A stretch of 64,000 nucleotides of DNA. Origin: Pseudodesulfovibrio sp. JC047 (GTDB taxonomy: Bacteria; Desulfobacterota; Desulfovibrionia; Desulfovibrionales; Desulfovibrionaceae). The DNA is taken from positions 1 to 64,000 of the forward strand of contig NZ_WUEH01000002.1 of NCBI RefSeq assembly GCF_010468615.1. Reading direction: 5' to 3'. This document shows positions 1 to 64,000 of this stretch, piece after piece (positions within the stretch are counted from its first letter, which is position 1; each line of letters begins with the position of its first letter). A program made the position numbers and the translations under genes. A model generated the notes under the pieces. That model worked only from the letters and a program-made list of their open reading frames with translations. It was not told the origin of the DNA and searched no databases.

Positions 1-68
1 CTGCTGCCTTGGTCCAATAACCTCTCTATAATTTCTCTCTTCTCTCGGTTAAGCTGTTTGTGTCCCAT
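1..68 (-). CDS. IS30-family transposase, N-terminal fragment cut by the window edge
   Basis: The reverse strand from 68 encodes 22 residues beginning MGHKQLNREKREIIERLLDQ and runs off the left edge. This is the start of the helix-turn-helix (HTH_38-type) DNA-binding segment of IS30-family transposases, which read M-G/S-x-K-x-L-x-x-x-E-R-x-x-I-E-x-L-L. Only the first helix is visible, so the DDE catalytic part and the intactness of the element cannot be judged. No clear Shine-Dalgarno lies upstream. The element's right end should lie within about the next 100 bases. Family assignment rests on the short N-terminus alone. Confidence 0.6.
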   Translation of the reverse strand, partial: MGHKQLNREKREIIERLLDQGS

Positions 69-125
69 GTGGTGTTGTCCCTCCGTTGTGGAGTTTTAGT
101 GATAGGACAACATTTTCATGGGACA
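61..125. repeat. Imperfect long inverted repeat next to the IS30-like transposase start
   Basis: TGTCCCATG (61-69) is repeated inverted as CATGGGACA (117-125), and GTTGTCC (74-80) as GGACAAC (105-111). The two arm pairs are nested, so the transcript could fold into a hairpin over the transposase start codon. The outer half (about 101-140) may include the terminal inverted repeat of the insertion sequence. The arms are seen directly; the role is inferred. Confidence 0.5.
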
Positions 126-596
126 TTCATTTTGGGAACTCCCCCCCCGAAAGTGTTAAGTTTGAGATTACAATCTGCGGGGGCAAAAAAAGGGCCGAAA
201 AAAAGCCCCTTACGGTGTTTTTCCGCCCGAAGATTGGGGGCAAGAATCTGATCCAATCGATTCGGCTCCACCCTGCCAAAAGTATCATGTGCGCCTCTCT
301 TGAGAGGGATCAGTTTCTGATAAATTTCCCGATCCCCTTATGAGAGTCGCCTCTTCGATTGGTCAGCTTCTACGCTCCCAATCAAGGGCTGGTGGTCGTC
401 TTCGCTTGAATGGAAGAAAAGGGTCCGTCTTCGGAGGAAGAGCGGTGTTGGGGTACGGTGCACCCCAAAGCCCTTTTGGGTGAGCGGAAAGCCGAAGAAT
501 GGGGAGACCATGACGGTGATTTACACGAAGCAGGGATAGACAGACCGCATTGAGATGTTTATCTTAAAGTACAGCGTAACCAAATGGAGGGAAAAT
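126..596. other. Unassigned region between the insertion sequence and the first gene
   Basis: No coding frame with a ribosome binding site and plausible composition was found. Short frames here are rich in Arg, Lys and Trp and look non-coding. The stretch has a C-run at 141-147, A-rich runs near 185-206 and a small hairpin near 461-481 (CACCCCAAAG facing CTTTTGGGTG). It may be debris of an older mobile element, but nothing recognisable supports that. Confidence 0.4.
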
Positions 597-950
597 ATGA
601 GCGACAATACCAATGCCTGCAAGCAATGGCTAAACGAAGTCAACTGGGACATGATCCACGAAGATGCCGTCACCCTGTATCTGGAATGGGGAAACAACAA
701 CTACCGTGACGCCATGCGGTCACCCGTGACCACCAGCGGCGAATATTCCATCTACTTTGCCATCGATACCTGGGAAGCTCCCAAGATCGTCCTGATGAAA
801 ATGGACAATTATGGTTCGACCATTCTCTGTTCAAAAAAACTTCCCGAGGACCTGGCCAAAGAACTCCTTGACGATATCCAAAACATCAAGGGTATCCTTG
901 AATTGACACCACCCATCAAGGAATGGCTCATGAAAGAGCTTGACGCATAA
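597..950 (+). CDS. Small conserved Desulfovibrio-type hypothetical protein (DVU0772-like)
   Basis: Cytoplasmic protein of 117 residues with no signal peptide, membrane segment or catalytic motif. The start at 597 is chosen because GGAGGG lies five bases upstream; an in-frame start at 555 lacks a ribosome binding site. The sequence is acidic with many aromatic residues (for example LEWGNNNYRDAM and YSIYFAIDTWEAPK) and looks like a single alpha/beta domain. It resembles a small protein family I associate with Desulfovibrio (DVU0772 type), whose function is unknown; the resemblance is from memory. It stands alone, and a hairpin shared with the convergent RNase H gene lies just downstream. Confidence 0.75.
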   Translation: MSDNTNACKQWLNEVNWDMIHEDAVTLYLEWGNNNYRDAMRSPVTTSGEYSIYFAIDTWEAPKIVLMKMDNYGSTILCSKKLPEDLAKELLDDIQNIKGILELTPPIKEWLMKELDA

Positions 951-976
951 CGCGAAACCCCTTTCACCAATAAAAA

Positions 977-1009
977 GACGGCCCGACGCATCTGCTGCAT
1001 CGGGCCGTC
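977..1009. terminator. Bidirectional terminator between 597-950 and rnhA
   Basis: GACGGCCCGA and TCGGGCCGTC form a GC-rich stem around a GATGC/GCATC-like centre. The stem is preceded by an A-run (972-976) and followed by TTC, so it can stop transcription of both convergent genes; the U-run is better on the reverse strand. Confidence 0.7.
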
Positions 1010-1029
1010 TTCATATCCATCGGAAAAAG

Positions 1030-1515
1030 CTATTCCATACCTTCGTCTACCCAAAGGTCACCGCCGGACGCAGCGTTGCGAGCAAGATCATCGACCCGTT
1101 CATTGAACATGTGACCGGAATGGCCCTTGACCCACTTGAACGTGACGTCATGCGTCTCGATCAACGGCATGAGCCGTCGCCACAAATCCTGATTCTTGAC
1201 CGGCTTCTTGGCCGCAGTCTTCCAGCCGTTGCGCTGCCAATTGGTGAGCCAGCCCTTGGTGATGGCCTGCTGCACATATTTGGAATCCGTCCACAACTGG
1301 ACAGAACTGGAGCGTTTCAACGCATCAAGCCCCACGATGACAGCCAACAACTCCATACGATTGTTGGTCGTCCGTTTGTAGCCCTGGGCGAACTCTTTAT
1401 AGTTGTCCGCTCCCTGACCTTTATATTCGCCATATATCATCACCGCGCCATATCCGCCGGGACCGGGATTGCCCAGGCAGGAGCCATCGGTATACATGGT
1501 GACACGCTCATTCAC
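1030..1515 (-). CDS. rnhA: Ribonuclease HI
   Basis: Cleaves the RNA strand of RNA-DNA hybrids in the cytoplasm, removing primers and R-loops. The 161-residue protein is a full-length RNase HI. It keeps the acidic catalytic residues D10 (YTDGS), E55 (NNRMELL), D77 (WTDSKY) and D142 (NERVDDLA), and the H132 of the WVKGHSGH loop. The basic protrusion (around residues 88-106, W/R/K-rich) is present, as in the E. coli enzyme. Its start overlaps the end of the upstream TPM-like gene by eight bases, so the two are probably translated together at the end of the leftward ABC-transporter run. Confidence 0.95.
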
Positions 1516-2023
1516 GGGCGTTCTCCTCTGTGTTCAATTGTTCAAGTTTTCGATAAATCTCAATGAGCACTTCCTGAATGGCCATGGGCCAATCGCCCTC
1601 GGTAAAGGACGGCACAAGGAACGTCGTCTTGAGCGACTCGATAAAATCCACGCCAAGCGCTTTTCGCATCAACGGGGGAAAACGCAATTCCACCTCCCCG
1701 ATCGCCGGAGCCAACCCCATGTACATGGTCTTGCCATCCAGTTCGGGAAGCACGAAATCACCACCAAAAATCTGAATCTTGCAATCCAGACCAAATTCTT
1801 CACGCAAGGATCGGGTGAACGAAACAATGAATTTCTTCTGACTTGCATCCAGGATGCCTGTCTCGTCATAGACCGCACCGTCCTGATTCAAAACCTCCAC
1901 CACATGCTTGTTGTTCATGTAGAAGGCCCAGATAACCGCAGCAAAGACCACAATCAGGGCAACTGATCGAATGGCCTTTTCCTTCGGAGATTCTCCGTGG
2001 ACTCTGGGGATCGTGATTCTCAT
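1508..2023 (-). CDS. Membrane-anchored TPM-like domain protein
   Basis: 171 residues with one N-terminal membrane segment (about residues 20-36, [15 protein letters not shown]) and an extracytoplasmic domain. The part from [15 protein letters not shown] onward resembles TPM (YgcG/Psb32-type) domains, which begin with a buried V-x-D-x-x-x-L-L/I segment followed by an amphipathic helix. TPM proteins have been linked to membrane protein repair and phosphatase-like activity, but the exact role here is unknown. It follows the permease gene by 46 bases and overlaps rnhA by eight. The domain call is by pattern only. Confidence 0.6.
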
Positions 2024-2069
2024 GAGACGTCTCTACCGTGCGGTCGGTTTTCATGCAAGTACGGACAGC

Positions 2070-3299
2070 CTAGCCCTCGCCCCGGAGCGCTTGAATCGGA
2101 TCAAGCCCGGCCGCCTGTCTCGCGGGTTTCAAACCAAAAATCAATCCAATAGCCTGAGAACCGGCCAAGGCCATGAGAAATGCCTTCCACGAGAACTGAA
2201 TTGTCAGGATATCCAACCGTGAAAGGAATTGTCCCAATCCCAAGCCGAGGAAAAGGCCAAGTATCCCTCCGAGTAACGTCAGGGCGCAGGCTTCGACCAG
2301 GAACTGCCCCATGATCGCGGCATTTCGCGCTCCCATCGCTTTTTTCAAACCGATCTCTTCGGCCCGCTCACTGACGGAAATCGAAAAGAGATTAGCCAAC
2401 ACGAATCCGCCAACCAGCATGGCAATCCCGGCAGTCACCCCGAGGAAAATACTGAGTCCGCCCTTGAACATCGACAGGAATTGCAAAACTTCGTTGGCAG
2501 TCAGAATGGAAAAATCGTCATCATCCTCGGGAGCAAGCTGGTGCAGATGCCGCAAAAGCGACCGCAAATTTTCCGTATGTGCCTCCATATAATCCGGTTC
2601 ATAAAATTTTACTCGGAGCGCACGAAAATACTTTCTATCCATATTGTATCGCTGCACCAATGTGGCCAGCGGGACAATAATACGGTTGTCGATGTCTCCG
2701 CCACCGCCAGAGGTGAATCCGCGATAGGAAAGCTTGCCCACCACCTGAAACGGAATGTCGCTGATGTAAATAACCTTGCCCACGGGTGATTCGTTGCCAA
2801 ACAACTCCCGGGAAACCTTGTCGCCCAAAAGCGCGATCTTGGCACCATTGGTATCATCTTCAAGCGTGATGTCCCGGCCCTCGGACAATGGCCAGTTCCA
2901 TGCCGTAGCATAATTCTCCGAAGTGCCGATGATACGAACATTCTGATAGTTCTTGTTGCCCACCTTGACGGTCTGACCAAACTTGGCCCGCATGGGCACG
3001 ACCAGATATGTTCCAGGCAGGGATTCCCGAATGCGCTGCGCATCCTCACGACTCAGGGTCAATGTCCGCATTCCCACGGCGCGCTGCTTGAAATTGCCGC
3101 CAAAGACCAATGCCGAATCCGGACCAAACATCTCGACGATTTCCACGGCTTTTCTATTCGCACCGTCAACCGCAGTGACGATCAACGTCAAACTGGCGAT
3201 GCCGAATGCGACACCTAGGATCACGAAAAAAGAACGCAGTTTGAACGCCCAGACCGCTTCAAACCCCATGCTCGCTATTCGTGCAATGCGTCGTATCAT
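2070..3299 (-). CDS. ABC transporter permease, MacB/FtsX type
   Basis: Inner-membrane permease of 409 residues, partner of the ATPase and the membrane fusion protein upstream. The layout is that of MacB/LolC permeases: one N-terminal membrane helix (KLRSFFVILGVAFGIASLTL), a large periplasmic MacB-type domain, then three C-terminal helices forming the FtsX domain. The start at 3299 is preferred because GGAGG lies eight bases upstream; a longer frame to a GTG at 3410 adds 37 residues unlike a transporter N-terminus and has no good ribosome binding site. A 132-base gap separates it from the ATPase stop. The exported substrate cannot be told: peptides, lipoproteins and small molecules are all possible. 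Confidence 0.88.
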   Translation of the reverse strand: MIRRIARIASMGFEAVWAFKLRSFFVILGVAFGIASLTLIVTAVDGANRKAVEIVEMFGPDSALVFGGNFKQRAVGMRTLTLSREDAQRIRESLPGTYLVVPMRAKFGQTVKVGNKNYQNVRIIGTSENYATAWNWPLSEGRDITLEDDTNGAKIALLGDKVSRELFGNESPVGKVIYISDIPFQVVGKLSYRGFTSGGGGDIDNRIIVPLATLVQRYNMDRKYFRALRVKFYEPDYMEAHTENLRSLLRHLHQLAPEDDDDFSILTANEVLQFLSMFKGGLSIFLGVTAGIAMLVGGFVLANLFSISVSERAEEIGLKKAMGARNAAIMGQFLVEACALTLLGGILGLFLGLGLGQFLSRLDILTIQFSWKAFLMALAGSQAIGLIFGLKPARQAAGLDPIQALRGEG

Positions 3300-3431
3300 G
3301 AAAAATGCCTCCAGCCTCTCAAACTCGTCTGTCCTCCCAACATCAGGTGATTCCGCATCAGAATTCACCGACTCTCCCGGTCTGAGCAAAACGCTCGACA
3401 CAACCGGCACACCACCATTCGAACACGTCTC

Positions 3432-4142
3432 CTAACCGGACACGTCCTCGACAATACACCCATCGTGCAACCGGATGATTCGCCCGGCCTCTTTGGCCAC
3501 TTCCTCATCATGGGTAACCAGAACAATGGTCTGCCCGGCGTCATGCACCGCATGAAAGAGCTTCATGATCTCGGAGGATGTGGCGGAATCGAGCTGTCCC
3601 GTGGGTTCGTCGGCAAGAATGATCTGTGGTTTGTTCAGCAAGGCACGGGCCATGGCCACGCGCTGTTGCTGCCCTCCGGACAACCGGGATGGCTTGAAAT
3701 TCATGCGATCCGCCAGCCCGACCTGTTCCATCAGGCTTTCTGCCCGGGCGATCAATTCGGACCGAGGTCTGCCGGAATACAACCCCGGCAAAATGACATT
3801 TTCCAAAGCCGAGGCATACGGGATAAGGTAAAAGGACTGAAAGACGAATCCCAGGGACAGATTACGCAAATCCGATTGAGCATCGTCATCCAGCGACGCG
3901 GCATCCCTGCCAAGCAGGGTATACGTCCCGGAAGTGGGACGATCGAGCAAACCAATAATATGCAATAACGTGGACTTTCCAGACCCGGACGTCCCCTGAA
4001 GCGCGATGAATTCACCGGATTCGACATCAAGAGAAATGGACTTGAGAACCTCGATACCTAACGCATCACCGCCATTCCCGCTCTCACCCTGCGGGAAAAA
4101 GGTCTTGTTGATCGCCTCCAGGCGGATCGCTAATTGATCCAT
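3432..4142 (-). CDS. ABC transporter ATPase, MacB/LolD family
   Basis: 236-residue nucleotide-binding subunit driving the MacB-like exporter. It has Walker A GTSGSGKST (50-58), Q-loop Q102, the signature LSGGQQQ (154-160), Walker B ending in the catalytic E179 of IILADEP, and an H-loop histidine in VLVTHDEE. The sequence between Walker A and the signature is that of the LolD/MacB/FtsE family. It starts two bases after the fusion-protein stop, in the same operon. Residues 17-27 (PQGESGNGGDA) are a short glycine-rich insertion before the conserved core. Confidence 0.92.
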   Translation of the reverse strand: MDQLAIRLEAINKTFFPQGESGNGGDALGIEVLKSISLDVESGEFIALQGTSGSGKSTLLHIIGLLDRPTSGTYTLLGRDAASLDDDAQSDLRNLSLGFVFQSFYLIPYASALENVILPGLYSGRPRSELIARAESLMEQVGLADRMNFKPSRLSGGQQQRVAMARALLNKPQIILADEPTGQLDSATSSEIMKLFHAVHDAGQTIVLVTHDEEVAKEAGRIIRLHDGCIVEDVSG

Positions 4143-4144
4143 GG

Positions 4145-5233
4145 CTACAGCCCCTTCTTGCCGACCTTGGCGCCGGGCAGGACCAACTGGGTGGCCACGG
4201 TATCGCCTTCGGACAGGCCTTCAAGAATTTCACTGGTCTGCAATCCCACCAACCCGAGTTTTGGCGCGACTTCCACCGGCTCGGTCGCCGGCCCGTCCAC
4301 CCTGAAACAGACCTGTCGATTTCTGACCCACTTGAGCGCGGTGTTGGGCACTGTCAGCACATCCTTCTTGGTCTGGACGATGATCTTACACTGGGTCGTC
4401 ATTTCTGGCCGCAACCATTTGGATTCTTCCGGAGAAACCGTCACAAGTGTCCGATAATATACAATATTGTCACGAATTTCCGGTTCAGGATAAATTCGAT
4501 CAACCGTGCCTTTGAAAACCCGGTTGCGGAAGGCATCGACGGTATACAGGACAGGCAATCCGTCTTTGACCCGACCGACATCGGTTTCATCCACGTAAAT
4601 CCACATTTCCAATTTGGTGGGATCGAGAACCGTGATCAGATTGGAAACAGACAGACCGGAAACAATGGTTTCGCCCTCTTGGGCCGCGACTTGACTGACC
4701 ACCCCGTCGATGGGGGAATGAATTTTGGTGTAGGAAAGCTGCACTTCGAGAATTCGCAGTTTGGCCCGGGATGATGCGACAGTATGTCGAGCGATTTCAG
4801 CATCCTGATAGGCCACATCCAATGCGTCCTGCGCTTCAAGCTTTTGCGTGACCAAGGACCGCTTTCTCGGCAAATTCTTTTCCATATATTCGAGCTTGGC
4901 CTGAGCTAATCGCAAATTGGCCCGCCCCTCGGCGATACGAGCACGCAATTCCCGCGAATCGATTTCTGCAATGAGATCACCCTTCTTGACCCGATCACCG
5001 ACCTTCACGGGAACGGATTCAAGGACACCCGTGGCCTGGGCACCGATCTTGACCTGCGCACCGACCTGGGCTTTCACAATACCCGTGGCTTCCAAGACCT
5101 TTGAAACATCCCCACGCTGGACGACAGACGTCTTGATGACCTTGATCTTCCCCGTGGATTGACCTGCATTGAAATACCAGACGCCTCCTCCGGTCAAGAG
5201 AACGGCGATGAGAATGAAGATGATTTTTTTCAT
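4145..5233 (-). CDS. Periplasmic membrane fusion protein, MacA/HlyD type
   Basis: 362-residue adaptor linking the inner-membrane ABC exporter to an outer-membrane channel. It begins with a membrane anchor (IIFILIAVLLTGGGVWYF), followed by a lipoyl-like half-motif, a coiled-coil hairpin (about residues 95-150), the second lipoyl half and beta-barrel domains. Its start overlaps the preceding YkgJ-like gene by four bases (ATGA). No outer-membrane protein gene lies in this operon, so a shared TolC-type channel is likely. MacA is the closest well-known relative, but the substrate is not predictable. Confidence 0.9.
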   Translation of the reverse strand: MKKIIFILIAVLLTGGGVWYFNAGQSTGKIKVIKTSVVQRGDVSKVLEATGIVKAQVGAQVKIGAQATGVLESVPVKVGDRVKKGDLIAEIDSRELRARIAEGRANLRLAQAKLEYMEKNLPRKRSLVTQKLEAQDALDVAYQDAEIARHTVASSRAKLRILEVQLSYTKIHSPIDGVVSQVAAQEGETIVSGLSVSNLITVLDPTKLEMWIYVDETDVGRVKDGLPVLYTVDAFRNRVFKGTVDRIYPEPEIRDNIVYYRTLVTVSPEESKWLRPEMTTQCKIIVQTKKDVLTVPNTALKWVRNRQVCFRVDGPATEPVEVAPKLGLVGLQTSEILEGLSEGDTVATQLVLPGAKVGKKGL

Positions 5234-5715
5234 AAAGTCCGCTTATCCTTGTCCTGTTCAATCTGTCCACGCAACACGTCGGCAAATTTGGGTTTTCTCC
5301 ACGATTTACGACGCATGAAAACATCGCGAAAGGTCACTGCTTGAAATGAAAAGCCACAGTCGTCACGCAACCATCCGCCGTGGTAATATAGCGACTTGGT
5401 CGGATAATTACTACACAAAGCAGGACGAGATTCATACTCTGTGCAAATATTGTCCTTCCCGAGCCTGGCACATTCGAACAGCAAAAAGCCGGACGGATTT
5501 CGTCCCATGATCCGAAAACGAACGAGGAGCGGGTCTGCCTGACACAATTCAGTAAATTCCGTCTCCTTTTTCAGCCAATGGTCGTCACTTTTCAACAGAA
5601 TTTTCCTGCAACATCTGCCACACATCCGACAGTGTCCAACAATTTCGACATCCCGGCCCAGAACGATAGCCCTGAAACGGCGAAAAGCACCTTTCAATCG
5701 ATGAAATTCCGACAT
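5230..5715 (-). CDS. YkgJ-family cysteine-cluster protein
   Basis: 161-residue soluble protein with the CxxCxxCC motif at C29, C32, C35 and C36 (HCRMCGRCCRK) and further cysteines in ECARLGKDNICTEYESRP and ALCSNYP. This pattern defines the YkgJ/CxxCxxCC family, thought to bind zinc or an iron-sulfur cluster; no enzymatic role is established. GGAG eight bases upstream supports the start. It is the first gene of the leftward exporter operon and overlaps the fusion protein gene by four bases, which suggests a link to export or to metal-dependent modification. It is divergent from hflK. Confidence 0.8.
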   Translation of the reverse strand: MSEFHRLKGAFRRFRAIVLGRDVEIVGHCRMCGRCCRKILLKSDDHWLKKETEFTELCQADPLLVRFRIMGRNPSGFLLFECARLGKDNICTEYESRPALCSNYPTKSLYYHGGWLRDDCGFSFQAVTFRDVFMRRKSWRKPKFADVLRGQIEQDKDKRTL

Positions 5716-5805
5716 CCATTACACTCCCGCGACATGAAACAAGACACCCGGTTCAAAACTCATATTACATCCGACGCAAAATCAATCGATTTTGACCGGA
5801 CCTCC

Positions 5806-5834
5806 TTGACCTGCTCTCTCAATACGCTTATTCG
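5806..5834 (+). promoter_or_regulatory. Predicted sigma70-type promoter of hflKC
   Basis: TTGACC (5806-5811), a 17-base spacer and TATTCG (5829-5834). The -10 box ends nine bases before the hflK ATG and no Shine-Dalgarno is present, so the transcript may have almost no leader. Confidence 0.5.
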
Positions 5835-5843
5835 TAAAGTATT

Positions 5844-6914
5844 ATGAATTGGGATTGGGAAAAATTACAAAAACAACAACAGGGGCGCCCTGGTGGGAAA
5901 CCACCGAACTTTGATGACTTTCAGGAACAGTTTGATAAATTCAAAAAATTCAAACTGCCCGGTTGGAAACTCATCATACCAATTTTAATCGTCCTCTGGA
6001 TTGCCAGCGGCTTCTACATTGTAGAACCCGATGAAGTGGGCGTGGTAAAACAATTTGGACAATTTAACCGCATTACGACTGCGGGTCCGAATTATCACGT
6101 TCCATTTCCTGTGGAAAGCGTGTTGACGCCCAAGGTCACCCAGATCAGACGCATTGAATTCGGTTTTCGCTCCGTGGGCACGGCGCGTAGCACCTTACAA
6201 CAAAGTGTCAGCCGCGAGGTCACGGAAGAATCCCTGATGCTCACCGGCGACGAAAACATCGTGTCTGTTCAATTCATTGTTCAGTACATGATAAAAGACG
6301 CTGAAGAGTATCTCTTCAATGTCAATGATCCGGAAAAGACCTTGGCCCACGCCAGTGAAGCCGCCATGCGCGAAATCATCGGCAAAGGCAAAATTGACGA
6401 TGCCCTGACCACCGGCAAACAGGAAATTCAGGCAGAAACCCGCGTCTTGATGCAGAACATCCTGGATCTCTATGAAACAGGTTTGTCCATCGTGGCCGTG
6501 CAAATGCAAAATGTCCATCCGCCGGCGGAAGTTGTGGACGCGTTCAAGGACGTGGCCAGTGCCCGCGAAGACAAAAGCCGCTTCATCAATGAAGCCGAAG
6601 CCTATCAGCGGGACATCCTGCCAAAGGCCCGAGGAGAAGCCGCGCATATTGTCAATACAGCTCAGGCATACAAGGAAGGAAAGATTCGCCAGGCACAGGG
6701 TGACGCTGCCCGGTTCCTGTCCGTCCTGACCGAATACAACAAAGCCAAGGACATCACGCGCAAGCGCATGTACCTTGAAACCGTTGAATCGATCCTGACC
6801 AACCCGGGAGTGGAAAAACTGATCATGTCCAACGAGGCACTCAAGCAATCCGTCCCCTACCTGCCCCTGGAGAGAATGCCGAAAAGGCAAGCCGCTCCCA
6901 AGGCACAGAATTAA
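5844..6914 (+). CDS. hflK: HflK, SPFH/band-7 membrane protease regulator
   Basis: 356 residues. HflK forms a large inner-membrane ring with HflC that encloses FtsH and limits its access to membrane substrates. The N-terminus is glutamine- and glycine-rich and cytoplasmic, followed by one membrane helix (about residues 40-60, WKLIIPILIVLWIASGFYIV), the SPFH domain opening with EPDEVGVVKQFG, and a long coiled-coil helix. It is followed 12 bases later by hflC. No ribosome binding site precedes the ATG; see the promoter at 5806-5834. Confidence 0.95.
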   Translation: MNWDWEKLQKQQQGRPGGKPPNFDDFQEQFDKFKKFKLPGWKLIIPILIVLWIASGFYIVEPDEVGVVKQFGQFNRITTAGPNYHVPFPVESVLTPKVTQIRRIEFGFRSVGTARSTLQQSVSREVTEESLMLTGDENIVSVQFIVQYMIKDAEEYLFNVNDPEKTLAHASEAAMREIIGKGKIDDALTTGKQEIQAETRVLMQNILDLYETGLSIVAVQMQNVHPPAEVVDAFKDVASAREDKSRFINEAEAYQRDILPKARGEAAHIVNTAQAYKEGKIRQAQGDAARFLSVLTEYNKAKDITRKRMYLETVESILTNPGVEKLIMSNEALKQSVPYLPLERMPKRQAAPKAQN

Positions 6915-6926
6915 GGCAGGTCCACC

Positions 6927-7778
6927 ATGAAAAAAACTACGATTCTTTTCAGCATATTGATTATTGTCGGCGCCTTTGTTGTCACGTCAGCCGCCTTTAC
7001 TGTTGACCAGACGCAAACCGCCATCGTCATTCAACTCGGCCGGCCGGTGGGCGATCAGGCCCTGGGACCCGGACTGCACTTCAAGATGCCCGTTGTCCAA
7101 AACGTGGTATTCTTTGACGCTCGGATTCTTGATTTCGACGCCAGACCCGAAGAAATCACCACGACCGACAAGAAGTACATGAATGTTGACTCCTACACCA
7201 AATGGCGCATCAGCGATCCGCTGACCTTCTATACCAAGGTCCGCACCATTCAGGGCGCACGAGCCAGGCTGGACGATATCGTCCGCTCTCAACTGCGTGT
7301 TGCCTTGGGACGCTACACGCTCATTGAAGTCGTTTCCCATAAACGTCAGGAAATCATGGCGGCCGTGACAAAAAGTTCCAAGGAACTGCTCACGCCGTAT
7401 GGCATCGAAGTTCTTGATGTACGGATTAAACGGACTGACCTCCCGGCAGAAAACGCCCGTTCCATCTTCGGCAGAATGAAAGCTGAACGTGAACGTCAGG
7501 CCAAACAATACCGTTCGGAAGGGCAGGAAGCGTCGGCCAGGATCAAGGCTGAGGCTGACAAAGACCGGGCAATCATTCTGGCCGATGCGGACAAGCAAGC
7601 GGAAATAACTCGGGGTAAAGGTGACGCACAGGCAACGAAGATCTACGCCGATGCCTTGAGCCAGTCTCCCGACTTCTACGAGTTCGTCAGAAGCATGGAA
7701 GCATACCGAAAAAGTTTTACAAAAAACTCTCGGTTTATTTTAACACCAGAAAGTCCATTTTTGAAATACATTCAATAA
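6927..7778 (+). CDS. hflC: HflC, SPFH/band-7 partner of HflK
   Basis: 283 residues: an N-terminal signal-anchor helix (LFSILIIVGAFVVTSAA), the SPFH domain (VDQTQTAIVIQLGRPVG), and a C-terminal coiled coil ending SPFLKYI. It contains the R-S/T-I-F-x-R-M-K-A-E-R-E-R block (SIFGRMKAERERQAKQYRSE) typical of HflC. It assembles with HflK around FtsH in the inner membrane. The pair is a two-gene operon closed by a strong terminator. Confidence 0.95.
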   Translation: MKKTTILFSILIIVGAFVVTSAAFTVDQTQTAIVIQLGRPVGDQALGPGLHFKMPVVQNVVFFDARILDFDARPEEITTTDKKYMNVDSYTKWRISDPLTFYTKVRTIQGARARLDDIVRSQLRVALGRYTLIEVVSHKRQEIMAAVTKSSKELLTPYGIEVLDVRIKRTDLPAENARSIFGRMKAERERQAKQYRSEGQEASARIKAEADKDRAIILADADKQAEITRGKGDAQATKIYADALSQSPDFYEFVRSMEAYRKSFTKNSRFILTPESPFLKYIQ

Positions 7779-7801
7779 CCCACTGTTTTAGTCAATAATT
7801 T

Positions 7802-7845
7802 GAGAAGGAATGGTCATCAAAATGACCGTTCCTTCTCTTTTTTTG
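7802..7845 (+). terminator. Intrinsic terminator of hflKC
   Basis: GAGAAGGAA pairs with TTCCTTCTC, with TGGTCAT/ATGACC extending the stem around a short A-rich loop, followed by seven T residues. This is a canonical Rho-independent terminator. Confidence 0.9.
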
Positions 7846-8007
7846 TCGAGAAACCATATAACACGGGGCTTGACAAAACCGGGACTTTCTCCCAATGTCT
7901 GCACGTATTTTTTGTTTAAAACAGTTAAGATATTGATTTTAAAGAAAAAGATAAAATGATGACACCAGGACGGATAATAGAGCACTCTATTTTCCGTTGA
8001 TTATTGT

Positions 8008-8032
8008 TACCTAAACTGGTAGAAAAATACCA
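8008..8032. promoter_or_regulatory. Overlapping inverted repeats upstream of the S24 repressor: candidate autoregulatory operator
   Basis: TACC (8008-8011) faces GGTA (8018-8021), and TGGTA (8017-8021) faces TACCA (8028-8032), two overlapping dyads sharing an arm. They lie 25-49 bases before the repressor start within an AT-rich promoter-like stretch that ends in CATAAAAT. Phage-type repressors commonly bind such dyads in their own promoter. Direct evidence is the symmetry only. Confidence 0.45.
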
Positions 8033-8056
8033 TAAAATAGACGAGAAGGAGCTTTT

Positions 8057-8779
8057 ATGCCCAAAAAGAAAAGGAGATGCGATGAGGCGCAGCTCAAATG
8101 GTTCGAGGAAGCCCTCGAACGCATTAAAAAGGCGACCGGCGCCCGCACTCAGGTGCAATTAGCTGAAGTCCTCGACGTTCGCCAATCCAGCATCTCGGAT
8201 GCAAAACGTCGGTGTTCCATTCCGGCTGACTGGTTCCTCAAACTGTATCGCAGCCATGGTCTCGACCCTGACTGGTTGTCCGAAGGTGTGGAACCTGTCT
8301 ACATCAATGCGGACAAGGCCAAAGTGCCGGCAGACACCCTGCTTCGAGAGACTCCGACCCCGTATGGTCGCATGAACTCCCGTGGCCGTGTCGTGCCTGT
8401 TTCCACCATGGCCGGTGCGGACAAGGAAGCCCCCGAATGGGAACCCAAGCCAATTGAAGAGCTGTCTGTTCCCGAATCGTATTGCCGCCCCAAACTTTTG
8501 GTGGTCAAAGTGGATTCGGCCAGCATGGAGCCGGTCATCGCACGCGGTGGTTTTGTTGGTATTGATCGCGACCAGAAGGAACATCCTGATGGTGATTTGT
8601 GCGCGGTTTACTTCCCGCATCAGGGCCTGACCATCCGCCGGGTTTTCCATCAGGGAGACTCTTTCCTGCTCAAGGCAGACAATGAGAAATATTCCGATCT
8701 GACCATTCCGGCATCCGAAATGAACGATCGTACCGTCGGACGAGTCATCTGGGTTCTTCAGAATCTCGCCCCAATGTAA
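8057..8779 (+). CDS. CI/LexA-like transcriptional repressor (HTH plus S24 peptidase fold)
   Basis: 240 residues. Residues 10-75 form a CI-type helix-turn-helix (TQVQLAEVLDVRQSSISDAK), and residues 110-240 form an S24/LexA-type domain. The nucleophile motif is present (VDSASMEP, Ser156) and an Ala119-Gly120 pair sits at the usual scissile site. At the position of the LexA catalytic lysine (LexA VKRL) this protein has TIRRV, with Arg194 in place of Lys, so RecA-stimulated self-cleavage is doubtful. AAGGAG eight to nine bases upstream supports the start. No prophage genes lie nearby; it is a stand-alone regulator with its own terminator. Confidence 0.85.
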   Translation: MPKKKRRCDEAQLKWFEEALERIKKATGARTQVQLAEVLDVRQSSISDAKRRCSIPADWFLKLYRSHGLDPDWLSEGVEPVYINADKAKVPADTLLRETPTPYGRMNSRGRVVPVSTMAGADKEAPEWEPKPIEELSVPESYCRPKLLVVKVDSASMEPVIARGGFVGIDRDQKEHPDGDLCAVYFPHQGLTIRRVFHQGDSFLLKADNEKYSDLTIPASEMNDRTVGRVIWVLQNLAPM

Positions 8780-8800
8780 AGAGCGGCACAACGCAGTTGA

Positions 8801-8833
8801 AAAGCCGATCAGGGACACCTGATCGGCTTTTTG
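8801..8833 (+). terminator. Intrinsic terminator of the S24 repressor gene
   Basis: AAAGCCGATCAGG pairs with CCTGATCGGCTTT around a four-base loop and continues into T residues. Confidence 0.9.
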
Positions 8834-8881
8834 TGTAAAAAAATAATGGCAACAGGCCATCGATGTTGTATCGTCTGAGGT

Positions 8882-10189
8882 ATGGATAAAAGATTTAACG
8901 CCACCAGACCCGACGGAGACACACCGAAAATCCTCCTTGTCGAAGACAGCCAATTTTTCGCATCTATAGTGCTGCGAAGGATACAAGAGGATCTTGGTTT
9001 CCAGGTTGACTGGGAAAAAACGTATGCCGAAGCAACCGCTGCAATCGACTGCTGCAAACAATCCTACCTGCTCGCCCTGCTCGATCTGAATCTGCCCGAT
9101 GCCCCCAACGGGGAAATCATTCAGTACGCCACCACCCACGCGATCCCCAGTCTCATCTTCACCGCCGGGATAGATAATGATTTTCGCTCCAACCTCATCA
9201 CCTGGAGCGTGGCTGACTATGTTCTCAAAGACTCAGAAGACTGTGTGGATACCCTGCTACAGATCATCCGACGCATTGAAAAAAATCGCCACATCAAGGT
9301 GCTGGTCGCCGAGGATTCCAAATCCATGCGGCATGCTGTCGTCCGGCTTCTCGAAACACAACTCTTTCAGGTGTTCACCGCCAAAGACGGCATTGAAGCT
9401 CTTAAAACCCTCACCCAATATCCAGACATCAAACTCGTCATCACGGATTATGACATGCCCAGAATGGGAGGATTCGAACTCATCCAGACCCTCCGAAAGA
9501 GCCATTCGAAAAACGACCTGGGCGTCATCGCCATATCAGCCAGTGACGACCCGCTGCTTTCGGCCAAACTCATCAAAAGCGGAGCGGACGACTTCATCCC
9601 CAAACCCTTCCAGGTCGAAGAATTCCACTACCGAGTCCGGCATGTCGTTGAAATGCTGGAACACATCGAACTGATTCGCGACCTTTCATACAAAGACCCG
9701 TTGACCAAACTCTCCAACCGTCGATTCTTTTTTGAAAACGCGGATCAATTTGTTGATGAAGCTCGGCAAAAAGGGCTGGCGGTCACCGTGGCAATGCTCG
9801 ATATCGACTTTTTCAAGCGGGTCAACGATACCTATGGGCATCACGGTGGCGATGTGGTTCTCCAACATCTTTCGGCCATGATTCGGGCAGAATTTGCCCA
9901 CAACGCCCTGACATCCCGCTTTGGGGGCGAAGAATTCTGCATTCTGCTCTCTCACACCAAGGATGAAGATATCGGCACCCGGTTTGACGCATTCCGACTC
10001 GCTGTCGAGACAACGATGATTCAAGTTGACTCCCAAACGGTTCAAATCACGATTTCGACAGGACTCAGCTCTGAATCGGAAACAGTGGAGACCATGCTCA
10101 AACTTGCAGACACCCGGCTTTATACCGCCAAGGAAACCGGACGGAATCGTGTGATTGGCAAACCGCCATCAGCAAACGTGCGCGATTAG
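8882..10189 (+). CDS. Response regulator with two REC domains and a GGDEF domain (PleD-like)
   Basis: 435-residue cytoplasmic protein that would make cyclic di-GMP when phosphorylated. REC1 (about residues 15-130) has the phosphoacceptor-type segment LLDLNLPD; REC2 (about 138-255) has VAEDSKSMR, the acceptor Asp in ITDYDMPRMGG and the conserved Lys in PKPFQ. The GGDEF domain (about 270-430) keeps LDIDFFKRVNDTYGHHGGD and an intact GGEEF signature, so it is probably an active diguanylate cyclase. REC1 ends in VLKDS, keeping a Lys at the usual site. No kinase gene is adjacent. Architecture resembles PleD; partner and output are unknown. Confidence 0.9.
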   Translation: MDKRFNATRPDGDTPKILLVEDSQFFASIVLRRIQEDLGFQVDWEKTYAEATAAIDCCKQSYLLALLDLNLPDAPNGEIIQYATTHAIPSLIFTAGIDNDFRSNLITWSVADYVLKDSEDCVDTLLQIIRRIEKNRHIKVLVAEDSKSMRHAVVRLLETQLFQVFTAKDGIEALKTLTQYPDIKLVITDYDMPRMGGFELIQTLRKSHSKNDLGVIAISASDDPLLSAKLIKSGADDFIPKPFQVEEFHYRVRHVVEMLEHIELIRDLSYKDPLTKLSNRRFFFENADQFVDEARQKGLAVTVAMLDIDFFKRVNDTYGHHGGDVVLQHLSAMIRAEFAHNALTSRFGGEEFCILLSHTKDEDIGTRFDAFRLAVETTMIQVDSQTVQITISTGLSSESETVETMLKLADTRLYTAKETGRNRVIGKPPSANVRD

Positions 10190-10212
10190 CATCCCTTTCC
10201 TCGGACATCCGC

Positions 10213-10241
10213 TTGACTCCCCGGTCAGGCATCAATACTCT
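10213..10241 (+). promoter_or_regulatory. Predicted promoter of panB, possibly giving a leaderless mRNA
   Basis: TTGACT (10213-10218), a 17-base spacer and TACTCT (10236-10241). The -10 box ends seven bases before the ATG at 10249, so transcription would start about at the start codon. No Shine-Dalgarno is seen. Confidence 0.4.
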
Positions 10242-10248
10242 TTCGACC

Positions 10249-11136
10249 ATGACTGATACCAAAAAGAGAACTTCCGTGGATAAGGCCGCTCCCGTCACTG
10301 TTCCTGGTATCCAGGCAATGAAGGGGACCCGCAAAATATGTTGCATAACCGCCTATGATTACTCATCAGGCATCATCGCGGACACAGCCGGTATGGACCT
10401 CATACTGGTGGGCGATTCGCTGGCCATGGTCGTCCTTGGCCATGAAGACACCCTGTCCGTGACCGTTGATGAAATGATCCACCATATCCGGGCGACCAGC
10501 CGAGGTGCCAAACGCGCACTGGTGGTGGGTGACATGCCCTTCATGTCGTATTGCACAGTAGACCGCGCCCTTGAAACCGGCAGACGATTCATTGCCGAAG
10601 GTCATGCCCGGGCCGTCAAACTCGAAGGCGGCGCACCGGTTGCCCCACAGATCAAGGCCCTCACTGAGGCAGGCATACCGGTCATGGCCCATGTCGGCTT
10701 GACCCCGCAACACATCGCCAAATTCGGTGGTTTCAAGGCCCAGGGCAAATCGGCCGAAGCAACAAAAACACTCATTAAAGACGCCCAGGCAGTGGAAGCC
10801 GCTGGTGCGTTCTGCGTTGTGCTTGAAGCCATCCCAGTGGAAGCCGCTGAACTCATCACTGAAGCTGTCTCAATTCCCACCATCGGCATCGGAGCGGGCA
10901 ATGTGACGGACGGACAAATCCTTGTCTACCACGACACACTGGGCCTGTTTGACCGATTCACCCCCAAATTCGTCCGCCGCTTTGCCGAACTCGGTGAAGC
11001 CGCAGGCTCCGCGTTGACCCGATATTGTGAAGACGTGCGACGAGGCACCTTTCCGGGGGACAAAAACACTCTGTACATGCCTGACGATCAATTAACCCAA
11101 CTGCGTAAAATAAAAATAAAACACAAGAAGAAGTAA
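10249..11136 (+). CDS. panB: 3-methyl-2-oxobutanoate hydroxymethyltransferase
   Basis: 295-residue cytoplasmic enzyme that makes ketopantoate from 2-oxoisovalerate and methylenetetrahydrofolate, the first committed step to pantothenate and CoA. Diagnostic stretches are the substrate and Mg2+ site ILVGDSLAMVVLGH, VKLEGG, MAHVGLTPQ and IGIGAG. The start at 10249 is preferred to a TTG at 10213, because that TTG coincides with a -35-like box. No ribosome binding site is seen before either. The next gene begins directly after the stop (TAAATG). The C-terminus has a lysine-rich tail (KIKIKHKKK) beyond the core. Confidence 0.95.
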   Translation: MTDTKKRTSVDKAAPVTVPGIQAMKGTRKICCITAYDYSSGIIADTAGMDLILVGDSLAMVVLGHEDTLSVTVDEMIHHIRATSRGAKRALVVGDMPFMSYCTVDRALETGRRFIAEGHARAVKLEGGAPVAPQIKALTEAGIPVMAHVGLTPQHIAKFGGFKAQGKSAEATKTLIKDAQAVEAAGAFCVVLEAIPVEAAELITEAVSIPTIGIGAGNVTDGQILVYHDTLGLFDRFTPKFVRRFAELGEAAGSALTRYCEDVRRGTFPGDKNTLYMPDDQLTQLRKIKIKHKKK

Positions 11137-12108
11137 ATGGAACTCGACATCTCGTGGCCCGTTCTCTGGAACGGGCTTTTTTGGCCTCTCATCAGACTGA
11201 CCTTTTTCATTTCAGTCGGCCTGCTTGTGGGCAATCTCATCGAATCATTGAAATGGACCAGATATGCGGCCAAGCTCGCTGCTCCCCTGGCACGTCGGGC
11301 ACGATTGCGCGATGTTTCGGCTGCCAGCTTCACCATGGCCTTTTTCTCCGGGGTAACGGCCAATACCATGCTCTCGGAAGCCCATGAAAAAGGAGAAATA
11401 TCCGACCGGGAATTGGTGCTGTCCAACCTGTTCAACTCCCTGCCGACCTATTTTCTCCATTTGCCAACCCTTTTCTTCATCGCCGCGCCCTTTATCGGCT
11501 CAGCCGCCACGGTGTACGTAGCACTCACTGCCCTGGCCGCAATCATACGAACCATGGGGATCGTCTTTTCCGGCAAATTCCTGCTCCCTCCAATCGAGGA
11601 AGGCTGTCTTCCGTGTCGATTGGATGAAATGAAAGCGAAACAGGACACGAGTTCGGCCCTCCACAAAACCTGGGCCAGATTCAAAAAACGGCTACCAAAA
11701 GTCCTCTATCTCACCTGCCCGATCTACACCCTCTTCTTTGTACTGAAACAATTCGGCATGTTTGCCTGGCTTCAGGGATTTCTGTCCGAAGGCTCCTCCT
11801 TTTTCACCTTTCTGCCCCCGGAAGCCTTGGGTATCGTCGCCTTTCACATGGCAGCCGAATTCACTGCCGGACTGGCGGCCGCTGGTGCCATGATCGCTGA
11901 CACCAGCCTCACGCAAACACAGGTTGTCCTGGCCCTGATGCTCGGGAATGTCCTGTCCTCGCCCATGCGCGCATTCCGCCATCAATTCCCGTACTACGCC
12001 GGCATCTTCAAACCACGCATGGCATTCAAACTGATTCTCTGTAATCAGGTCACCCGAGGACTGACAATCGCCCTGGTTGGCACCGTATACGCCCTGATCA
12101 TGGTATAA
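11137..12108 (+). CDS. Nucleoside-recognition (gate-domain) membrane protein
   Basis: 323-residue integral membrane protein with about eight hydrophobic segments. Two copies of the nucleoside-recognition/gate-type repeat are apparent: one around SFTMAFFSGVTANTML (residues 65-130) and one around AFHMAAEFTAGLAAAGAM (about 235-300). Such domains occur in spore maturation proteins SpmA/SpmB and in concentrative nucleoside transporters; the substrate of the bacterial stand-alone forms is unknown. Its ATG abuts the panB stop, so the two are co-transcribed, although no functional link with pantothenate synthesis is established. Confidence 0.75.
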   Translation: MELDISWPVLWNGLFWPLIRLTFFISVGLLVGNLIESLKWTRYAAKLAAPLARRARLRDVSAASFTMAFFSGVTANTMLSEAHEKGEISDRELVLSNLFNSLPTYFLHLPTLFFIAAPFIGSAATVYVALTALAAIIRTMGIVFSGKFLLPPIEEGCLPCRLDEMKAKQDTSSALHKTWARFKKRLPKVLYLTCPIYTLFFVLKQFGMFAWLQGFLSEGSSFFTFLPPEALGIVAFHMAAEFTAGLAAAGAMIADTSLTQTQVVLALMLGNVLSSPMRAFRHQFPYYAGIFKPRMAFKLILCNQVTRGLTIALVGTVYALIMV

Positions 12109-12129
12109 CACCCTCCCCCCTCCTTTCCC

Positions 12130-12162
12130 AAGGCTGCACATACCTTCTTCTTGTGCAGCCTT
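12130..12162 (+). terminator. Hairpin after the panB operon
   Basis: AAGGCTGCACA pairs with TGTGCAGCCTT around an eleven-base loop. No clean T-run follows, so termination may be partial. The stem sequence TGCACA also resembles the repeats just downstream. Confidence 0.55.
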
Positions 12163-12214
12163 GCACACGATGTTGTGCAATTTGTTGCATTTTGCACAAG
12201 TGTTGCGTGTGCAA
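12161..12214. promoter_or_regulatory. Two inverted repeats TTGCACA/TGTGCAA: candidate sigma54 enhancer sites
   Basis: TTGCACA (12161-12167) faces TGTGCAA (12174-12180), and TTGCACA (12192-12198) faces TGTGCAA (12208-12214). The two dyads share identical 7-base arms and lie about 40-95 bases upstream of the -24 element at 12255. This is the usual position for binding of a sigma54 enhancer-binding protein. The activator is not identifiable from the window. Confidence 0.65.
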
Positions 12215-12252
12215 CTTTTTCTTAACATATTGATTTTATGAGTAATCACACT

Positions 12253-12269
12253 TTGGCACGGCTCATGCT
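12253..12269 (+). promoter_or_regulatory. Sigma54 (RpoN) -24/-12 promoter
   Basis: TTGGCACG followed by four bases and ATGCT places GG at 12255-12256 and GC at 12267-12268 with exactly ten bases between, matching the TGGCACG-N4-TTGCW consensus except for one base. Expected start of transcription is about 12280. It faces the short structured region at 12282-12586. Confidence 0.8.
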
Positions 12270-12279
12270 AATAGTCATT

Positions 12280-12586
12280 TCATGATTGATGCAATCACTG
12301 TCACTCTCATCATCCTGACCGTCGCGTTGTTGCGGCGGTCCCTCCTCACCGACCCGGACGCGGACACGCGCGTCCGGGAAGAGGAGAAGCCCGAAAACGG
12401 CATAAAGGCTCTTGTCCCGATTCCCGTCATGGCGAAAAGCCCCCATCCAGCCAGGCGGACTCGAACGAGATAACAGCCATACGCATAGACCATACCTCCT
12501 TGAAACCTTTGTTTCAAACCCCAAAACCCCCTCTCCTCGAGAAACAGACCTCTAACCCCAGAAAGGGCCGCGCAAGCGGCCCTTTC
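12280..12586 (+). ncRNA. Candidate sigma54-dependent small RNA
   Basis: Bounds are inferred: the start from the -12 element and the end from the hairpin at 12561-12586 (GAAAGGGCCGC facing GCGGCCCTTTC). Between them are stems at 12317-12340, 12353-12378 and 12500-12517 (TTGAAAC facing GTTTCAA). The last hairpin has no separate U-run, so the 3' end is uncertain and read-through into the kinase gene at 12819 is possible. Confidence 0.4.
12282..12473 (+). CDS. Possible 63-aa membrane peptide, or part of a structured sigma54-dependent RNA
   Basis: The frame begins two bases after the predicted sigma54 start site, so translation would have to be leaderless; there is no Shine-Dalgarno. The product would have one hydrophobic helix (about residues 3-17) followed by a charged, Pro/Arg-rich tail. 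The region also contains two strong hairpins: 12317-12340 (GACCGTCGC with GCGGCGGTC, one G-U pair) and 12353-12378 (CCCGGACGCG with CGCGTCCGGG). This much structure inside such a short frame is more typical of a small RNA. I recognise no homologue. Either reading, peptide or sRNA, is open. Confidence 0.35.
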   Translation: MIDAITVTLIILTVALLRRSLLTDPDADTRVREEEKPENGIKALVPIPVMAKSPHPARRTRTR

Positions 12587-12818
12587 AAATGGCTGAGCAC
12601 CTCCCGCCTACGGTTGGACCACCCGTCGCCAAACACCATCTTCAGACTGTAATATCCACTGGGCACACTCCGCTGGTTTTCGTTGGCACCGCCTTTCTCC
12701 GTCCCAGACACGGACCTTTCGAACAAAGAACCACGATACACAGGCTGCACCTTGTCACGAAGCTCTCAGGCAGGTATGGTACACACTCTTCACTTTCCAT
12801 TTGCCGCAAGGAGTGAAC

Positions 12819-14219
12819 ATGACCGAACCTGATTGGACAGCCCCGGACGAAGCGTCGAATCTTCGTGATATGGATGACGCCAATCGCATGGAATACATGA
12901 TTGCCCGTATTGAAGCGAAGCTTCACGACTATACGGCTTACGACTTTCCCATGGATCAGGTCCGGGCTTTGAACATCTTTTTCGATCTCGCACAGGAAGT
13001 CCGAGGTCGATCCATGTTCTACGCGATATGTATGGCCATTCCCCGGTTGCTCCTCAACATCGAATCCAGCATCTACATCCTTGAAGACGAAGAAACCTTC
13101 GTCCTGGCCGGATGTTCGACCGGCACCTGCGACCTGGACTCGACCAGAACATGGGATCACGAATTTTCGAACCAACCGATCTTGTCAAATGACCATCTTT
13201 TCATCCCCATTCAGAGCAACCCGGAATACAACGACATGTTGCCTTTTGAGCCACCTCACAACATTCTGGGCATGTTTGAAATGTTTCCTTGCGGTTCATT
13301 GACCAAACACAACCGTCTTTTTCTGGAAAAATTCATCAACAGAATAGGCTTTCAACTCCATCACCGGATCATCCGTGCAAAAAACCGCGAACATCTCAAT
13401 TTCATCAAATCGCTGGTGCAGGACATCGGGCACAACGTCATTGTGCCAAACATGTATTTCAAACTCTATTTCAACCGACTAAAACGGCAGATCGAACAGC
13501 TTCACCTGACCACGTCCGACATATTGGCCCGCATGAATGAATGCGGCACCCAGGACTGCACAACACACGGCAACCGGCTTGCCAGAATTACCACGGGCAT
13601 TGAAGCGCAGTATCAGGAAATCTACAGCCACTATGAAACCACTTCCATGTTTCTGGAAACCCTGCTTCGACGGCGGCACTTTGAAGAAGGCCGATATGTT
13701 CTGGACAAACGAGAAGTGAATCTTTCCCAAGCCGTGATGGTCCCGCTGCTCGAACGGTTCCGACAACGATTCGAAGAACGTGGCATTGAGGTTGATTTTT
13801 CACTCGGCGGCGCACCGGATCAAGTCATCAGACTCGTCATGGATCGAGGGCTGATCTCCCAGGTTTTTGACAACCTGTTTTCCAACGCGCTCAAATACAC
13901 TGAAACAGCCACACTCCCGGATGGGCGACGCGGAAAATTCATTTCGTATGGGTGGAAAATCATCAAGGATTATTACGCTCCCGGCAGTCCGGGTATCCGC
14001 ATGTGGGTAGCCTCGACCGGCGACCCATTAGAACTCAAGAACTCCATGGAAGTCTTCAAACCAGGATTTCGCGCCGACAACGTTACCCATCAAAGCGGCT
14101 CTGGGCGTGGGCTGTACTTTGTCAGGCAAGTGGTGGAACTGCACAACGGACAAGTTGGCTACTCGCACACCGACAACAGCAACCAGTTCTACTTGATTCT
14201 GCCGTTTGAACAGGAATAA
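12819..14219 (+). CDS. Atypical GAF-type sensor histidine kinase
   Basis: 466 residues without membrane segments, so a cytoplasmic sensor. The start at 12819 has AAGGAG at good spacing. Residues about 45-185 look like a GAF-type sensory domain. A DHp-like helix contains H205 in DIGHNVIVPN, where the usual acidic residue after His is Asn. The ATPase domain has a good N box (VFDNLFSNALKYT) and G2 box (GSGRGLYFVRQ), but the D box reads ASTGDP, lacking the usual D-x-G Asp. Kinase activity is therefore uncertain. No response regulator is adjacent. It may be reached by read-through from the sigma54 promoter. Confidence 0.75.
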   Translation: MTEPDWTAPDEASNLRDMDDANRMEYMIARIEAKLHDYTAYDFPMDQVRALNIFFDLAQEVRGRSMFYAICMAIPRLLLNIESSIYILEDEETFVLAGCSTGTCDLDSTRTWDHEFSNQPILSNDHLFIPIQSNPEYNDMLPFEPPHNILGMFEMFPCGSLTKHNRLFLEKFINRIGFQLHHRIIRAKNREHLNFIKSLVQDIGHNVIVPNMYFKLYFNRLKRQIEQLHLTTSDILARMNECGTQDCTTHGNRLARITTGIEAQYQEIYSHYETTSMFLETLLRRRHFEEGRYVLDKREVNLSQAVMVPLLERFRQRFEERGIEVDFSLGGAPDQVIRLVMDRGLISQVFDNLFSNALKYTETATLPDGRRGKFISYGWKIIKDYYAPGSPGIRMWVASTGDPLELKNSMEVFKPGFRADNVTHQSGSGRGLYFVRQVVELHNGQVGYSHTDNSNQFYLILPFEQE

Positions 14220-14299
14220 CCGATTCGGTCATCACCGTTCAAAACACGCGAACATCCACCCGCAAAAATACAGGCCACCGAAGAGTCGAGGATGAACCT

Positions 14300-15397
14300 C
14301 TACTCGCGGCTGGCGAGCATCCGTCGATAGTACGACAGGCACAGGCAGGTCATGGGTAACGCGATAAGCAGACCGAGGAAGCCAAGAAGTTTTCCCCAAA
14401 CCGACAGGGAAAGCAGAATGAGCCAGGGAGACAGGCCAAGGCTTTCGCCCTGAATCTTGGGGACGAGAAAGCCATCCTGAATGATCTGAACAACTGTCAT
14501 GACAAGCACCACAAGCCCGATACCCACCCAAACGGATTCACCGGATTCCAACGAGTCAAGTGCCCCCAGCAGCACGGCAGGGACCGCCCCGGCCACTCCG
14601 AGATAGGGTGCAATATTCAAGACACCGATGAGCATTCCCAGCACCAGTCCCAACGGCAGCCCGATGAGCATGAATCCCCCGGACATGAGCACGCCAACAA
14701 TGAGGCACACCAGAATCTGTCCTCGAAAATACTGACTCATGGTCTTTTCGAATTCACTGAGAAAGCCCGTGATTCCCTGGCGATACTGTTTCGGGAGGTA
14801 GGTCTGCCAGGATTCCTTGATCTTTCCAAAATCAGCCAGCAAAAAGATCAAGTACAAAACAATGACGAAAAGGCCGATCAGGCCGAGCACCGCATTCAAT
14901 GCGCCCATGGCAACGCCGGTGATGCCCGGCACCACGGTTTGAAGCGCGCTTTTGGCAACTTTTGTTGCCCCCGCAGACGTAAACAGGTCCTTGATATCCG
15001 GGTTTTCCAGGGTTTCCCGCACCCAATTCCACAAATCCGGCGGCAGATGTTCTGCAACCTTGTTGGCAAATTCGGAATCAGAAAGCAGCTGTGAAAGCAC
15101 CGTGCCCATCTGGACGAACTCATTGATCATCATGGGCACAATCAGCACCACGATTCCGGCAAACGCACCAATCAGCGTCACCATGGTCAACAAGACGGCT
15201 ACACCGCGATTTTTCACGTATTTTTCATAGAAACAGGTCAATGGATTCAACAAATACGCCATGAGCAAAGCCGCGACAAACGGCACCAGCGCGCTTGACA
15301 AAAATCCGAGAAGCCAGACCAGTCCTATAAAAAAACCGACTCCAAGAATAAGACGAACAACCCTGTCCAACGTATAGGGCGTATTGGAATCAAACAT
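14300..15397 (-). CDS. PerM/AI-2E exporter family permease
   Basis: 365-residue integral membrane protein of the AI-2E/UPF0118 (PerM) family, with seven or eight membrane helices arranged as a hydrophobic N-terminal pair, a soluble insertion (residues about 85-140) and C-terminal helices containing LPLGLVLGMLIGVLNIAPYLG, a recognisable family block. Members include TqsA and Na+/H+ antiporter-like proteins; the substrate here is unknown. The start at 15397 is chosen because GGAGG lies seven bases upstream; a start at 15418 would place that site inside the gene. It is the last gene of the leftward group beginning with bactofilin. Confidence 0.88.
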   Translation of the reverse strand: MFDSNTPYTLDRVVRLILGVGFFIGLVWLLGFLSSALVPFVAALLMAYLLNPLTCFYEKYVKNRGVAVLLTMVTLIGAFAGIVVLIVPMMINEFVQMGTVLSQLLSDSEFANKVAEHLPPDLWNWVRETLENPDIKDLFTSAGATKVAKSALQTVVPGITGVAMGALNAVLGLIGLFVIVLYLIFLLADFGKIKESWQTYLPKQYRQGITGFLSEFEKTMSQYFRGQILVCLIVGVLMSGGFMLIGLPLGLVLGMLIGVLNIAPYLGVAGAVPAVLLGALDSLESGESVWVGIGLVVLVMTVVQIIQDGFLVPKIQGESLGLSPWLILLSLSVWGKLLGFLGLLIALPMTCLCLSYYRRMLASRE

Positions 15398-15489
15398 GTG
15401 GAGGCCTCCTGAAATCATTGATAATCATGATATCCATTACCAGTCCTTCATGTTTTATTCAACGCCCCTCAATAAATGTGAACGGAATC

Positions 15490-16698
15490 CTACAGGACTT
15501 CGTGATCTCGAACGCCAATAAGGTACAAGATCGCATCCAGTCCGAGAGTCGAAATGGATTGTCGCGCACCTTTCTTTACTTTCGGTTTGGCGTGATACGC
15601 AATGCCCAGCCCTGCCAGATTCAACATCGGCAAATCATTGGCCCCATCGCCGACCGCAATGACCTGTTGCAGGGCAATGCCTTCCTGATCCGCAATGGTC
15701 TGGAGCAACGTCGCCTTTCTCTCGGCGTCCACGATGTCCCCGACGGCCTTGCCGGTCAACATGCCGTCCTTGATTTCAAGCTCGTTGGCGTACACGTAAT
15801 CGATGCCGAAACGTTTTTTGAGAATGTCCCCGAAATACGTGAAACCACCTGACAAAATCGCAATCTTATATCCCACGTTTTTCAGGTTTGATATAAGCTT
15901 TTCCGCGCCCTCGGTCATAGGCAACCGAGCCGCGACCTTTTCAAGCACGGACTCGTCCAGTCCCTTGAGAAGCGATAACCGTTTGCGCAAGCTCTGTTTG
16001 AAATCCAATTCGCCACGCATGGCAGATTCCGTGATCGCTGCGACCTCAGCACCCACTCCGGCCTCTTTGGCCAACTCGTCGATGACCTCGGCCTGAATCA
16101 GTGTTGAATCCATATCGAAACAGACCAACCGTCGGTTCCGACGAAAAATATTGTCTTCCTGAAACGCGATATCCACCATCAATTCCGAAGAAATTTCAAG
16201 AAACCGAGACCGAATAGTCCCGATATCCGCTGGCGTGCCGCGCACGGTAAATTCGACACACCCACGAGCACATTCATAATCATTACAATCCAGTGGAACC
16301 CGTCCGGACAGTCGATGGATAGTATCGATATTCATGCCGGAATCGTGAACGACCCGGGTAATGGCTGCGACCTGTTCCGACGAAACCGACCGGGCCAGCA
16401 GCGTAATGATATGCCGGGGTTTATGCGCTTCGCCCACCCAATCCGAATAGTCTTTCTCAGACTGCGGGTGCAATTTCATGGTCACCCCCATCTCATGGGC
16501 CTTGAACAACAGATCCTTCAGCACGGGCTGAGAATTTGCCGGAAGCCGAATCAGGATTCCAAGTGTCAAAAAATTATGAATGACGACCTGGCCGATATCC
16601 AGCACATCGACATTATACCCGGCCAGAACGTCAGACAATTCCGACGTCAATCCGGGCCGATCGCCACCTGTCACATGAATCAAGATGATTTTTTCCAT
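15490..16698 (-). CDS. serB: Phosphoserine phosphatase with N-terminal ACT domains
   Basis: 402-residue enzyme releasing serine from phosphoserine. The C-terminal HAD domain has the nucleophile motif DMDSTLI (Asp195), followed by a lysine segment and the GDGANDLPML loop binding Mg2+. The N-terminal half has two ACT-type regulatory regions (IHVTGGDRPGL from about residue 8, and HIITLLARSVSSEQVAA from about residue 96), probably sensing serine. The start at 16698 has GAGG six bases upstream; a longer frame to 16815 adds 39 poorly placed hydrophobic residues. It lies downstream of bactofilin on the same strand. Confidence 0.93.
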   Translation of the reverse strand: MEKIILIHVTGGDRPGLTSELSDVLAGYNVDVLDIGQVVIHNFLTLGILIRLPANSQPVLKDLLFKAHEMGVTMKLHPQSEKDYSDWVGEAHKPRHIITLLARSVSSEQVAAITRVVHDSGMNIDTIHRLSGRVPLDCNDYECARGCVEFTVRGTPADIGTIRSRFLEISSELMVDIAFQEDNIFRRNRRLVCFDMDSTLIQAEVIDELAKEAGVGAEVAAITESAMRGELDFKQSLRKRLSLLKGLDESVLEKVAARLPMTEGAEKLISNLKNVGYKIAILSGGFTYFGDILKKRFGIDYVYANELEIKDGMLTGKAVGDIVDAERKATLLQTIADQEGIALQQVIAVGDGANDLPMLNLAGLGIAYHAKPKVKKGARQSISTLGLDAILYLIGVRDHEVL

Positions 16699-16838
16699 CA
16701 TATACCTCGCACCGCGGACCTTCTCACAAAAAAGACGCCCAGTAAATCGACCAAAGACGACTGTAAAAAACACCCATTCATCCATAAACAAAACGGCGAA
16801 CCACATGAAATCCATGGATCGCCGTACAATGCTTCTCT

Positions 16839-16860
16839 CTGAACGTCACATCACGTTCAG
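16839..16860. repeat. Small hairpin between the 53-aa gene and serB
   Basis: CTGAACGT (16839-16846) is repeated inverted as ACGTTCAG (16853-16860) around six bases. There is no T-run on either side, so it may process or attenuate the bactofilin-serB transcript rather than end it. Confidence 0.45.
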
Positions 16861-16872
16861 CACACATATGTG

Positions 16873-17034
16873 CTATTTCTTTTCCTTTTCCTTATCCTTC
16901 ACTTCACGCACCATGGCAAAGCCATCAGCCAGTGAACGAACATGAAGTTGAGCAGCCAATTCCACTTCCCTTTTTCTTTCAGCAGAAAAAGTGACAGACT
17001 CCACACCATTATTTTCTATTACCAATTCGTACAT
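16873..17034 (-). CDS. 53-aa small protein downstream of bactofilin
   Basis: A reverse-strand frame starting MYELVIENNGVESVTF and ending in a run of Lys and Glu (KDKEKEKK). The ATG at 17034 is preceded by GGAG with seven bases of spacing and lies 12 bases after the bactofilin stop, so it should be translated from the same mRNA. The centre (residues 18-45) is predicted helical and charged, with AERKREVELAAQLHVRSLADG. No signal peptide or membrane helix is present. I know no homologue; its position suggests a partner of bactofilin. Confidence 0.65.
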   Translation of the reverse strand: MYELVIENNGVESVTFSAERKREVELAAQLHVRSLADGFAMVREVKDKEKEKK

Positions 17035-17046
17035 TTGCTCACTCCG

Positions 17047-17514
17047 TTATGCTTTGGAATCATCTGATCCGGTTTTGCCGACAACAGGTTCGGACTCGAC
17101 TTCATGCGATGTGTGGCCGCCAAAATCTCCAGCCACAACCTTGGGATTGACCGCTGTCACCGCAGCCGTGCCCATGGCCACCGATCCTTCAACCACCGCG
17201 CCCTTTTCCACAACCAACACGGTCGTGGAGAGACTGCCGTTCAAAACAGACGTCTTTTCCAGCACGGTTCGTTCCTGGACCACAACATCACCAGTAATAT
17301 GCCCGCAAGACGTCAATTTCCCAACACGAATAGTGCCAGTGACAACCGCCTTCCGGCCCAAAACCAAATCACCGTCAGTGGAAATTTCGCCCTCGAAACG
17401 ACCGTCGATACGAACCGTTCCTACAAAATCGAGTTTTCCATGATATTCGGTGCCAACACCCAAAAAGGCGTTCAACTCAGAATGATTTGTCGTTTTCTTT
17501 GAAAAAAAACCCAT
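17047..17514 (-). CDS. Bactofilin (polymer-forming cytoskeletal protein)
   Basis: 155-residue bactofilin, which self-assembles into nucleotide-independent filaments and commonly organises cell-wall or envelope machinery. The central beta-helical core (about residues 15-120) shows the repeating hydrophobic-glycine rungs (VGTEYHGKLDFVGTVRIDGRFEG in part, then VLGRKAVVTGTI and VVVQERTVLEK). The N-terminal leader (MGFFSKKTTN) is short and basic, of the type used for membrane contact. GGAG lies eight bases upstream. It is followed by a 53-aa gene, serB and a PerM permease. Confidence 0.9.
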   Translation of the reverse strand: MGFFSKKTTNHSELNAFLGVGTEYHGKLDFVGTVRIDGRFEGEISTDGDLVLGRKAVVTGTIRVGKLTSCGHITGDVVVQERTVLEKTSVLNGSLSTTVLVVEKGAVVEGSVAMGTAAVTAVNPKVVAGDFGGHTSHEVESEPVVGKTGSDDSKA

Positions 17515-17673
17515 AATTAAAACTCCATATATGAAAGCAAGCAGTATATGCCGCCTTCAAAAGCCTTGAAAACAGCTAAGCAGACACTTCCTATACCTCC
17601 CGCTTGCTCCAAATGCCACCACTTTTTCACCCCGCTCGCCAGACAGGACACCCGTCAGACTCCCGCTCTCCCC

Positions 17674-17702
17674 TTGACGCAGTTGCGCACCTCACCTAAA
17701 AT
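17674..17702 (+). promoter_or_regulatory. Sigma70-type promoter of the D-lyxose isomerase gene
   Basis: TTGACG (17674-17679), a 17-base spacer and TAAAAT (17697-17702). The -10 box ends six bases before the ATG at 17709, so transcription would begin about at the start codon; no Shine-Dalgarno is present. Confidence 0.65.
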
Positions 17703-17708
17703 AACACC

Positions 17709-18380
17709 ATGAAACGAAGCGAAATAAATGCACTGATTGCCGATGCCAAGGAATTCTTCACCTCCTTTCAATTCCAGCTTCCACCATGGGCCACATGGAC
17801 CCCGGATCAGTGGAAAGGAACCGGCCACAGCGATGTGGTCGCCAACCAGCTCGGCTGGGATCTCACCGACTACGGTGCAGGCGATTTCGAAAAACGGGGA
17901 CTCATCCTCTTTACCATCCGAAACGGCAACCTCGCGACCAATCATCCCAAAAAATACGCCGAAAAAATCATGATCGTCCGCGAAAACCAGATCTGCCCCA
18001 TGCACTTCCACTGGTCAAAAACAGAAGACATCATCAACCGGGGCGGTGGCAATCTCGTCATCGAGCTTTATGGCTCCACCCCCGACGAAACATTCGACGA
18101 GGCACCGCTCACCGTGTCCGTGGATGGCTTCAACCAAACAGTCCAACCCGGTGGCAAAATCATCCTTACTCCCGGCGAATCCATCTTTCTCCAACAAGGC
18201 ATGTACCATCGATTCTACGGCGAATCCGGCAAAGGTCACGTCCTCGTCGGCGAAGTCTCATCCGTCAACGATGACAATACCGACAACCGTTTTCACAAAT
18301 CACAAGCACGCTTCCCGGATATCATCGAAGACACCCCCCCGCTCCACCTCCTCTGTACCGATTACCCCAACTACATCTAG
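17709..18380 (+). CDS. D-lyxose isomerase (cupin family)
   Basis: 223 residues matching the D-lyxose ketol-isomerase family, which interconverts D-lyxose and D-xylulose (and D-mannose and fructose) using a divalent metal. The cupin core includes CPMHFHWSKTEDIINRGGG, with likely metal ligands H99, H101 and E106, and a further histidine at H167 in GMYHRFYGE. No sugar transporter or kinase is next to it, so its physiological substrate is unclear; sulfate reducers of this type seldom grow on pentoses. The gene seems to be transcribed as a leaderless mRNA. Confidence 0.85.
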   Translation: MKRSEINALIADAKEFFTSFQFQLPPWATWTPDQWKGTGHSDVVANQLGWDLTDYGAGDFEKRGLILFTIRNGNLATNHPKKYAEKIMIVRENQICPMHFHWSKTEDIINRGGGNLVIELYGSTPDETFDEAPLTVSVDGFNQTVQPGGKIILTPGESIFLQQGMYHRFYGESGKGHVLVGEVSSVNDDNTDNRFHKSQARFPDIIEDTPPLHLLCTDYPNYI

Positions 18381-18402
18381 CCCTACCGGGGGTCGCCTTC
18401 AG

Positions 18403-18495
18403 CGTGACCAGGACGCTGTCCTGGACCTGCCAAAGGCCCCTTTGAAAAGGGGCCTCTGGACTCCCCGAAACTTTTTGTCGCTCGCTTCGCTCGAA
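18403..18495 (+). repeat. Dispersed palindromic repeat, copy A
   Basis: Holds the stem AGGCCCCTTT / AAAGGGGCCT type (18433-18454), then CTCTGGACTCCCCGAAAC and the segment TTTTTGTCGCTCGCTTCGCT. The last part is shared with copy C at 22154-22175. The hairpin probably also ends transcription of the isomerase gene. Confidence 0.6.
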
Positions 18496-18690
18496 GCTGT
18501 CGAAAGCCGTTGTTCGTGTGGCTCAAGAGAATACGGTGTAAAAAATTGAATTTTTACAGCCTCTATTGGAAAAATTGAAACATATTCTCTTTGTAAACCC
18601 TTCTTGCTTCTTGAATTATCTCTTCTTTTATCCCTCTTCCTTCTTCAATCCCACTCCACAGATGTCGTAGAACCTCGCCAAAGGCGCGCT

Positions 18691-18792
18691 AAAAAGTTCT
18701 GGAAGGGAGTCCAGAGGGGAACCTCTTCCAAGAGGTTCCCCTCTGGCCGTCGGAGACGCCACCCGGCGAGGGGCCGCCGGAGGCATCCTCGA
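18691..18792 (-). repeat. Dispersed palindromic repeat, copy B (inverted)
   Basis: Read on the reverse strand it contains GCCTCCGGCGGCCCCTCGCC, a long stem GGGAACCTCTT / AAGAGGTTCCC, then TCTGGACTCCCTTCCAGAAC and a T-run. It matches copy C closely across about 100 bases but lies in the opposite orientation. Confidence 0.75.
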
Positions 18793-18810
18793 GACCACTT
18801 CACACACAAA

Positions 18811-18834
18811 GAAAGCCGCTTTGGAAGCGGCTTT
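18811..18834. terminator. Terminator of the FmdE/molybdopterin-binding gene
   Basis: GAAAGCCGCTT pairs with AAGCGGCTTTC around TGG. On the reverse strand a T-rich stretch follows, so it ends the leftward gene at 18864. Confidence 0.75.
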
Positions 18835-18863
18835 CTTGAGAGATGTTTGTGAGAAAGGATCGA

Positions 18864-20489
18864 CTATTTGCCAAACGGGCACTTGGGGAAGGAGCAGGAC
18901 TTGCAGCCCATGCAGAATCCACCTTCGCCGAGATTGGCAAGCATTTTCCGAGTGATAGTTTGTCCGGTAAGCACACGAGGCAACAGAATATCGAAGGCCG
19001 TGGTCTTGTAGAACAATGCGCAGGCGGGCACACCGAGAACGGAGGCACTGTGCATTTTCCCGACAAGCGACATGGTTCCGGGCAGCACGGGCACACCGTA
19101 GAGATCGTCGGTCAATCCGGCATCGACCAATCCGGCGCGGGTCACATCGTCGGGATCAACCGACATACCGGCTGTGGTGACGATAAGGTCACAACCGGCA
19201 TCCAACATGGACGTGGCGGCTGCGGTGATGGCATCTCGTTCGTCGGGAGCGATTTCCGTCTTGATGACTTCGCATCCGAATTGCACAACCTTGGAAGTAA
19301 TGATGGGAATGAATTTGTCTTCGATCAAGCCTTGAAAGACCTCGGTACCAGTGACCAAAATACCAACTTTGGCAGCCTTCATCGGCAGGATTTCAAGCAC
19401 CGGCTCATGACCAAGCGCAGTCAATGCACGGCTGAATTTGTCACGGGAAATGTAGAGCGGGATGGCACGAGAACCACCAACGCCTTTGCCTTTTGGCATG
19501 ACAGACCCATCGTGACGCGTGGCAAGCATGACATCAGGCGACAGGTTGAAACGGGACAACGCTTCACGATCAATGGAGAGCATTCCAGGCTCTTCGGCAA
19601 AAAAGTTGATCTTGCCTTCCTGCGGATTGGGATCATAGGAGATACCCTTTCCGGCAATACGCTTGGCAAAGGCCTTGACCGCATCGTTTTCATGCACCCA
19701 TTCGTCGCTGGGCAGGTCTTCTTCGAGATAGACATTGAACTTGCCGATGCGCTGCAACCGACACACATCGCCGATGTCGAGGGTCTCACCGGCCTTCATG
19801 ATGGGGCCTTTTGATTCGCCGGGGACAATACCGGTCATATCGTGCGCGGCCTTTTTGCCAACGGCTTCTTCAACGGGCACCGCATGCAGGTCGGGAGCGT
19901 CATCAAGACAAGACAGCTCGCCCATGGTTTCATAAGGGGCTTCACCCTGACAACCGCGACAGATGGAACCGTCGGAACCAGGATAGGCTTCACCGCAGAC
20001 CGGACAGGTTTCGATGGTGGACATATGACCGTGGCCAATATATTTCTTATCAATGACAATCGGCTGGATGGAACAAATGGTATCGCCAGCCTCTTCGATT
20101 TCCTGAAAAAGCTTTTCGGTATTCTGCTCGGCTTTGGGTTTTTCCTTCATGAACCAGCCACGAATCTCGGGCCATTTGTCGAGTTTTTTCTGATCCACAG
20201 CCACCCGCACGCCCTCACCAGTGAATTTGTCGTACAAGGCAACCGCATAGCGTCCCAGCAACGTGATTTTCATCCAGTTGTTTCCGGTACTGCATGGCGT
20301 CTGCATCTGCACGGCATCCGGGAGACATTTGCCGGTCTCGACCATTGCCTCATACAGCGTGCCTTCGGGAATGCGCGCCTTGGCCGCCTCGACCATGTAT
20401 CCACCGATCAACAGTCCCGGAGCCGGGTAGCCGTGAAACTGCTTTGCCTTTTTCTTGAACTCTTCAAATGTGTATTCACCGATATTCAT
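18864..20489 (-). CDS. FmdE-MoeA/MoaB-like fusion protein (molybdopterin-binding)
   Basis: 541-residue fusion. Residues 1-135 match the FmdE domain (formylmethanofuran dehydrogenase operon protein E: FHGYPAPGLLIGGYM, CLPDAVQMQTPCSTGNNW). Residues 160-182 form a zinc-ribbon-like CxxC-x11-CxxC (C162, C165, C177, C180). The C-terminal half, from about residue 345, is a molybdopterin-binding MoCF domain (VGILVTGTEVFQGLIEDKF, IVTTAGMSVDPDD, LPGTMSLV). The very end, CMGCKSCSFPKCPFGK, adds four cysteines that could bind metal. It probably acts in maturation or insertion of molybdenum or tungsten cofactor; the exact step is unknown. GAGG lies five bases upstream. Confidence 0.8.
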   Translation of the reverse strand: MNIGEYTFEEFKKKAKQFHGYPAPGLLIGGYMVEAAKARIPEGTLYEAMVETGKCLPDAVQMQTPCSTGNNWMKITLLGRYAVALYDKFTGEGVRVAVDQKKLDKWPEIRGWFMKEKPKAEQNTEKLFQEIEEAGDTICSIQPIVIDKKYIGHGHMSTIETCPVCGEAYPGSDGSICRGCQGEAPYETMGELSCLDDAPDLHAVPVEEAVGKKAAHDMTGIVPGESKGPIMKAGETLDIGDVCRLQRIGKFNVYLEEDLPSDEWVHENDAVKAFAKRIAGKGISYDPNPQEGKINFFAEEPGMLSIDREALSRFNLSPDVMLATRHDGSVMPKGKGVGGSRAIPLYISRDKFSRALTALGHEPVLEILPMKAAKVGILVTGTEVFQGLIEDKFIPIITSKVVQFGCEVIKTEIAPDERDAITAAATSMLDAGCDLIVTTAGMSVDPDDVTRAGLVDAGLTDDLYGVPVLPGTMSLVGKMHSASVLGVPACALFYKTTAFDILLPRVLTGQTITRKMLANLGEGGFCMGCKSCSFPKCPFGK

Positions 20490-20640
20490 ATGTTCCTCGA
20501 TTCTCTTTGCAACCCGGTAGCTGGGTCAATTATGAGTAGCCATGACCATTTCACCCGTTTCCGGGGGACAGGACTATGCCATTATGCGAAGACGGAAGCA
20601 ATGTCGGGAAGTGTTTAACGAGAATTCACATTCATCAAGT
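20490..20640 (-). promoter_or_regulatory. Structured 5' leader of the FmdE fusion gene, candidate riboswitch
   Basis: Read on the reverse strand, the leader contains a CCCG-GAAA-CGGG GNRA hairpin, then GGTCA facing TGACC, then an ACCC / GGGT stem around AGCTACC, followed by GCAAAGAG and the ribosome binding site. The order and compactness resemble metabolite-sensing RNAs upstream of molybdenum-cofactor genes. I could not match it base by base to the Moco consensus from memory. Confidence 0.4.
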
Positions 20641-20739
20641 GGGAAAATACACCTAAAAAATCGACAACAAAGGCTTTTTCCAAAGACATCAAGCATCCAC
20701 TGTTTGCCAAAAGCCCCTATCTTCTTCGCTTTCTTCAAA

Positions 20740-20775
20740 AACGACACCCAATTTGTACAAAAATTGGGTGTCGTT
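20740..20775. terminator. Strong terminator after the Pro-rich lipoprotein gene
   Basis: AACGACACCCAATTT (20740-20754) pairs perfectly with AAATTGGGTGTCGTT (20761-20775) around GTACAA, with a T-run following on the reverse strand. Confidence 0.85.
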
Positions 20776-20808
20776 GAACACTGCATATCTCTCTAACCGA
20801 GCATGAGT

Positions 20809-21066
20809 TTAGCGTCTACCGGGCCGGACAGGGGGAGACGCTGGCCGAGAAGGCAGTGGCTTGGGCCGTGGTTTCGGCTTGACTGCGGGCGGTTTTCCCG
20901 GCTTCTGATTTGGCGGAGGTCTATGGTGATGATATCGATAGTCGTCATGATAGCCCCAACTGGTGCCATAGGAATAGGTCATGCCATAGCCCACGGTACA
21001 GGCGGTCATGAAGGCCGCTAGAAGACAACACATTCCCGCCAGAGCGATATATTTGAAAAAGTGCAT
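20809..21066 (-). CDS. Small proline-rich lipoprotein
   Basis: 85 residues with a lipoprotein signal peptide ending in LAAFMTAC, followed by a Tyr/Gly/His segment (YGMTYSYGTSWGYHDD, then HHH) and a Pro/Lys-rich tail (KPGKPPAVKPKPRPKPLPS). GGAGG upstream at 21066 fixes the start; a longer frame would not have a signal peptide. Its ATG lies one base after the stop of the VOC-like lipoprotein, so the two are coupled. The tail could reach through the periplasm. I recognise no family. Confidence 0.7.
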   Translation of the reverse strand: MHFFKYIALAGMCCLLAAFMTACTVGYGMTYSYGTSWGYHDDYRYHHHRPPPNQKPGKPPAVKPKPRPKPLPSRPASPPVRPGRR

Positions 21067-21067
21067 A

Positions 21068-21946
21068 TCAATCCTCCTCCGGCTCCAGTTCCTGAATACC
21101 CACGATTGCCCCTGTCGGATCGGCAAACAAGGCCACTCGTCCGGATTTGACGTCCATCTGCGGGGCAATCAAAATGCGACCGCCATTGTCCTCAATGAGG
21201 GTGACTGTTGCCTGAATGTCTTCCACGGCCACATAGGGCACCCATTGCGGATCAACATCGTTCCATGGAATGGACACCACACCGGCACGAGGTTGGTCAT
21301 TGGTGTACAGCACGGTGTAGCTGACTGCGTCATGGACATCGACCTGTTCGCTCTGATACCCGCCTAAAGGCGTATAAAACCGCACGGCACCGTCAACATC
21401 CGTAGTCCACAATTCCGCACCGAACCACAGATTGGCACGAGGTTTTCTATCCGGAGGATCGCCTACCGGAGAATTCAGCAGGGCCACCGGTGCTTTTTGT
21501 GGGTCCAGGACAACGGCAATTCTTCCGCGATTCGGCAGGTCTTTTGGTGGAACATGTCCCGTACCTCCCGAACGAAGAGCGGCTTCATACGCATGATCAG
21601 TATCGGTCACGGACATATATGACAGCCACTGGGAATCGCCCGGTTCTCCATCGCGTCCAATCATCGTGCCAATAATTCGTCCGCTCGAAAAAATGGTTTT
21701 GACCTGCGCATTCCCAGCATTGGTGCGTTCGAAATTCCAATCAAACACCCGATCATAAAAATTCTGGGCAGCAGTCATGTCGGTCGTAAACAGGTCGAAC
21801 CAGACGAATTTCCCATCCAAATGAAGTTGTGCCGCGTCAAGTGTCACAGGCGGCACAACGACTTTTGTCGAGCAGCCGCCCATCCACATCAGCAGGAACA
21901 AGCTCACAATAATAAGTCTTGTCGTACAACGTGTCATGCCTCTCAT
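21068..21946 (-). CDS. Lipoprotein with two VOC (glyoxalase-like) domains
   Basis: 292 residues. The lipobox LMWMGGCS places the acylated cysteine near residue 25. Two vicinal-oxygen-chelate modules follow: FVWFDLFTTDMTAAQNFYDRVF (first domain, about residues 45-160) and WFGAELWTTDVDGAVRFYTPL (second, about 173-290). VOC domains bind metals and small oxygenated ligands. A periplasmic lipid-anchored version is less common than cytoplasmic ones, and the substrate is unknown. Transcribed with the small lipoprotein downstream. Confidence 0.75.
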   Translation of the reverse strand: MRGMTRCTTRLIIVSLFLLMWMGGCSTKVVVPPVTLDAAQLHLDGKFVWFDLFTTDMTAAQNFYDRVFDWNFERTNAGNAQVKTIFSSGRIIGTMIGRDGEPGDSQWLSYMSVTDTDHAYEAALRSGGTGHVPPKDLPNRGRIAVVLDPQKAPVALLNSPVGDPPDRKPRANLWFGAELWTTDVDGAVRFYTPLGGYQSEQVDVHDAVSYTVLYTNDQPRAGVVSIPWNDVDPQWVPYVAVEDIQATVTLIEDNGGRILIAPQMDVKSGRVALFADPTGAIVGIQELEPEED

Positions 21947-22060
21947 CCTCTATCCCTTGCTGAAAATTGTTTGGACCCGGGTGACGTTCCCGATCTTTTT
22001 TGAATGTAGCACAGCACAGCTCCAAAAGGGAACCGGGCTCGACAGTTCATAAAAAAGAAG

Positions 22061-22180
22061 CCGCTGGCAGCCCCTCGCCGGGGGGGCGTCTTCGACGACC
22101 AGAGAGGGAACCTCTTGGAAGAGGTTCCCTCTCTGGACTCTCCTTCCAGAACTTTTTGTCGCTCGCTTCGCTCGAAGGTG
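22061..22180 (+). repeat. Dispersed palindromic repeat, copy C
   Basis: Contains GGCAGCCCCTCGCCGGG, the long stem AGAGAGGGAACCTCTT / AAGAGGTTCCCTCTCT, then GGACTCTCCTTCCAGAAC and TTTTTGTCGCTCGCTTCGCT. It is the direct-orientation counterpart of copy B and shares its right end with copy A. Repeats like this are common between genes in Desulfovibrio. Confidence 0.75.
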
Positions 22181-22238
22181 GACGGCGACGAAGTGGTGGA
22201 AGGAATGAAGAGGTGATTTTTTAGATAGGCATAAAAAA

Positions 22239-22266
22239 GGGACCGTTCCGATACCGGAACGGTCCC
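22239..22266 (-). terminator. Intrinsic terminator of the dsrMKJOP operon
   Basis: GGGACCGTTCCG pairs with CGGAACGGTCCC around ATAC. On the reverse strand it is followed by six T residues, placing it right after dsrP. Confidence 0.9.
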
Positions 22267-22328
22267 TGTATAAGCCTGAGAACCTCACGAGGTGACGTTA
22301 CGAGACGAGGCTTTCGGAGCAATCAGCT

Positions 22329-23576
22329 TTATGCTTCGGCAAGGACTTCTTCAGTCTTTTCCTCGGCTTCAGCACAATTACACCCATCTTCGGTAGAGCA
22401 ACCACACGGCAGTTTCTGAGAATGACCCACTTCTTGTTTCACTTCTGTAGCGATCTTGAAAAGAATCGTCACAATAAGAGCACCAATGGCATAAATCATC
22501 ATAGAAACCAAAAGCTCTTTGCCGGTCGGCCAATACGGAGTGATGGTCCCGAACGGAGTCGGGTTAAAACCACCAATCAACAAGGCCAATCCTTTGTCAA
22601 TCCAAGTGGCAATCACGAGGAGGACAAGAGTCCAGGGCAACAGCTTCATGTTGTTACGGAACTTCGGCGTCACCAACAACGTGATGGAGATAGCCGCAAG
22701 ACCGATAAAGGTCCACATGAGACCGACCAATTCATGATGACCGTGGGCACCTGCGAACAGGTAAACCAACGGATGCATATGGCCAGGCATATTGGAGTAG
22801 AAAGCGGTGAAAACTTCAAGCGCAAAGAAGAACATGTTCACGCACATGGCGTAAGCAATAATCTTGACCAAAGTTTTCAAAGCATTTTTGGGCATCTTGA
22901 AGGTGGTGACCCTCTCGGTGACCAACATGACGAGCGTCAAGATCGCGGGACCGGCGCAGAACGCGGAAGCAAGGAAGCGAGCAGCCAAAATGGCAGTCAG
23001 CCAATAATGGCGGCCAGGCAGGCCCTGATACAAGAACGCAGTCACGGTATGGATCGAGAAAGCCCAAATGATGGATATATAGATGAACGGCTTGAGCCAC
23101 TTCGGATGCGACAAATGCGCACGGTCAGCAGTCAGGCAGGTCCAACCCACAAACAGATTCAGGAACAGATAGCCATTAATGACCAACGCATCCCAGAACA
23201 GTACAGAGTTCGGAGTGGGGTGAAGGAACATGTTCATCATGCGGCTCGGCTGACCGATATCGACAACGACGAACAGAAGGCACATTATACAGGCAGCAAT
23301 TGCCATGAACTCACCAAAAATGACCATGTGTTTGTTGGCCTTATACCCATGAAAGTAATTCGGCAACACGATCATGACACCGGAAGCGGCCAGACCGACA
23401 AGATAGGTGAGCTGAGAGATATAAAATCCCCAAGATATGTCACGGCTCATGCCGGTCGTCTCCAGCCCCACCATGAGCTGATTGACATACGCCAGAGCGC
23501 CAATGCCGATCAGAACGATGAGGAAGCTGATCCACATCCAATATCTTTTGGAACCTTTGAGAGCTAATTCAAGCAT
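22329..23576 (-). CDS. dsrP: DsrP, NrfD-type quinone-interacting membrane subunit
   Basis: 415-residue integral membrane protein of the NrfD/PsrC family, about ten helices, beginning with a short cytoplasmic end before SFLIVLIGIGALAYV. DsrP has no haem; in the DsrMKJOP complex it pairs with the periplasmic ferredoxin-like DsrO and is thought to exchange electrons with the menaquinone pool. The C-terminus carries a cysteine-rich stretch (LPCGCSTEDGCNCAEAEE) that is not part of the NrfD core and could bind metal. It is the last gene of the operon, 11 bases after dsrO. Confidence 0.95.
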   Translation of the reverse strand: MLELALKGSKRYWMWISFLIVLIGIGALAYVNQLMVGLETTGMSRDISWGFYISQLTYLVGLAASGVMIVLPNYFHGYKANKHMVIFGEFMAIAACIMCLLFVVVDIGQPSRMMNMFLHPTPNSVLFWDALVINGYLFLNLFVGWTCLTADRAHLSHPKWLKPFIYISIIWAFSIHTVTAFLYQGLPGRHYWLTAILAARFLASAFCAGPAILTLVMLVTERVTTFKMPKNALKTLVKIIAYAMCVNMFFFALEVFTAFYSNMPGHMHPLVYLFAGAHGHHELVGLMWTFIGLAAISITLLVTPKFRNNMKLLPWTLVLLVIATWIDKGLALLIGGFNPTPFGTITPYWPTGKELLVSMMIYAIGALIVTILFKIATEVKQEVGHSQKLPCGCSTEDGCNCAEAEEKTEEVLAEA

Positions 23577-23587
23577 TCTGATTCCTC

Positions 23588-24355
23588 CTAAATGATGTAG
23601 TAAACACTGGGCTCAGTGCCAGCAGTTGGTTTACGACGAATAGTGAACCGTTCGCGGAGGACCTGACGGACTTCGGAATCGGGATCTCTCAAATCACCGA
23701 ACACGATGGCGCCTTCCGAGGCTTCCACACACGCAGGCTGCTTGCCGATGGCAAGGCGTTCGACACAGAAGTTGCACTTCTCGACGACACCACGCATACG
23801 GGTGGGGAATTCAGGGTTCAATTTCTCAAGGTCCAGATTCTTCCGAGGCTCGCCCCAGTTGAATGACCGTGAACCGTAAGGACAACCGGCCATGCAGTAC
23901 CGACAACCGATGCAGCGATGATAATCCATGGCCACGATACCGTCGGGACGCTGATATGTTGCCTTCGTCGGGCAAACACGAACACAGGGCGGATTCTCAC
24001 AATGGTTGCACAGCAACGGGAAGGTGCGCTGATGCACTTCTTCGGACAGATGCGGGTTCTCCTGTTCGGGGAACGTATGGGCATAAGCGTCCGACCAGAG
24101 CCACTTCACTTCCTTGTTGCCTTCGACATTCGGGACATTGTGGATGGCGTGGCACACTTCGGCCAACTTGGCTATTTTCTCTTCAGTATGCAGCTTGGTG
24201 GTATCAATAACCATGGCCCAATGCTTTGCATGAACGGCGTTGGCATTGACCTTGACCGGAGACTGTCCACTGGAGGCCATGGCCTTGGGAGCCACGGCGA
24301 TCCCGGCTGCAGCGATACCGGCAAGCTTGATGAAGGTTCTTCTGTCATTCTTCAT
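23588..24355 (-). CDS. dsrO: DsrO, periplasmic four-cluster ferredoxin-like subunit
   Basis: 255 residues with a Tat signal (DRRTFIKLAG, then a hydrophobic stretch and an AMA-S cleavage region), meaning it folds with its clusters in the cytoplasm before export. Cysteine groups CNHCENPPCVRVCP, CIGCRYCMAGCPYG and CNFC plus ACVEAC-like residues fit three to four [4Fe-4S] clusters. It relays electrons between DsrJ and DsrP. The start at 24355 overlaps the dsrJ stop by one base (TAATG), so translation is coupled; a longer frame to 24385 would put residues before the Tat motif. Confidence 0.95.
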   Translation of the reverse strand: MKNDRRTFIKLAGIAAAGIAVAPKAMASSGQSPVKVNANAVHAKHWAMVIDTTKLHTEEKIAKLAEVCHAIHNVPNVEGNKEVKWLWSDAYAHTFPEQENPHLSEEVHQRTFPLLCNHCENPPCVRVCPTKATYQRPDGIVAMDYHRCIGCRYCMAGCPYGSRSFNWGEPRKNLDLEKLNPEFPTRMRGVVEKCNFCVERLAIGKQPACVEASEGAIVFGDLRDPDSEVRQVLRERFTIRRKPTAGTEPSVYYII

Positions 24356-24744
24356 TATTTCAAACCCTCCGGCTGAATGTGGCAATCCCAGCAGTAGGGA
24401 GAGACACCAGCGTCATCATGACACTTGTCACAGAACTCGGCCTTATTGGTGTGGCACTTCATACACGTGTTCTGCAAGGAGATGGTGAATTCTTTGCCCT
24501 TGTGGTTTGTATAGGTCCGCTTACCGTCGCGCAAAGCCCAGTCACGCCAGTCGTTGAGAAGCTGCATGTGCTTTTCGCGCATGAACTCCTTGGACTCGAT
24601 GCATTCCTTTTCGCCTGCGGGGAGTTTCAGCTCGGGCTGTTTATACTCCTTGGTCACGGCTGTGCCCATCGCGAACGGGGCGCACAGCAAGGCGATAAAG
24701 ATGAGCAGACCAGCGATGATCGGAAATCCGTAGTGCATCTTCAT
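24355..24744 (-). CDS. dsrJ: DsrJ, periplasmic triheme cytochrome c
   Basis: 129 residues with an N-terminal signal anchor (FPIIAGLLIFIALLCAPFAM) and three haem-binding sites: CMKCH (94-98), CDKCH (105-109) and CWDCH (118-122). Cys48, in ECIESKEF, is in the region where family members hold an unusual cysteine haem ligand. DsrJ is the periplasmic end of the complex and may handle sulfur compounds or simple electron input. It directly follows dsrK (TAAATG). Confidence 0.95.
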   Translation of the reverse strand: MKMHYGFPIIAGLLIFIALLCAPFAMGTAVTKEYKQPELKLPAGEKECIESKEFMREKHMQLLNDWRDWALRDGKRTYTNHKGKEFTISLQNTCMKCHTNKAEFCDKCHDDAGVSPYCWDCHIQPEGLK

Positions 24745-26415
24745 TTATGCATCCTCCATGTTCGGGGGAGTCCAATCGTCTTCCTCATCCTCATATCCAG
24801 GCAGGTATTCCTGACGCAGATTCATCTTGCGCTCGGATTCACCTTCCATGACCAGTGCGTTGGCAACCAGTTCATGGACGCCGGCAATGGTCACACCAGG
24901 TGCCCAGTAATCGGCCAGCGGGATCAGGGTCGCACGGTCAATGGCGCAGATACAGGCCATGGTGTTGACACCATGTTTTTCCTGCACATACCGAAGCGCG
25001 TTACCGCGAGGCAGACCGCCACGAAGACGAATTTCCATAATCTCGTCAGTATTCAAACCGGAACCACCTGCGCAACAGAAAGTCTGCTCGCGAGTGGTGC
25101 CATCGGGCATTTCAAAGTAGTTGTTACAAACATGCTTAATGACATAACGCGGCTCTTCCAGCAGTCCCATGCCCCGTGCGGGGTTGCAGGAATCGTGGAA
25201 GGTGACACGCAAATGGTCATTGCGGCTGGGATCGAGTTTCAGCTTGTTGTGCTTCATCAAGTCAGCCGTGAATTCGGTAATGTGCAACATCTTGGTTGCG
25301 GCAGATGTCTCGAACACGGTTCCGGTAATCGGGGACCGAGGAGTCGTCATGCCTGCGTGCTGGGTGTCACCTGTCATGGTATCCATGTACTGATGCACAA
25401 CACGCCACATATGGCCACACTCACCACCAAGAATCCACTTACAACCAAGGCGTTCCGCTTCGGCGTACATCTTGGCGTTCAGCTTCTTCATGACTTCGTT
25501 ATTGGTAAACGAGCCGAAGTTACCGCCTTCAGATGCGTAGGTGGACATGGTGTAATCAAGACCAATTTCATCAAACAGCATCAGATACCCCATGAAGGTA
25601 TAGATGCCCGGGTCGGCGAACACATCGCCGGACGGGGTGATGAACAGAATCTCGTGGCCCTTTTCATTCAAGGGAGCCTTGACGCGCTTGCCAGTCACTT
25701 CCTCGATATCATCAACCATGAAATCCACGATATCCTTGAAGGCGTGGGGCTGAATTCCGAGGTGGTTTCCGGTGACGTTACAGTTGGCGACCGGTTCCAT
25801 GATCCAGTTGATGTTCAAACCAACCAGGTGCATGAGTTCGCGGGCCATCATGGTCATTTCCGCTGTATCAATACCATATGGGCAATACAGGGAACAACGG
25901 CGGCACTGAGTGCACTGGTAGAAATAGATGAACCATTCTTTCAGGACATCCTCTTCCATGACACGAGAGCCGGTCAGCTTGCCCAGGATCTTGCCTGCCA
26001 CGGTGAATTCACCACGGTACACGGAGCGCATCAGCTCGGCGCGCAATACGGGCATGTTCTTGGGATCGCCGGAACCGATGAAGAAGTGGCACTTATCGGC
26101 ACAGGCTCCACACCGCACACAGATGTCCATGAACACCTGAAGGGTACGGAATTTCTTCAGTCTTTCGCGGAAGCCCTTGACCACGATTTCCTTCCAGTTG
26201 GGAGGCAGCTTCCAATCGGCTTCACCCGGATTCCACTGACGGGCCGGACCCCACAGACCGGGAAGCTTGGATTCCATATATTCCATCTTCTCGGGCTTGG
26301 CGGGGTAACACCAGTGACCCGGCGAAAAATCCACCGGGGTATCCATCCAGCCTGTGGCCGGCGGATTGTAATCTATGCTCTTGAAGAGCTCATCTGCTTT
26401 TGGGATGTCGGACAT
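24745..26415 (-). CDS. dsrK: DsrK, HdrD-like iron-sulfur catalytic subunit
   Basis: 556-residue cytoplasmic subunit related to heterodisulfide reductase HdrD. Two ferredoxin clusters bind at CVRCGACADKCHFF and CTQCRRCSLYCPYG, and a CCG-type site follows (HDSCNPARG and TFCCAGGSG), which in the family holds a special [4Fe-4S] centre. It is thought to reduce the trisulfide or disulfide of DsrC, delivering electrons for sulfite reduction. It sits between dsrM and dsrJ. Confidence 0.96.
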   Translation of the reverse strand: MSDIPKADELFKSIDYNPPATGWMDTPVDFSPGHWCYPAKPEKMEYMESKLPGLWGPARQWNPGEADWKLPPNWKEIVVKGFRERLKKFRTLQVFMDICVRCGACADKCHFFIGSGDPKNMPVLRAELMRSVYRGEFTVAGKILGKLTGSRVMEEDVLKEWFIYFYQCTQCRRCSLYCPYGIDTAEMTMMARELMHLVGLNINWIMEPVANCNVTGNHLGIQPHAFKDIVDFMVDDIEEVTGKRVKAPLNEKGHEILFITPSGDVFADPGIYTFMGYLMLFDEIGLDYTMSTYASEGGNFGSFTNNEVMKKLNAKMYAEAERLGCKWILGGECGHMWRVVHQYMDTMTGDTQHAGMTTPRSPITGTVFETSAATKMLHITEFTADLMKHNKLKLDPSRNDHLRVTFHDSCNPARGMGLLEEPRYVIKHVCNNYFEMPDGTTREQTFCCAGGSGLNTDEIMEIRLRGGLPRGNALRYVQEKHGVNTMACICAIDRATLIPLADYWAPGVTIAGVHELVANALVMEGESERKMNLRQEYLPGYEDEEDDWTPPNMEDA

Positions 26416-26466
26416 ATCTTTTATCTCCTCAGATAAAGAAGTATCACCTCTTGGTGAACCCTGGGC

Positions 26467-27507
26467 CTAAGCCTTTTCCTCTGGGGCCTTGCCGTTTTCC
26501 GGATTGTCAAGCGGCAGACCGGCCTCAGCCATGGGGACACCGAATTGCTTTTCGTAGTCCGCGTATGGGTGGGCCTTGATGTTGGGATCGTTCCAGGGGT
26601 TCACGTGATGCTTGGCACGCGTATCGTTCGGCATGTTGCGCGTCGGAGACAGGAAGACTCCGGGGAAGTGCATCAATTTGCTGAACGGGAAGTATGCCAT
26701 CAGGCAACTGACCAGGAAAACGTGAATGAAGAAGGAAACGCCGATGGTTTCAGGGACGACATAATTGAACGTCACCAGTCCCATGGCCAATTCCTTGATC
26801 GCGATCACATCTACCTTGGCATAGTACCGCATGTAGATGCCCGACAGGGCAATGGACAGGATCAAGAACAGCGGGAAGAAATCCGAAACATAGGAAATGT
26901 AGTTGATCCGGGGGTTAATCAATCTGCGACCCATGAGCAGCAGGATACCGGCAACAAGTCCGACGTCGGTCAGGTACATTGTCGGCGCGCCGATCTGCAA
27001 AAGTCCATCCACGAACTCGAGACCATTCACGAAGAAGGGAACCGGTTCCAGGAACAGACGAAGATGCCGCAGGGCAATGATAAAAAAGGAATAGTGGAAA
27101 ACGATCGCAAAAAGCCACAACCACTTACTGGATTTGTAAGCGACTATGGGATGATCTTTTCCCTGATGCAGGGACACAGCGGTGTTCCTGAACAAAGACC
27201 GGAACGCAAAGACTTCCAAAACCATACGAAAAAATGTCTGTGCGCCGGTTTGGGGACAGTCCAGCTTGTTCTGTGGGAACAGCTTGGGGTCAAAAGACCG
27301 GAACTGACCACCGGTTGTGGGAATACGGAACGGCACGGCCGACCGGGCCCAGGTTATGACTTTATAAACAAAGCCAACAATAAAGATGATGAAAGCCGTT
27401 GCTGGGATGCAGACACCGAAGAAAGTCCTCATGTGTGCCGCATCAACCCCAAACAACGGGATCAACACCAGGAGAAAGACGAACAGAAGTGAGTAAAGAG
27501 CATTCAT
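26467..27507 (-). CDS. dsrM: DsrM, cytochrome b-type membrane subunit
   Basis: 346-residue integral membrane protein of the NarI/DsrM family, with about six helices and conserved histidines for two b haems (for example in FAIVFHYSFFIIALRHLRLF and FIHVFLVSC). It oxidises or reduces menaquinone and passes electrons to DsrK. GAGG lies upstream of the ATG. It is the first gene of dsrMKJOP, and 198 bases separate it from the RsbRD-type gene on the same strand. Confidence 0.95.
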   Translation of the reverse strand: MNALYSLLFVFLLVLIPLFGVDAAHMRTFFGVCIPATAFIIFIVGFVYKVITWARSAVPFRIPTTGGQFRSFDPKLFPQNKLDCPQTGAQTFFRMVLEVFAFRSLFRNTAVSLHQGKDHPIVAYKSSKWLWLFAIVFHYSFFIIALRHLRLFLEPVPFFVNGLEFVDGLLQIGAPTMYLTDVGLVAGILLLMGRRLINPRINYISYVSDFFPLFLILSIALSGIYMRYYAKVDVIAIKELAMGLVTFNYVVPETIGVSFFIHVFLVSCLMAYFPFSKLMHFPGVFLSPTRNMPNDTRAKHHVNPWNDPNIKAHPYADYEKQFGVPMAEAGLPLDNPENGKAPEEKA

Positions 27508-27705
27508 CTACCGTCACCTCGCTTGAAGGTTGGACCCACCGGTTGCCACCGGAGGCCTGCCACATTCGGTACACGCTCTCAAGGATTCGCCAAGATCTAT
27601 ACGACGACGTATGCAAAAAAAGAATTCACGGTAGTCCGTCAACCCCACCCCTCTGCACACTTCGGCCCGGTTCGCACACCGGAACCAACCCCCTAGAACG
27701 CGTCC

Positions 27706-28233
27706 CTAATCGACCGAATCTTCGGTCGTAACGTCCACTACCAATCCGGCTTTCCTGAGCAAGCTGCTCTGGGAGCGTTTAACCTCTTCAACGCGAAACC
27801 GGAAAACCTCATCGCGACTTTTTGTGTAGATGTCGAAAGACATCATGGCCAAGTTGTCTATCTTGGCCTCGAACCTCAACAATTCATTGAGGGTTCCATC
27901 TTTTTCCATGGACTTGAAGAACTCGTCGCGAAGCAATTTCTTCAAGAGAAAAACAAAGCTGAGGGCTTGCGAAGGGGTCAGATCCTGTACAGCCCGGATA
28001 CGTATGAGTCTATCAAGACTCTTGGCGATCTTCCCCGCGTCCTGCCAATCAATCAGTTGCTCGACCAGCTCCCCTGTCGTCTCGATGATGGCGGCCCCGA
28101 CGGGATTCTGAAATCGGTCTCTTTGCCGAGTCCAAACTTTCTGAGTTTCCAATGGATAGGTCTTGAGGACCATCTCCGCCCACTTCTTCGAGAGTTCGGC
28201 CTTTCGCTCGGCCAGCACGGATTCAAATGTCAT
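27706..28233 (-). CDS. RsbRD N-terminal domain protein upstream of dsrMKJOP
   Basis: 175 residues made of a single helical domain that resembles the N-terminal sensory domain of RsbRD (RsbT co-antagonist), a globin-like fold without bound haem. The STAS domain of full RsbR proteins is missing. Characteristic segments are LSKKWAEMVLKTYP and LIRIRAVQDLTPSQALSFVFLLKKLL. The same domain is often found next to dsr genes in Desulfovibrio (from memory). It is co-directional with dsrM and may be its sensor or regulator; no DNA-binding motif is visible. Confidence 0.75.
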   Translation of the reverse strand: MTFESVLAERKAELSKKWAEMVLKTYPLETQKVWTRQRDRFQNPVGAAIIETTGELVEQLIDWQDAGKIAKSLDRLIRIRAVQDLTPSQALSFVFLLKKLLRDEFFKSMEKDGTLNELLRFEAKIDNLAMMSFDIYTKSRDEVFRFRVEEVKRSQSSLLRKAGLVVDVTTEDSVD

Positions 28234-28322
28234 TATTTGCTCGCAATACCTTGCAAAACATCAAATTCCAACCGCCTGATCAAAGCGGAGAATTCTCAGT
28301 TTCACAAGCGTGCATTGAAAAG

Positions 28323-28340
28323 TTGTGAAAAACATCACGT
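28323..28340. promoter_or_regulatory. Rex-like operator upstream of the RsbRD-dsr genes
   Basis: TTGTGAA (28323-28329), four bases, then ATCACGT (28334-28340). The left half matches the Rex half-site exactly and the right half keeps TCAC of TTCACAA. A second half-site in the opposite sense, TTCACAA, lies at 28301-28307. Rex represses sulfate-reduction genes in D. vulgaris in response to NADH, which fits the downstream operon. A CRP/FNR-type regulator (GTGA-N6-TCAC) is the alternative. Confidence 0.45.
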
Positions 28341-28456
28341 AAAGCTCAGAAACATATTCCAAACCCCTTTGAAAACGTCAAGGCTTTTTCCAGGAAAAAC
28401 CGGCTATGAGAAAGGATATCAGGACTCGATCAAGCCTGATTTCACCGGCGAAAAAC

Positions 28457-31024
28457 TCACCCCTGCTCCACCCTATTCCGTCCCATCCGCTTGGCCTTGT
28501 ACAGGGCCTCATCAGCACGGTTCAGGACTTCTTCGATATTCCGATCGGATGGTCGCGCCGCCGTGACTCCAAAAGAGACGGTAAAGGGGATACGCTCACC
28601 TCCGGCCACTGTTTCAAGCGACGCATAGATGGTGCGAAGGCGTTCAGCCACTTCAATTCCCTTTTGCAACGGGGTTTCCGGAAGCACCACGGCAAATTCT
28701 TCGCCACCGAGTCTGCCAAAGATGTCGTTTTCCCGCAAGGTCTCAACGGACGCGACAGACAATCCCTTGAGGACCTGATCGCCAGCCTGATGACCATGGG
28801 TGTCATTGATGGACTTAAAGTAGTCGATATCCAGCATGAACACGGTCAACGGGTTATCGTACCGTTTGGCCCGGGCCAATTCCTTTGACGCAAGGATCAG
28901 GAAATGGTGCCGGTTACTCGCCCCAGTCAGACTGTCGATCGTGGCCAACTGTTTCAATTCCTGCTCAAGACGAATGCGTTGGGTGACATCATGAATGACT
29001 GAGTACAACCGCTGTTGCCCCTGCACCATGATCGGACCGGAATACACCTCCACATCCCGGACATCGCCCCCCTTGAGAGCGTGCTTCATGATAAAATAGG
29101 CTCTGGACTCCTCTCGTGAAAGCTGCATCTCCCGGAAGACGTCTTCCTGGGACAACACATTGATCTGGTCCATGGTCATAGCTCGCATTGCATCAACGGA
29201 GTACCCGTAAAAATCACTGGCCGCCGGGTTCGCGTCGATGATCCTTTCAGTCCGGGGGTCCACCAGCAGCATGATGGCGTGGTTATTTTCAAAAAAGGCC
29301 CGATATTGCTTTTCCCGTTCCAAAAGGACTTTCTCCGCCTCGATTCGATTGGTGATATCGCGGAAAGTCCCCTCAAAGGCCTCGACATTGCCCTGTTCAT
29401 TTCGAATCAGATGGGCGTTGGCCTCGATCACGATGACAGCCCCATCCTTGCGCTGAATCTGAATCTGAAACCCTCGGGTCACGCCTTTCTCGACAAGCTG
29501 CCGTCGCAGACCGGCCCGCTCGTCCTTGATGAGGTACAGGCTATCAATACTTTTCCCCAGCAGCGCACTCTCTTTCTCGCCCAACAGTCGGCAGGTCGCC
29601 GGGTTCACCATCTGGATCGTTCCATCCAGGTCCGTCACCATGTACCCTTCTTCAATGGATTCGAAAATACGCCGAAATTTCTCTTCGCTTTCCAACAACA
29701 CCCGCTCCGCCTTTTTTCGGGCGGACTCGTCGCGAATGACATTGACGATCCCAAGCGGCAGATTGTCATCACCAAGAATAAGCGATGCGGAATAATCTGC
29801 GGGGAATTCCTCACCGTCACTCCGTCGCAAGGGCATTTCGAAACGGGCTTTTTCTCCCTTGTCAAAGGCGGTCCTGGACTTGACCAGAAAGGCCTCATAC
29901 TGAGCCGCATCGGTATGTAGGGAGGCCACCGGGGTTCCGCTCAATTCCTCATTGGACAGACCAAACATGGTTTCAGCCGCTGGATTGGCGTCCAGAATAA
30001 TCTGATCCGGCGTCACGATAAGGACTGCTTCGCCCAAGGCCACGAAAGTATTCCGCAGCCACAGTTCCTTTTCGGCGAGAGCGTCTTCCATGGCCCGCTG
30101 TTCCGTGATATCCATCCCGGAACTGAGCACGCCGACAATCATGCCGCTCTCATTGGTCAACACCCTGTTTCGCCAATGAATCAATCGACGGGCACCATTT
30201 TTATCGACAATATAATTGATATGTTCGTCTTCGATTTCCGTCTGACCGGAAAAGATCATGTACAGGTAGTCACGCACTTCATCCCGCAGCGAATCGGGAA
30301 TGAACAGGTCAACCCAATTCTTTCCGAGCAATTCATGTTTTTCATACCCAAGGTGTTCACACCCGGTCCGATTCATCATGGTGATCGCCCCGGACGCATC
30401 CTGCGCCACGACAATGGACCCGACCACATCGAGATAATGCGCCACTCGGTTCCGTTCCCGACTCAACTGCCGTTCGGTCTCCACACGGAAGGAGATATCA
30501 TCCACAGTCACGGCATACCCCGGACATCCGACACAGACATCGCCCAACCGCACGACCGAAAGTGTCAGGTGTTTTTCACCATACCGCGTCGGAACCACGA
30601 CATCGGTTCGGTTGCCGCCGGATTTCTCCATGCCCGTCAGACAAATTTTCCGAATCCCGGATGCCAACCACGGCACCGCTTCTTCAAGCGACAGCGATTG
30701 TCTGGTTTCAAAAAGAACGGTATCGAGAGAAAGGACCGCACCGGCCCGTGCGTTGACATTCAGAATATCCATGCTTTCATCAAGGATGAAAGCAGGCGTA
30801 TCAAGCTGTTGAAACAGCGTCAGAATGGCTTCCTTTTCCCGCTCCCAGTCAGGATCAATGGACGCAGACACCCCCCGAGGCAACGTGTCCACCAACTCGG
30901 AAAAAAAGCTGTCCCACGCGGTTCCTGCGACATCCGAACCTTTTTCATGGGCTTGGATATACGCCAAAACACGCTTTTTCAGCCATTCTTCGTTATCTTG
31001 AATATATTGTTCCAAACGGTCCAT
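28457..31024 (-). CDS. Multi-PAS diguanylate cyclase
   Basis: About 855 residues with no membrane helix. After an N-terminal helical segment (to about residue 80) it carries five PAS-type modules in series, each ending in an I-x-E/D-x-x-x-x-E linker (for example DITEQRAMEDAL, DITNRIEAEKVL, DVTQRIRLEQEL), then a GGDEF domain with LDIDYFKSINDTHGH and an intact GGEEF signature. It should make cyclic di-GMP in response to cytoplasmic redox or ligand signals. A weak GGGA lies six bases before the ATG at 31024; starts at 31030 and 31045 are also possible. It is downstream of trmI on the same strand. Confidence 0.88.
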   Translation of the reverse strand: MDRLEQYIQDNEEWLKKRVLAYIQAHEKGSDVAGTAWDSFFSELVDTLPRGVSASIDPDWEREKEAILTLFQQLDTPAFILDESMDILNVNARAGAVLSLDTVLFETRQSLSLEEAVPWLASGIRKICLTGMEKSGGNRTDVVVPTRYGEKHLTLSVVRLGDVCVGCPGYAVTVDDISFRVETERQLSRERNRVAHYLDVVGSIVVAQDASGAITMMNRTGCEHLGYEKHELLGKNWVDLFIPDSLRDEVRDYLYMIFSGQTEIEDEHINYIVDKNGARRLIHWRNRVLTNESGMIVGVLSSGMDITEQRAMEDALAEKELWLRNTFVALGEAVLIVTPDQIILDANPAAETMFGLSNEELSGTPVASLHTDAAQYEAFLVKSRTAFDKGEKARFEMPLRRSDGEEFPADYSASLILGDDNLPLGIVNVIRDESARKKAERVLLESEEKFRRIFESIEEGYMVTDLDGTIQMVNPATCRLLGEKESALLGKSIDSLYLIKDERAGLRRQLVEKGVTRGFQIQIQRKDGAVIVIEANAHLIRNEQGNVEAFEGTFRDITNRIEAEKVLLEREKQYRAFFENNHAIMLLVDPRTERIIDANPAASDFYGYSVDAMRAMTMDQINVLSQEDVFREMQLSREESRAYFIMKHALKGGDVRDVEVYSGPIMVQGQQRLYSVIHDVTQRIRLEQELKQLATIDSLTGASNRHHFLILASKELARAKRYDNPLTVFMLDIDYFKSINDTHGHQAGDQVLKGLSVASVETLRENDIFGRLGGEEFAVVLPETPLQKGIEVAERLRTIYASLETVAGGERIPFTVSFGVTAARPSDRNIEEVLNRADEALYKAKRMGRNRVEQG

Positions 31025-31243
31025 TTTCATTCCCGACCAAAACATGCACGACGGTCAACAGGAGAGAACATATCAAAAACCCCCTCCTGACGGTAGTGAA
31101 ATTCCGAAATTTACCACAATTCTCCCAAGCAGACACCGCTCTCGCGCCCCGCATCAGGGAGAAATAAAAGGGACACCTTTTGCTCCACAGGGGCCTTTCA
31201 ACCGACATCAATCCGGTCAGCCCGACGGGTTTTGCCATAAAAA

Positions 31244-31273
31244 ACACCCTGAAAGGTCATACTTTCAGGGTGT
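31244..31273 (-). terminator. Terminator of trmI
   Basis: ACACCCTGAAAG pairs with CTTTCAGGGTGT around GTCATA; on the reverse strand a run of six T residues follows. Confidence 0.9.
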
Positions 31274-31333
31274 CTCAATCTCTCAAAACAAGGGAAACCA
31301 AACGTACTGTTGCTCCCTTTCTCAAAAAGCGCG

Positions 31334-32200
31334 TTATGCGTCCGAAGTCGGTACATCCGGTGTTTCGGCCAAAGGTTCGGCTTCTGCCACAGTCTCGGTT
31401 TCGTCCATATCAAGCTCGGGACGGGGCGCAGCCTGAGGCGGTTCCATGTAGCGCGCAAAGACCAAAAATCCGGTGTGCGCCACCATGCGATCATCGGGCC
31501 TGAGTCGATCAGGCACCGGTTTCCAATGACGAATCAGGATTTCCAACACTTCCTGATCGGCAAAAGGCCCGTCTTCCAATCCTCTCAGCAATTCGGAAAC
31601 CTGATTGACCGTGGGCAGCAAAAAGCCACACATGGCCCCCGGAATCACGGCTTCTGGGATGGAATGAAGGTATTCCCACGGGGTTCGCACATCCAGAAAG
31701 AGTGCATCCGCACCGGAATGTTTGAACCCGTCTTCAATATTTTGATTGACCTGTTCGACGCGATTGGCCAGGCCGACACGCTCCAGGTTCTTGCCCGCCA
31801 GTTTATAAAAATCAGCGCGTCGTTCGTAGGTGATAACCTTACCGGTATCGCCCACAAACCAGGCCAAAGCCGTGGTCAAGCCACCGGACCCTGTGCCGGA
31901 TTCGATAACGGTCGATCCTGGACCAATGCCCAGTTTCATCATCAAGTACCCGATTTCTTTTGGATACATGATCTGCGTCTGTCGTTTCACGCCTTTGATG
32001 AGGTCATGCAGGGTGGGTTTCAAGACCAGATACGGCCTGCCCAGATGCGTTTTTACATACTGGCCGAAACCGGCCTCAGCAACCTCGTCCATAAGCAACT
32101 TGCCATCATGGGTGTGAACTTCACCGCCAGCTTCAAGCTTGCGAAGGTATCGTTTGCCCTTGTGGCTGATAAGTAAAATGAGTTGTCCGGATTCAATCAT
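31334..32200 (-). CDS. trmI: tRNA (adenine-N1)-methyltransferase, TrmI/GCD14 type
   Basis: 288-residue enzyme that methylates A58 (and sometimes A57) in the T loop of tRNA, using S-adenosylmethionine. Typical features are the N-terminal beta-barrel, KRQTQIMYPKEIGYLMMKLG, the SAM-binding motif VIESGTGSGGLT, YERRADFYKLA and LDVRTPWEYL. Residues 260-288 form an acidic, proline-rich tail (PEPEL-type, with ETVAEAEPLAET) that is not in the core enzyme. AGGAGG lies upstream, and a strong terminator follows. Confidence 0.92.
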   Translation of the reverse strand: MIESGQLILLISHKGKRYLRKLEAGGEVHTHDGKLLMDEVAEAGFGQYVKTHLGRPYLVLKPTLHDLIKGVKRQTQIMYPKEIGYLMMKLGIGPGSTVIESGTGSGGLTTALAWFVGDTGKVITYERRADFYKLAGKNLERVGLANRVEQVNQNIEDGFKHSGADALFLDVRTPWEYLHSIPEAVIPGAMCGFLLPTVNQVSELLRGLEDGPFADQEVLEILIRHWKPVPDRLRPDDRMVAHTGFLVFARYMEPPQAAPRPELDMDETETVAEAEPLAETPDVPTSDA

Positions 32201-32271
32201 TGGTTCGGCCTCCTAGAATAATGGCCTTGAGGTACGGTCAGGTTGAAGGGAAGTCAAGAAAAACGGTTCAA

Positions 32272-34128
32272 TCAGGCACACGGCACAGTCACGACCACCG
32301 AGGTTTGATTCTCTGTATCCGACGTATTCACCTGAATGTCGCCGCCAACGGTCTTGACCACGAGCCGGGCAGAATACGTCCCAAGCCCGGTTCCGGTAAC
32401 CTTTCCTGATGTGACATATTTTTCAAAAAAGGTCTCCCTGATCTCGAGAGGAATCACGCCAGCATTGCGAATACAAAGCCGCACGATTCCGGCGTCACAT
32501 TCGCCCACATCCACAGTGACCGTTCCTTTTCTGGGGGAGGCTTCAATGGCATTCTTCAACAAGTTGGCAAACATGGATTCATAGAGCATTTCCTGTCCCA
32601 GGACATGCAATCCGTGATGTGACGTCGTGCGTTCGTCGCCAGAATCAACGTCCACGGTCACTTCAAGGCTTGCCGCCACATCCTGCAATTCCGCGAGCAC
32701 GTTCGTGACAACCATCATGAAATTCACTGGAGTCGGCGTATGTTCATAGGTCCCGGCCTCCATCTTGTACACGGTCATGGCCATACCAGCCATACGCAGC
32801 ACCTTCCGGCCTTGTTGCTCAATGGTCTTCAATATTTCTCGCAAATCGCCTTGGACAATTTCTTCATCCATGAGCAGCACATTGCACGCGTTGATCATTC
32901 CCAAAATAGGGGCCTTGAGGTCGTGTGCCACGATTCGATCCACATCTTCCTTGAGATGTTCCAACCGCTTTTGTTCGGAAATATCGACAAAGGCTTCCAG
33001 CAAACAGGGCCCATTGTCCACCATCACCCGGGACACGGACTGAAGCACGGGCAAAGAAGAGCCATCGGCCATGAGAAGATCACATTCTCCACTCATGAAA
33101 TCCCGCCCGTCGTCCTCGTCCAGAGACAGACACACAGACGCATCACCTTTACACAGGAAATCACAACAAACCTGCCCGATCAATTTTTTACGGGTAAACC
33201 CGGTCATGGAGAGTATGGGCGTATTGACATCCACAATTTCCCGCGTTTTTTCATCCAGCAATACCAGCCCGACCGGCATGGCATCCATGATCGCCCGAAG
33301 TTTGCGCTCATTGTGTGCAAGGCTCTTTGTCGCGATTCGCCGATCCGTCACGTCGTCGGCAAAACAATAAAAGAGACGCCCCCCTTCCGCATCCGACGTG
33401 GTCATGCAGTCCATTCGAACCCAAAGAGGAGCCCCGTCCTTGCTCACAAGACGAGTTTCATAGCCCAGAATGGGTCTTTCTACCTGGAGTCCGGCAAACA
33501 ATTCTTCGGCATCAATCCGGTATTGCCAGATGGAGTGCGGGCCACCCGACTTCCGGGCCAATTCAACCATTTCCTGGAGCGACGCATACCCAAGCATCTC
33601 GGCAAACGCCGAATTCCATTCAATGGGCAACCGCCCTGAACTGCCCCGCATAATGGGAATGGGCGCATCCTTGTACATCGTCAGCCAGTGTTCCCTGAGA
33701 CGAAGCAATTCGGCCTCGACAGTCTTTCGTTGCCGAATCTCACGTTCAATAACCCGGGTCAGACCAGCCTTTTCCCGCCCCAACGAATGGACCTCATCAT
33801 CTAAATGCTCCAAAGAACTTTCCGCGACATGGAAAGACGAAAGCCAGAACCACAACCCTATTCCCAACAGGGTAAACCCACCTGTATATCCCACTCCCTG
33901 CTCAAGGAAAAAATACAAATCAATGGGGTGGCGATCCGTGGCCCGTGTAAAAAGGCTCAGCGTTCCAGCCATATTCATGAAAGCACCAAAGAGAACAAGC
34001 ATTACGCCGATCTTGAGGCACAGGTATCCACGACGGGCACGTATCACGTCCCTGTCGGCACGAATAAGCACCAACAGGATGCCACCGAGGACACCCATTT
34101 GCGCCATTCCGAAAAGACTCTCGACCAT
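32272..34128 (-). CDS. Membrane-bound PAS sensor histidine kinase
   Basis: 618 residues. The first 110 contain four membrane helices (VLGGILLVLIRAD..., IGVMLVLFGAF, GGFTLLGIGLWFWL), then a coiled coil, two PAS domains (about 150-270 and 275-390) and a kinase core with H402 in IVAHDLKAPILGM, N box MFANLLKNAIEASP and G2-like GTGLGTYSARLV. The start at 34128 has AGGAGG six bases upstream; a longer frame is ignored. The HDLKAP phosphoacceptor motif differs from the classical HELRTP and is found in the HisKA subclass of PAS kinases. No partner response regulator is adjacent. Confidence 0.88.
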   Translation of the reverse strand: MVESLFGMAQMGVLGGILLVLIRADRDVIRARRGYLCLKIGVMLVLFGAFMNMAGTLSLFTRATDRHPIDLYFFLEQGVGYTGGFTLLGIGLWFWLSSFHVAESSLEHLDDEVHSLGREKAGLTRVIEREIRQRKTVEAELLRLREHWLTMYKDAPIPIMRGSSGRLPIEWNSAFAEMLGYASLQEMVELARKSGGPHSIWQYRIDAEELFAGLQVERPILGYETRLVSKDGAPLWVRMDCMTTSDAEGGRLFYCFADDVTDRRIATKSLAHNERKLRAIMDAMPVGLVLLDEKTREIVDVNTPILSMTGFTRKKLIGQVCCDFLCKGDASVCLSLDEDDGRDFMSGECDLLMADGSSLPVLQSVSRVMVDNGPCLLEAFVDISEQKRLEHLKEDVDRIVAHDLKAPILGMINACNVLLMDEEIVQGDLREILKTIEQQGRKVLRMAGMAMTVYKMEAGTYEHTPTPVNFMMVVTNVLAELQDVAASLEVTVDVDSGDERTTSHHGLHVLGQEMLYESMFANLLKNAIEASPRKGTVTVDVGECDAGIVRLCIRNAGVIPLEIRETFFEKYVTSGKVTGTGLGTYSARLVVKTVGGDIQVNTSDTENQTSVVVTVPCA

Positions 34129-34257
34129 GCACAACCTCCTGAGACTCATTCCCGACACTACACGAAAAAAAACGCCACCTCCAATTATTAACTGAAAAAG
34201 GACCATCTTCTGCTTGCATAAAACCCGCACGAACTGTAGCACAAATCGAATCACACC

Positions 34258-34286
34258 TTGACAGCCGTGAACCAGTTCTTAATAAA
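34258..34286 (+). promoter_or_regulatory. Predicted promoter of the radical SAM gene
   Basis: TTGACA (34258-34263), a 17-base spacer and AATAAA (34281-34286). The -35 box is perfect, the -10 weak. No strong ribosome binding site follows before the ATG at 34332. Confidence 0.5.
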
Positions 34287-34331
34287 CTCCCATAGATTTT
34301 GATTTCTCCATTTCAAGATATAGAGTATAGC

Positions 34332-35282
34332 ATGGCATATAAATATATTTTCGGACCAGTGATGAGCGGTCGATTAGGTCGCTCCCTTGGACTCGATCTG
34401 CTTGGGGACCGAATTTGTTCCATGGATTGTGTGTATTGCGAAGTTGGAGCCACCAGGGTGTTGACCGTTGAACGGAAACCCTATGTCCCGGCAAACGCCA
34501 TTCTTGAAGAATTGGCCGCCTGGAAAGCCGAAGGGCTGACCATGCCCGATGTGGTGACACTGGGAGGATTGGGAGAACCCTGCCTGAATTCCGAGATGGG
34601 TGCGGTCATCACCGGAGCACGAAAGCTGTTTCCGGACACGGATATTGCCGTGTTGACCAATGCCAGTCTCATGGGTGACCCGGATGTTCGCCGCGAATTG
34701 GCACTGGCAGACAGTATTCTGCCCAGCCTGGATTCGTTGATGGAGGATGAATTCACCCGGGTGAATCGTCCCTGTAAAGGATTTTCGCCCGCAGGCATCG
34801 CCGACGGGTTGCTTGAGTTCAAAAAAGAATTCAAGGGAAAAATATTTTTGGAGATTTTGCTTGCCGAAGGAATCAATGACACAGACGAGAACCTCGGCAG
34901 GTTAAAGAATTTTTGCGAACGACTTGCTCCCGACCGTGTTGACGTGGTCACATTGACCCGTCCAGGAACGGTCAAGGGAGTCCGCCCCGTGGACGGGGAG
35001 GTTCTAAGTCGTTGGCGCATGACGCTTGAGAGCGGAAAGACCGGCGTTCAGACGCACCAGGTGACCGACAGGACAACGATCAGCACGAAACATGTGACAG
35101 AGTTCGTCATCGCATCCCTGACCCGCAGACCGCAAACCGTCTCTCAACTGGCACAGGCCCTGAATGTGGACCCAAAACAGGTTCAATTCGCCGTGGAAGC
35201 CCTTCTGAAAAAGGGCGAAATACTCCCCCGGGATGACCGGGGAGAAACGTATTACCACGGGACACGGCCAGCCCCTGAATAA
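34332..35282 (+). CDS. Radical SAM protein, COG0731-type, with a C-terminal winged-helix segment
   Basis: 316 residues. The [4Fe-4S]/SAM motif is CSMDCVYCE (CxxxCxxC), and the sequence GPVMSGRLGRSLGLDLL before it is typical of the COG0731 (wyosine-biosynthesis-related) Fe-S oxidoreductases. The barrel includes LGGLGEPCLN and SLDSLMEDEF. Residues about 250-316 (TEFVIASLTRRPQTVSQLAQALN) look like a winged-helix domain that is not part of the basic enzyme, so a DNA- or substrate-recognition module may have been fused. The start at 34332 is chosen as the first Met before the conserved region; there is no clear ribosome binding site. The reaction is unknown. Confidence 0.8.
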   Translation: MAYKYIFGPVMSGRLGRSLGLDLLGDRICSMDCVYCEVGATRVLTVERKPYVPANAILEELAAWKAEGLTMPDVVTLGGLGEPCLNSEMGAVITGARKLFPDTDIAVLTNASLMGDPDVRRELALADSILPSLDSLMEDEFTRVNRPCKGFSPAGIADGLLEFKKEFKGKIFLEILLAEGINDTDENLGRLKNFCERLAPDRVDVVTLTRPGTVKGVRPVDGEVLSRWRMTLESGKTGVQTHQVTDRTTISTKHVTEFVIASLTRRPQTVSQLAQALNVDPKQVQFAVEALLKKGEILPRDDRGETYYHGTRPAPE

Positions 35283-35330
35283 TGAAAGGCGTCATGAGAA
35301 ACATCACACATTTCTCGTCACGAGGTTAGA

Positions 35331-36800
35331 ATGCCCAACAAGAAAAAACGGCAGAAAATGTTCATTTCGGTGCTTCCAGGTGAACAAGTTGAAGTCGTGA
35401 TTGCCGAAGAAGGCAAAGTCAACGAATACTATGTAGAAATGGTGCACCAGGCAAAGACCAAGGGCAACATCTACAAAGGTTACATTCACAACATCGATAA
35501 CGGCTTGCAAGCCGCCTTCATCAATTACGGAGCCGAACGAAACGGATTTCTCCAGATTGATGAAGTCCACCCGGAATACTACACGGGCAACTTCACCCAA
35601 AAAAAAGGCTCGCGCTATCCGCTCATGCAGAAAGTGCTCAAGCCCGGCCAGGAAATTCTGGTCCAGGTCGTCAAGGAACCCACTGGCAAGAAAGGGGCGT
35701 TTCTCACGTCCTATCTGTCCTTGCCCGGACGGAGCTTTGTCTACACGGTCGGACGCTCTCAAATGGGCGTTTCCCGCAAGATTGAAAATGAAAAAGAACG
35801 CACCCGTCTCAAAAAGGCCCTGGAATCCTTTGAAACCACCGAAGGCGTGGGCCTTATCGCCCGCACCGCCGCCGTGGGACAATCCAAGGCCGCCCTGGAA
35901 CGGGATTACAAATATCTGAATCGTCTCTGGACCGACATCCGCTCCAATGCACAAAAAGAGAAAGCCCCTGTCCGAGTCTATAAGGAACTGGGACTGGCTG
36001 AACGCGCCGTGCGCGATTACCTGACCTCTGATGTCACGGAAGTCTGGGTGGACGATCAGGAAACCTATGACCAGATCAGCAAATTCGTCAAACTGGCCTT
36101 TCCCCGGAAAAACAATCTGGTCCGCCTCCACGACGAAAACGATCTGTCCCTGCTGGAACGGTTCAATCTTCTCAAACAAGTGGAAGAAATCTATTCCCGT
36201 GAAGCATCCATGCCGTCCGGAGGTCGTCTGGTCTTTGACGCGACCGAGGCCCTGACCGCCGTGGATATCAACTCCGGCAAAATCGGCGGCGAACGGAATT
36301 TCCAGAAAATGGCGCTCAAGACCAATGTGGAAGCCGCCCGGGAAATCGCCCGACAGCTCAGGCTGCGCGACATCGGCGGACAAGTGGTCATCGACTTCAT
36401 TGAGATGAAAAATCCCAAGGACTGCCGTGAAGTCGAAAAAGTCATGCGTGCCGAACTGAAAAACGACCGCGCTCGGACAGACGTCAATCGCATTTCCTCT
36501 TTCGGACTGATGGAGCTGGTTCGCCAACGCCTCGGTTCCTCGGCCATCGCCATTTCAACAGAACCGTGTCCCTGCTGCAAAGGCACCGGGATCCGTCGTA
36601 ACATGGAATGGCAGGCCCTTCAGGCACTCAAGGAAATCCATCGGGCACTGCGAACCTCCGACGAAGACCAGATCGAGCACACCTGTGAAGAGGAACTCGC
36701 CATTTATCTGCTCAACAGTAAACGTGGTATTCTGGCGAACTTGGAAAAACGGTACGGCAAGACCGTTCACATCGACTTGGAATATGAATACGACGAATAG
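35331..36800 (+). CDS. rng: Ribonuclease G/E family endoribonuclease
   Basis: 489-residue RNase G-type enzyme that processes rRNA precursors and cleaves AU-rich single-stranded mRNA near 5' monophosphate ends. It has an S1 domain (about residues 35-120, GYIHNIDNGLQAAFINYG), an RNase H-like sensor region, and catalytic Asp residues in FDATEALTAVDINSG and VVIDFIEM. The zinc-link cysteines are in CPCCKGTG. It lacks the long C-terminal scaffold of RNase E. GAGG precedes the ATG. Confidence 0.93.
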   Translation: MPNKKKRQKMFISVLPGEQVEVVIAEEGKVNEYYVEMVHQAKTKGNIYKGYIHNIDNGLQAAFINYGAERNGFLQIDEVHPEYYTGNFTQKKGSRYPLMQKVLKPGQEILVQVVKEPTGKKGAFLTSYLSLPGRSFVYTVGRSQMGVSRKIENEKERTRLKKALESFETTEGVGLIARTAAVGQSKAALERDYKYLNRLWTDIRSNAQKEKAPVRVYKELGLAERAVRDYLTSDVTEVWVDDQETYDQISKFVKLAFPRKNNLVRLHDENDLSLLERFNLLKQVEEIYSREASMPSGGRLVFDATEALTAVDINSGKIGGERNFQKMALKTNVEAAREIARQLRLRDIGGQVVIDFIEMKNPKDCREVEKVMRAELKNDRARTDVNRISSFGLMELVRQRLGSSAIAISTEPCPCCKGTGIRRNMEWQALQALKEIHRALRTSDEDQIEHTCEEELAIYLLNSKRGILANLEKRYGKTVHIDLEYEYDE

Positions 36801-36829
36801 CCATTCGTCCGATCTGAAAATCAAAAAAA

Positions 36830-36859
36830 ACGCCCCGAAGCCATGGCTTCGGGGCGTTT
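36830..36859 (+). terminator. Terminator of rng
   Basis: AACGCCCCGAAGCC pairs with GGCTTCGGGGCGTT around AT and is followed by TCTCC. The A-run before it (36822-36829) also allows use on the reverse strand for the convergent kinase. Confidence 0.85.
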
Positions 36860-36932
36860 CTCCATTAAAACATGATTCCTTCAAGACAAAAAAGGACATC
36901 AGCCGTTCTCTCGCCTGCACACTTCTCAGTCC

Positions 36933-38858
36933 TCACACCACTGCGGGCAGAGTGAAGATAAAGGATGATCCGACCCCGACTTCCGACTCGACCCAAATCC
37001 GACCACCATAATGCTCGACAATCTCTCGGCAGATAGTCAGACCAAGACCTGTTCCCCGGGGTTTGTTGACCATGGTGTCCGAACGGGTCTGATGAAATTT
37101 CTCGAAAATCTGCGCCTGATCGTCGGCATGAATCCCGGTTCCGGTATCCACAACCTCCACGCGCAACTGACCGAAACGGGGAAATGCCCGCAAAGTGACG
37201 GTCCCTTCTTCAGTAAACTTCGCTGCGTTGTTCAGCAAATTAATCAGCACCTGCTGGACACGGTCTGGATCTGCGACCACCGTGGGCAACCCGGATTCCA
37301 CTTCCGTGATGAGTTGCAGATCGGTCTGGGAAAACATGCCACTGACAGAATTGGCGGCCACATCAATCACTTCATCCATGCTCAACCGCATGTCACGCCA
37401 GCCCATGGACCCGGATTCGATCTTGTTGAGATCCAGCACATCATTGATGAGCCGGGTCAACCGTTCGCCCTCATGACTGATAATCAACAGATTACTCTGA
37501 ATTCGTTCGCCTTTTCTGACAAGACGGTCTTCCTCGACCAAAGGCATGAAATTCCTTGAAAATTCCTTATTCAACAACTTGGCGAATCCCAGAATGGACG
37601 TCAACGGAGTCCGCAATTCATGTGATACTGACGAAAGAAAAGCCGACTTCATCTCATCGAGTTCCCGCAAACGCTGGTTGGCCTCTTCCAACTCCTGGGC
37701 CTTCAACACCAAATCTTCTGTCCGATCCCGAACCAGTTGTTCCAAATGCCGATTCAGATCGGCCAGGTCCTGCTCGGCCTGCTTTCGCTCGGAAATATCT
37801 TCAAGAATACCATCAATGAAAACCAGCGTCCCTGTCTCGTCATAAATGGCCCGCGCGTTCAACGACCCCCACATGGTCTTGCCGTCCCGGCGATAGTACT
37901 CGGCTTCAAACCGTTTGACTTCCCCCTCAGTACGCACCTTTTCGAAAAAATTCTGCATGTGTTCCGGATTCACCATGATCCGGGAACTCAGACTTCGCAC
38001 ATTGGCGAGAAATTCTTCGACCGACTCATACCCGAATATCCGGGCCATGGCCGGATTCGCCCGACGCAACACCCCGTCCGGCGTGGCCTGAAAAATCCCT
38101 TCCACGGCGTTCTCGAAAATGCCACGGAACTTTTCTTCAGCCTCCTGCAACGTCTTGTTCATTGTTTGCAGTTTATTTTCACGCCCTTCAATCTCAATGG
38201 ACATACGCCGGAACCGCTTGGCAATATCCAGCAATTCCGCGTGATAGACTTCGCCAAAATCATAGGAAAAGTCACCTTTCGCAACTCGGGCAATCCCGGA
38301 TTGAAGCACCATGAGCGGTTTATTCAAAAACACCCGCAAGAGCAGCCCCGTGATGGCCAGAATAACGGAAATGGACACAACGATAATGATGATCGAGACA
38401 AGCATCTGCTCGTCCAGACGCTTTTTGTCCCGCGCCAAAGTGAAATCGATCTCGGCCCGACCAATCTTTCGTCCTTCAAACACGATGGCGCGGACCTTGC
38501 TGAAATCGGCCTGCGAACCGGAAAACTTCTCATGGGCGAACACGACTTCATCCCGCGAACCATAGATGCGGATTCCCTGAACCATGTCATCATGGGTATA
38601 CACCGACCCGATCAGCCGCGCGTTGTCGTAATCCAGATTCCAGATGGGTACGGCCAGTATTTCGGCCACGCTGGTGATGGTGTCCTCACCCTTTTCATCG
38701 GCGGTGGCCCACATTTCCTCGGATTGTTGCCAATAGATATAGCTCCCCATGGCCGTGGCAATGAGCATGACAATCACCACAAGACTAAATGTCAGGTCGC
38801 GTGAGATCGACCGACTTGTCATGAGTGGTTTTGATTTTCTTGCTGTTTTTGCGCTCAT
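36933..38858 (-). CDS. Transmembrane HAMP-PAS sensor histidine kinase
   Basis: 641 residues. Two membrane helices (about 22-44 and 152-176) flank a periplasmic sensor of roughly 105 residues, followed by HAMP (about 177-230), PAS (about 240-360), a coiled coil and the kinase core with H413 in SVSHELRTPLTS, N box LINLLNNAAKFT, D box VEVVDTGTGIHAD and G2 box RGTGLGLTICREIV. All catalytic motifs are intact. The reading frame starts without a good ribosome binding site. The solute-binding protein gene at 38954 is on the same strand just upstream and may feed it a ligand. Confidence 0.92.
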   Translation of the reverse strand: MSAKTARKSKPLMTSRSISRDLTFSLVVIVMLIATAMGSYIYWQQSEEMWATADEKGEDTITSVAEILAVPIWNLDYDNARLIGSVYTHDDMVQGIRIYGSRDEVVFAHEKFSGSQADFSKVRAIVFEGRKIGRAEIDFTLARDKKRLDEQMLVSIIIIVVSISVILAITGLLLRVFLNKPLMVLQSGIARVAKGDFSYDFGEVYHAELLDIAKRFRRMSIEIEGRENKLQTMNKTLQEAEEKFRGIFENAVEGIFQATPDGVLRRANPAMARIFGYESVEEFLANVRSLSSRIMVNPEHMQNFFEKVRTEGEVKRFEAEYYRRDGKTMWGSLNARAIYDETGTLVFIDGILEDISERKQAEQDLADLNRHLEQLVRDRTEDLVLKAQELEEANQRLRELDEMKSAFLSSVSHELRTPLTSILGFAKLLNKEFSRNFMPLVEEDRLVRKGERIQSNLLIISHEGERLTRLINDVLDLNKIESGSMGWRDMRLSMDEVIDVAANSVSGMFSQTDLQLITEVESGLPTVVADPDRVQQVLINLLNNAAKFTEEGTVTLRAFPRFGQLRVEVVDTGTGIHADDQAQIFEKFHQTRSDTMVNKPRGTGLGLTICREIVEHYGGRIWVESEVGVGSSFIFTLPAVV

Positions 38859-38953
38859 GGGTGCTCGTAAAAAACGGACGTTTTCATTCCTCTCTGACGG
38901 AATATATTGTCAGATAAGGAACGTACATCACTCATAGACTGCTGTCATCCGTC

Positions 38954-39676
38954 TTATAAAGCATACTTGGCCCGAATGGCTTCAACCGTTCCGTTCGCAA
39001 TGAGCCGTTGAACCGCTCCGCGAACCTTTTCAATCAAGACCGACGATGCGTGTCTGGAGACATACACGGTTATCGGAACGGAAACGATTTCATACGGTTC
39101 GGAAAAGGCTTTTCTGGGCACATCATGAGAATTCAAGGCGTATTCCACCCCAAGACGTGGTCCATAAACCGCATCCACCCGTCCCCCAATCAACAATTTG
39201 AGACTGTGGACAAAGCTCCGTGTCGAGCAGGGGACCATCTCCTTTTCCCGGGAAATACGGGCACCACCTCGGGCACCGCGAAGGGCGGCCACCCTTTTCC
39301 CCTCCAACGCATCCAGCGAATGGAAATGAGTCCCGGCCAGGCCAACCACCACCGACTGTTCCTGAAACACCACCCCGAGATTATGGCCTACGGTCTCGGC
39401 CTCGGGCGATGCGAACAGGACAATCATATCCGCCCGCCCCATCTTCATTTCCTCAAGTCCACGGCACAGACGGGCCGAAATATCGACCACTTCAAGCCCG
39501 GCCTCTTTGGCAATGGCCGTCCCGAGTTCACTGCACAGCCCACACTGCTCCCCCTGCTCCCAATACCAGTATGGCGGCAAGTCCAGCGAAACAATACGCA
39601 ATTCTTCCGCTCTCCCGACACCGACCGTCAGCAGAAGCATCCCGAAAACACATCCCAAAAGACACTGTTTGAACAT
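38954..39676 (-). CDS. Periplasmic solute-binding protein (family 3-like)
   Basis: 240 residues with a Sec signal peptide (CLLGCVFGMLLLTVGVGRAEE). The mature part resembles extracellular solute-binding proteins family 3: LRIVSLDLPPYWYW, then a first lobe with GTAIAKEAGLEVVDISARLCRGL, and ALRGARGGARI at the ligand cleft. No ABC transporter genes are adjacent, so it could be an orphan periplasmic sensor partner for the HAMP-PAS kinase that follows it. The ligand is unknown. Confidence 0.75.
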   Translation of the reverse strand: MFKQCLLGCVFGMLLLTVGVGRAEELRIVSLDLPPYWYWEQGEQCGLCSELGTAIAKEAGLEVVDISARLCRGLEEMKMGRADMIVLFASPEAETVGHNLGVVFQEQSVVVGLAGTHFHSLDALEGKRVAALRGARGGARISREKEMVPCSTRSFVHSLKLLIGGRVDAVYGPRLGVEYALNSHDVPRKAFSEPYEIVSVPITVYVSRHASSVLIEKVRGAVQRLIANGTVEAIRAKYAL

Positions 39677-39772
39677 GGCCTATCCCCGTAACACGAATAA
39701 TTGGACTCCTTGTATCATAAAACACTTTTAATTTTAAGACCTCCTTGCCTAAAATGAATGACCAAATCGTTC

Positions 39773-39801
39773 TTGCCTTCACTCGGCCCCTCCTTTATTG
39801 A
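39773..39801 (+). promoter_or_regulatory. Predicted promoter of the DUF1007-NicO gene
   Basis: TTGCCT (39773-39778), a 17-base spacer and TATTGA (39796-39801), 13 bases before the ATG at 39815. The predicted leader is only a few bases and no Shine-Dalgarno is seen. Confidence 0.4.
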
Positions 39802-39814
39802 ACGGCCTATCATC

Positions 39815-41266
39815 ATGATAAAAAAATTGTCCGCACTTTGCACTCTTTGCCTGCTCGTCCTGCTCCTGACTCCCGGTCAGGGCCGATGTCATCCCCATGT
39901 CTTTGTGGATGTTTCCTTGTCCTTTTCCATTGGAAAAACAGGACTGGACGGAATCGGGGAACACTGGGTCTTTGACGAAATGTTCACTCAGGCCATCCTC
40001 AGCGACCTCGGATTGGACGCCGAAACCCTCCCCACAACATTGGGTCAGGAAAAAATCCGGGACGGCGCGTTCGCCTATCTGGTCAACTTCGGGTATTTCA
40101 CCTTCATCGAATCCGCAGGCAAACGGATATCCGTCACCGAAACCAGGGACTTCAGGGCATCACTGGACGAGGGGCGACTGGTCTATACCTTTTTTATCCC
40201 GTTGGATCTTCCATTCGAACATATCAAAAACTTTCGTATCGCGGTTTTCGACAAGGAATATTATTCCGATATCGTACTGGTCAAAGACGATATTTCCTTT
40301 GAAATTGATGGCATGGCCCAGGTCAGCCACTCTTTCAAACCAGCCAAGGATCAAACCTATTGGAAATTCATCGTTCCGGAAGCAGTGCACCTCTCCATCA
40401 CCAACGCCGGAAATACGACAAAAACGCCGACTCCCGCCCCTGTTCAGCTTGAAGAAGTCGAAGGTCCCGGCCCGATCGAACGCATCATGACTCTGGTCCG
40501 CTCCACGCAACGGGAGCTGACCCAACACCTCAACGATTTTGGAATGCAGCTCAAGGACAACCCCCTTGGCTCGGCACTCTGGATGTTCCTCGGCCTGTCT
40601 TTTGTCTATGGCATTGTTCATGCGGTAGGCCCTGGACACGGTAAAGCCGTTGTCTGTTCGTATTTTCTCAGCAATCCCGGATCACTGCTCAACGGAGCGA
40701 TCATGGGCAACGCCATCACGTTCATCCACATGAGTTCGGCGGCCCTGGCCGTGGGCGCAGCCTATCTCATTTTTTCCACCGGCATGGGAGGCTTTGCCGC
40801 AGCCAGCCGAACCCTGCAACCGGCCAGTTACGCCCTGCTTGGTCTGATGGGACTTTTCCTGCTAGGCAAGGCTATACGTGACATCCTCAAAGGCGGCATG
40901 TTGTCCGCTTCTTCTTGCGATCACGACCACGACGAACCAACCGGCGGCACCTTGAAATCCATCCTGTCCGTGTCCTTTGTCACCGGACTCGTGCCCTGCC
41001 CCGGTGCCGCCGTCATCCTCGCCTTTGCCATCGGCCTGAATATCTTCTGGATCGGCATCCTCGCCTTGATCTGCATGGCCGCAGGCATGGGGCTGACCAC
41101 CACTCTATTCGCCTGGGTGGCCGTCACCGCCAGATCAGCGACACTCAAACTCTCCGGTGCCAATAGAAAGCTCTTCAATGTCCTCTACGCGGCCCTGTCC
41201 ATCTGCGGAGCCGCTGCCATCGCCATCTTTGGCGCGGCCCTCTTCTTCGGAAGCCTGACAGGATAA
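39815..41266 (+). CDS. DUF1007-NicO/RcnA-type nickel or cobalt transporter fusion
   Basis: 483 residues. After a signal peptide (LCTLCLLVLLLTPGQGRC), residues about 25-215 form a DUF1007-like periplasmic domain opening with HPHVFVDVSLSF. From about residue 250 there is a multi-helix membrane domain of the RcnA/NicO (HoxN-like) family, with HAVGPGHGKAVV, a histidine-rich loop (CDHDHDE) and GLVPCPGAAVIL. The family moves Ni2+ or Co2+; the direction cannot be told. The two domains are often separate adjacent genes and are joined here. The start at 39815 fits the signal peptide; an upstream start at 39758 lacks one. Confidence 0.85.
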   Translation: MIKKLSALCTLCLLVLLLTPGQGRCHPHVFVDVSLSFSIGKTGLDGIGEHWVFDEMFTQAILSDLGLDAETLPTTLGQEKIRDGAFAYLVNFGYFTFIESAGKRISVTETRDFRASLDEGRLVYTFFIPLDLPFEHIKNFRIAVFDKEYYSDIVLVKDDISFEIDGMAQVSHSFKPAKDQTYWKFIVPEAVHLSITNAGNTTKTPTPAPVQLEEVEGPGPIERIMTLVRSTQRELTQHLNDFGMQLKDNPLGSALWMFLGLSFVYGIVHAVGPGHGKAVVCSYFLSNPGSLLNGAIMGNAITFIHMSSAALAVGAAYLIFSTGMGGFAAASRTLQPASYALLGLMGLFLLGKAIRDILKGGMLSASSCDHDHDEPTGGTLKSILSVSFVTGLVPCPGAAVILAFAIGLNIFWIGILALICMAAGMGLTTTLFAWVAVTARSATLKLSGANRKLFNVLYAALSICGAAAIAIFGAALFFGSLTG

Positions 41267-41347
41267 CCCCCCGATTTCCGGGCGTTCACACACCGCCCTC
41301 CAAATCCGTCTTTCCCTGCTTGCTCTATTCCTGACTCAAGAAAAGAA

Positions 41348-41376
41348 TTGACATTTTTTTTCTCTATTTGATAAAA
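41348..41376 (+). promoter_or_regulatory. Sigma70-type promoter of the Lrp gene
   Basis: Perfect TTGACA (41348-41353), 17-base T-rich spacer and ATAAAA (41371-41376) in an AT-rich stretch (41340-41422). Confidence 0.6.
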
Positions 41377-41422
41377 AAAGCTCATCAAAACTTCAAAAAA
41401 GAAAACAATACATTAATTTATC

Positions 41423-41905
41423 ATGAAAAAAACACTTGATACCCAAGACAAAAAACTGGTTGCCGCTCTCACACAGGATGGACAGTTGTCCCCGTGCAAA
41501 ATCGGAACAGGTATGGGCGTCACGGCTCCCACGGTCCGATCTCGCCTGAAAAATCTGATCGCAGCGGGCGCGCTCAAGGTCGCTGGACTGGTGAACCCCA
41601 TGGCGGCCAAGGGATTGACCGTTGCCATGGTGGGGCTGACGATCCACAGCCACGAGCAGCTCGACGAAAAGCTGGACCAAATCGGTGCGCTGCCCCGGGT
41701 CAACTGGTGCGCGGTAGTGACCGGACGCTATGACATTATCGTGGAAATCATCTGTATGGATGAAATGAGCGATCTGTATAATTTTCTGGATCAGGACCTG
41801 TCCAAAATTGGCGGGGTCAACTCCAGTGAATCGTTTGTCGTCATGAAATCCCGACGAAAATGGCTCCTGTTACCGGATGCCGTTACTGACAGATTCGACG
41901 CATAA
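41423..41905 (+). CDS. Lrp/AsnC family transcriptional regulator
   Basis: 160 residues: an N-terminal winged helix ([25 protein letters not shown], about residues 20-50) and a C-terminal RAM/AsnC ligand-binding domain ([27 protein letters not shown]). Members sense amino acids and form octamers. Its position 43 bases before the ald gene, in the same direction, suggests it controls alanine dehydrogenase in response to alanine or related amino acids. Confidence 0.92.
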
Positions 41906-41948
41906 CCCCTGCTCGAAAAGCGGGACTTCTTCAAAGGAGAGAGCATTT

Positions 41949-43058
41949 ATGATTGTAGGAATTCCAAAAGAAATCAAAACATTGGAAAATCGGGTGTCCA
42001 TGACTCCCGGTGCTGTCGAATCACTGGTCCGTCACGGCCACACCGTTCTCGTGGAAAGTGGAGCCGGTCTCGGAAGCGGACTGACTGATGCGGAATACGA
42101 AGCCACCGGAGCGTCCATGGTCTCGGCCAAAGAGGCCTGGGACGCCGAAATGGTCATCAAGGTCAAAGAGCCGCTGGACTCCGAATTTCAATACCTTCGC
42201 GACGGTCTGATTCTCTTCACCTATCTGCATCTGGCAGCCGCAGAAAAGCTGACCCACGCCCTGCTGGAGTCCGGCACCACCGGCATTGCCTATGAAACCG
42301 TAGAATCCCCCGACCACACCCGGCCCCTGCTGACACCTATGTCCGAAGTGGCTGGTCGCATGGCCACGCAGGTGGGCGCGCATTATCTTGAAAAGACCCA
42401 GGGCGGCCAGGGCATTCTGCTCGGCGGCGTGCCCGGCGTCTCCCCGGCTGAAGTGCTGGTGATCGGCGGTGGCATCGTGGGCACCAACGCGGCCCGTATC
42501 GCCATGGGCATGGGTGCTCGCGTCACCATTCTCGATCTCTCGCACCAACGGTTGCAGTATCTTGACGAAATTTTTCAGGGACGGATCACCACCATGATGT
42601 CCACGGAACCCAATATCCGCCAGATGGTAGCCAAGGCGGACCTGATCGTGGGCGCGGTCCTTCTCCCCGGTGCAAAAGCACCCAATCTCATCACGCGGGA
42701 CATGCTTCCCCTGATGAAAAAGGGATCAGTCATCGTGGATGTCGCGGTGGATCAAGGCGGTTGTGTCGAGACCATCAAGCCCACCACCCATGACAATCCC
42801 ACGTATATCGTGGACGACGTGGTCCACTACGGCGTGGCCAACATGCCCGGCGCAGTTCCCCGCACCTCGACCTTCGCTCTGGTCAACCAGACCACCCCGT
42901 ATGCCCTGCGCCTGGCGGCACAGGGTTTGGACGCCCTCAAAAACGATCCCGGTCTGGCCCTCGGCCTGAACACCTACAAAGGGCACCTCACCTGTCCGGC
43001 CGTCGGCGAAGCCTTTGACCTCCAATCCCTGACCCCCGAAGAGGCCCTCGCTCTCTAG
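41949..43058 (+). CDS. ald: Alanine dehydrogenase
   Basis: 369-residue NAD-dependent enzyme that converts alanine to pyruvate and ammonia, and back. Key features are the N-terminal [20 protein letters not shown], the catalytic Lys in MVIKVKEP and His in YLHLAA, and the NAD-binding glycine motif in [18 protein letters not shown] upstream supports the start at 41949; a longer frame to 41877 overlaps lrp. Together with lrp it forms a regulated alanine catabolism unit, and a strong terminator follows. Confidence 0.96.
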
Positions 43059-43080
43059 ACACGAACACGTCACCATTCCA

Positions 43081-43126
43081 ACAAGAAACAGGCCCCGGTC
43101 AATTGACCGGGGCCTGTTTCTTGTTC
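43081..43126 (+). terminator. Terminator of the lrp-ald unit
   Basis: ACAAGAAACAGGCCCCGGTC pairs with GACCGGGGCCTGTTTCTTGT around AATT. It is also usable from the reverse strand for the MltD-like gene. Confidence 0.9.
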
Positions 43127-43175
43127 AGGTCTCCATTGCAAATTATCCATTGAAAAGCATCACACACCGTCTCCA

Positions 43176-44285
43176 TCAACGGACAACAAGTTTCTGGCCC
43201 GGTCGGATGGTCGCTTTGGTGGACAGCTTGTTCAGTTTGCACAACTGCCACAACGTCATGTCGTGTGTATGGGCGATGGCGGTCAGGGAGTCTCCTCGCC
43301 TGACCACGTAGGTTCTGGGGGCAAGTGTCTTGCGGTATTTGGCGATGAGTGGATGATACCGTTTGGCAAACCCTTCGGCCGCACCCTGTGGCAAATACAA
43401 GATATGCTCACCTTGCGGGATGGTATCGCGCAACAATTGCGGATTCAAGTCCCGAATCGTCTTGTAATACGTCTTGGCCGCCTTGGCCACGATGGTCACC
43501 GGCGTGGGGTATTTGGCCTTGAGCTTGATCCGATCAAACGCCATCGGCGAATAATATTCCTCGGGGCGCACATCAAATCCATATCGGACCGGATCGGACA
43601 AAAGGAGTTTGGCGGCAATGGCGCGCACGATGTACCGTTGCGTCTCCATGGGCAAATGCAGGCGGTAGTAGTCCTTGACCTCCTGCTTCTCTATCTGTTT
43701 TTTCAGCCCCTGCTCGCCCATGTTGTATCCGGCACACGCCAATGTCCACGAATTGAACATCTCGTGCAGTTCCCCCAGATACCGCACCGCCGCCCGGGTC
43801 GCGAGATAAAAATTGCGCCGTTCATCCAACGACCGGTTCACCACAAGGCCATAATTCCGCGCCGTGGAGGGAATGAACTGCCACACGCCACGCGCACCCT
43901 TGCTCGAACCGGCATGGGGTTTGAGCGCACTCTCGATCACCGCGATATATTTCAAATCATCAGGCATTCCCGCACGTTCAAGTTCGGCCTCAACATACGG
44001 AAAATATCGCCCGGTCCGTTTCAACCACAGAATCACCTGCGCACGGTCCCACAGCATGAGCAACAGCTCCTTTTCCAACCGTTCCCGCACTTCGGGCAGA
44101 TGAATGGGGACATATTCACCACAAAAATCAAGCGGACCACGGAGACGGATAGCGGATTCCAAGGACGGAAAAACCGCCACTTTCATGGGCTGAGTCTGGG
44201 CCGGAGACCGAGCGAATCCAGGAACCGTCCAAAACACAAGCAAAAAAACCACCAACAGCGGAAAACCAACATGCCGAGTGGACAC
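43176..44285 (-). CDS. MltD-like lytic transglycosylase with LysM domain
   Basis: 369-residue periplasmic or membrane-associated peptidoglycan lyase. A signal peptide (PLLVVFLLVFWTVPGFA) leads to an SLT domain with the catalytic glutamate E118 in YIAVIESALKP and the motif GVWQFIPSTA, and a C-terminal LysM module (RRGDSLTAIAHTHDMTLWQL) binding peptidoglycan. The start is placed at the GTG of 44285, which has GGAGAG five bases upstream; the longer frame from 44312 begins at a TTG without one. It lies 52 bases after the PhoH-like gene on the same strand. Confidence 0.92.
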   Translation of the reverse strand: MSTRHVGFPLLVVFLLVFWTVPGFARSPAQTQPMKVAVFPSLESAIRLRGPLDFCGEYVPIHLPEVRERLEKELLLMLWDRAQVILWLKRTGRYFPYVEAELERAGMPDDLKYIAVIESALKPHAGSSKGARGVWQFIPSTARNYGLVVNRSLDERRNFYLATRAAVRYLGELHEMFNSWTLACAGYNMGEQGLKKQIEKQEVKDYYRLHLPMETQRYIVRAIAAKLLLSDPVRYGFDVRPEEYYSPMAFDRIKLKAKYPTPVTIVAKAAKTYYKTIRDLNPQLLRDTIPQGEHILYLPQGAAEGFAKRYHPLIAKYRKTLAPRTYVVRRGDSLTAIAHTHDMTLWQLCKLNKLSTKATIRPGQKLVVR

Positions 44286-44337
44286 AATTTCTCTCCATAA
44301 AACCCGCACCAAGACGTGCCCGGTGCGGACTGTTTTC

Positions 44338-45528
44338 TTACAGTTTCGATTTCAGCACGATGTCCGTAATGGGACCGCGTGAACGGTCGCCCTTGAGGAC
44401 CATGTGTGCATAATTCTTGTATCCTTTGAGTTTGCGGACTGTCCAGTTGAGTCCGTTGTTCGACTCATTCAGATAGGGATTATCCACCTGCCGGGTATCG
44501 CCGAGGCAGAAGCATTTCACCCCATCGCCCATGCGGGTCAACAAGGCACGGGTCTCCCCCCGGGACAAATTCTGCATCTCATCCACAATGACCACCGCGT
44601 TCTCAATGTTCATTCCGCGAAGAAATGCCACAGGTTGAACTTCAAACCGCTTTGTATTGAATTTGAAAGACTCCCCGGCCGGGTCCTGAAACAGCCGATT
44701 GGCTGGTCGGATATCGTGCAGCTTGACGAGCAGATCCTGGATGTACTTGACATACGGCAACATTTTTTCTTCAATATCACCGGGTAGATATCCCATCTTT
44801 GCCCCGATCTCCACAACCGGTTTGACCAAATAGATCTTGCGGTATGGGTTGTCTTTGCGCTCCAACGTCAGATACAGGGCTGCGGCCAGAGACAAAAAGG
44901 TCTTGCCGTAACCGGCCTCGGACTGGATGGACACCAGATCAATGCCGTCCTGCACCATCAACTCCAGTGCAAGATTCTGATACACCGAACGAGGCTTCAC
45001 GCCCCAGATTTCATGGGTATACCCGATCTCGCGAGGGCCGTCAGGGCCGTAAAACACCGGGATGCCGTTCTCCCATTTGAAACAGTTACGAACCGAGTCC
45101 TCTCCTTCGTCCACAAACCCGGTATATCGTTGAGATTCCGAACGAAACGGATCAGAATCTCGATATTCTTCGCTGGGAATACCGTAGCACCTGGCCTTGA
45201 TCTGAAGAATACGGTCATTGGTGATGAGCGTAGCCTCTTCCGGGCCGACGTGCATGATCTCCTTGAGAATACGATCATCCATCACGGGATCGGTCAATGT
45301 CTGAGCAAAATCTGGCGGGAAGATGTTGACGGCGTCATCGTGCAGGATGGCACGCACGGCCTGGGCCACCACATGGCCAATACGCGGGTCCTTTTTGAGA
45401 CCATCCAATTCGGCAAGGACAGTATACGGTATATATATCTGGTTTTCCGCCCCGTTTCGCAGGGCGATGATGCATTTGGGATTTTCAATGAGGACGTTGG
45501 TATCGAGGACAAAATGCTTCTGGGCCAT
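44338..45528 (-). CDS. PIN-PhoH fusion ATPase (YlaK type)
   Basis: 396 residues combining an N-terminal PIN nuclease domain (about 1-150, FVLDTNVLIENPKCI with the acidic residues of the PIN site, and ITNDRIL) and a C-terminal PhoH-type RNA helicase/ATPase domain with Walker A QSEAGYGKTFLSLA, Walker B VVIVDEMQ and LGDTRQVD. PIN-PhoH proteins unwind and cleave RNA in a sequence-dependent way, and may act as a self-contained RNA-decay unit. GGGGGAG upstream supports the ATG. Downstream is the MltD-like gene. Confidence 0.93.
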   Translation of the reverse strand: MAQKHFVLDTNVLIENPKCIIALRNGAENQIYIPYTVLAELDGLKKDPRIGHVVAQAVRAILHDDAVNIFPPDFAQTLTDPVMDDRILKEIMHVGPEEATLITNDRILQIKARCYGIPSEEYRDSDPFRSESQRYTGFVDEGEDSVRNCFKWENGIPVFYGPDGPREIGYTHEIWGVKPRSVYQNLALELMVQDGIDLVSIQSEAGYGKTFLSLAAALYLTLERKDNPYRKIYLVKPVVEIGAKMGYLPGDIEEKMLPYVKYIQDLLVKLHDIRPANRLFQDPAGESFKFNTKRFEVQPVAFLRGMNIENAVVIVDEMQNLSRGETRALLTRMGDGVKCFCLGDTRQVDNPYLNESNNGLNWTVRKLKGYKNYAHMVLKGDRSRGPITDIVLKSKL

Positions 45529-45755
45529 ACTCCCCCGTCCATATGTTTGAAAGTTGATTCATGGGCTTCATCTCGCCATGTCCCCGAGGTCGGGTCTCAG
45601 TGAATCAATTTCATCGGCACCTCCATACTTTTTCCATTCCTATCTTGAACCATGACGACTTTTTAAGAAAAAGTCTAGACGCAAAGTGCCGCAGCATTCG
45701 ATCGACACCATGACGAACAGGTGACAATCACCACATATTCATCTCGCGCTCCACC

Positions 45756-47444
45756 TCACGCTGTCAGGGCCGCCAGAATCAACCCTGAAGGATCCTGTTC
45801 CATAAGCGTATGCCAAAATTCGGTCTCCTGTCCCTGACTCACAGCACACTCCAGCCCGAGGCGCAGCTCCTCCAACCCGGACTGCCGCCGATACGCCCCC
45901 AGATTCGCCAAGCCCAACGCCAGGTCGAGCCGCCAGTCATCCCGCTGAGACAAGGTCAGGGAGGACAACAGGCCCACCCGGGTCTGCTCAAACCCCGGCA
46001 AAGGACGGAGGAGTGACTCCAGCAACCGATTCGCCGGTTGATCGTCCGGATTCCGGGCCAAAATCACCAGAAGACACTCTGCCGCAGATCCCGGGATATG
46101 CCGATCCGCGTCAAATGACAGCCCCTGTCTGACCACGCGGCCCTGACATACGAATTCCCGCGCCCACCGCATCAAGACATCCCGCATTGAATGCAGTCCC
46201 TCGCACGGCTCGTCCTGCCCGGCAAAAAATCGAAAAGCACAGGCTCGGGCCGCGTCCACATCATCCATCTGAACAGCGGCCAAAGAAGCGGTTCGGCACA
46301 CGATCGGATCACTCTTCGAAGCCGGACGTGCCAGCACTGTCGCAATATTCCGTCGGAGCGCGGCCCGATCTCCAAACAGGGCCTGCATCCGAAAAGCCAT
46401 GGCCACCACATCCACATCCTGCGGCACCGCCGCAAGTTTGGAAAAAAGAGTGGCAGACCCAACGCGCACCACACCAGCTTCGACCATGGCGCAAGCCGTC
46501 AAGGCCGTCCACTTGGCCGCATCATGCCCGGTCGCCCTGTTTTTGGAGGCATTCGCCCCATATTCCAACAGCTGAACCACCCGATGATCGGGCAAATGTT
46601 CCGCGGCAATCCGGGCATGGGCCGCCCGTCCCATGATCCCGGCCAATCGCGGATTGGTATGATATATGGCGACTTTCTCTCCCAACTCAAGGACATGCGA
46701 ATACGTGTCCATCTCTCGACCCGGCTCGAACAATTCCGCTTGTTCCTCGATCGTTTGGCCAAGCACGAGGCAACCGCAGGAGGCCCCTTCAAACAGCCGA
46801 AAGTTGACCTCGCCAAAAATGGACTCATTGGGAATCACCCGGCTGTCGCGATACAGGGCCATCATGTCGGGAAAGGCCAACGCCTGTTTCAGCGTCAACC
46901 CTTGCCCGGCAACCGCCTTTTGCAAAAATTCGATCATCCATTTGCGGGTGGGCCGCTGATCATTGACCCGCCCGACAAAGGACACATCGTGCCCCCGTCC
47001 GGTCCAGTCGACAAACGGCTCCCGATGGCCGTACCACGGCAGCCAACGCACATCCGACGCACCGTGTTCCGCAAGCCGAGGTATCCAGGCCTTTTGCGTG
47101 GAACAGACCACATCGAAACACCGGGCGTACACACTGTGCCAATGGGCGTTGAGATGCGGATCAATGCACCAGAACAGCAACGGTACATCCAACTGATCCA
47201 ATCCGGTCAGAATCGTGCGGCCCGCCATATGCTCAACCTGAAGCACCATGTCAGGCGATGTTCCAGAGCGATCAAGCGCGGCCGGAAGATCAAAAAACGG
47301 CGTCCCGGGCGTCCGAAAAGACACCACTTCGATCCCCGCCCGAACAAAGGCCTGTTCAAGCTCGGGCTGTCCATCCACAAGACACAAGGTATGAATATCG
47401 CTCATCATGATCGGTATATACACTGTTCCAAACGCATTTGCCAC
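45756..47444 (-). CDS. CgeB-like glycosyltransferase with C-terminal repeat region
   Basis: 562 residues. Residues about 20-300 fit a CgeB/DUF3880-type glycosyltransferase (GT-B fold), with LLFWCIDPHLNAHWHSVY, VSFVGRVNDQRP and NFRLFEGASCGCLVLGQ near the donor-binding site. From about residue 330 the sequence is helical and Ala/Leu-rich, suggesting TPR-like repeats. The GTG at 47444 with GGGAG at close spacing is taken as the start; an ATG-ATG at 47408-47405 is the alternative. Such proteins often modify surface structures or flagellin. Nothing around it makes polysaccharide. Confidence 0.75.
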   Translation of the reverse strand: MANAFGTVYIPIMMSDIHTLCLVDGQPELEQAFVRAGIEVVSFRTPGTPFFDLPAALDRSGTSPDMVLQVEHMAGRTILTGLDQLDVPLLFWCIDPHLNAHWHSVYARCFDVVCSTQKAWIPRLAEHGASDVRWLPWYGHREPFVDWTGRGHDVSFVGRVNDQRPTRKWMIEFLQKAVAGQGLTLKQALAFPDMMALYRDSRVIPNESIFGEVNFRLFEGASCGCLVLGQTIEEQAELFEPGREMDTYSHVLELGEKVAIYHTNPRLAGIMGRAAHARIAAEHLPDHRVVQLLEYGANASKNRATGHDAAKWTALTACAMVEAGVVRVGSATLFSKLAAVPQDVDVVAMAFRMQALFGDRAALRRNIATVLARPASKSDPIVCRTASLAAVQMDDVDAARACAFRFFAGQDEPCEGLHSMRDVLMRWAREFVCQGRVVRQGLSFDADRHIPGSAAECLLVILARNPDDQPANRLLESLLRPLPGFEQTRVGLLSSLTLSQRDDWRLDLALGLANLGAYRRQSGLEELRLGLECAVSQGQETEFWHTLMEQDPSGLILAALTA

Positions 47445-47566
47445 GGTTCTCCCTCCCCAAATCAACCCGCTGAATCACCAGACTCCCCCTCACAAGTTTT
47501 CCACAGGCTACATTCTTTTGTTGTGGATAACATCCTGAAAATACCAAAAAATCTCCATCTCCCCCC

Positions 47567-47593
47567 TAATCATTTTATTGGTGTGTCCGATAA
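47567..47593 (+). promoter_or_regulatory. Sigma28 (FliA)-like promoter upstream of flgM
   Basis: TAATCATT (47567-47574), an exact 11-base spacer and TCCGATAA (47586-47593), against the consensus TAAAGTTT-N11-GCCGATAA. The -10 half matches in seven of eight bases; the -35 half partly. Transcription would begin about 160 bases before flgM. Confidence 0.6.
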
Positions 47594-47763
47594 GAAAGGC
47601 ATCGGAGAAACAGTCTGGCTGTCAGACACGCATCGCATCATTTCAGCAAGGGCGAGAGCACATGGCCACACGGATGCGGCCACGGCTATCGGCCCGAAAT
47701 GAAGAGAGACTTGGAGGGACACGAAACGCCTTCAGCTGGCTTCAATAACCCAGGGAGGGGTTA

Positions 47764-47994
47764 ATGAAGGAGTATACCAAACCCCACGTATCGAGTGAAA
47801 AACACTCAAGGACCGGGCAGGTCTTTGAATGTTTTGACGCACCCGAAATCGACTATCCTCACACAGACGGCAAAAAAGACGAACGCGCCCGAAAAATAGC
47901 CCGTCTCAAGGCCATGATAAACGCCGGAGAATACGAACCGGACATCATGGACATCGCCAAGCTGTTAACATCGGCCATGGACCCGACGTTGTAA
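47764..47994 (+). CDS. flgM: FlgM-like anti-sigma28 factor
   Basis: 76 residues, unstructured at the N-terminus and ending in the helix typical of FlgM (RARKIARLKAMINAGEYEPDI then IAKLL), which binds sigma28 and holds it until the hook is built and FlgM is exported. A GGGAGGGG ribosome binding site precedes the ATG. It is separated from other flagellar genes here, with htpG convergent and a sigma28-like promoter upstream that would give feedback on its own regulator. Confidence 0.88.
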   Translation: MKEYTKPHVSSEKHSRTGQVFECFDAPEIDYPHTDGKKDERARKIARLKAMINAGEYEPDIMDIAKLLTSAMDPTL

Positions 47995-48008
47995 TTTTTC
48001 ACAAAAAA

Positions 48009-48040
48009 ACGGCATGAACACTCAAGCGTGTCCATGCCGT
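48009..48040. terminator. Shared terminator of flgM and htpG
   Basis: ACGGCATGAACAC pairs with GTGTCCATGCCGT (one mismatch) around TCAAGC, with an A-run before and TTC after, so it serves both convergent genes. Confidence 0.8.
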
Positions 48041-48065
48041 TCATTTCATCTGTGAGAGAATCTTC

Positions 48066-49955
48066 CTATTTCTTGGAATCCACGTACCATCCACTGGACT
48101 GCGTCAGCAATTCCTGTACCCGACCCACCAAAGCGTGGGGATCAGTCAAATATCCTTCAAGCAACAAGGCAGACTCGAAAAGCTGATTGGCGGCCTGATC
48201 GATAAATGGATCGGCCTCGTTCTTTTCAAAAATAGTCAGCATGTTGCGCACCAACACATGATCCGGGTTGATTTCCAGAATCTTTTTGGGAATGGACGCA
48301 TCCTTGCTCATGACACGCATGATTTTATCCATGGAAGACGTCACGTTGCCGTCCGGATTGGACAGGCAGACCGGAGAATCCGACAGACGAGAAGAGGCCT
48401 TGACCTCGGTCACGCCATCGCCAAGCACATCCTTGATCCGCACAAGCAACTTGTCGAGCGAGGATTTCTGCTCATCGGACAGGGCCTCGGGTTTCTCTTC
48501 CTTTTCCAGCGACTCGAACTGATCGAGCTTGGAAACATCCGCGTGTTCTGCGGAAATCAAGGTGAATCCATCGAAATCACGCTGGGCATCCATGACGAAT
48601 TCATCGATCGGTTCATACAGATACAGGACTTCAAGCCCCTTCTTGCGGAACACTTCAAGATACGGAGACAGGCCCAAAGCTTCGCGGCTGGGACCATAGG
48701 CGTAGTAAATTTCCTTCTGTCCTTCCTTGGCCCGAGAGATGTACTCGGCAAAAGAGGACAAGCCCTTGTCGTCATCGGACGCGGAGGAATTGAACCGCAC
48801 CAGATTGGCAAATTTATCCTTGTTCAGGAAATCCATGTACCCGGCCTTGAACAATTCGCCGTGAGCGCGCCAGAATTCCGTGTACCGATCAGCGTTGTCC
48901 TTGGCCATTTTCTCAAGATGATTCAAAACCTGTTTGACCAGCGTGGAGCTGATTTTTCGCATGAGGATATTGTCCTGCAAGGTCTCACGCGAGATGTTCA
49001 GGGGCAGGTCCTCGGTGTCCACCACGCCCTTGACAAAGGACAGGTATTCCGGGAGCAAGTCCTTGTTCTGCTTCTCGATGAGCACACGGCGGACATACAG
49101 ATCGAGTCCGTGATTGTCCCGGCCCATGCCAAAGGGATCGCCGCCTTCCTTGGGGATGAACATCAGTGCGTTGAACTGCACCGGCGCATCCACGGAGGTA
49201 TGCAGAGTGTCAAAGGGATCTTCGGCGTCAAAGGTCAGAAACTTGTAAAACTCGGCGTATTGTTCCGGCTTGATCTGGAACTTGGGTTCACGCCAAAGGG
49301 CCTGAATCGTATTGACCCGTTCCTCGCCCACGAAAATGGGGAAATTGATGAAGTTGGAATGGGTGTTGACGATGTGTTTGAGGTGCGCTTCATTCGTGAA
49401 TTGCGAGGCAAGGTCTTCCTTGAGTGAAACCGTAATCTCGGTCCCGTGGGGACGGTCTTCATCCAATTCCTGCAATTTGTAATCAGTCCGACCATCAGAG
49501 GTCCAAGCAATAGTCTTGGCATCCGGCTCGATGGACCGCGTGGTCACGGTCACTTCATCGGCAACCATGTACACGGAGTAGAATCCCACGCCGAAACGGC
49601 CGATCAGGGAATCCAGCGATTCCGAGCCTTCTTCGGCCAGACGGGCCAGTTCGGCGGTGCCGGAATGGGCAATGGTTCCGATATTGCGCATGAGTTCGTC
49701 GCGGGTCATGCCGACACCCGAATCCCTGACAGTCAGGGTCTTGGCGTCCGCATCCGCAGTGACATGAATTTCCGGAGCGATCTCGGGTTCGCCATTGTCG
49801 GACTGGGCCTTGAAGCGGACCTTTTCCAACGCGTCTGATGCATTGGAAATCAACTCGCGAAGGAATATTTCCTTATTCGTGTACAATGAATGAACCAGTA
49901 TCTCGAGAAGCTGGCTGACCTCAGCCTTGAACTTGTGTGTGGTTTTTTGACCCAT
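48066..49955 (-). CDS. htpG: HtpG, Hsp90 chaperone
   Basis: 629-residue bacterial Hsp90. The N-terminal ATP-binding domain has EIFLRELISNASDALEKVR, DSGVGMTRDEL and GRFGVGFYSVYMV; the middle domain has the NISRETLQDN loop, and the C-terminal dimerisation domain is complete. It folds or stabilises client proteins under stress. GGAGGAAT lies upstream of the ATG. It follows the MerR-like gene on the same strand, separated by a hairpin (49985-50018), so co-regulation is possible but not certain. Confidence 0.97.
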   Translation of the reverse strand: MGQKTTHKFKAEVSQLLEILVHSLYTNKEIFLRELISNASDALEKVRFKAQSDNGEPEIAPEIHVTADADAKTLTVRDSGVGMTRDELMRNIGTIAHSGTAELARLAEEGSESLDSLIGRFGVGFYSVYMVADEVTVTTRSIEPDAKTIAWTSDGRTDYKLQELDEDRPHGTEITVSLKEDLASQFTNEAHLKHIVNTHSNFINFPIFVGEERVNTIQALWREPKFQIKPEQYAEFYKFLTFDAEDPFDTLHTSVDAPVQFNALMFIPKEGGDPFGMGRDNHGLDLYVRRVLIEKQNKDLLPEYLSFVKGVVDTEDLPLNISRETLQDNILMRKISSTLVKQVLNHLEKMAKDNADRYTEFWRAHGELFKAGYMDFLNKDKFANLVRFNSSASDDDKGLSSFAEYISRAKEGQKEIYYAYGPSREALGLSPYLEVFRKKGLEVLYLYEPIDEFVMDAQRDFDGFTLISAEHADVSKLDQFESLEKEEKPEALSDEQKSSLDKLLVRIKDVLGDGVTEVKASSRLSDSPVCLSNPDGNVTSSMDKIMRVMSKDASIPKKILEINPDHVLVRNMLTIFEKNEADPFIDQAANQLFESALLLEGYLTDPHALVGRVQELLTQSSGWYVDSKK

Positions 49956-49984
49956 GATATTCCTCCAATCAAATGATATGAACG

Positions 49985-50018
49985 CCCGCCGAACGAGCCG
50001 TGTGACTCATTCGGCGGG
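49985..50018. terminator. Hairpin between the MerR-like gene and htpG
   Basis: CCCGCCGAA (49985-49993) faces TTCGGCGGG (50010-50018) with a 16-base loop. No T-run follows on the reverse strand, so it may attenuate rather than end the upstream transcript. Confidence 0.5.
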
Positions 50019-50065
50019 ACGTGGTGTACAAATAGGCATTCGGAGACGCGTCCCCGGAACAGGGA

Positions 50066-50677
50066 CTAGGTAGATACTGATTGTATCTTGTCAAGAAGGT
50101 ACTTTTCCATTTCTCGTCGATCTTTTCTCAGACGGACCATTTCCGCTTCCATGACCGCAAGCTTTTGCCGAAGCTCCTGATTTTCATGCTTCAAGGTCTC
50201 GGTCTCTTCCATGGTGTCGGTAATCCGCCCGGCGGCCTCTTCCAGTCCCACACGGATATCCAACATATCGGGTGCCTCGCGGGTACCCGCGTCAAGGACG
50301 GAACGAATCCCCTCGCCAACGGACTTGGCTATTTCAAGGCCAATGGCCGCAGCCATTTTCATGGCCGGTTCCGGGGCAGTGGTTACCAGCATGGCCGGTG
50401 TTTCAGCCCCTTGGTTCGGGACAGGCATGGCATCGGCCTGAAGGGGGTAAGTCTGCGAAAGCTGCTCCATGACGTCTCGGGCCGTGTGACCTTCCTTGAG
50501 CATTCGGGAAATCGTGGCGAAAATCTCGACGGCTTCGGGCTTGAACCGCTTCTGTCGTCCCCGCCCCACTGACGGCAAATGTTGGGCGAATCGATTCTTC
50601 CAATAATGTACAGTGGATTCGGGCAACTCCAATTCACGAGCGATTTCTGCCACGGAAAGCACCTTCCTGCCTGTCAT
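50066..50677 (-). CDS. MerR-like DNA-binding protein with a long coiled coil
   Basis: 203 residues. The N-terminal 70 residues form a MerR-type winged helix (SVAEIARELELPESTVHYWKN, then RKRF-type basic stretch and HTARDVMEQL). The C-terminal part (about 130-200) is a heptad-rich coiled coil that would dimerise the protein. No cysteines for metal sensing are present, so it is not a classical metal MerR. It lies just upstream of htpG in the same direction and could control it; this is inference. Confidence 0.75.
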   Translation of the reverse strand: MTGRKVLSVAEIARELELPESTVHYWKNRFAQHLPSVGRGRQKRFKPEAVEIFATISRMLKEGHTARDVMEQLSQTYPLQADAMPVPNQGAETPAMLVTTAPEPAMKMAAAIGLEIAKSVGEGIRSVLDAGTREAPDMLDIRVGLEEAAGRITDTMEETETLKHENQELRQKLAVMEAEMVRLRKDRREMEKYLLDKIQSVST

Positions 50678-50972
50678 GTCACACTCCCTTGCAGTCCTTG
50701 TTGTTCTTCATTGGAGTACCTGAATTCACAGAACTCGACAAGAAAAATGCAAGCCCATCCACTTCATATTAAAACGCTTTTATGCAAACGCACCAGACTG
50801 GCGTTGGTTGTTACTGATATGCTTGATTTTTTCTAGACTATTCATAGACTGTCTATTCTCACGGAATTGGCCGTGCGCAAAGACCAAAACGGAAGGATTT
50901 GCACTCACCACAATATCACTTTATGGTCTTGCGGTCGTTCCACGTTGACAAGACCAAAGGACTGTATCGACC
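50678..50972. other. Divergent intergenic region between the MerR-like gene and the MauE/DoxX gene
   Basis: Nearly 300 bases with no supported gene. It presumably holds the divergent promoters of the two genes. No clear -35/-10 pair or dyad stood out. Confidence 0.4.
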
Positions 50973-51449
50973 ATGAATTTCCGCATCTCGTCACGCACCG
51001 CGTCTCTGGCTCTCAGACTCCTCCTCGGAGGGCTGTTCGTCTACGCCGGAATACTCAAGATTTCACACCCATACGACTTTGCCATGACTATCAATCAATA
51101 CGGTTTGGTAACATGGCGCATGGCCACGGCCCTGTCCTCCATCATTCCAAGCATTGAAATCATCAGTGGTCTCGGGTTGATACTCAACATCCGGGGCGCA
51201 TTGGCTCTTGTTGTGGCACAGTTGTTGGGGTTCATGGTCATCCTGCTCTATGCCCTGTCCATCGGACTGGACGCGGATTGCGGCTGTTTCGGTACCCCGA
51301 GTCATCCGGACGCTGAGCCGACAGGACCGATCGAGGCCCTTATCCGGGACGCCCTCATGGTTTTAGGCTGTGTCATCCTGTATTGGCACCGCAGAACCGG
51401 CACCCACGTTCCCAAGCCACTTTCCAAATTGCTCTCCCGTCAGGTCTGA
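50973..51449 (+). CDS. MauE/DoxX-family membrane protein
   Basis: 158-residue protein with four membrane helices, belonging to the MauE/DoxX family: LLLGGLFVYAGILKISHP (start helix) and the DADCGCFGTP loop that marks MauE-type proteins, where the cysteine pair may take part in thiol redox or methylamine dehydrogenase maturation. No methylamine dehydrogenase genes are nearby, so a general role in redox or disulfide handling is more likely. A strong terminator follows. Confidence 0.8.
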   Translation: MNFRISSRTASLALRLLLGGLFVYAGILKISHPYDFAMTINQYGLVTWRMATALSSIIPSIEIISGLGLILNIRGALALVVAQLLGFMVILLYALSIGLDADCGCFGTPSHPDAEPTGPIEALIRDALMVLGCVILYWHRRTGTHVPKPLSKLLSRQV

Positions 51450-51494
51450 CCCACTCCATACACTCGTCCGAAACGAGCAACCATATACATAAAA

Positions 51495-51540
51495 CGACCA
51501 GGCCCGAGCGAATATTCATTCGCTCGGGCCTGATCGTTTT
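51495..51540 (+). terminator. Terminator of the MauE/DoxX gene
   Basis: CAGGCCCGAGCGAAT pairs with ATTCGCTCGGGCCTG around ATTC-type loop bases, followed by ATCGTTTT. It is also well placed for the convergent gene at 51581. Confidence 0.9.
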
Positions 51541-51580
51541 CACGCACACAGCGTGAACAGTCATCGGTCGGTCACAGAGA

Positions 51581-52075
51581 CTATATTTCGAGCAATGCGG
51601 CCTTGATGTTCTTCTTGCCAAACTGTCTGGCCTGGCCTTCATCCCACATGAAGATGTCGATACGCTGAGTGAAGCGTTTATTCATGAGGTCGTTTATTTC
51701 AAAGATGCCATATCCTTCGATACGGACCTTTCGACCAAAAACCCAACCCTGATCAAACAGATCGCGGGAAACCGCAATGGTCCCGGAACGAACTTTACGC
51801 ATGGAGGCCGCAATAAGCGGGTCAGCATCACATTGTTCGGTGGTCGGATTATAGGCCGTCACGGTCACTGTTCGGACCGGCGACATATTCATGGCCTTTT
51901 GCAACAGTCGAGCTTCTTCGACAAGCTGTTTGCGCGCAGTGGCGGTCTTTTGGGCCAGATCAAGCCGATGGCTGAGATCGTCGATGCGTTGTTGTTTGAC
52001 GACGACAACCACAGCCAGGACAGTAATGGCCGCACACAGGGTCGCTGTCATGATGTAGTTGAACAATATTTTCAT
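51581..52075 (-). CDS. Membrane-anchored 3D-domain protein
   Basis: 164 residues with an N-terminal membrane helix (ILFNYIMTATLCAAITVLAV), a short coiled coil (residues 50-75) and a 3D domain (VTVTAYNPTTEQCDADP, then EGYGIFEINDLMNKR and RIDIFMWD), named for its three Asp residues and shared with the MltA-type lytic transglycosylases. It probably acts on peptidoglycan. The start at 52075 has GGGAG ten bases upstream; a start at 52138 would place residues before the helix. Confidence 0.85.
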   Translation of the reverse strand: MKILFNYIMTATLCAAITVLAVVVVVKQQRIDDLSHRLDLAQKTATARKQLVEEARLLQKAMNMSPVRTVTVTAYNPTTEQCDADPLIAASMRKVRSGTIAVSRDLFDQGWVFGRKVRIEGYGIFEINDLMNKRFTQRIDIFMWDEGQARQFGKKNIKAALLEI

Positions 52076-52382
52076 GGATAGATGTCTCCCGTTATTTTTT
52101 GACTTGCTGCATATAATGATCCGATATGCTCTTGTCAATGTCTATCTTTTCAGGATTCAAACGTGTGCCAAAAACTTGATATCTATCTGTAATATATAGA
52201 GTAAAAGAGGAATACAATGAAAATAGAATTCGTTACAAACACCCCATGCTCCGAAAATTAAAGAGCTTTTCAGGAATGATACCTATTTAAAAAAACAGGG
52301 GCAATCAATATAGATTGACATATTTATTACATTGTGCACTAATCATATTCTCCTATAGAACGTTTTCAAGGATTATAGTGGT
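52076..52382. other. AT-rich intergenic region before the degenerate MBL-like gene
   Basis: About 300 bases with markedly lower GC than the surroundings and no supported gene. It should hold the promoters of the divergent genes at 51581 and 52383. The base composition may mark recent acquisition of the rightward gene. Confidence 0.4.
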
Positions 52383-53639
52383 TTGACGCAATTCAGAATG
52401 CTTCCAGTTCGGTGTGGTGACGCGTATCTCCTCAAAAGTGGTCGCGGAGCGTATCTGGTGGATGGTGGATCACTCGCCGGTTTTTTGCCGGAAATGCTCC
52501 ATGAACGAACCATCGGGAAACTCCGTGCCGCCATTTGCACGTATCCCAGCCCGGAACGGCTGGGCGGGATTCTGGATCTGATGGAAGAACGATACCGGGT
52601 TTCGGAGTACTGGCTCCCGGACTGGCTGGGGATCATGCCCATGCTGGCCCAGGTGTTCAATCATGACTGGGAAAAATGGTTTGAACTCTGTGATTGGCCA
52701 CTTCCTGAAGAGCTGATCGTGGGCGGCGTGGCCGTTCCCTCGTCTCAACAGGGGGCATGGGCAGAAAACGCGGCCATTCTCGTAGCTCTCGGCGTCGTGG
52801 CCTGTTCAGGACGGTTCACCATGGGCGGTTCAACCCAACATATCCTTGAAAAATCGCTGGACGTTCTGGCCGAACAGGCTTCAGGACGGGTTGTCGGAAC
52901 GCCTGGCGGCGTTCGGCAGACCCTCCAAATTTTAGGACGGGGTTTCCGGGACTGGGGCAGTACGGAAGAAAACGTGCTTTTGTGTGGCCGACTCCTCTAC
53001 CATGCGGCCATGGCCATGACCGGCAACGAGACAAAACCGCAAAAAAACGTGACCATGGGTCTTGCCATGGCCGTGATGGGCATAGCCCTGACAGCCGGGG
53101 TCGAAACGAAAATTCGATATTTCCGACAAACAGGCCAACTCGAAAATTCGCTGGTCGCCCGTCACCCCTTCAAAATCGTGAATGGCATTGAAATCACGTC
53201 ATGGGAGACAGTGCCGAAAACCGTCTCGCCAGAAACACTTTTCTCAGCAGCCAGCCGTCCCTTTGGGCGGGGAAAAGGACTGGTTCTACGATATGGCGAC
53301 GCGGAATGTGGTGCGCTTTTCTGCGGCGACACCACCCTTTCTTTCTTGAACAAGAACAACGCCCTGCTTCTCAACCAACCAACAGTCATTGCCGCGCCCA
53401 GACAGGGAGGAATATCCGCAGACCATGCCTACAAATATATTCTTTCCGTGAATCCGGAAAACAACATCTGGGTTCGTTCGCACTATTCATACGCGTGCAA
53501 GGTTTCAAATTCATTCAAAAAAAGCCCAAACAAAATGTGCCTCAACAACTGCGTCCACCGCACAGTACAGGAGGTGCTCCTCGCCTTTTCCGACACGAGG
53601 TGGGACTGGTTGGCCGGAGGCGGCTGCATCTGCGATTAG
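52383..53639 (+). CDS. Degenerate metallo-beta-lactamase-like protein (ComEC-C-like)
   Basis: 418 residues. The N-terminus (FRMLPVRCGDAYLLKSGRGAY..DGG) is that of MBL-fold hydrolases such as the ComEC/Rec2 C-terminal domain. Where these carry the metal site T-H-x-H-x-D-H-x-G-G it has TYPSPERLGG, so the histidines are gone. The later GD of the site is kept (FCGDTT), and the HHGS-like segment reads APRQGGISADHAYKY. The C-terminus has four cysteines (MCLNNC and GGCIC). Translation likely starts at a TTG with AAGGA nine bases upstream; an ATG at 52398 is the alternative. Not a functioning zinc hydrolase by these criteria; the role is unknown. Confidence 0.6.
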   Translation: MTQFRMLPVRCGDAYLLKSGRGAYLVDGGSLAGFLPEMLHERTIGKLRAAICTYPSPERLGGILDLMEERYRVSEYWLPDWLGIMPMLAQVFNHDWEKWFELCDWPLPEELIVGGVAVPSSQQGAWAENAAILVALGVVACSGRFTMGGSTQHILEKSLDVLAEQASGRVVGTPGGVRQTLQILGRGFRDWGSTEENVLLCGRLLYHAAMAMTGNETKPQKNVTMGLAMAVMGIALTAGVETKIRYFRQTGQLENSLVARHPFKIVNGIEITSWETVPKTVSPETLFSAASRPFGRGKGLVLRYGDAECGALFCGDTTLSFLNKNNALLLNQPTVIAAPRQGGISADHAYKYILSVNPENNIWVRSHYSYACKVSNSFKKSPNKMCLNNCVHRTVQEVLLAFSDTRWDWLAGGGCICD

Positions 53640-53756
53640 ATACCGGAAAAACTTTCCAAGCTGTTTTAATTTTTTCAGAAGGTGTGCTATCTGTTGCTTC
53701 CCAATTTAGAACAATACCCGATAAGTCGGAATTTTTTCACGGAAGGAGAGAGGCAT

Positions 53757-54104
53757 ATGGTCCAAGATTTATTCAACAAGGACGCATTCTTGGCGAGCCT
53801 GGCCAACGACAGGGAATTGGCGTGCGAGCTGATAGCCGCCTTCATGGAAGACTGTCCCACCAGAAACGCCTCCCTGACAAAAGCGCTCACAGCAAACGAC
53901 GCTCTCACGGCATCAAAAATGGCGCATTCCCTGAAAGGCATGTGTGGCGTTGTCCGTGCAAACGAGCTGGCCGAACTTGCGTTGGACATGGAATTGACTG
54001 CCAAGGAAGGACGATTGGATCTGGTTCGAGAACAACACGCACGATTTTTGGAGATGCTCCAGCACGTCATTCCGCTCTTGAATGCCTTCAAGGCCGACAA
54101 GTAA
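53757..54104 (+). CDS. Hpt (histidine phosphotransfer) domain protein
   Basis: 115-residue stand-alone Hpt domain. The phosphoacceptor histidine lies in MAHSLKGMCGVVRANELAELA, as in HPt domains of phosphorelays. AGGAGAG upstream fixes the start at 53757. It has no kinase or receiver next to it, so it may pass phosphate between remote sensors and regulators, for example those elsewhere in this window. Confidence 0.9.
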   Translation: MVQDLFNKDAFLASLANDRELACELIAAFMEDCPTRNASLTKALTANDALTASKMAHSLKGMCGVVRANELAELALDMELTAKEGRLDLVREQHARFLEMLQHVIPLLNAFKADK

Positions 54105-54125
54105 AACTGTTCCGCAAAAAAATAC

Positions 54126-54150
54126 GGCCTGTCCACGAGGTGGACAGGCC
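54126..54150. terminator. Shared terminator of the Hpt and Skp-like genes
   Basis: GGCCTGTCCAC pairs with GTGGACAGGCC around GAG, followed by ATTTTC on the forward strand and by an A/T-rich stretch on the reverse. Confidence 0.85.
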
Positions 54151-54175
54151 ATTTTCTATTCCGTAAAAAAAGCCG

Positions 54176-54742
54176 TTATTCTGCGGTCTTTTCCGCTGCT
54201 GACTCTTCGGCCTTCGGGGCCTCGGGAGCGGCTTCCTCAGTCTGAACCTTTTCCGGAGCTGCCGGGGCTTCAGGCTTGGAGAAATCCACCGTCATGCCGT
54301 CCATGGCAACCACGATATCATTCGTGATGTCAATGGCGTCACTGGCAGCAATAACCGACTGTTTGCTCAAAATGACATCCAGTCCTTTCTCGGCACGGTA
54401 GGCTTCCAGAGCCTTACTGAATTCCGCTTCCACCAAACCAACAACGCGTTGCTGCTCGGCACCCATGACGCTCTGCAATTCGCCCATGGCCAATTTGTAC
54501 GCAGCCACGGTGTCTTCAGTCTGGTTTTCCTGCATGGCCTTGTATGCGGCTTCCGCCTTGGTCTGCAACGGTGTCCCGACTTCCTTGAGATAGTCCATGG
54601 CTCCTTGGGCAACCTTGTTATCCTTGAAGGCAGCGGCTTCATCCACAATGCCAATCTTGTTGACCGGGGCTTGCTGTTGGTTGCAGGCCACCAGGCCAAG
54701 GCAAAGCAGTGCCGCCACAAGCAGGGTACTCATCCGTTTCAT
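54176..54742 (-). CDS. Skp/OmpH-like lipoprotein
   Basis: 188 residues. A lipobox (LCLGLVACN) gives an acylated N-terminus, followed by an OmpH/Skp-like domain: IGIVDEAAAF at the start, a long helical hairpin, and LDVILSKQSVIAASDAIDITND. It ends with an Ala/Glu/Pro-rich tail (APEAPKAEESAAEKTAE). Skp is normally a free periplasmic chaperone for outer-membrane proteins; here it is lipid-anchored. No bam or lpx genes are adjacent. It is divergent from flgE. Confidence 0.78.
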   Translation of the reverse strand: MKRMSTLLVAALLCLGLVACNQQQAPVNKIGIVDEAAAFKDNKVAQGAMDYLKEVGTPLQTKAEAAYKAMQENQTEDTVAAYKLAMGELQSVMGAEQQRVVGLVEAEFSKALEAYRAEKGLDVILSKQSVIAASDAIDITNDIVVAMDGMTVDFSKPEAPAAPEKVQTEEAAPEAPKAEESAAEKTAE

Positions 54743-54929
54743 ATCATTTGTCTCCAGTGTTTGGTTGATGTCACTCTTTTACAAAGTCGAACCAGACTAC
54801 GCGGGAGGTGTGCCTGTGGCAAGGAGAAAACCGTTCCCCTGCACGCGAAACGCCGCGTTCCAACCGTACCGGGCAGGATATTCCCAGGCAGATATCGCCT
54901 TTCTGTTTGAAATCGTAAACAAATTCATC

Positions 54930-54945
54930 TGGCACACACCTTGCT
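54930..54945 (+). promoter_or_regulatory. Sigma54 promoter of flgE
   Basis: TGGCACACACCTTGCT matches the TGGCACG-N4-TTGCW consensus at all but one position, with GG at 54931-54932 and GC at 54943-54944. The start of transcription would be about 54957, some 84 bases before flgE. Confidence 0.85.
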
Positions 54946-55040
54946 GTTCTCTTCGGTGAGAAGGAATCGGGAATTTTTTTCCGGGAATGGGTCTCCCGGA
55001 GGTTCCCACCATATCCGGCACAGACCGGATTGGAGGAAGT

Positions 55041-56663
55041 ATGAGTTTCAGCAGTATGTATATCGGAGCGACAGGGGTTGTCGCTCACAATGCCAGTATG
55101 CAGGTGGTCGCCAACAATCTGGCGAACGTCAGCACCACAGGCTACAAACGGGCCGATGCCCAATTCGGCACGCTCATGAGCCAGCAGCTCGGGACCAGTG
55201 GGGTCCAGTATCAGTCTGGAAGTCATGGCATGAGTCAGATGGGCAAAGGTGTGGCGGTCTCTGAAATCAGGACCATCTTCAAGGATGGGCCGTTGGCAAG
55301 CACCAACACGGCCACAGATCTCGCCATTTCCGGACAAGGATTTTTCGGCACTCGCAACGTCTCCGATTCTCCGGCTGGAGCGAGTCACTACACCCGCGCC
55401 GGGGCCTTTCGTTTCAATAACGATTCATTCCTTGTGGACGCCAACGACTATCGCCTGCAAGGGTATGCCATCAATCGCGGAACCGGAGAAGTGGCCACCA
55501 CTATTTCCGACATTCATCTACCGTATGAAGACGTGAACGTCGATGGACAGATCACACGCCTCGTCCGATCGGAACCACTCGCAACGTCATCCGTGGAAAT
55601 GGTCACGAATCTGGACCACTCCGCCGCCGATCTCTTTGCCGACACCGACAATCCCATGTTTTCCATGCTTCAGGCATACTCGGCCAACCAGAGCAACGCA
55701 TCCACGCCCTTTGGGGCCACGTTGCCGGAATATTCATCAGGCATCACTGTCTATGATGAAAACGGTGACGATCACGAGATGACGGTTTATTTCGACCCCA
55801 TCAGCACCAACACCCTCTCCAATGCCGTTCCGGGCTACACGTACTGGGAATATCTGGTGGCCATGCCGCCTGAATCAGATGGGTCCAGCGCCTACGGCAC
55901 TTCAGGTGCGGGACTGGCTGGTGTCGGTGTACTGACCTTCAACGATCAAGGACATCTGGTCGGTCAAGCCGCGTATTCGCTGGATTCGGCATTGTCGAGC
56001 AACGCCGCAGGCACCAATCTGGACTCATGGGTGCCAAGTACTTTCAACGAGGATGGATTGCCCGAGATTTCCTACACCTTTGGCAGCAATGGTGGCACGG
56101 TCGGCGCATCCAAGACCATTTCCTATGACTTCGGCATCAATTCCGATTCCGCCACATGGCTTTCCGGAGCAGGCTCACCCGCCACTATCGGAACGGACGT
56201 GAAGGCACTTGCCCAGATGGATGACATGAACCGGGACGCGCGCGTTTCCACCAGTTACGATTCACCCTCGGCCACCATGTACCACATTCAGGACGGCTAC
56301 AGTTGGGGGTATCTCAGAAATGTCAGCGTGAATGACGAAGGCATCCTGACCGGCTATTTTTCGAACAACAAGAGTGAGGCCCTATATCAGGTGGCAGTGT
56401 ATCGATTCAACAGTCCATGGGGCCTGGATCGGGCCGGACAGACCAACTTCACGGCCAGCCCCGACTCGGGTGCGGCCATTGACGGCGTTGCCAAGGACAA
56501 GGGACGCGGCACCATCCTGGACAGCTCACTGGAAGAAAGTAATGTGGACATGGCGCAGGAATTCGCCAACATGATCCTCACGCAACGAGGATTTCAGGCA
56601 AACACCAAAGTCATCTCAACCAGTGATTCCCTGTTGAACACACTCATCAGCATCAAACGCTAA
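55041..56663 (+). CDS. flgE: FlgE, flagellar hook protein
   Basis: 540 residues. The N-terminal rod/hook motif [20 protein letters not shown] and [15 protein letters not shown], the central D1/D2 hook domains, and the C-terminal [20 protein letters not shown] are typical of FlgE. It polymerises into the universal-joint hook. GGAGG upstream fixes the start at 55041. Alone here, without other flagellar genes, it has its own sigma54 promoter, as expected for middle-class flagellar genes in deltaproteobacteria. Confidence 0.93.
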
Positions 56664-56688
56664 TCTCAGTACACCACGCCTTTCCAAC

Positions 56689-56719
56689 GCTGCCCGACAA
56701 ATGCCGGGCAGCATTTTTT
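56689..56719 (+). terminator. Terminator of flgE
   Basis: GCTGCCCG pairs with CGGGCAGC around ACAAATGC, followed by ATTTTTT. Confidence 0.9.
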
Positions 56720-56814
56720 GTCACAAACCATGCCCGATACTCTTTCCAACATATCTTGAATTCCCCGTACAAACGGGATAGTGATCCGAGAGTCAAATAA
56801 CCAAGGAGCTACCC

Positions 56815-58173
56815 GTGACCAAACAGAGTGAGCCTCGAACCAGTCAGGCCATACATGCAGCCATCGACATTGTGGAAAAAGAGGCCCCGGGGGGCGCAGA
56901 AGTCCTTTTCATGGCCGCCATGCTTGCCAATGCACCATTGCCCTACGATTATGCCCTGTCCATGGACGGGACCCCGCACAATCCGGCACTCATCAATCCG
57001 GCGGCAGCATTTTTCGCAGCCACGGCACTCATCGACCCACTCGTGGCCCATGAGCTGATCGACGTCGATGCGGACCGACAAATTTTCATTCTCAAACCCG
57101 ATGTCCGGACCGTCCTTCTGGACAGCATGGACGCTGAACACAAAGCCTCCTGGGCGAGCCGGGCCATCTACGGTCTCAATCTCTCCTTGCCGGACGCGGA
57201 GCCACAGAACTGGCCCATGGTTCAATGGCTCATGCCGCACATTCTGGCCTGTCGAGATCTCATCAAAAAGCTGGATGTGAACACCGCCGCCGCCAATCGG
57301 GTTTTGCACCAGACAGGTTTTTCCTTCTATCACCAGCAACGGTTTGACGAAGCTCTTGAGTTCCTGAACGCCGCCATGGCAGTGGATGTGGCCCTGAAAG
57401 GTCGTCAGCACCCGGATATTGTCGCCGACCTTGAAGGACTGGCAACCGTGCACCGGGCCGCAAAACATGACGAACATGCCGAAACCTTTTTCCTGCGATG
57501 TCTTGGCCTGCAAAAGGAAATTTTTACGGATGGCAACATCGCGACCGCCCCGACCCTCAACAGTCTCGGAGTGATCCGACACGAAACAGGACGACTGGAT
57601 GAAGCCGAAGCCTCATTTGAAGCGTGCCTGACTGTGCTACGAGATGCGTCGGATGCCCCGCATCCGACCATGGCATCCTGCCTGTCCAACATGGCCCGGC
57701 TGTATGAAACCATGAGTCAGCCCGAACGCGCGCTGGGATTGGCGCAACAAGCCCTCACCATCAATCGAGAACTGTATGGAGACCAGCACCCGGATGTGGC
57801 CGAAAATCACACCACCATCGCACAATTGCATGACCGTCTGAACGATCCCGTCCAGGCCGAAATACACTTCAAGCACAGCCTCGCCATCTGCGAACAGGTC
57901 TATGGCCCGGATCACCCGGAAACCGCCCAGGCCCAATGCACCATGGCCCTGTTTCTCAGTTCTCTTGGGCGAGATGCAGAAGCATTCGAATTTTTCAACC
58001 AAGGGCTGACCGCGTATGAAGACGCTCTCGGTCCCCAGCATCCATTATTTGAATCGGCCTTGAACAACTTCACTGCCCTGCTGCAAAAATGTGCTGATTC
58101 AGAGCAGCACCCACTCCGTGCCGAGGCCGAAGCCCGGTTGCAAAAAATCGTGGAAAAGGCCGGGCAACCATGA
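56815..58173 (+). CDS. Tetratricopeptide repeat protein with a STAND-like N-terminus but no NTPase
   Basis: 452 residues starting at GTG with AAGGAG upstream. Residues about 170-430 hold at least five TPRs of the kinesin-light-chain type (TPR_12: ATVHRAAKHDEHAETFF, MARLYETMSQPERALGL, NSLGVIRHETGRLDEAEA). Residues about 60-125 (VAHELIDVDADRQIFILKPDVRTVLLDSM in part) look like the winged helix that precedes TPRs in NB-ARC/STAND proteins, yet no P-loop is present. It probably acts as a protein-protein scaffold. Its stop overlaps the PfkB kinase gene by four bases (ATGA). Confidence 0.8.
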   Translation: MTKQSEPRTSQAIHAAIDIVEKEAPGGAEVLFMAAMLANAPLPYDYALSMDGTPHNPALINPAAAFFAATALIDPLVAHELIDVDADRQIFILKPDVRTVLLDSMDAEHKASWASRAIYGLNLSLPDAEPQNWPMVQWLMPHILACRDLIKKLDVNTAAANRVLHQTGFSFYHQQRFDEALEFLNAAMAVDVALKGRQHPDIVADLEGLATVHRAAKHDEHAETFFLRCLGLQKEIFTDGNIATAPTLNSLGVIRHETGRLDEAEASFEACLTVLRDASDAPHPTMASCLSNMARLYETMSQPERALGLAQQALTINRELYGDQHPDVAENHTTIAQLHDRLNDPVQAEIHFKHSLAICEQVYGPDHPETAQAQCTMALFLSSLGRDAEAFEFFNQGLTAYEDALGPQHPLFESALNNFTALLQKCADSEQHPLRAEAEARLQKIVEKAGQP

Positions 58174-59045
58174 GACCAACCCTTGCTCTGGGATTGGGAG
58201 AGATTCTGTGGGATATCTTGCCGGAATCCCGGACGCTTGGGGGTGCCCCGGCAAATTTTGCGTATCACATCAACGGACTGGGCGGATATGGCGTCCCAGT
58301 CTCCTGCGTGGGCGACGACGTATTGGGCCGCGAGGCCCTCACACAACTGGCGCAACAGGGACTGAATGTCCATGCCATCACCGTTGACCCGGAGCATCCT
58401 ACCGGCACGGTCAACGCCCGCATCGATTATCAGGGCGTCGCATCGTATATTTTCCCTGACGACGTGGCCTGGGATTTCCTCGCGCCCAACCACACAGCCA
58501 TGACCCTGGCCTCCAAGGCGCAGGCCCTGTGCTTCGGCACACTGGCCCAACGCTCCGAGGTGTCACAAAAGGCCATCCAAGAGGTCATTCTCGCCGCGCC
58601 GCAGGCCTTGAAAATCTATGACATCAACCTGCGACAACGATTTTACACCTCTGAAATCATTTCTCATTCTCTTGATATGACCGATGTTCTCAAGATCAAT
58701 GATGAAGAGCTGGCATTGGTGACTCGATTGCTGAGTCTACCGTCCGGCGAACAGGAAGCCCTGCACACGCTCATGCTTCGGCACTCGCTCAAGTTGGCGG
58801 TACTGACCCGTGGTGAGAAGGGAAGCCTGCTCCTGTCCCACACCTCATTTTCTGACCTGCCGGGTGAATCCGTTCCGATCAAGGACACGATCGGAGCCGG
58901 GGACGCATTCACTGCCGCGCTGGCTCTCGCCTATCTGAACGGCCAATCCCTTGACGAAATCAACCGATATGCCACCATGGTAGCCGCGTATGTCTGCGGG
59001 TGCTCCGGGGCCATGCCCGAGCTGCCGGACACGTTCAAAATCTAG
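58170..59045 (+). CDS. PfkB-family sugar kinase (fructokinase-like)
   Basis: 291 residues of the ribokinase/PfkB fold with the substrate-binding GEILWDILPES and GGAPANFAYH, and the catalytic/anion-hole signature DTIGAGDAFTAAL near the C-terminus. Close to fructokinases. It could phosphorylate fructose or a related hexose; no transporter is nearby. It overlaps the TPR gene by four bases, so the two are translationally coupled, although a link between them is not obvious. Confidence 0.88.
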   Translation: MRPTLALGLGEILWDILPESRTLGGAPANFAYHINGLGGYGVPVSCVGDDVLGREALTQLAQQGLNVHAITVDPEHPTGTVNARIDYQGVASYIFPDDVAWDFLAPNHTAMTLASKAQALCFGTLAQRSEVSQKAIQEVILAAPQALKIYDINLRQRFYTSEIISHSLDMTDVLKINDEELALVTRLLSLPSGEQEALHTLMLRHSLKLAVLTRGEKGSLLLSHTSFSDLPGESVPIKDTIGAGDAFTAALALAYLNGQSLDEINRYATMVAAYVCGCSGAMPELPDTFKI

Positions 59046-59060
59046 ACGGACCACAGCAAA

Positions 59061-59083
59061 AAACGCCCCCTTGCGGGAGCGTT
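59061..59083. terminator. Shared terminator after the sugar kinase and the nitroreductase
   Basis: AACGCCCCC and GGGAGCGTT form a short stem (one mismatch) around TTGC, with an A-run before it that becomes a T-run on the reverse strand. Confidence 0.75.
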
Positions 59084-59149
59084 TCACATCGCTTCAAACG
59101 GAATCGAAACATCGCCCCAATCCCGCACACTGTCTGAGAACAGGTCGCC

Positions 59150-59953
59150 CTAATCCAACCAGGTCACCTCGACATCGCGCCGGGTCGGAATCCGTTTATA
59201 CCGATATTTCGGATACCCAAGCACAAGCGCGGCGTACACACCGTGCCCCTCGGGAATACCAAGCTCTTCACGAATGGCACAGCACCCTTCGGCCACTTCC
59301 ATGAGGAATCCGGCCCAGCAGGCACCAAGGCCATGGGCATGGGCTGCCAATTCCAGATATGCTGCGGACAGCGAACAATCCTCGGCGGGGTTGAATCCAT
59401 CTTCGGGCGCGTGGGCCACGGCCACATGCGGCGCACCGTGCAAAACCTTGTCAATGCCTCGTGCCCAATTCTTGACCACACCGGGAAGCACGGAATGTGT
59501 CGCCATGTACTCCACGGTCATTCCGGCCAGACGATGGGTCGCTTCCGGAGATCGGGTCACGATCCACCGAGCCGGTTGCCCGTTTTTAGCACTGGGAGCG
59601 AATCGGGACACCCGGAACAAATGATTCAAGACATCCTCGGGAACGACCTTGTCCTTGTACGAGCGGACCGACCGTCGACCACGCAGGAACTGATCGGCCT
59701 GATCTGGCGAAACCCTGAAGTCCTTCTGCATGGACAGACAGGCCTCGGGAGCCAGACCGTTGGTAACCGGCATCTGCGGCAACGAAACTGCACCCACGGG
59801 GCAAACTGCCACGCAATGGCCGCAATCGATACACGTTTTCTTGGCCGCGAGACGAAGCTTGGGAAACCCGTTTTTTCCTTCGACGATCAAGTCAAAAGGG
59901 CACTCGTCCAGACACGCGCCACATTGCTTGCATTTATCTGTATCTACGAACAT
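59150..59953 (-). CDS. Ferredoxin-nitroreductase fusion
   Basis: 267 residues. The N-terminal part (to about 65) is a 2[4Fe-4S] ferredoxin (DKCKQCGACLDECPFD and CIDCGHCVAVCPVG). The rest is an FMN-dependent nitroreductase domain (RRSVRSYKDKVV, FAPSAKNGQPARW and GLGACWAGF). Such fusions act as small flavin reductases with built-in electron input. The start at 59953 is chosen because the purine-rich AAGAAAGAGAG lies just before it; a longer frame adds ten residues. It follows two lipoprotein genes on the same strand. Confidence 0.92.
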   Translation of the reverse strand: MFVDTDKCKQCGACLDECPFDLIVEGKNGFPKLRLAAKKTCIDCGHCVAVCPVGAVSLPQMPVTNGLAPEACLSMQKDFRVSPDQADQFLRGRRSVRSYKDKVVPEDVLNHLFRVSRFAPSAKNGQPARWIVTRSPEATHRLAGMTVEYMATHSVLPGVVKNWARGIDKVLHGAPHVAVAHAPEDGFNPAEDCSLSAAYLELAAHAHGLGACWAGFLMEVAEGCCAIREELGIPEGHGVYAALVLGYPKYRYKRIPTRRDVEVTWLD

Positions 59954-59987
59954 GAATCTCTCTTTCTTGTGAACCAACAACAATGAA

Positions 59988-60554
59988 TTACATGGGGGAT
60001 GACGCGATTGCCGAAATGGTCGGAATCGCCTCGGTCATCACACCACGCAATGCCTCGGCCAGGATGTCGGACGGTGTGGAGTATCCAGGGATCACCACAT
60101 TCTCGACTTCACTGGTATATTTTTGAATATGCATGGTCTGTCCGGCACGGGACATGATGATCTTGACCGAAACCTTCCCGGCATAGGTCGTTGTGCCGGT
60201 CTGGTTCAGTTCCACGTCCAACACCTCTCCAGTCACCAGAACAGCATCCCCGGGCATGACGGTGGATGTTCTGTATTTGGGCGAACACCCGGCGTTCTTG
60301 AGCTCATCGAACACGGCCCAGCCCACCCAATCCGCCACATCGGACACCGTGGCGATGGAGCTGTTGTCCAACGTCCTGCCCAATCGCAAGACAGGCCGTC
60401 TGTCCTCGAATTTGAACACCACGACATCTCCCTGACACCTCGTGGTTGTCCCGGCCAGAGCGTATGTAAGCTTTATGGCCTCATTCTTGACGCACCCAGG
60501 CACGAAAAGCAGCATCAGACAGATACCAACACACCATTTCATCGACGATGACAT
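59988..60554 (-). CDS. Lipoprotein of unknown function
   Basis: 188 residues. A lipoprotein signal ending LLFVPGCVK gives an acylated cysteine. The mature part is beta-rich (VLVTGEVLDVEL and YAGKVSVKIIMSRAG) and ends in a helix. The ATG at 60554 has GGAG six bases upstream; starts at 60566/60569 overlap the upstream gene and would lengthen the signal peptide. No family is recognised. It is sandwiched between another lipoprotein gene and the ferredoxin-nitroreductase. Confidence 0.7.
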   Translation of the reverse strand: MSSSMKWCVGICLMLLFVPGCVKNEAIKLTYALAGTTTRCQGDVVVFKFEDRRPVLRLGRTLDNSSIATVSDVADWVGWAVFDELKNAGCSPKYRTSTVMPGDAVLVTGEVLDVELNQTGTTTYAGKVSVKIIMSRAGQTMHIQKYTSEVENVVIPGYSTPSDILAEALRGVMTEAIPTISAIASSPM

Positions 60555-60565
60555 TTCTTTCTCCA

Positions 60566-60988
60566 TCAAATTTCATCCCCGTGTATCGGGGCTTCTTCCT
60601 TTTCAGTCAACCGTTCATCCAGTTCCCGTTCCATGTCGTCTAACAGTTGTCCGGTCAAGTCCATCAACCGGGCCAGACTGTCATTGACAAAAGAACGAGC
60701 TTTTTCATCAAGAGCCTCTTCCGAGGTCGCGGGAATGTCTTCATTCTTCTCTGCGCGCGGCTCCAACACCGCTCCCCCCTCAATCAGAGCCTCAATATTC
60801 TCAAGACTTTGCCGAAGGCGCACAAGTTCATCTTTCACCACGGAATCCCTGGAATCAACCGTGTGACGCAAGGCCTTCACTTCGGATTCCAGAGCCTCGA
60901 TTCGCGAAGTATCCACAGAGGATTCGGAACAGGCGCAAAGCGCAAAAATCATGGACAAAATCGTAATGACCGGCACACTCTTTTTCAT
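60566..60988 (-). CDS. Coiled-coil lipoprotein
   Basis: 140 residues with a lipobox (IFALCACS), then a long heptad-repeat helix (residues about 30-65: RIEALESEVKALRHTV and LVRLRQSLENIEALI), a short linker and a second charged helix. GGGGGA upstream supports the start at 60988. The stop overlaps the next possible start by one base, so the two lipoproteins are coupled. Function unknown; it resembles Lpp/YbgF-type periplasmic coiled coils in form only. Confidence 0.7.
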   Translation of the reverse strand: MKKSVPVITILSMIFALCACSESSVDTSRIEALESEVKALRHTVDSRDSVVKDELVRLRQSLENIEALIEGGAVLEPRAEKNEDIPATSEEALDEKARSFVNDSLARLMDLTGQLLDDMERELDERLTEKEEAPIHGDEI

Positions 60989-61086
60989 AAAGTCCCCCCT
61001 CTTGGACAACTTTTACCACAGGGATCACCACACTGACAATCTGTGCACAATACTTCACGAACCATCCGTTTCATGGTCCGTCTGTC

Positions 61087-61114
61087 TTGATTTTCGTTTG
61101 AGAGTCAGTACAAT
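61087..61114 (+). promoter_or_regulatory. Predicted promoter of the 160-aa exported protein gene
   Basis: TTGATT (61087-61092), a 16-base spacer and TACAAT (61109-61114), 53 bases before the ATG at 61168. Confidence 0.5.
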
Positions 61115-61167
61115 GGTGAGTGTACGACAGTCCGCTTTTGCAGCGAAACAAAAGAAAGGCACCGAGC

Positions 61168-61650
61168 ATGAAAAGACTTCACATTCTGACATTGACGCTC
61201 ATCCTGTCACTTGTGGCCGTTTCGGCCCTGGCATCGGATTACGTCAGCACGCCGCCGCCGTCCAGTTTTCGCGGGCTGGACTGGGGCACCTCACTGGCCG
61301 ACATCCCGGATCTGGTCCCTGTGGCCAAGGCGGGCTATGGCAACACATTCTTCCGCCCCGAAGAATCCCTGAAATTTGGCGAAGCGGAAATCCTTTCCGT
61401 GGCCTATTATTTCCGGGACAAAAAGCTCTACCGAGTCGGTATTGCGTTCAAGGGACGAGTCAACCAGTTCTTTCTCAAGGACATGCTCTTGCAAAAATAT
61501 GGTCCGGGCAGAGGCGTGGGCTTCCGGTATGGATGGATGTGGCCCGATTTCTCCATTGATCTGTCCTTTGACAATGACAAAAAGCAGGGTGCACTGTTCT
61601 ACACGTATGAAGGCTCACTGAAAGAACCGCAACCCACAGAAAAACCATGA
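61168..61650 (+). CDS. Exported hypothetical protein
   Basis: 160 residues with a Sec signal peptide (LTLILSLVAVSALASD). The mature domain starts FRGLDWGTSLADIPDL, a pattern seen in small periplasmic proteins that begin with an F-x-G-x-x-W-G-x-x motif and form an alpha/beta fold; their role is unknown. The start at 61168 is preferred because a longer frame to 61120 would precede the signal peptide. Its stop overlaps the next gene by four bases (ATGA), so the two form a coupled pair. Confidence 0.75.
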   Translation: MKRLHILTLTLILSLVAVSALASDYVSTPPPSSFRGLDWGTSLADIPDLVPVAKAGYGNTFFRPEESLKFGEAEILSVAYYFRDKKLYRVGIAFKGRVNQFFLKDMLLQKYGPGRGVGFRYGWMWPDFSIDLSFDNDKKQGALFYTYEGSLKEPQPTEKP

Positions 61651-62441
61651 GCACACCACAGCGAACATTTCATCGGCCCAAAACTCGATACAGGATTTTT
61701 TACATCCTCAGTATCATGGCGCTCGCGGTCTTGTTCTGTCTGTCTTTCGGCATCATATACACCTTGATCGTCACCCCGCCAGAATCACCGGGCACACTGA
61801 TGCGCATGGTCTATCTCATCATGATCGCGGGATTTCTCATTCTCGCGGCACAGGCTCTGCTCATTCTCAAGCGAGTCATGGCGGTCATGGATTGCGACGC
61901 GGCCACAGCGGGAGAAATGACGGAGCGCCTCGAACAACTGGCGATTCTCGATGATCTGACCAAAGCATACAACCGGGGAAAATTCGAAACGGTCACCACA
62001 AGGGAACTCGGCAATGTCCGCCGATACGGACACACCCTGTCCGGCATCATGTTTGACGTGGATGATTTCAAGACCATCAACGAGACCCACGGATATACGA
62101 CAGGAGACAAACTGCTGGCGAATCTGGCCTATTACGTCAACAGCAAACTCAGAACCAACGACTACCTCTTCCGGTGGCGTGGCGGGAAATTCATCATCCT
62201 CACCCCGCACACCGATATCGACAAGGCCACGCTGGTCGCGGAAAAACTTCGCCAAATCGTGTCGCATAAACTCTTTGGCGGCACAATCAGACTCTCTATC
62301 TCCCTAGGTGTGGCCCAGGCCTCGGCCAAAGACACCACGGACACCTTCATGCATCAACTCCAAACGGCATTGACCGGAGCAAAAAACGCCGGGAAAAACA
62401 CCGTCACCGTCATTGGAAACGGAACGCTTTCTTCACTCTAA
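61647..62441 (+). CDS. Membrane protein with a degenerate GGDEF domain
   Basis: 264 residues: two N-terminal membrane helices (about residues 15-70), a short coiled coil, then a GGDEF-type domain (DDLTKAYNRGKFE, FDVDDFKTINETHGY). The signature reads RGGKF instead of GGDEF, losing both acidic catalytic residues, so it is unlikely to make cyclic di-GMP and may bind it or a protein partner. It overlaps the exported protein gene by four bases, hinting that the periplasmic protein is its partner. Confidence 0.82.
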   Translation: MSTPQRTFHRPKTRYRIFYILSIMALAVLFCLSFGIIYTLIVTPPESPGTLMRMVYLIMIAGFLILAAQALLILKRVMAVMDCDAATAGEMTERLEQLAILDDLTKAYNRGKFETVTTRELGNVRRYGHTLSGIMFDVDDFKTINETHGYTTGDKLLANLAYYVNSKLRTNDYLFRWRGGKFIILTPHTDIDKATLVAEKLRQIVSHKLFGGTIRLSISLGVAQASAKDTTDTFMHQLQTALTGAKNAGKNTVTVIGNGTLSSL

Positions 62442-62595
62442 ACGGCTATTAATATTACTAAAATCATACCGGACATATTCGTCTTCCCACCACTTTCTAA
62501 CGGACTTCCCCTTTTCCGGTATTCTAGGCTACACTTGAGCTGACAACCGTTTTCTGCCGAGATTTCAATCTTGAGCAACGGGACAGGAGAAGCCC

Positions 62596-64000
62596 ATGCC
62601 TCGAATCAACCCCATTTCACTCTTCAAACAGACGCCCGTCCGCGTGCTTCTTCCGTCTGCGCTCATGCTCCTGCTCTTTGCCGGGTCCATCTTCCTCTAT
62701 TTCCTGCCATCGCTGGAAAAAGAACTCATGAACTCAAAAAAAGAAATCATCAGGGAAATGACTAGCTCGGTCATCGGCTCTCTGAACCATCTGCAATCTC
62801 AGGTTGAACAGGGAACAATTTCCCGCGAGACTGCAATGACAACGGCAAAAGGACTCGTCAAAGCTCTGCGATATGGTCGAGATTCCAAGGACTATTTTTG
62901 GATATCCGACATGGATGCCCGTATGGTCATACATCCCTATCTCCCGGAACTTGATGGACAGGATCTTTCGGAATTCAGGGACCTGCGTGGAACCCCGCTT
63001 TTCACGACTTTTGCCGATACCATTCGCCAGAATGGCAGCGGATTTGTCGAATATTATTGGCAATGGAAAGACCAGCCCGAACAGATCGCCCACAAAATTT
63101 CATATATACGCCCATTCAAACCTTGGGGCTGGATTCTGGGGACAGGCATGTACATAGACGATGTTACCGCTGAAATCGCCATCTATCGCAACAAAATCGC
63201 GGTCATGTTCTTTGCCATCCTCGTCAGTATTTCCCTGCTCTCACTCTACATCATCCGGCAAACCTATTTATCCGAACAAAAAAAGGCCTCGATCCAGAAA
63301 CAACGGGAACGGCTGGTCAAAGTGCTTCAGGAAAGCGAGGAGCGGTACCGGACCATTGCGGATTTCGCCTATGATTGGGAAACATGGGTGGATGGGAATG
63401 GCACCATTCTCTATTGTTCTCCGGCCTGCAAACGCATCACCGGCTATCCGCCGGAACGGTTTTTCGCCACCCCGGAACTGGTTCGCGACATCATCATTGA
63501 GGAGGACCGCCCGACCTGGGACGACTATTGTGTCAGCGCAAACACGGATCAAGGCGATTCGCTGGATTTTCGCATCACCTCGGCACATGGCGATCCCCGG
63601 TGGCTTAGCGTGGTGGGCCGGGCCGTGTCCGGTATCGGCGGCAAGCCTCTGGGTATCCGGTTCAGCTTTCGTGACATCACCGAGCGCAAGCACATGGAAG
63701 AACAACTCAGGCATCAGGCATTGCACGATCCTTTGACCAATCTGGCAAATCGAACGGTATGCCTGGACCGACTCGGGCAGGCAATGCACCGGGCCAAACG
63801 GCGTGACAACTACTTTTTTGCCGTGATCTTTCTGGATCTCGACCGTTTCAAGGTCATCAACGACTCATTGGGGCACCACTTCGGCGACATGGTCTTGATC
63901 GAAACAGCCACCCGCCTTTCCGAAGAAATGCGCGGACTGGACACGGTCTCCCGGTTCGGCGGCGATGAATTCGTGCTGTTGCTGGATGAACTCGCCAGTC
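62596..64000 (+). CDS. Cache-PAS-GGDEF sensor, truncated by the window end
   Basis: An open frame of at least 468 residues that continues past the right edge. It has a membrane helix (VLLPSALMLLLFAGSIFLYF), a periplasmic sCache-type sensor (about residues 45-195, KDYFWISDMDARMVIHPY), a second membrane helix (VMFFAILVSISLLSLYII), a PAS domain (about 240-360) and a GGDEF domain with LDLDRFKVINDSLGHHFGD and an intact GGDEF signature. An EAL domain may follow outside the window. Dual GGDEF-EAL sensors of this layout are common in the group. GGAG lies upstream of the ATG. Confidence 0.88.
   Translation, partial: MPRINPISLFKQTPVRVLLPSALMLLLFAGSIFLYFLPSLEKELMNSKKEIIREMTSSVIGSLNHLQSQVEQGTISRETAMTTAKGLVKALRYGRDSKDYFWISDMDARMVIHPYLPELDGQDLSEFRDLRGTPLFTTFADTIRQNGSGFVEYYWQWKDQPEQIAHKISYIRPFKPWGWILGTGMYIDDVTAEIAIYRNKIAVMFFAILVSISLLSLYIIRQTYLSEQKKASIQKQRERLVKVLQESEERYRTIADFAYDWETWVDGNGTILYCSPACKRITGYPPERFFATPELVRDIIIEEDRPTWDDYCVSANTDQGDSLDFRITSAHGDPRWLSVVGRAVSGIGGKPLGIRFSFRDITERKHMEEQLRHQALHDPLTNLANRTVCLDRLGQAMHRAKRRDNYFFAVIFLDLDRFKVINDSLGHHFGDMVLIETATRLSEEMRGLDTVSRFGGDEFVLLLDELAS

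Follow-up and report, generated by a model that had tools for sequence, protein, structure and literature searches.

An RNA of about 310 nt encoded in the window (the whole stretch of DNA analysed here, 64,000 nucleotides, positions 1-64000 of contig C2 in the Pseudodesulfovibrio genome G000) is, at a probability of roughly 0.6, a sigma54-transcribed RNA with a ZraSR-like activator that acts both as a leaderless mRNA and as an Hfq-free anti-Shine-Dalgarno (anti-SD) regulatory RNA. It is probably a short RNA switched on under cell-envelope stress in a single genus of sulfate reducers, and it seems to serve two purposes, since it carries copies of an anti-SD motif and also encodes a tiny membrane protein. 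Our confidence is moderate for the dual function and low for the anti-SD mechanism. Comparison of related genomes brings out the promoter, the upstream activating sequence (UAS), the frame, the stems, the enrichment of CCUCC and a signature shared with a zraP operon.

In the mechanism proposed, a ZraSR-like two-component system would bind an array of TTGCACA/TGTGCAA sites and activate sigma54 RNA polymerase, which would then make the transcript of roughly 310 nt. As an mRNA, the transcript would start at the AUG or within two bases of it and yield a protein of 62-68 aa with a single short N-terminal membrane helix, a basic tail and a conserved Pro-His. As a regulator, it would fold into two covarying hairpins and expose CCUCC motifs, which would pair with Shine-Dalgarno (SD) sequences and repress mRNAs without Hfq. 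Since the encoded frame does not depend on an SD sequence, translation and anti-SD action could go on in the same RNA.

The original prediction, made from this DNA alone, had offered a sigma54-dependent small RNA or a leaderless small membrane protein as alternatives. Each drew support from the comparison, but they are not exclusive, and we favour both on one transcript. The ZraSR-like activator, the anti-SD motifs and the parallel transcripts in other genera are additions of the present analysis. Neither had been recognised there as a known type. In the database searches, Rfam gave no match above the gathering threshold in the window and the protein gave none in Pfam, NCBIfam, PHROG or the PDB sequences.

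Locus and sample

The DNA at 12100-12620 was matched in 30 of the 36 Pseudodesulfovibrio genomes, the own genome counted, and in none of 24 genomes of other families (E <= 0.001 in both cases); the match in G014 reached only E 8.5e-4. The alignments consist of 29 genomes, with G035 (L004) omitted as near-identical to G024. The row for G015 is L027, a stem-poor tandem copy whose promoter was the first and was taken, and the pairing counts given below are slightly lowered because of this row.

The neighbourhood differs from genome to genome. For the 30 loci, a permease is nearby in 21 and a kinase in 16, and neither is found in 8, one of which (L034) starts at a contig end. A reading of the locus as part of a permease or kinase unit was ruled out, as the neighbours vary and the terminator precedes the kinase gene. 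On the 3' side of the terminator, the sequence CTTGTCA...GGTATGGT at 12755-12785 recurs in several relatives and has the look of a sigma70-type promoter that would serve the downstream kinase gene.

Sigma54 promoter and half-site array

The -24/-12 element TTGGCAC-N5-ATGCT lies at 12253-12269 on the forward strand and contains the GG-N10-GC core. It had been called near-consensus, and it is nearly invariant over the 29 aligned genomes: the regular expression TGG[CT]AC-N5-NTGC is found at the locus in 28 of them, and L017 is one base off. Transcription of the locus is predicted from this element to be sigma54-dependent. Upstream, the two identical-arm dyads were confirmed, dyad 1 with TTGCACA at 12161-12167 and TGTGCAA at 12174-12180, and dyad 2 with the same arms at 12192-12198 and 12208-12214, but they are not isolated; both belong to a longer enhancer-like array (the UAS) of TGCACA/TGTGCA half-sites at 12135-12215, to which no strand is assigned. 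By eye, the array is present in the aligned relatives with half-site spacing that differs between genomes, and in L034 just 34 bases are available upstream. The expectation that such dyads serve a bacterial enhancer-binding protein (bEBP) is supported comparatively by the conservation of these bEBP-like upstream sites and by the similar arrays that precede other sigma54 promoters.

A sigma54 transcript usually starts about 12 nt beyond the C of the -12 element. In all 29 aligned genomes the distance from this C to the A of the ATG is 12-14 nt (in L023, an earlier ATG at 22 was disregarded and the aligned ATG is at 27), and therefore a leader of 0-2 nt is predicted in 29 of 29. In the window the putative start falls at 12280-12282 on the forward strand, at or just before the AUG, and no SD sequence was seen by eye between start and ATG.

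The pattern TTGCACA-N45-75-TGGCAY-N6-TGCW was found in 35 of the 36 genus genomes, with 1-3 matches per genome against a single match in total for the reversed control; G013, which is 81% complete, gave no match. A second pattern, TTGTGCA-N60-90, was found in 30 of the 36 with no match in its reversed control, and one more match of it in the own genome is at G000:C6:11759.

Candidate activator

The zraP operon of the own genome (L130:1104-5801, on G000:C6) was found by the second pattern and not by the first. Here a similar half-site array is followed by a zraP-like gene, a DUF4405 gene, a histidine kinase gene and the gene of a sigma54 response regulator. In this the unit resembles the ZraSR regulon (zraP, zraS, zraR), and it differs in that the NCBIfam scores of the Pseudodesulfovibrio proteins lie below the equivalog cut-offs. 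The zraP-like gene has a PF13801 match and an NCBIfam ZraP match at E 2e-9, under the cut-off; the regulator and the kinase are likewise below those of ZraR and ZraS, with AtoC and AtoS scoring slightly higher. Four genomes were read around zraP, and the array was seen in the promoter region in each, with a ZraP-like frame listed in three of the four.

A second unit behind similar sites and a sigma54 promoter in the own genome is a gene for a small membrane protein (L110; G000:C6, site 89634-89709), the end of which looks SHOCT-like by eye. Likewise, L111-L114, L116-L118, L122-L124 and L126 carry a SHOCT-like small membrane protein, several of them near gltX- or plsX-like genes. Pfam was run on the L126 protein only and the other loci were judged by eye; the relative in G029 gave a SHOCT match at E 6e-4, which is below the cut-off. 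Neither a small RNA nor a SHOCT-like mini-protein is known to us from the ZraSR regulon.

Because similar dyads precede the zraP operon and the SHOCT-like gene, a ZraSR-like system is the likely activator. The link to ZraR rests on these shared motifs, by which ZraR would bind the array and the signal would be envelope or metal stress. The same RNA might be activated by a bEBP other than the ZraR-like regulator, which we consider unlikely. The own genome does hold 32 sigma54-activator matches, 30 of them strong, and a bEBP gene at L097 (G000:C2:155165), divergent from a gene that by eye is multiheme-cytochrome-like, is separated from it by a stretch with TGTGCA-like sites and a sigma54 promoter; against this stand the array upstream of zraP in all four genomes examined there and the recurrence of ZraP-like genes behind the signature in other genera.

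The 63-amino-acid frame

The putatively leaderless open reading frame at 12282-12473 (forward strand) encodes 63 residues: a hydrophobic N-terminal segment, two arginines and a tail in which a Pro-His is conserved. The frame (62-68 aa) is open in all 29 aligned genomes. Every indel as far as alignment column 208, near codon 62, is a multiple of three, and only the last few codons vary in length. No genome has an in-frame stop within the first 62 codons, but stops interrupt the other two frames in 27 and 22 of the 29 genomes. The N-terminus is hydrophobic throughout (best 15-residue mean hydropathy 1.8-2.7) with Arg-Arg next to it, and in the tail the Pro is found in 28 genomes and the His after it in 24. 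The comparison supports a near-leaderless small membrane protein as the encoded product, and the frame is expected to be translated.

A protein profile of 21 members (alignment A1, a hand-picked subset of 21 rows) matches 26 of 247 order genomes, all within the genus (1 of 51 genera), and the search did not find the protein in the 217 sampled order genomes outside the genus. Over the 29 genomes pN/pS is 0.83; it is 0.52 over codons 2-12 and 0.85 in the part past hairpin 2. A value of 0.83 would not by itself prove a protein, and therefore the case for protein selection consists of the integrity of the frame and one paralog pair described below.

The short hydrophobic N-terminal segment followed by Arg-Arg, together with a structured RNA, would also suit a membrane peptide resembling type I toxins, with its translation restrained by the RNA structure. 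We regard this as very improbable. An antisense partner, which is a criterion for a type I toxin, was not noticed in an unsystematic look; moreover, the hydrophilic tail is conserved, the promoter signature is common to zraP, and Pfam, NCBIfam and PHROG gave no match.

RNA structure and covariation

The RNA of the window has a minimum free energy of -119.8 kcal/mol, compared with -80.1 +/- 4.3 kcal/mol for shuffled sequences (z = -9.2), and none of 100 shuffles was as low. The four hairpins of the original prediction are all present, all on the forward strand. Hairpins 1 (12317-12340) and 2 (12353-12378) lie within the open reading frame, and 6 of 8 and 6 of 10 of their pairs, respectively, are changed on both sides among the relatives, with 95.7% and 96.6% of the cells paired. 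The terminator hairpin (12561-12586) has 5 of 10 pairs changed on both sides and 97.9% of the cells paired. The small hairpin in the 3' UTR (12500-12517), examined in the alignment by eye and in the fold, is only partly kept in relatives. Apart from this hairpin, the promoter, dyads and stems, whose lack of conservation in close relatives was to count against the prediction, are conserved among the aligned genomes, and the compensatory changes by which it was to be checked were found in hairpins 1, 2 and the terminator.

Taken together, these three helices have 17 of 28 pairs changed on both sides, compared with 6.8 +/- 1.5 after shuffling (reached in 0 of 500) and 4-8 in slid controls. The proportion of paired cells is 96.8% versus 91.0% shuffled. 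Additional pair types stand out less: there are 33 versus 29.5, a number reached in 3 of 500 shuffles. By parsimony, with GU excluded, there were at least 39 changes from one Watson-Crick pair to another, counted on a tree that was built from the non-helix columns and is still a tree of the same RNA.

The covariation also extends to the encoded residues. In hairpin 1, residues 13 and 20 face each other and covary as pairing requires: with Thr/Ile at residue 13, residue 20 is Ser in 15 rows and Pro in none, and with Ala/Val/Gly it is Ser in 4 and Pro in 9, in counts that ignore descent and omit one Met/Thr row. Synonymous codons vary more at two other positions than at Leu21 and Leu22, which are described below. 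Codon 6 is Thr in all 29 genomes and is written in three ways; alignment codon 50 is Pro in 28 of 29 and is written in four. A further hairpin at the 5' terminus, over the start codon, was seen in some rows only, and it is not claimed because its pairings differ and its energies are weak.

At E <= 0.01, a covariance model of promoter and stems matched 41 of 199 order genomes, which represent 11 of 43 genera. Strong matches (E < 1e-30) are those of 22 genomes, all within the genus; matches outside it are weak, the best at 8e-6, and five were read by eye. In G175 and G154 the match stands before a long frame whose start resembles a signal peptide, and in G122 before a ZraP-like frame; G161 lacks a convincing promoter, and G203 has an RNA-like transcript. 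All of these judgements were made by eye, and the weak matches were not counted as homologues.

Natural copies that separate frame and stems

Evolution has separated the two layers in a few natural copies: two genomes have a copy with the frame alone, and a third has one with only the stems. In G003 and G015 there is a second tandem copy with promoter and frame in which the stems are missing by eye (the tandem duplicates are L028 and L027, respectively, with the stemless copy upstream). Between these two genomes, the stemless copy has pS 0.61, pN 0.25 and a ratio of 0.41, compared with pS 0.17, pN 0.14 and a ratio of 0.80 for the copy that bears the stems. Low synonymous change is therefore confined, in this one genome pair, to the copy with stems. 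In G032, on the other hand, a remote copy (covariance model E 5e-15) has the promoter, both hairpins with changed pairs, the ACCTCC element and the terminator, and by eye its frame stops after three codons. The separation of the two layers is seen in these few cases, one genome pair and one copy; since copies with each layer alone exist, each function can be tested separately.

Five genus genomes in which the DNA of the 63-aa frame was not matched (G009, G016, G020, G023 and G031) have a transcript that has diverged but is again preceded by half-sites and a sigma54 promoter; it sits behind the permease in all five loci. It contains a frame of 85-89 aa with a VRTSP motif in G016, G020 and G023; in G009 and G031 there is no ATG frame at this place and CACCTCCTCT is kept before a hairpin.

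It is from such cases that a purely regulatory RNA, with the open frame a by-product of RNA conservation, could be argued. The pS of the main copy and the overall pN/pS agree with it, as do the two frameless transcripts at the same locus in G009 and G031. Nevertheless, we hold it to be decidedly unlikely, given the lack of in-frame stops in 29 genomes with the other frames so often stopped, the triplet indels, the constant distance from promoter to ATG, and the fall of pN/pS to 0.41 in the paralog pair once the stems are lost.

Anti-Shine-Dalgarno motifs, Hfq and targets

The CCUCC motif occurs at several places along the RNA, all on the forward strand. The anti-SD-like linker CCCUCCUCA at 12340-12348 covers the codons of Leu21 and Leu22, each of which is CTC in 28 of 29 genomes. 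The predicted unpaired probability of its CCUCC is 0.69 in the window and ranges from 0.01 to 1.0 among genomes, so that accessibility at the linker is not reliable. In the 3' UTR, alignment A2 has a conserved element, GCATAGACCATACCTCCTT at 12483-12501, which includes ACCUCCUU, a likeness of the 16S rRNA tail; its CCUCC has an unpaired probability of 0.94 in the window. A C-rich region at 12525-12559 ends in ACCUCUAACCCC, with CCTCC in most relatives and CCTCTCC in the window.

Over the 29 transcripts, CCTCC was counted 86 times compared with 33.6 +/- 5.5 in dinucleotide shuffles, and CCTCCT 63 times compared with 5.8. The mean predicted unpaired probability of CCUCC is 0.71, versus 0.44 over whole transcripts. 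The copies per genome range from one to five, with two in the window and one each in L020, L022 and L030. Several exposed CCUCC motifs, as expected of an anti-SD sRNA, are therefore present. Hfq (PF17209) was matched in none of the 36 genus genomes and in 5 of 14 control genomes, E. coli included.

If the RNA were simply a short mRNA that encodes a small membrane protein, with hairpins and C-rich tail that do no more than tune translation or stability, this would account for the open frame with its triplet indels and for the tandem paralogs that retain the protein without stems. It would not account for the G032 copy, which keeps both stems with a dead frame, for the conserved 3' UTR elements and the CCTCC enrichment, or for the same signature preceding transcripts without the 63-aa protein in other genera, and we find it rather unlikely.

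If the dual-function reading is followed, the CCUCC motifs would pair with target mRNAs. The pattern TGAGGAGGG-N2-10-ATG gave 109 matches in the 36 genomes (0-6 each) versus 61 in the reversed control, an excess that is expected of any SD-like word, and no conserved mRNA target was found by it in these genomes. One near-identical match in 10 genomes was rejected as a target, as it falls within a long coding frame, by eye metF, in the three read. In the own genome, L148 (G000:C1:214106-214123) is a 10-base linker match at the ribosome site of what by eye is clpB; among the matches listed, it is seen in this genome only. Should the anti-SD reading be true, the RNA would provide a working model of Hfq-free post-transcriptional stress control in sulfate reducers, and of a leaderless start that lets a translated RNA repress SD-led translation.

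Comparison with known systems

Dual-function sRNAs are known, SgrS among them. Each ingredient of the present RNA is already known. What was not found in the literature searched is their combination, with sigma54, covarying stems interleaved into a leaderless frame, anti-SD motifs and natural single-layer copies. The search of article texts also returned no publication on a small RNA in Pseudodesulfovibrio.

A close parallel is NfeR1, a member of the alpha-r14 'cuckoo' sRNAs of alpha-proteobacteria (here rhizobia), which is an Hfq-independent anti-SD RNA that blocks mRNA translation (PMC10746234). Several unpaired CCUCC motifs are common to both RNAs, as would be Hfq-independence and a link to stress. 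NfeR1 is driven by an RpoD-type promoter and has three hairpins, each of which carries CCUCCUCCC where it is unpaired, with no encoded protein described in the part available (PMC10746234), whereas the Pseudodesulfovibrio RNA has a sigma54 promoter, motifs in the linker and the 3' UTR, and an embedded leaderless frame. In most rows its ORF hairpin loops lack the motif, so that three hairpins bearing CCUCCUCCC are not found; it is not filed as a member, and we claim no sequence homology to alpha-r14/NfeR1.

In D. vulgaris, the available text lists sigma54-dependent ncRNAs as targets of DVU0653, DVU0679, DVU1419 and DVU2359, with DVU1419 labelled 'envelope stress response, posttranscriptional regulation' (PMC4641369, PMC3333781). 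The bacterial group, the sigma54 promoter and, as predicted for our RNA, bEBP control are common to these ncRNAs and ours, in a comparison by description only. Pos19 of Rhodobacter sphaeroides, a 219 nt stress-regulon transcript that is both translated and regulatory, resembles the proposed RNA as a stress-regulon coding sRNA; it differs in its dependence on RpoE and Hfq, and the text available describes no leaderless start (PMC5036791).

Transcripts behind the signature in other genera

A stricter pattern, applied across the family, matched 40 of 149 genomes, which belong to 13 of 44 genera; its reversed control matched nowhere. Among the matches listed are 37 such places in other genera, 29 of which have loci and were read. 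By eye, a gene for a ZraP-like or related secreted protein follows in 8 of the 29 loci, and in 21 there is no evident gene (L155-L163, L167, L168, L170-L176 and L178-L180 are those that look non-coding); in this sorting by eye, which also gives the 21 their non-coding status, L169 and L177 are less certain. The transcripts of other genera are dissimilar and do not contain the 63-aa protein. In the first 260 nt of the 21 gene-less transcripts, CCTCC was counted 34 times compared with 13.0 +/- 3.4 expected, and it is present in 16 of them. For the 8 ZraP-like or related genes the count is 1 compared with 4.2 expected.

These transcripts suggest a quick turnover of sRNAs on a conserved regulator. 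A bolder reading, speculative and in our view improbable, is that the stress RNA mimics the anti-SD tail of 16S rRNA through ACCUCCUU and covers many SD sites while its own leaderless AUG escapes; it would then be one form of a ZraR-driven, family-wide device that is reinvented in each genus and bears a protein in Pseudodesulfovibrio. In L172, L174 and L175, ATACCTCCTC lies within a predicted hairpin loop.
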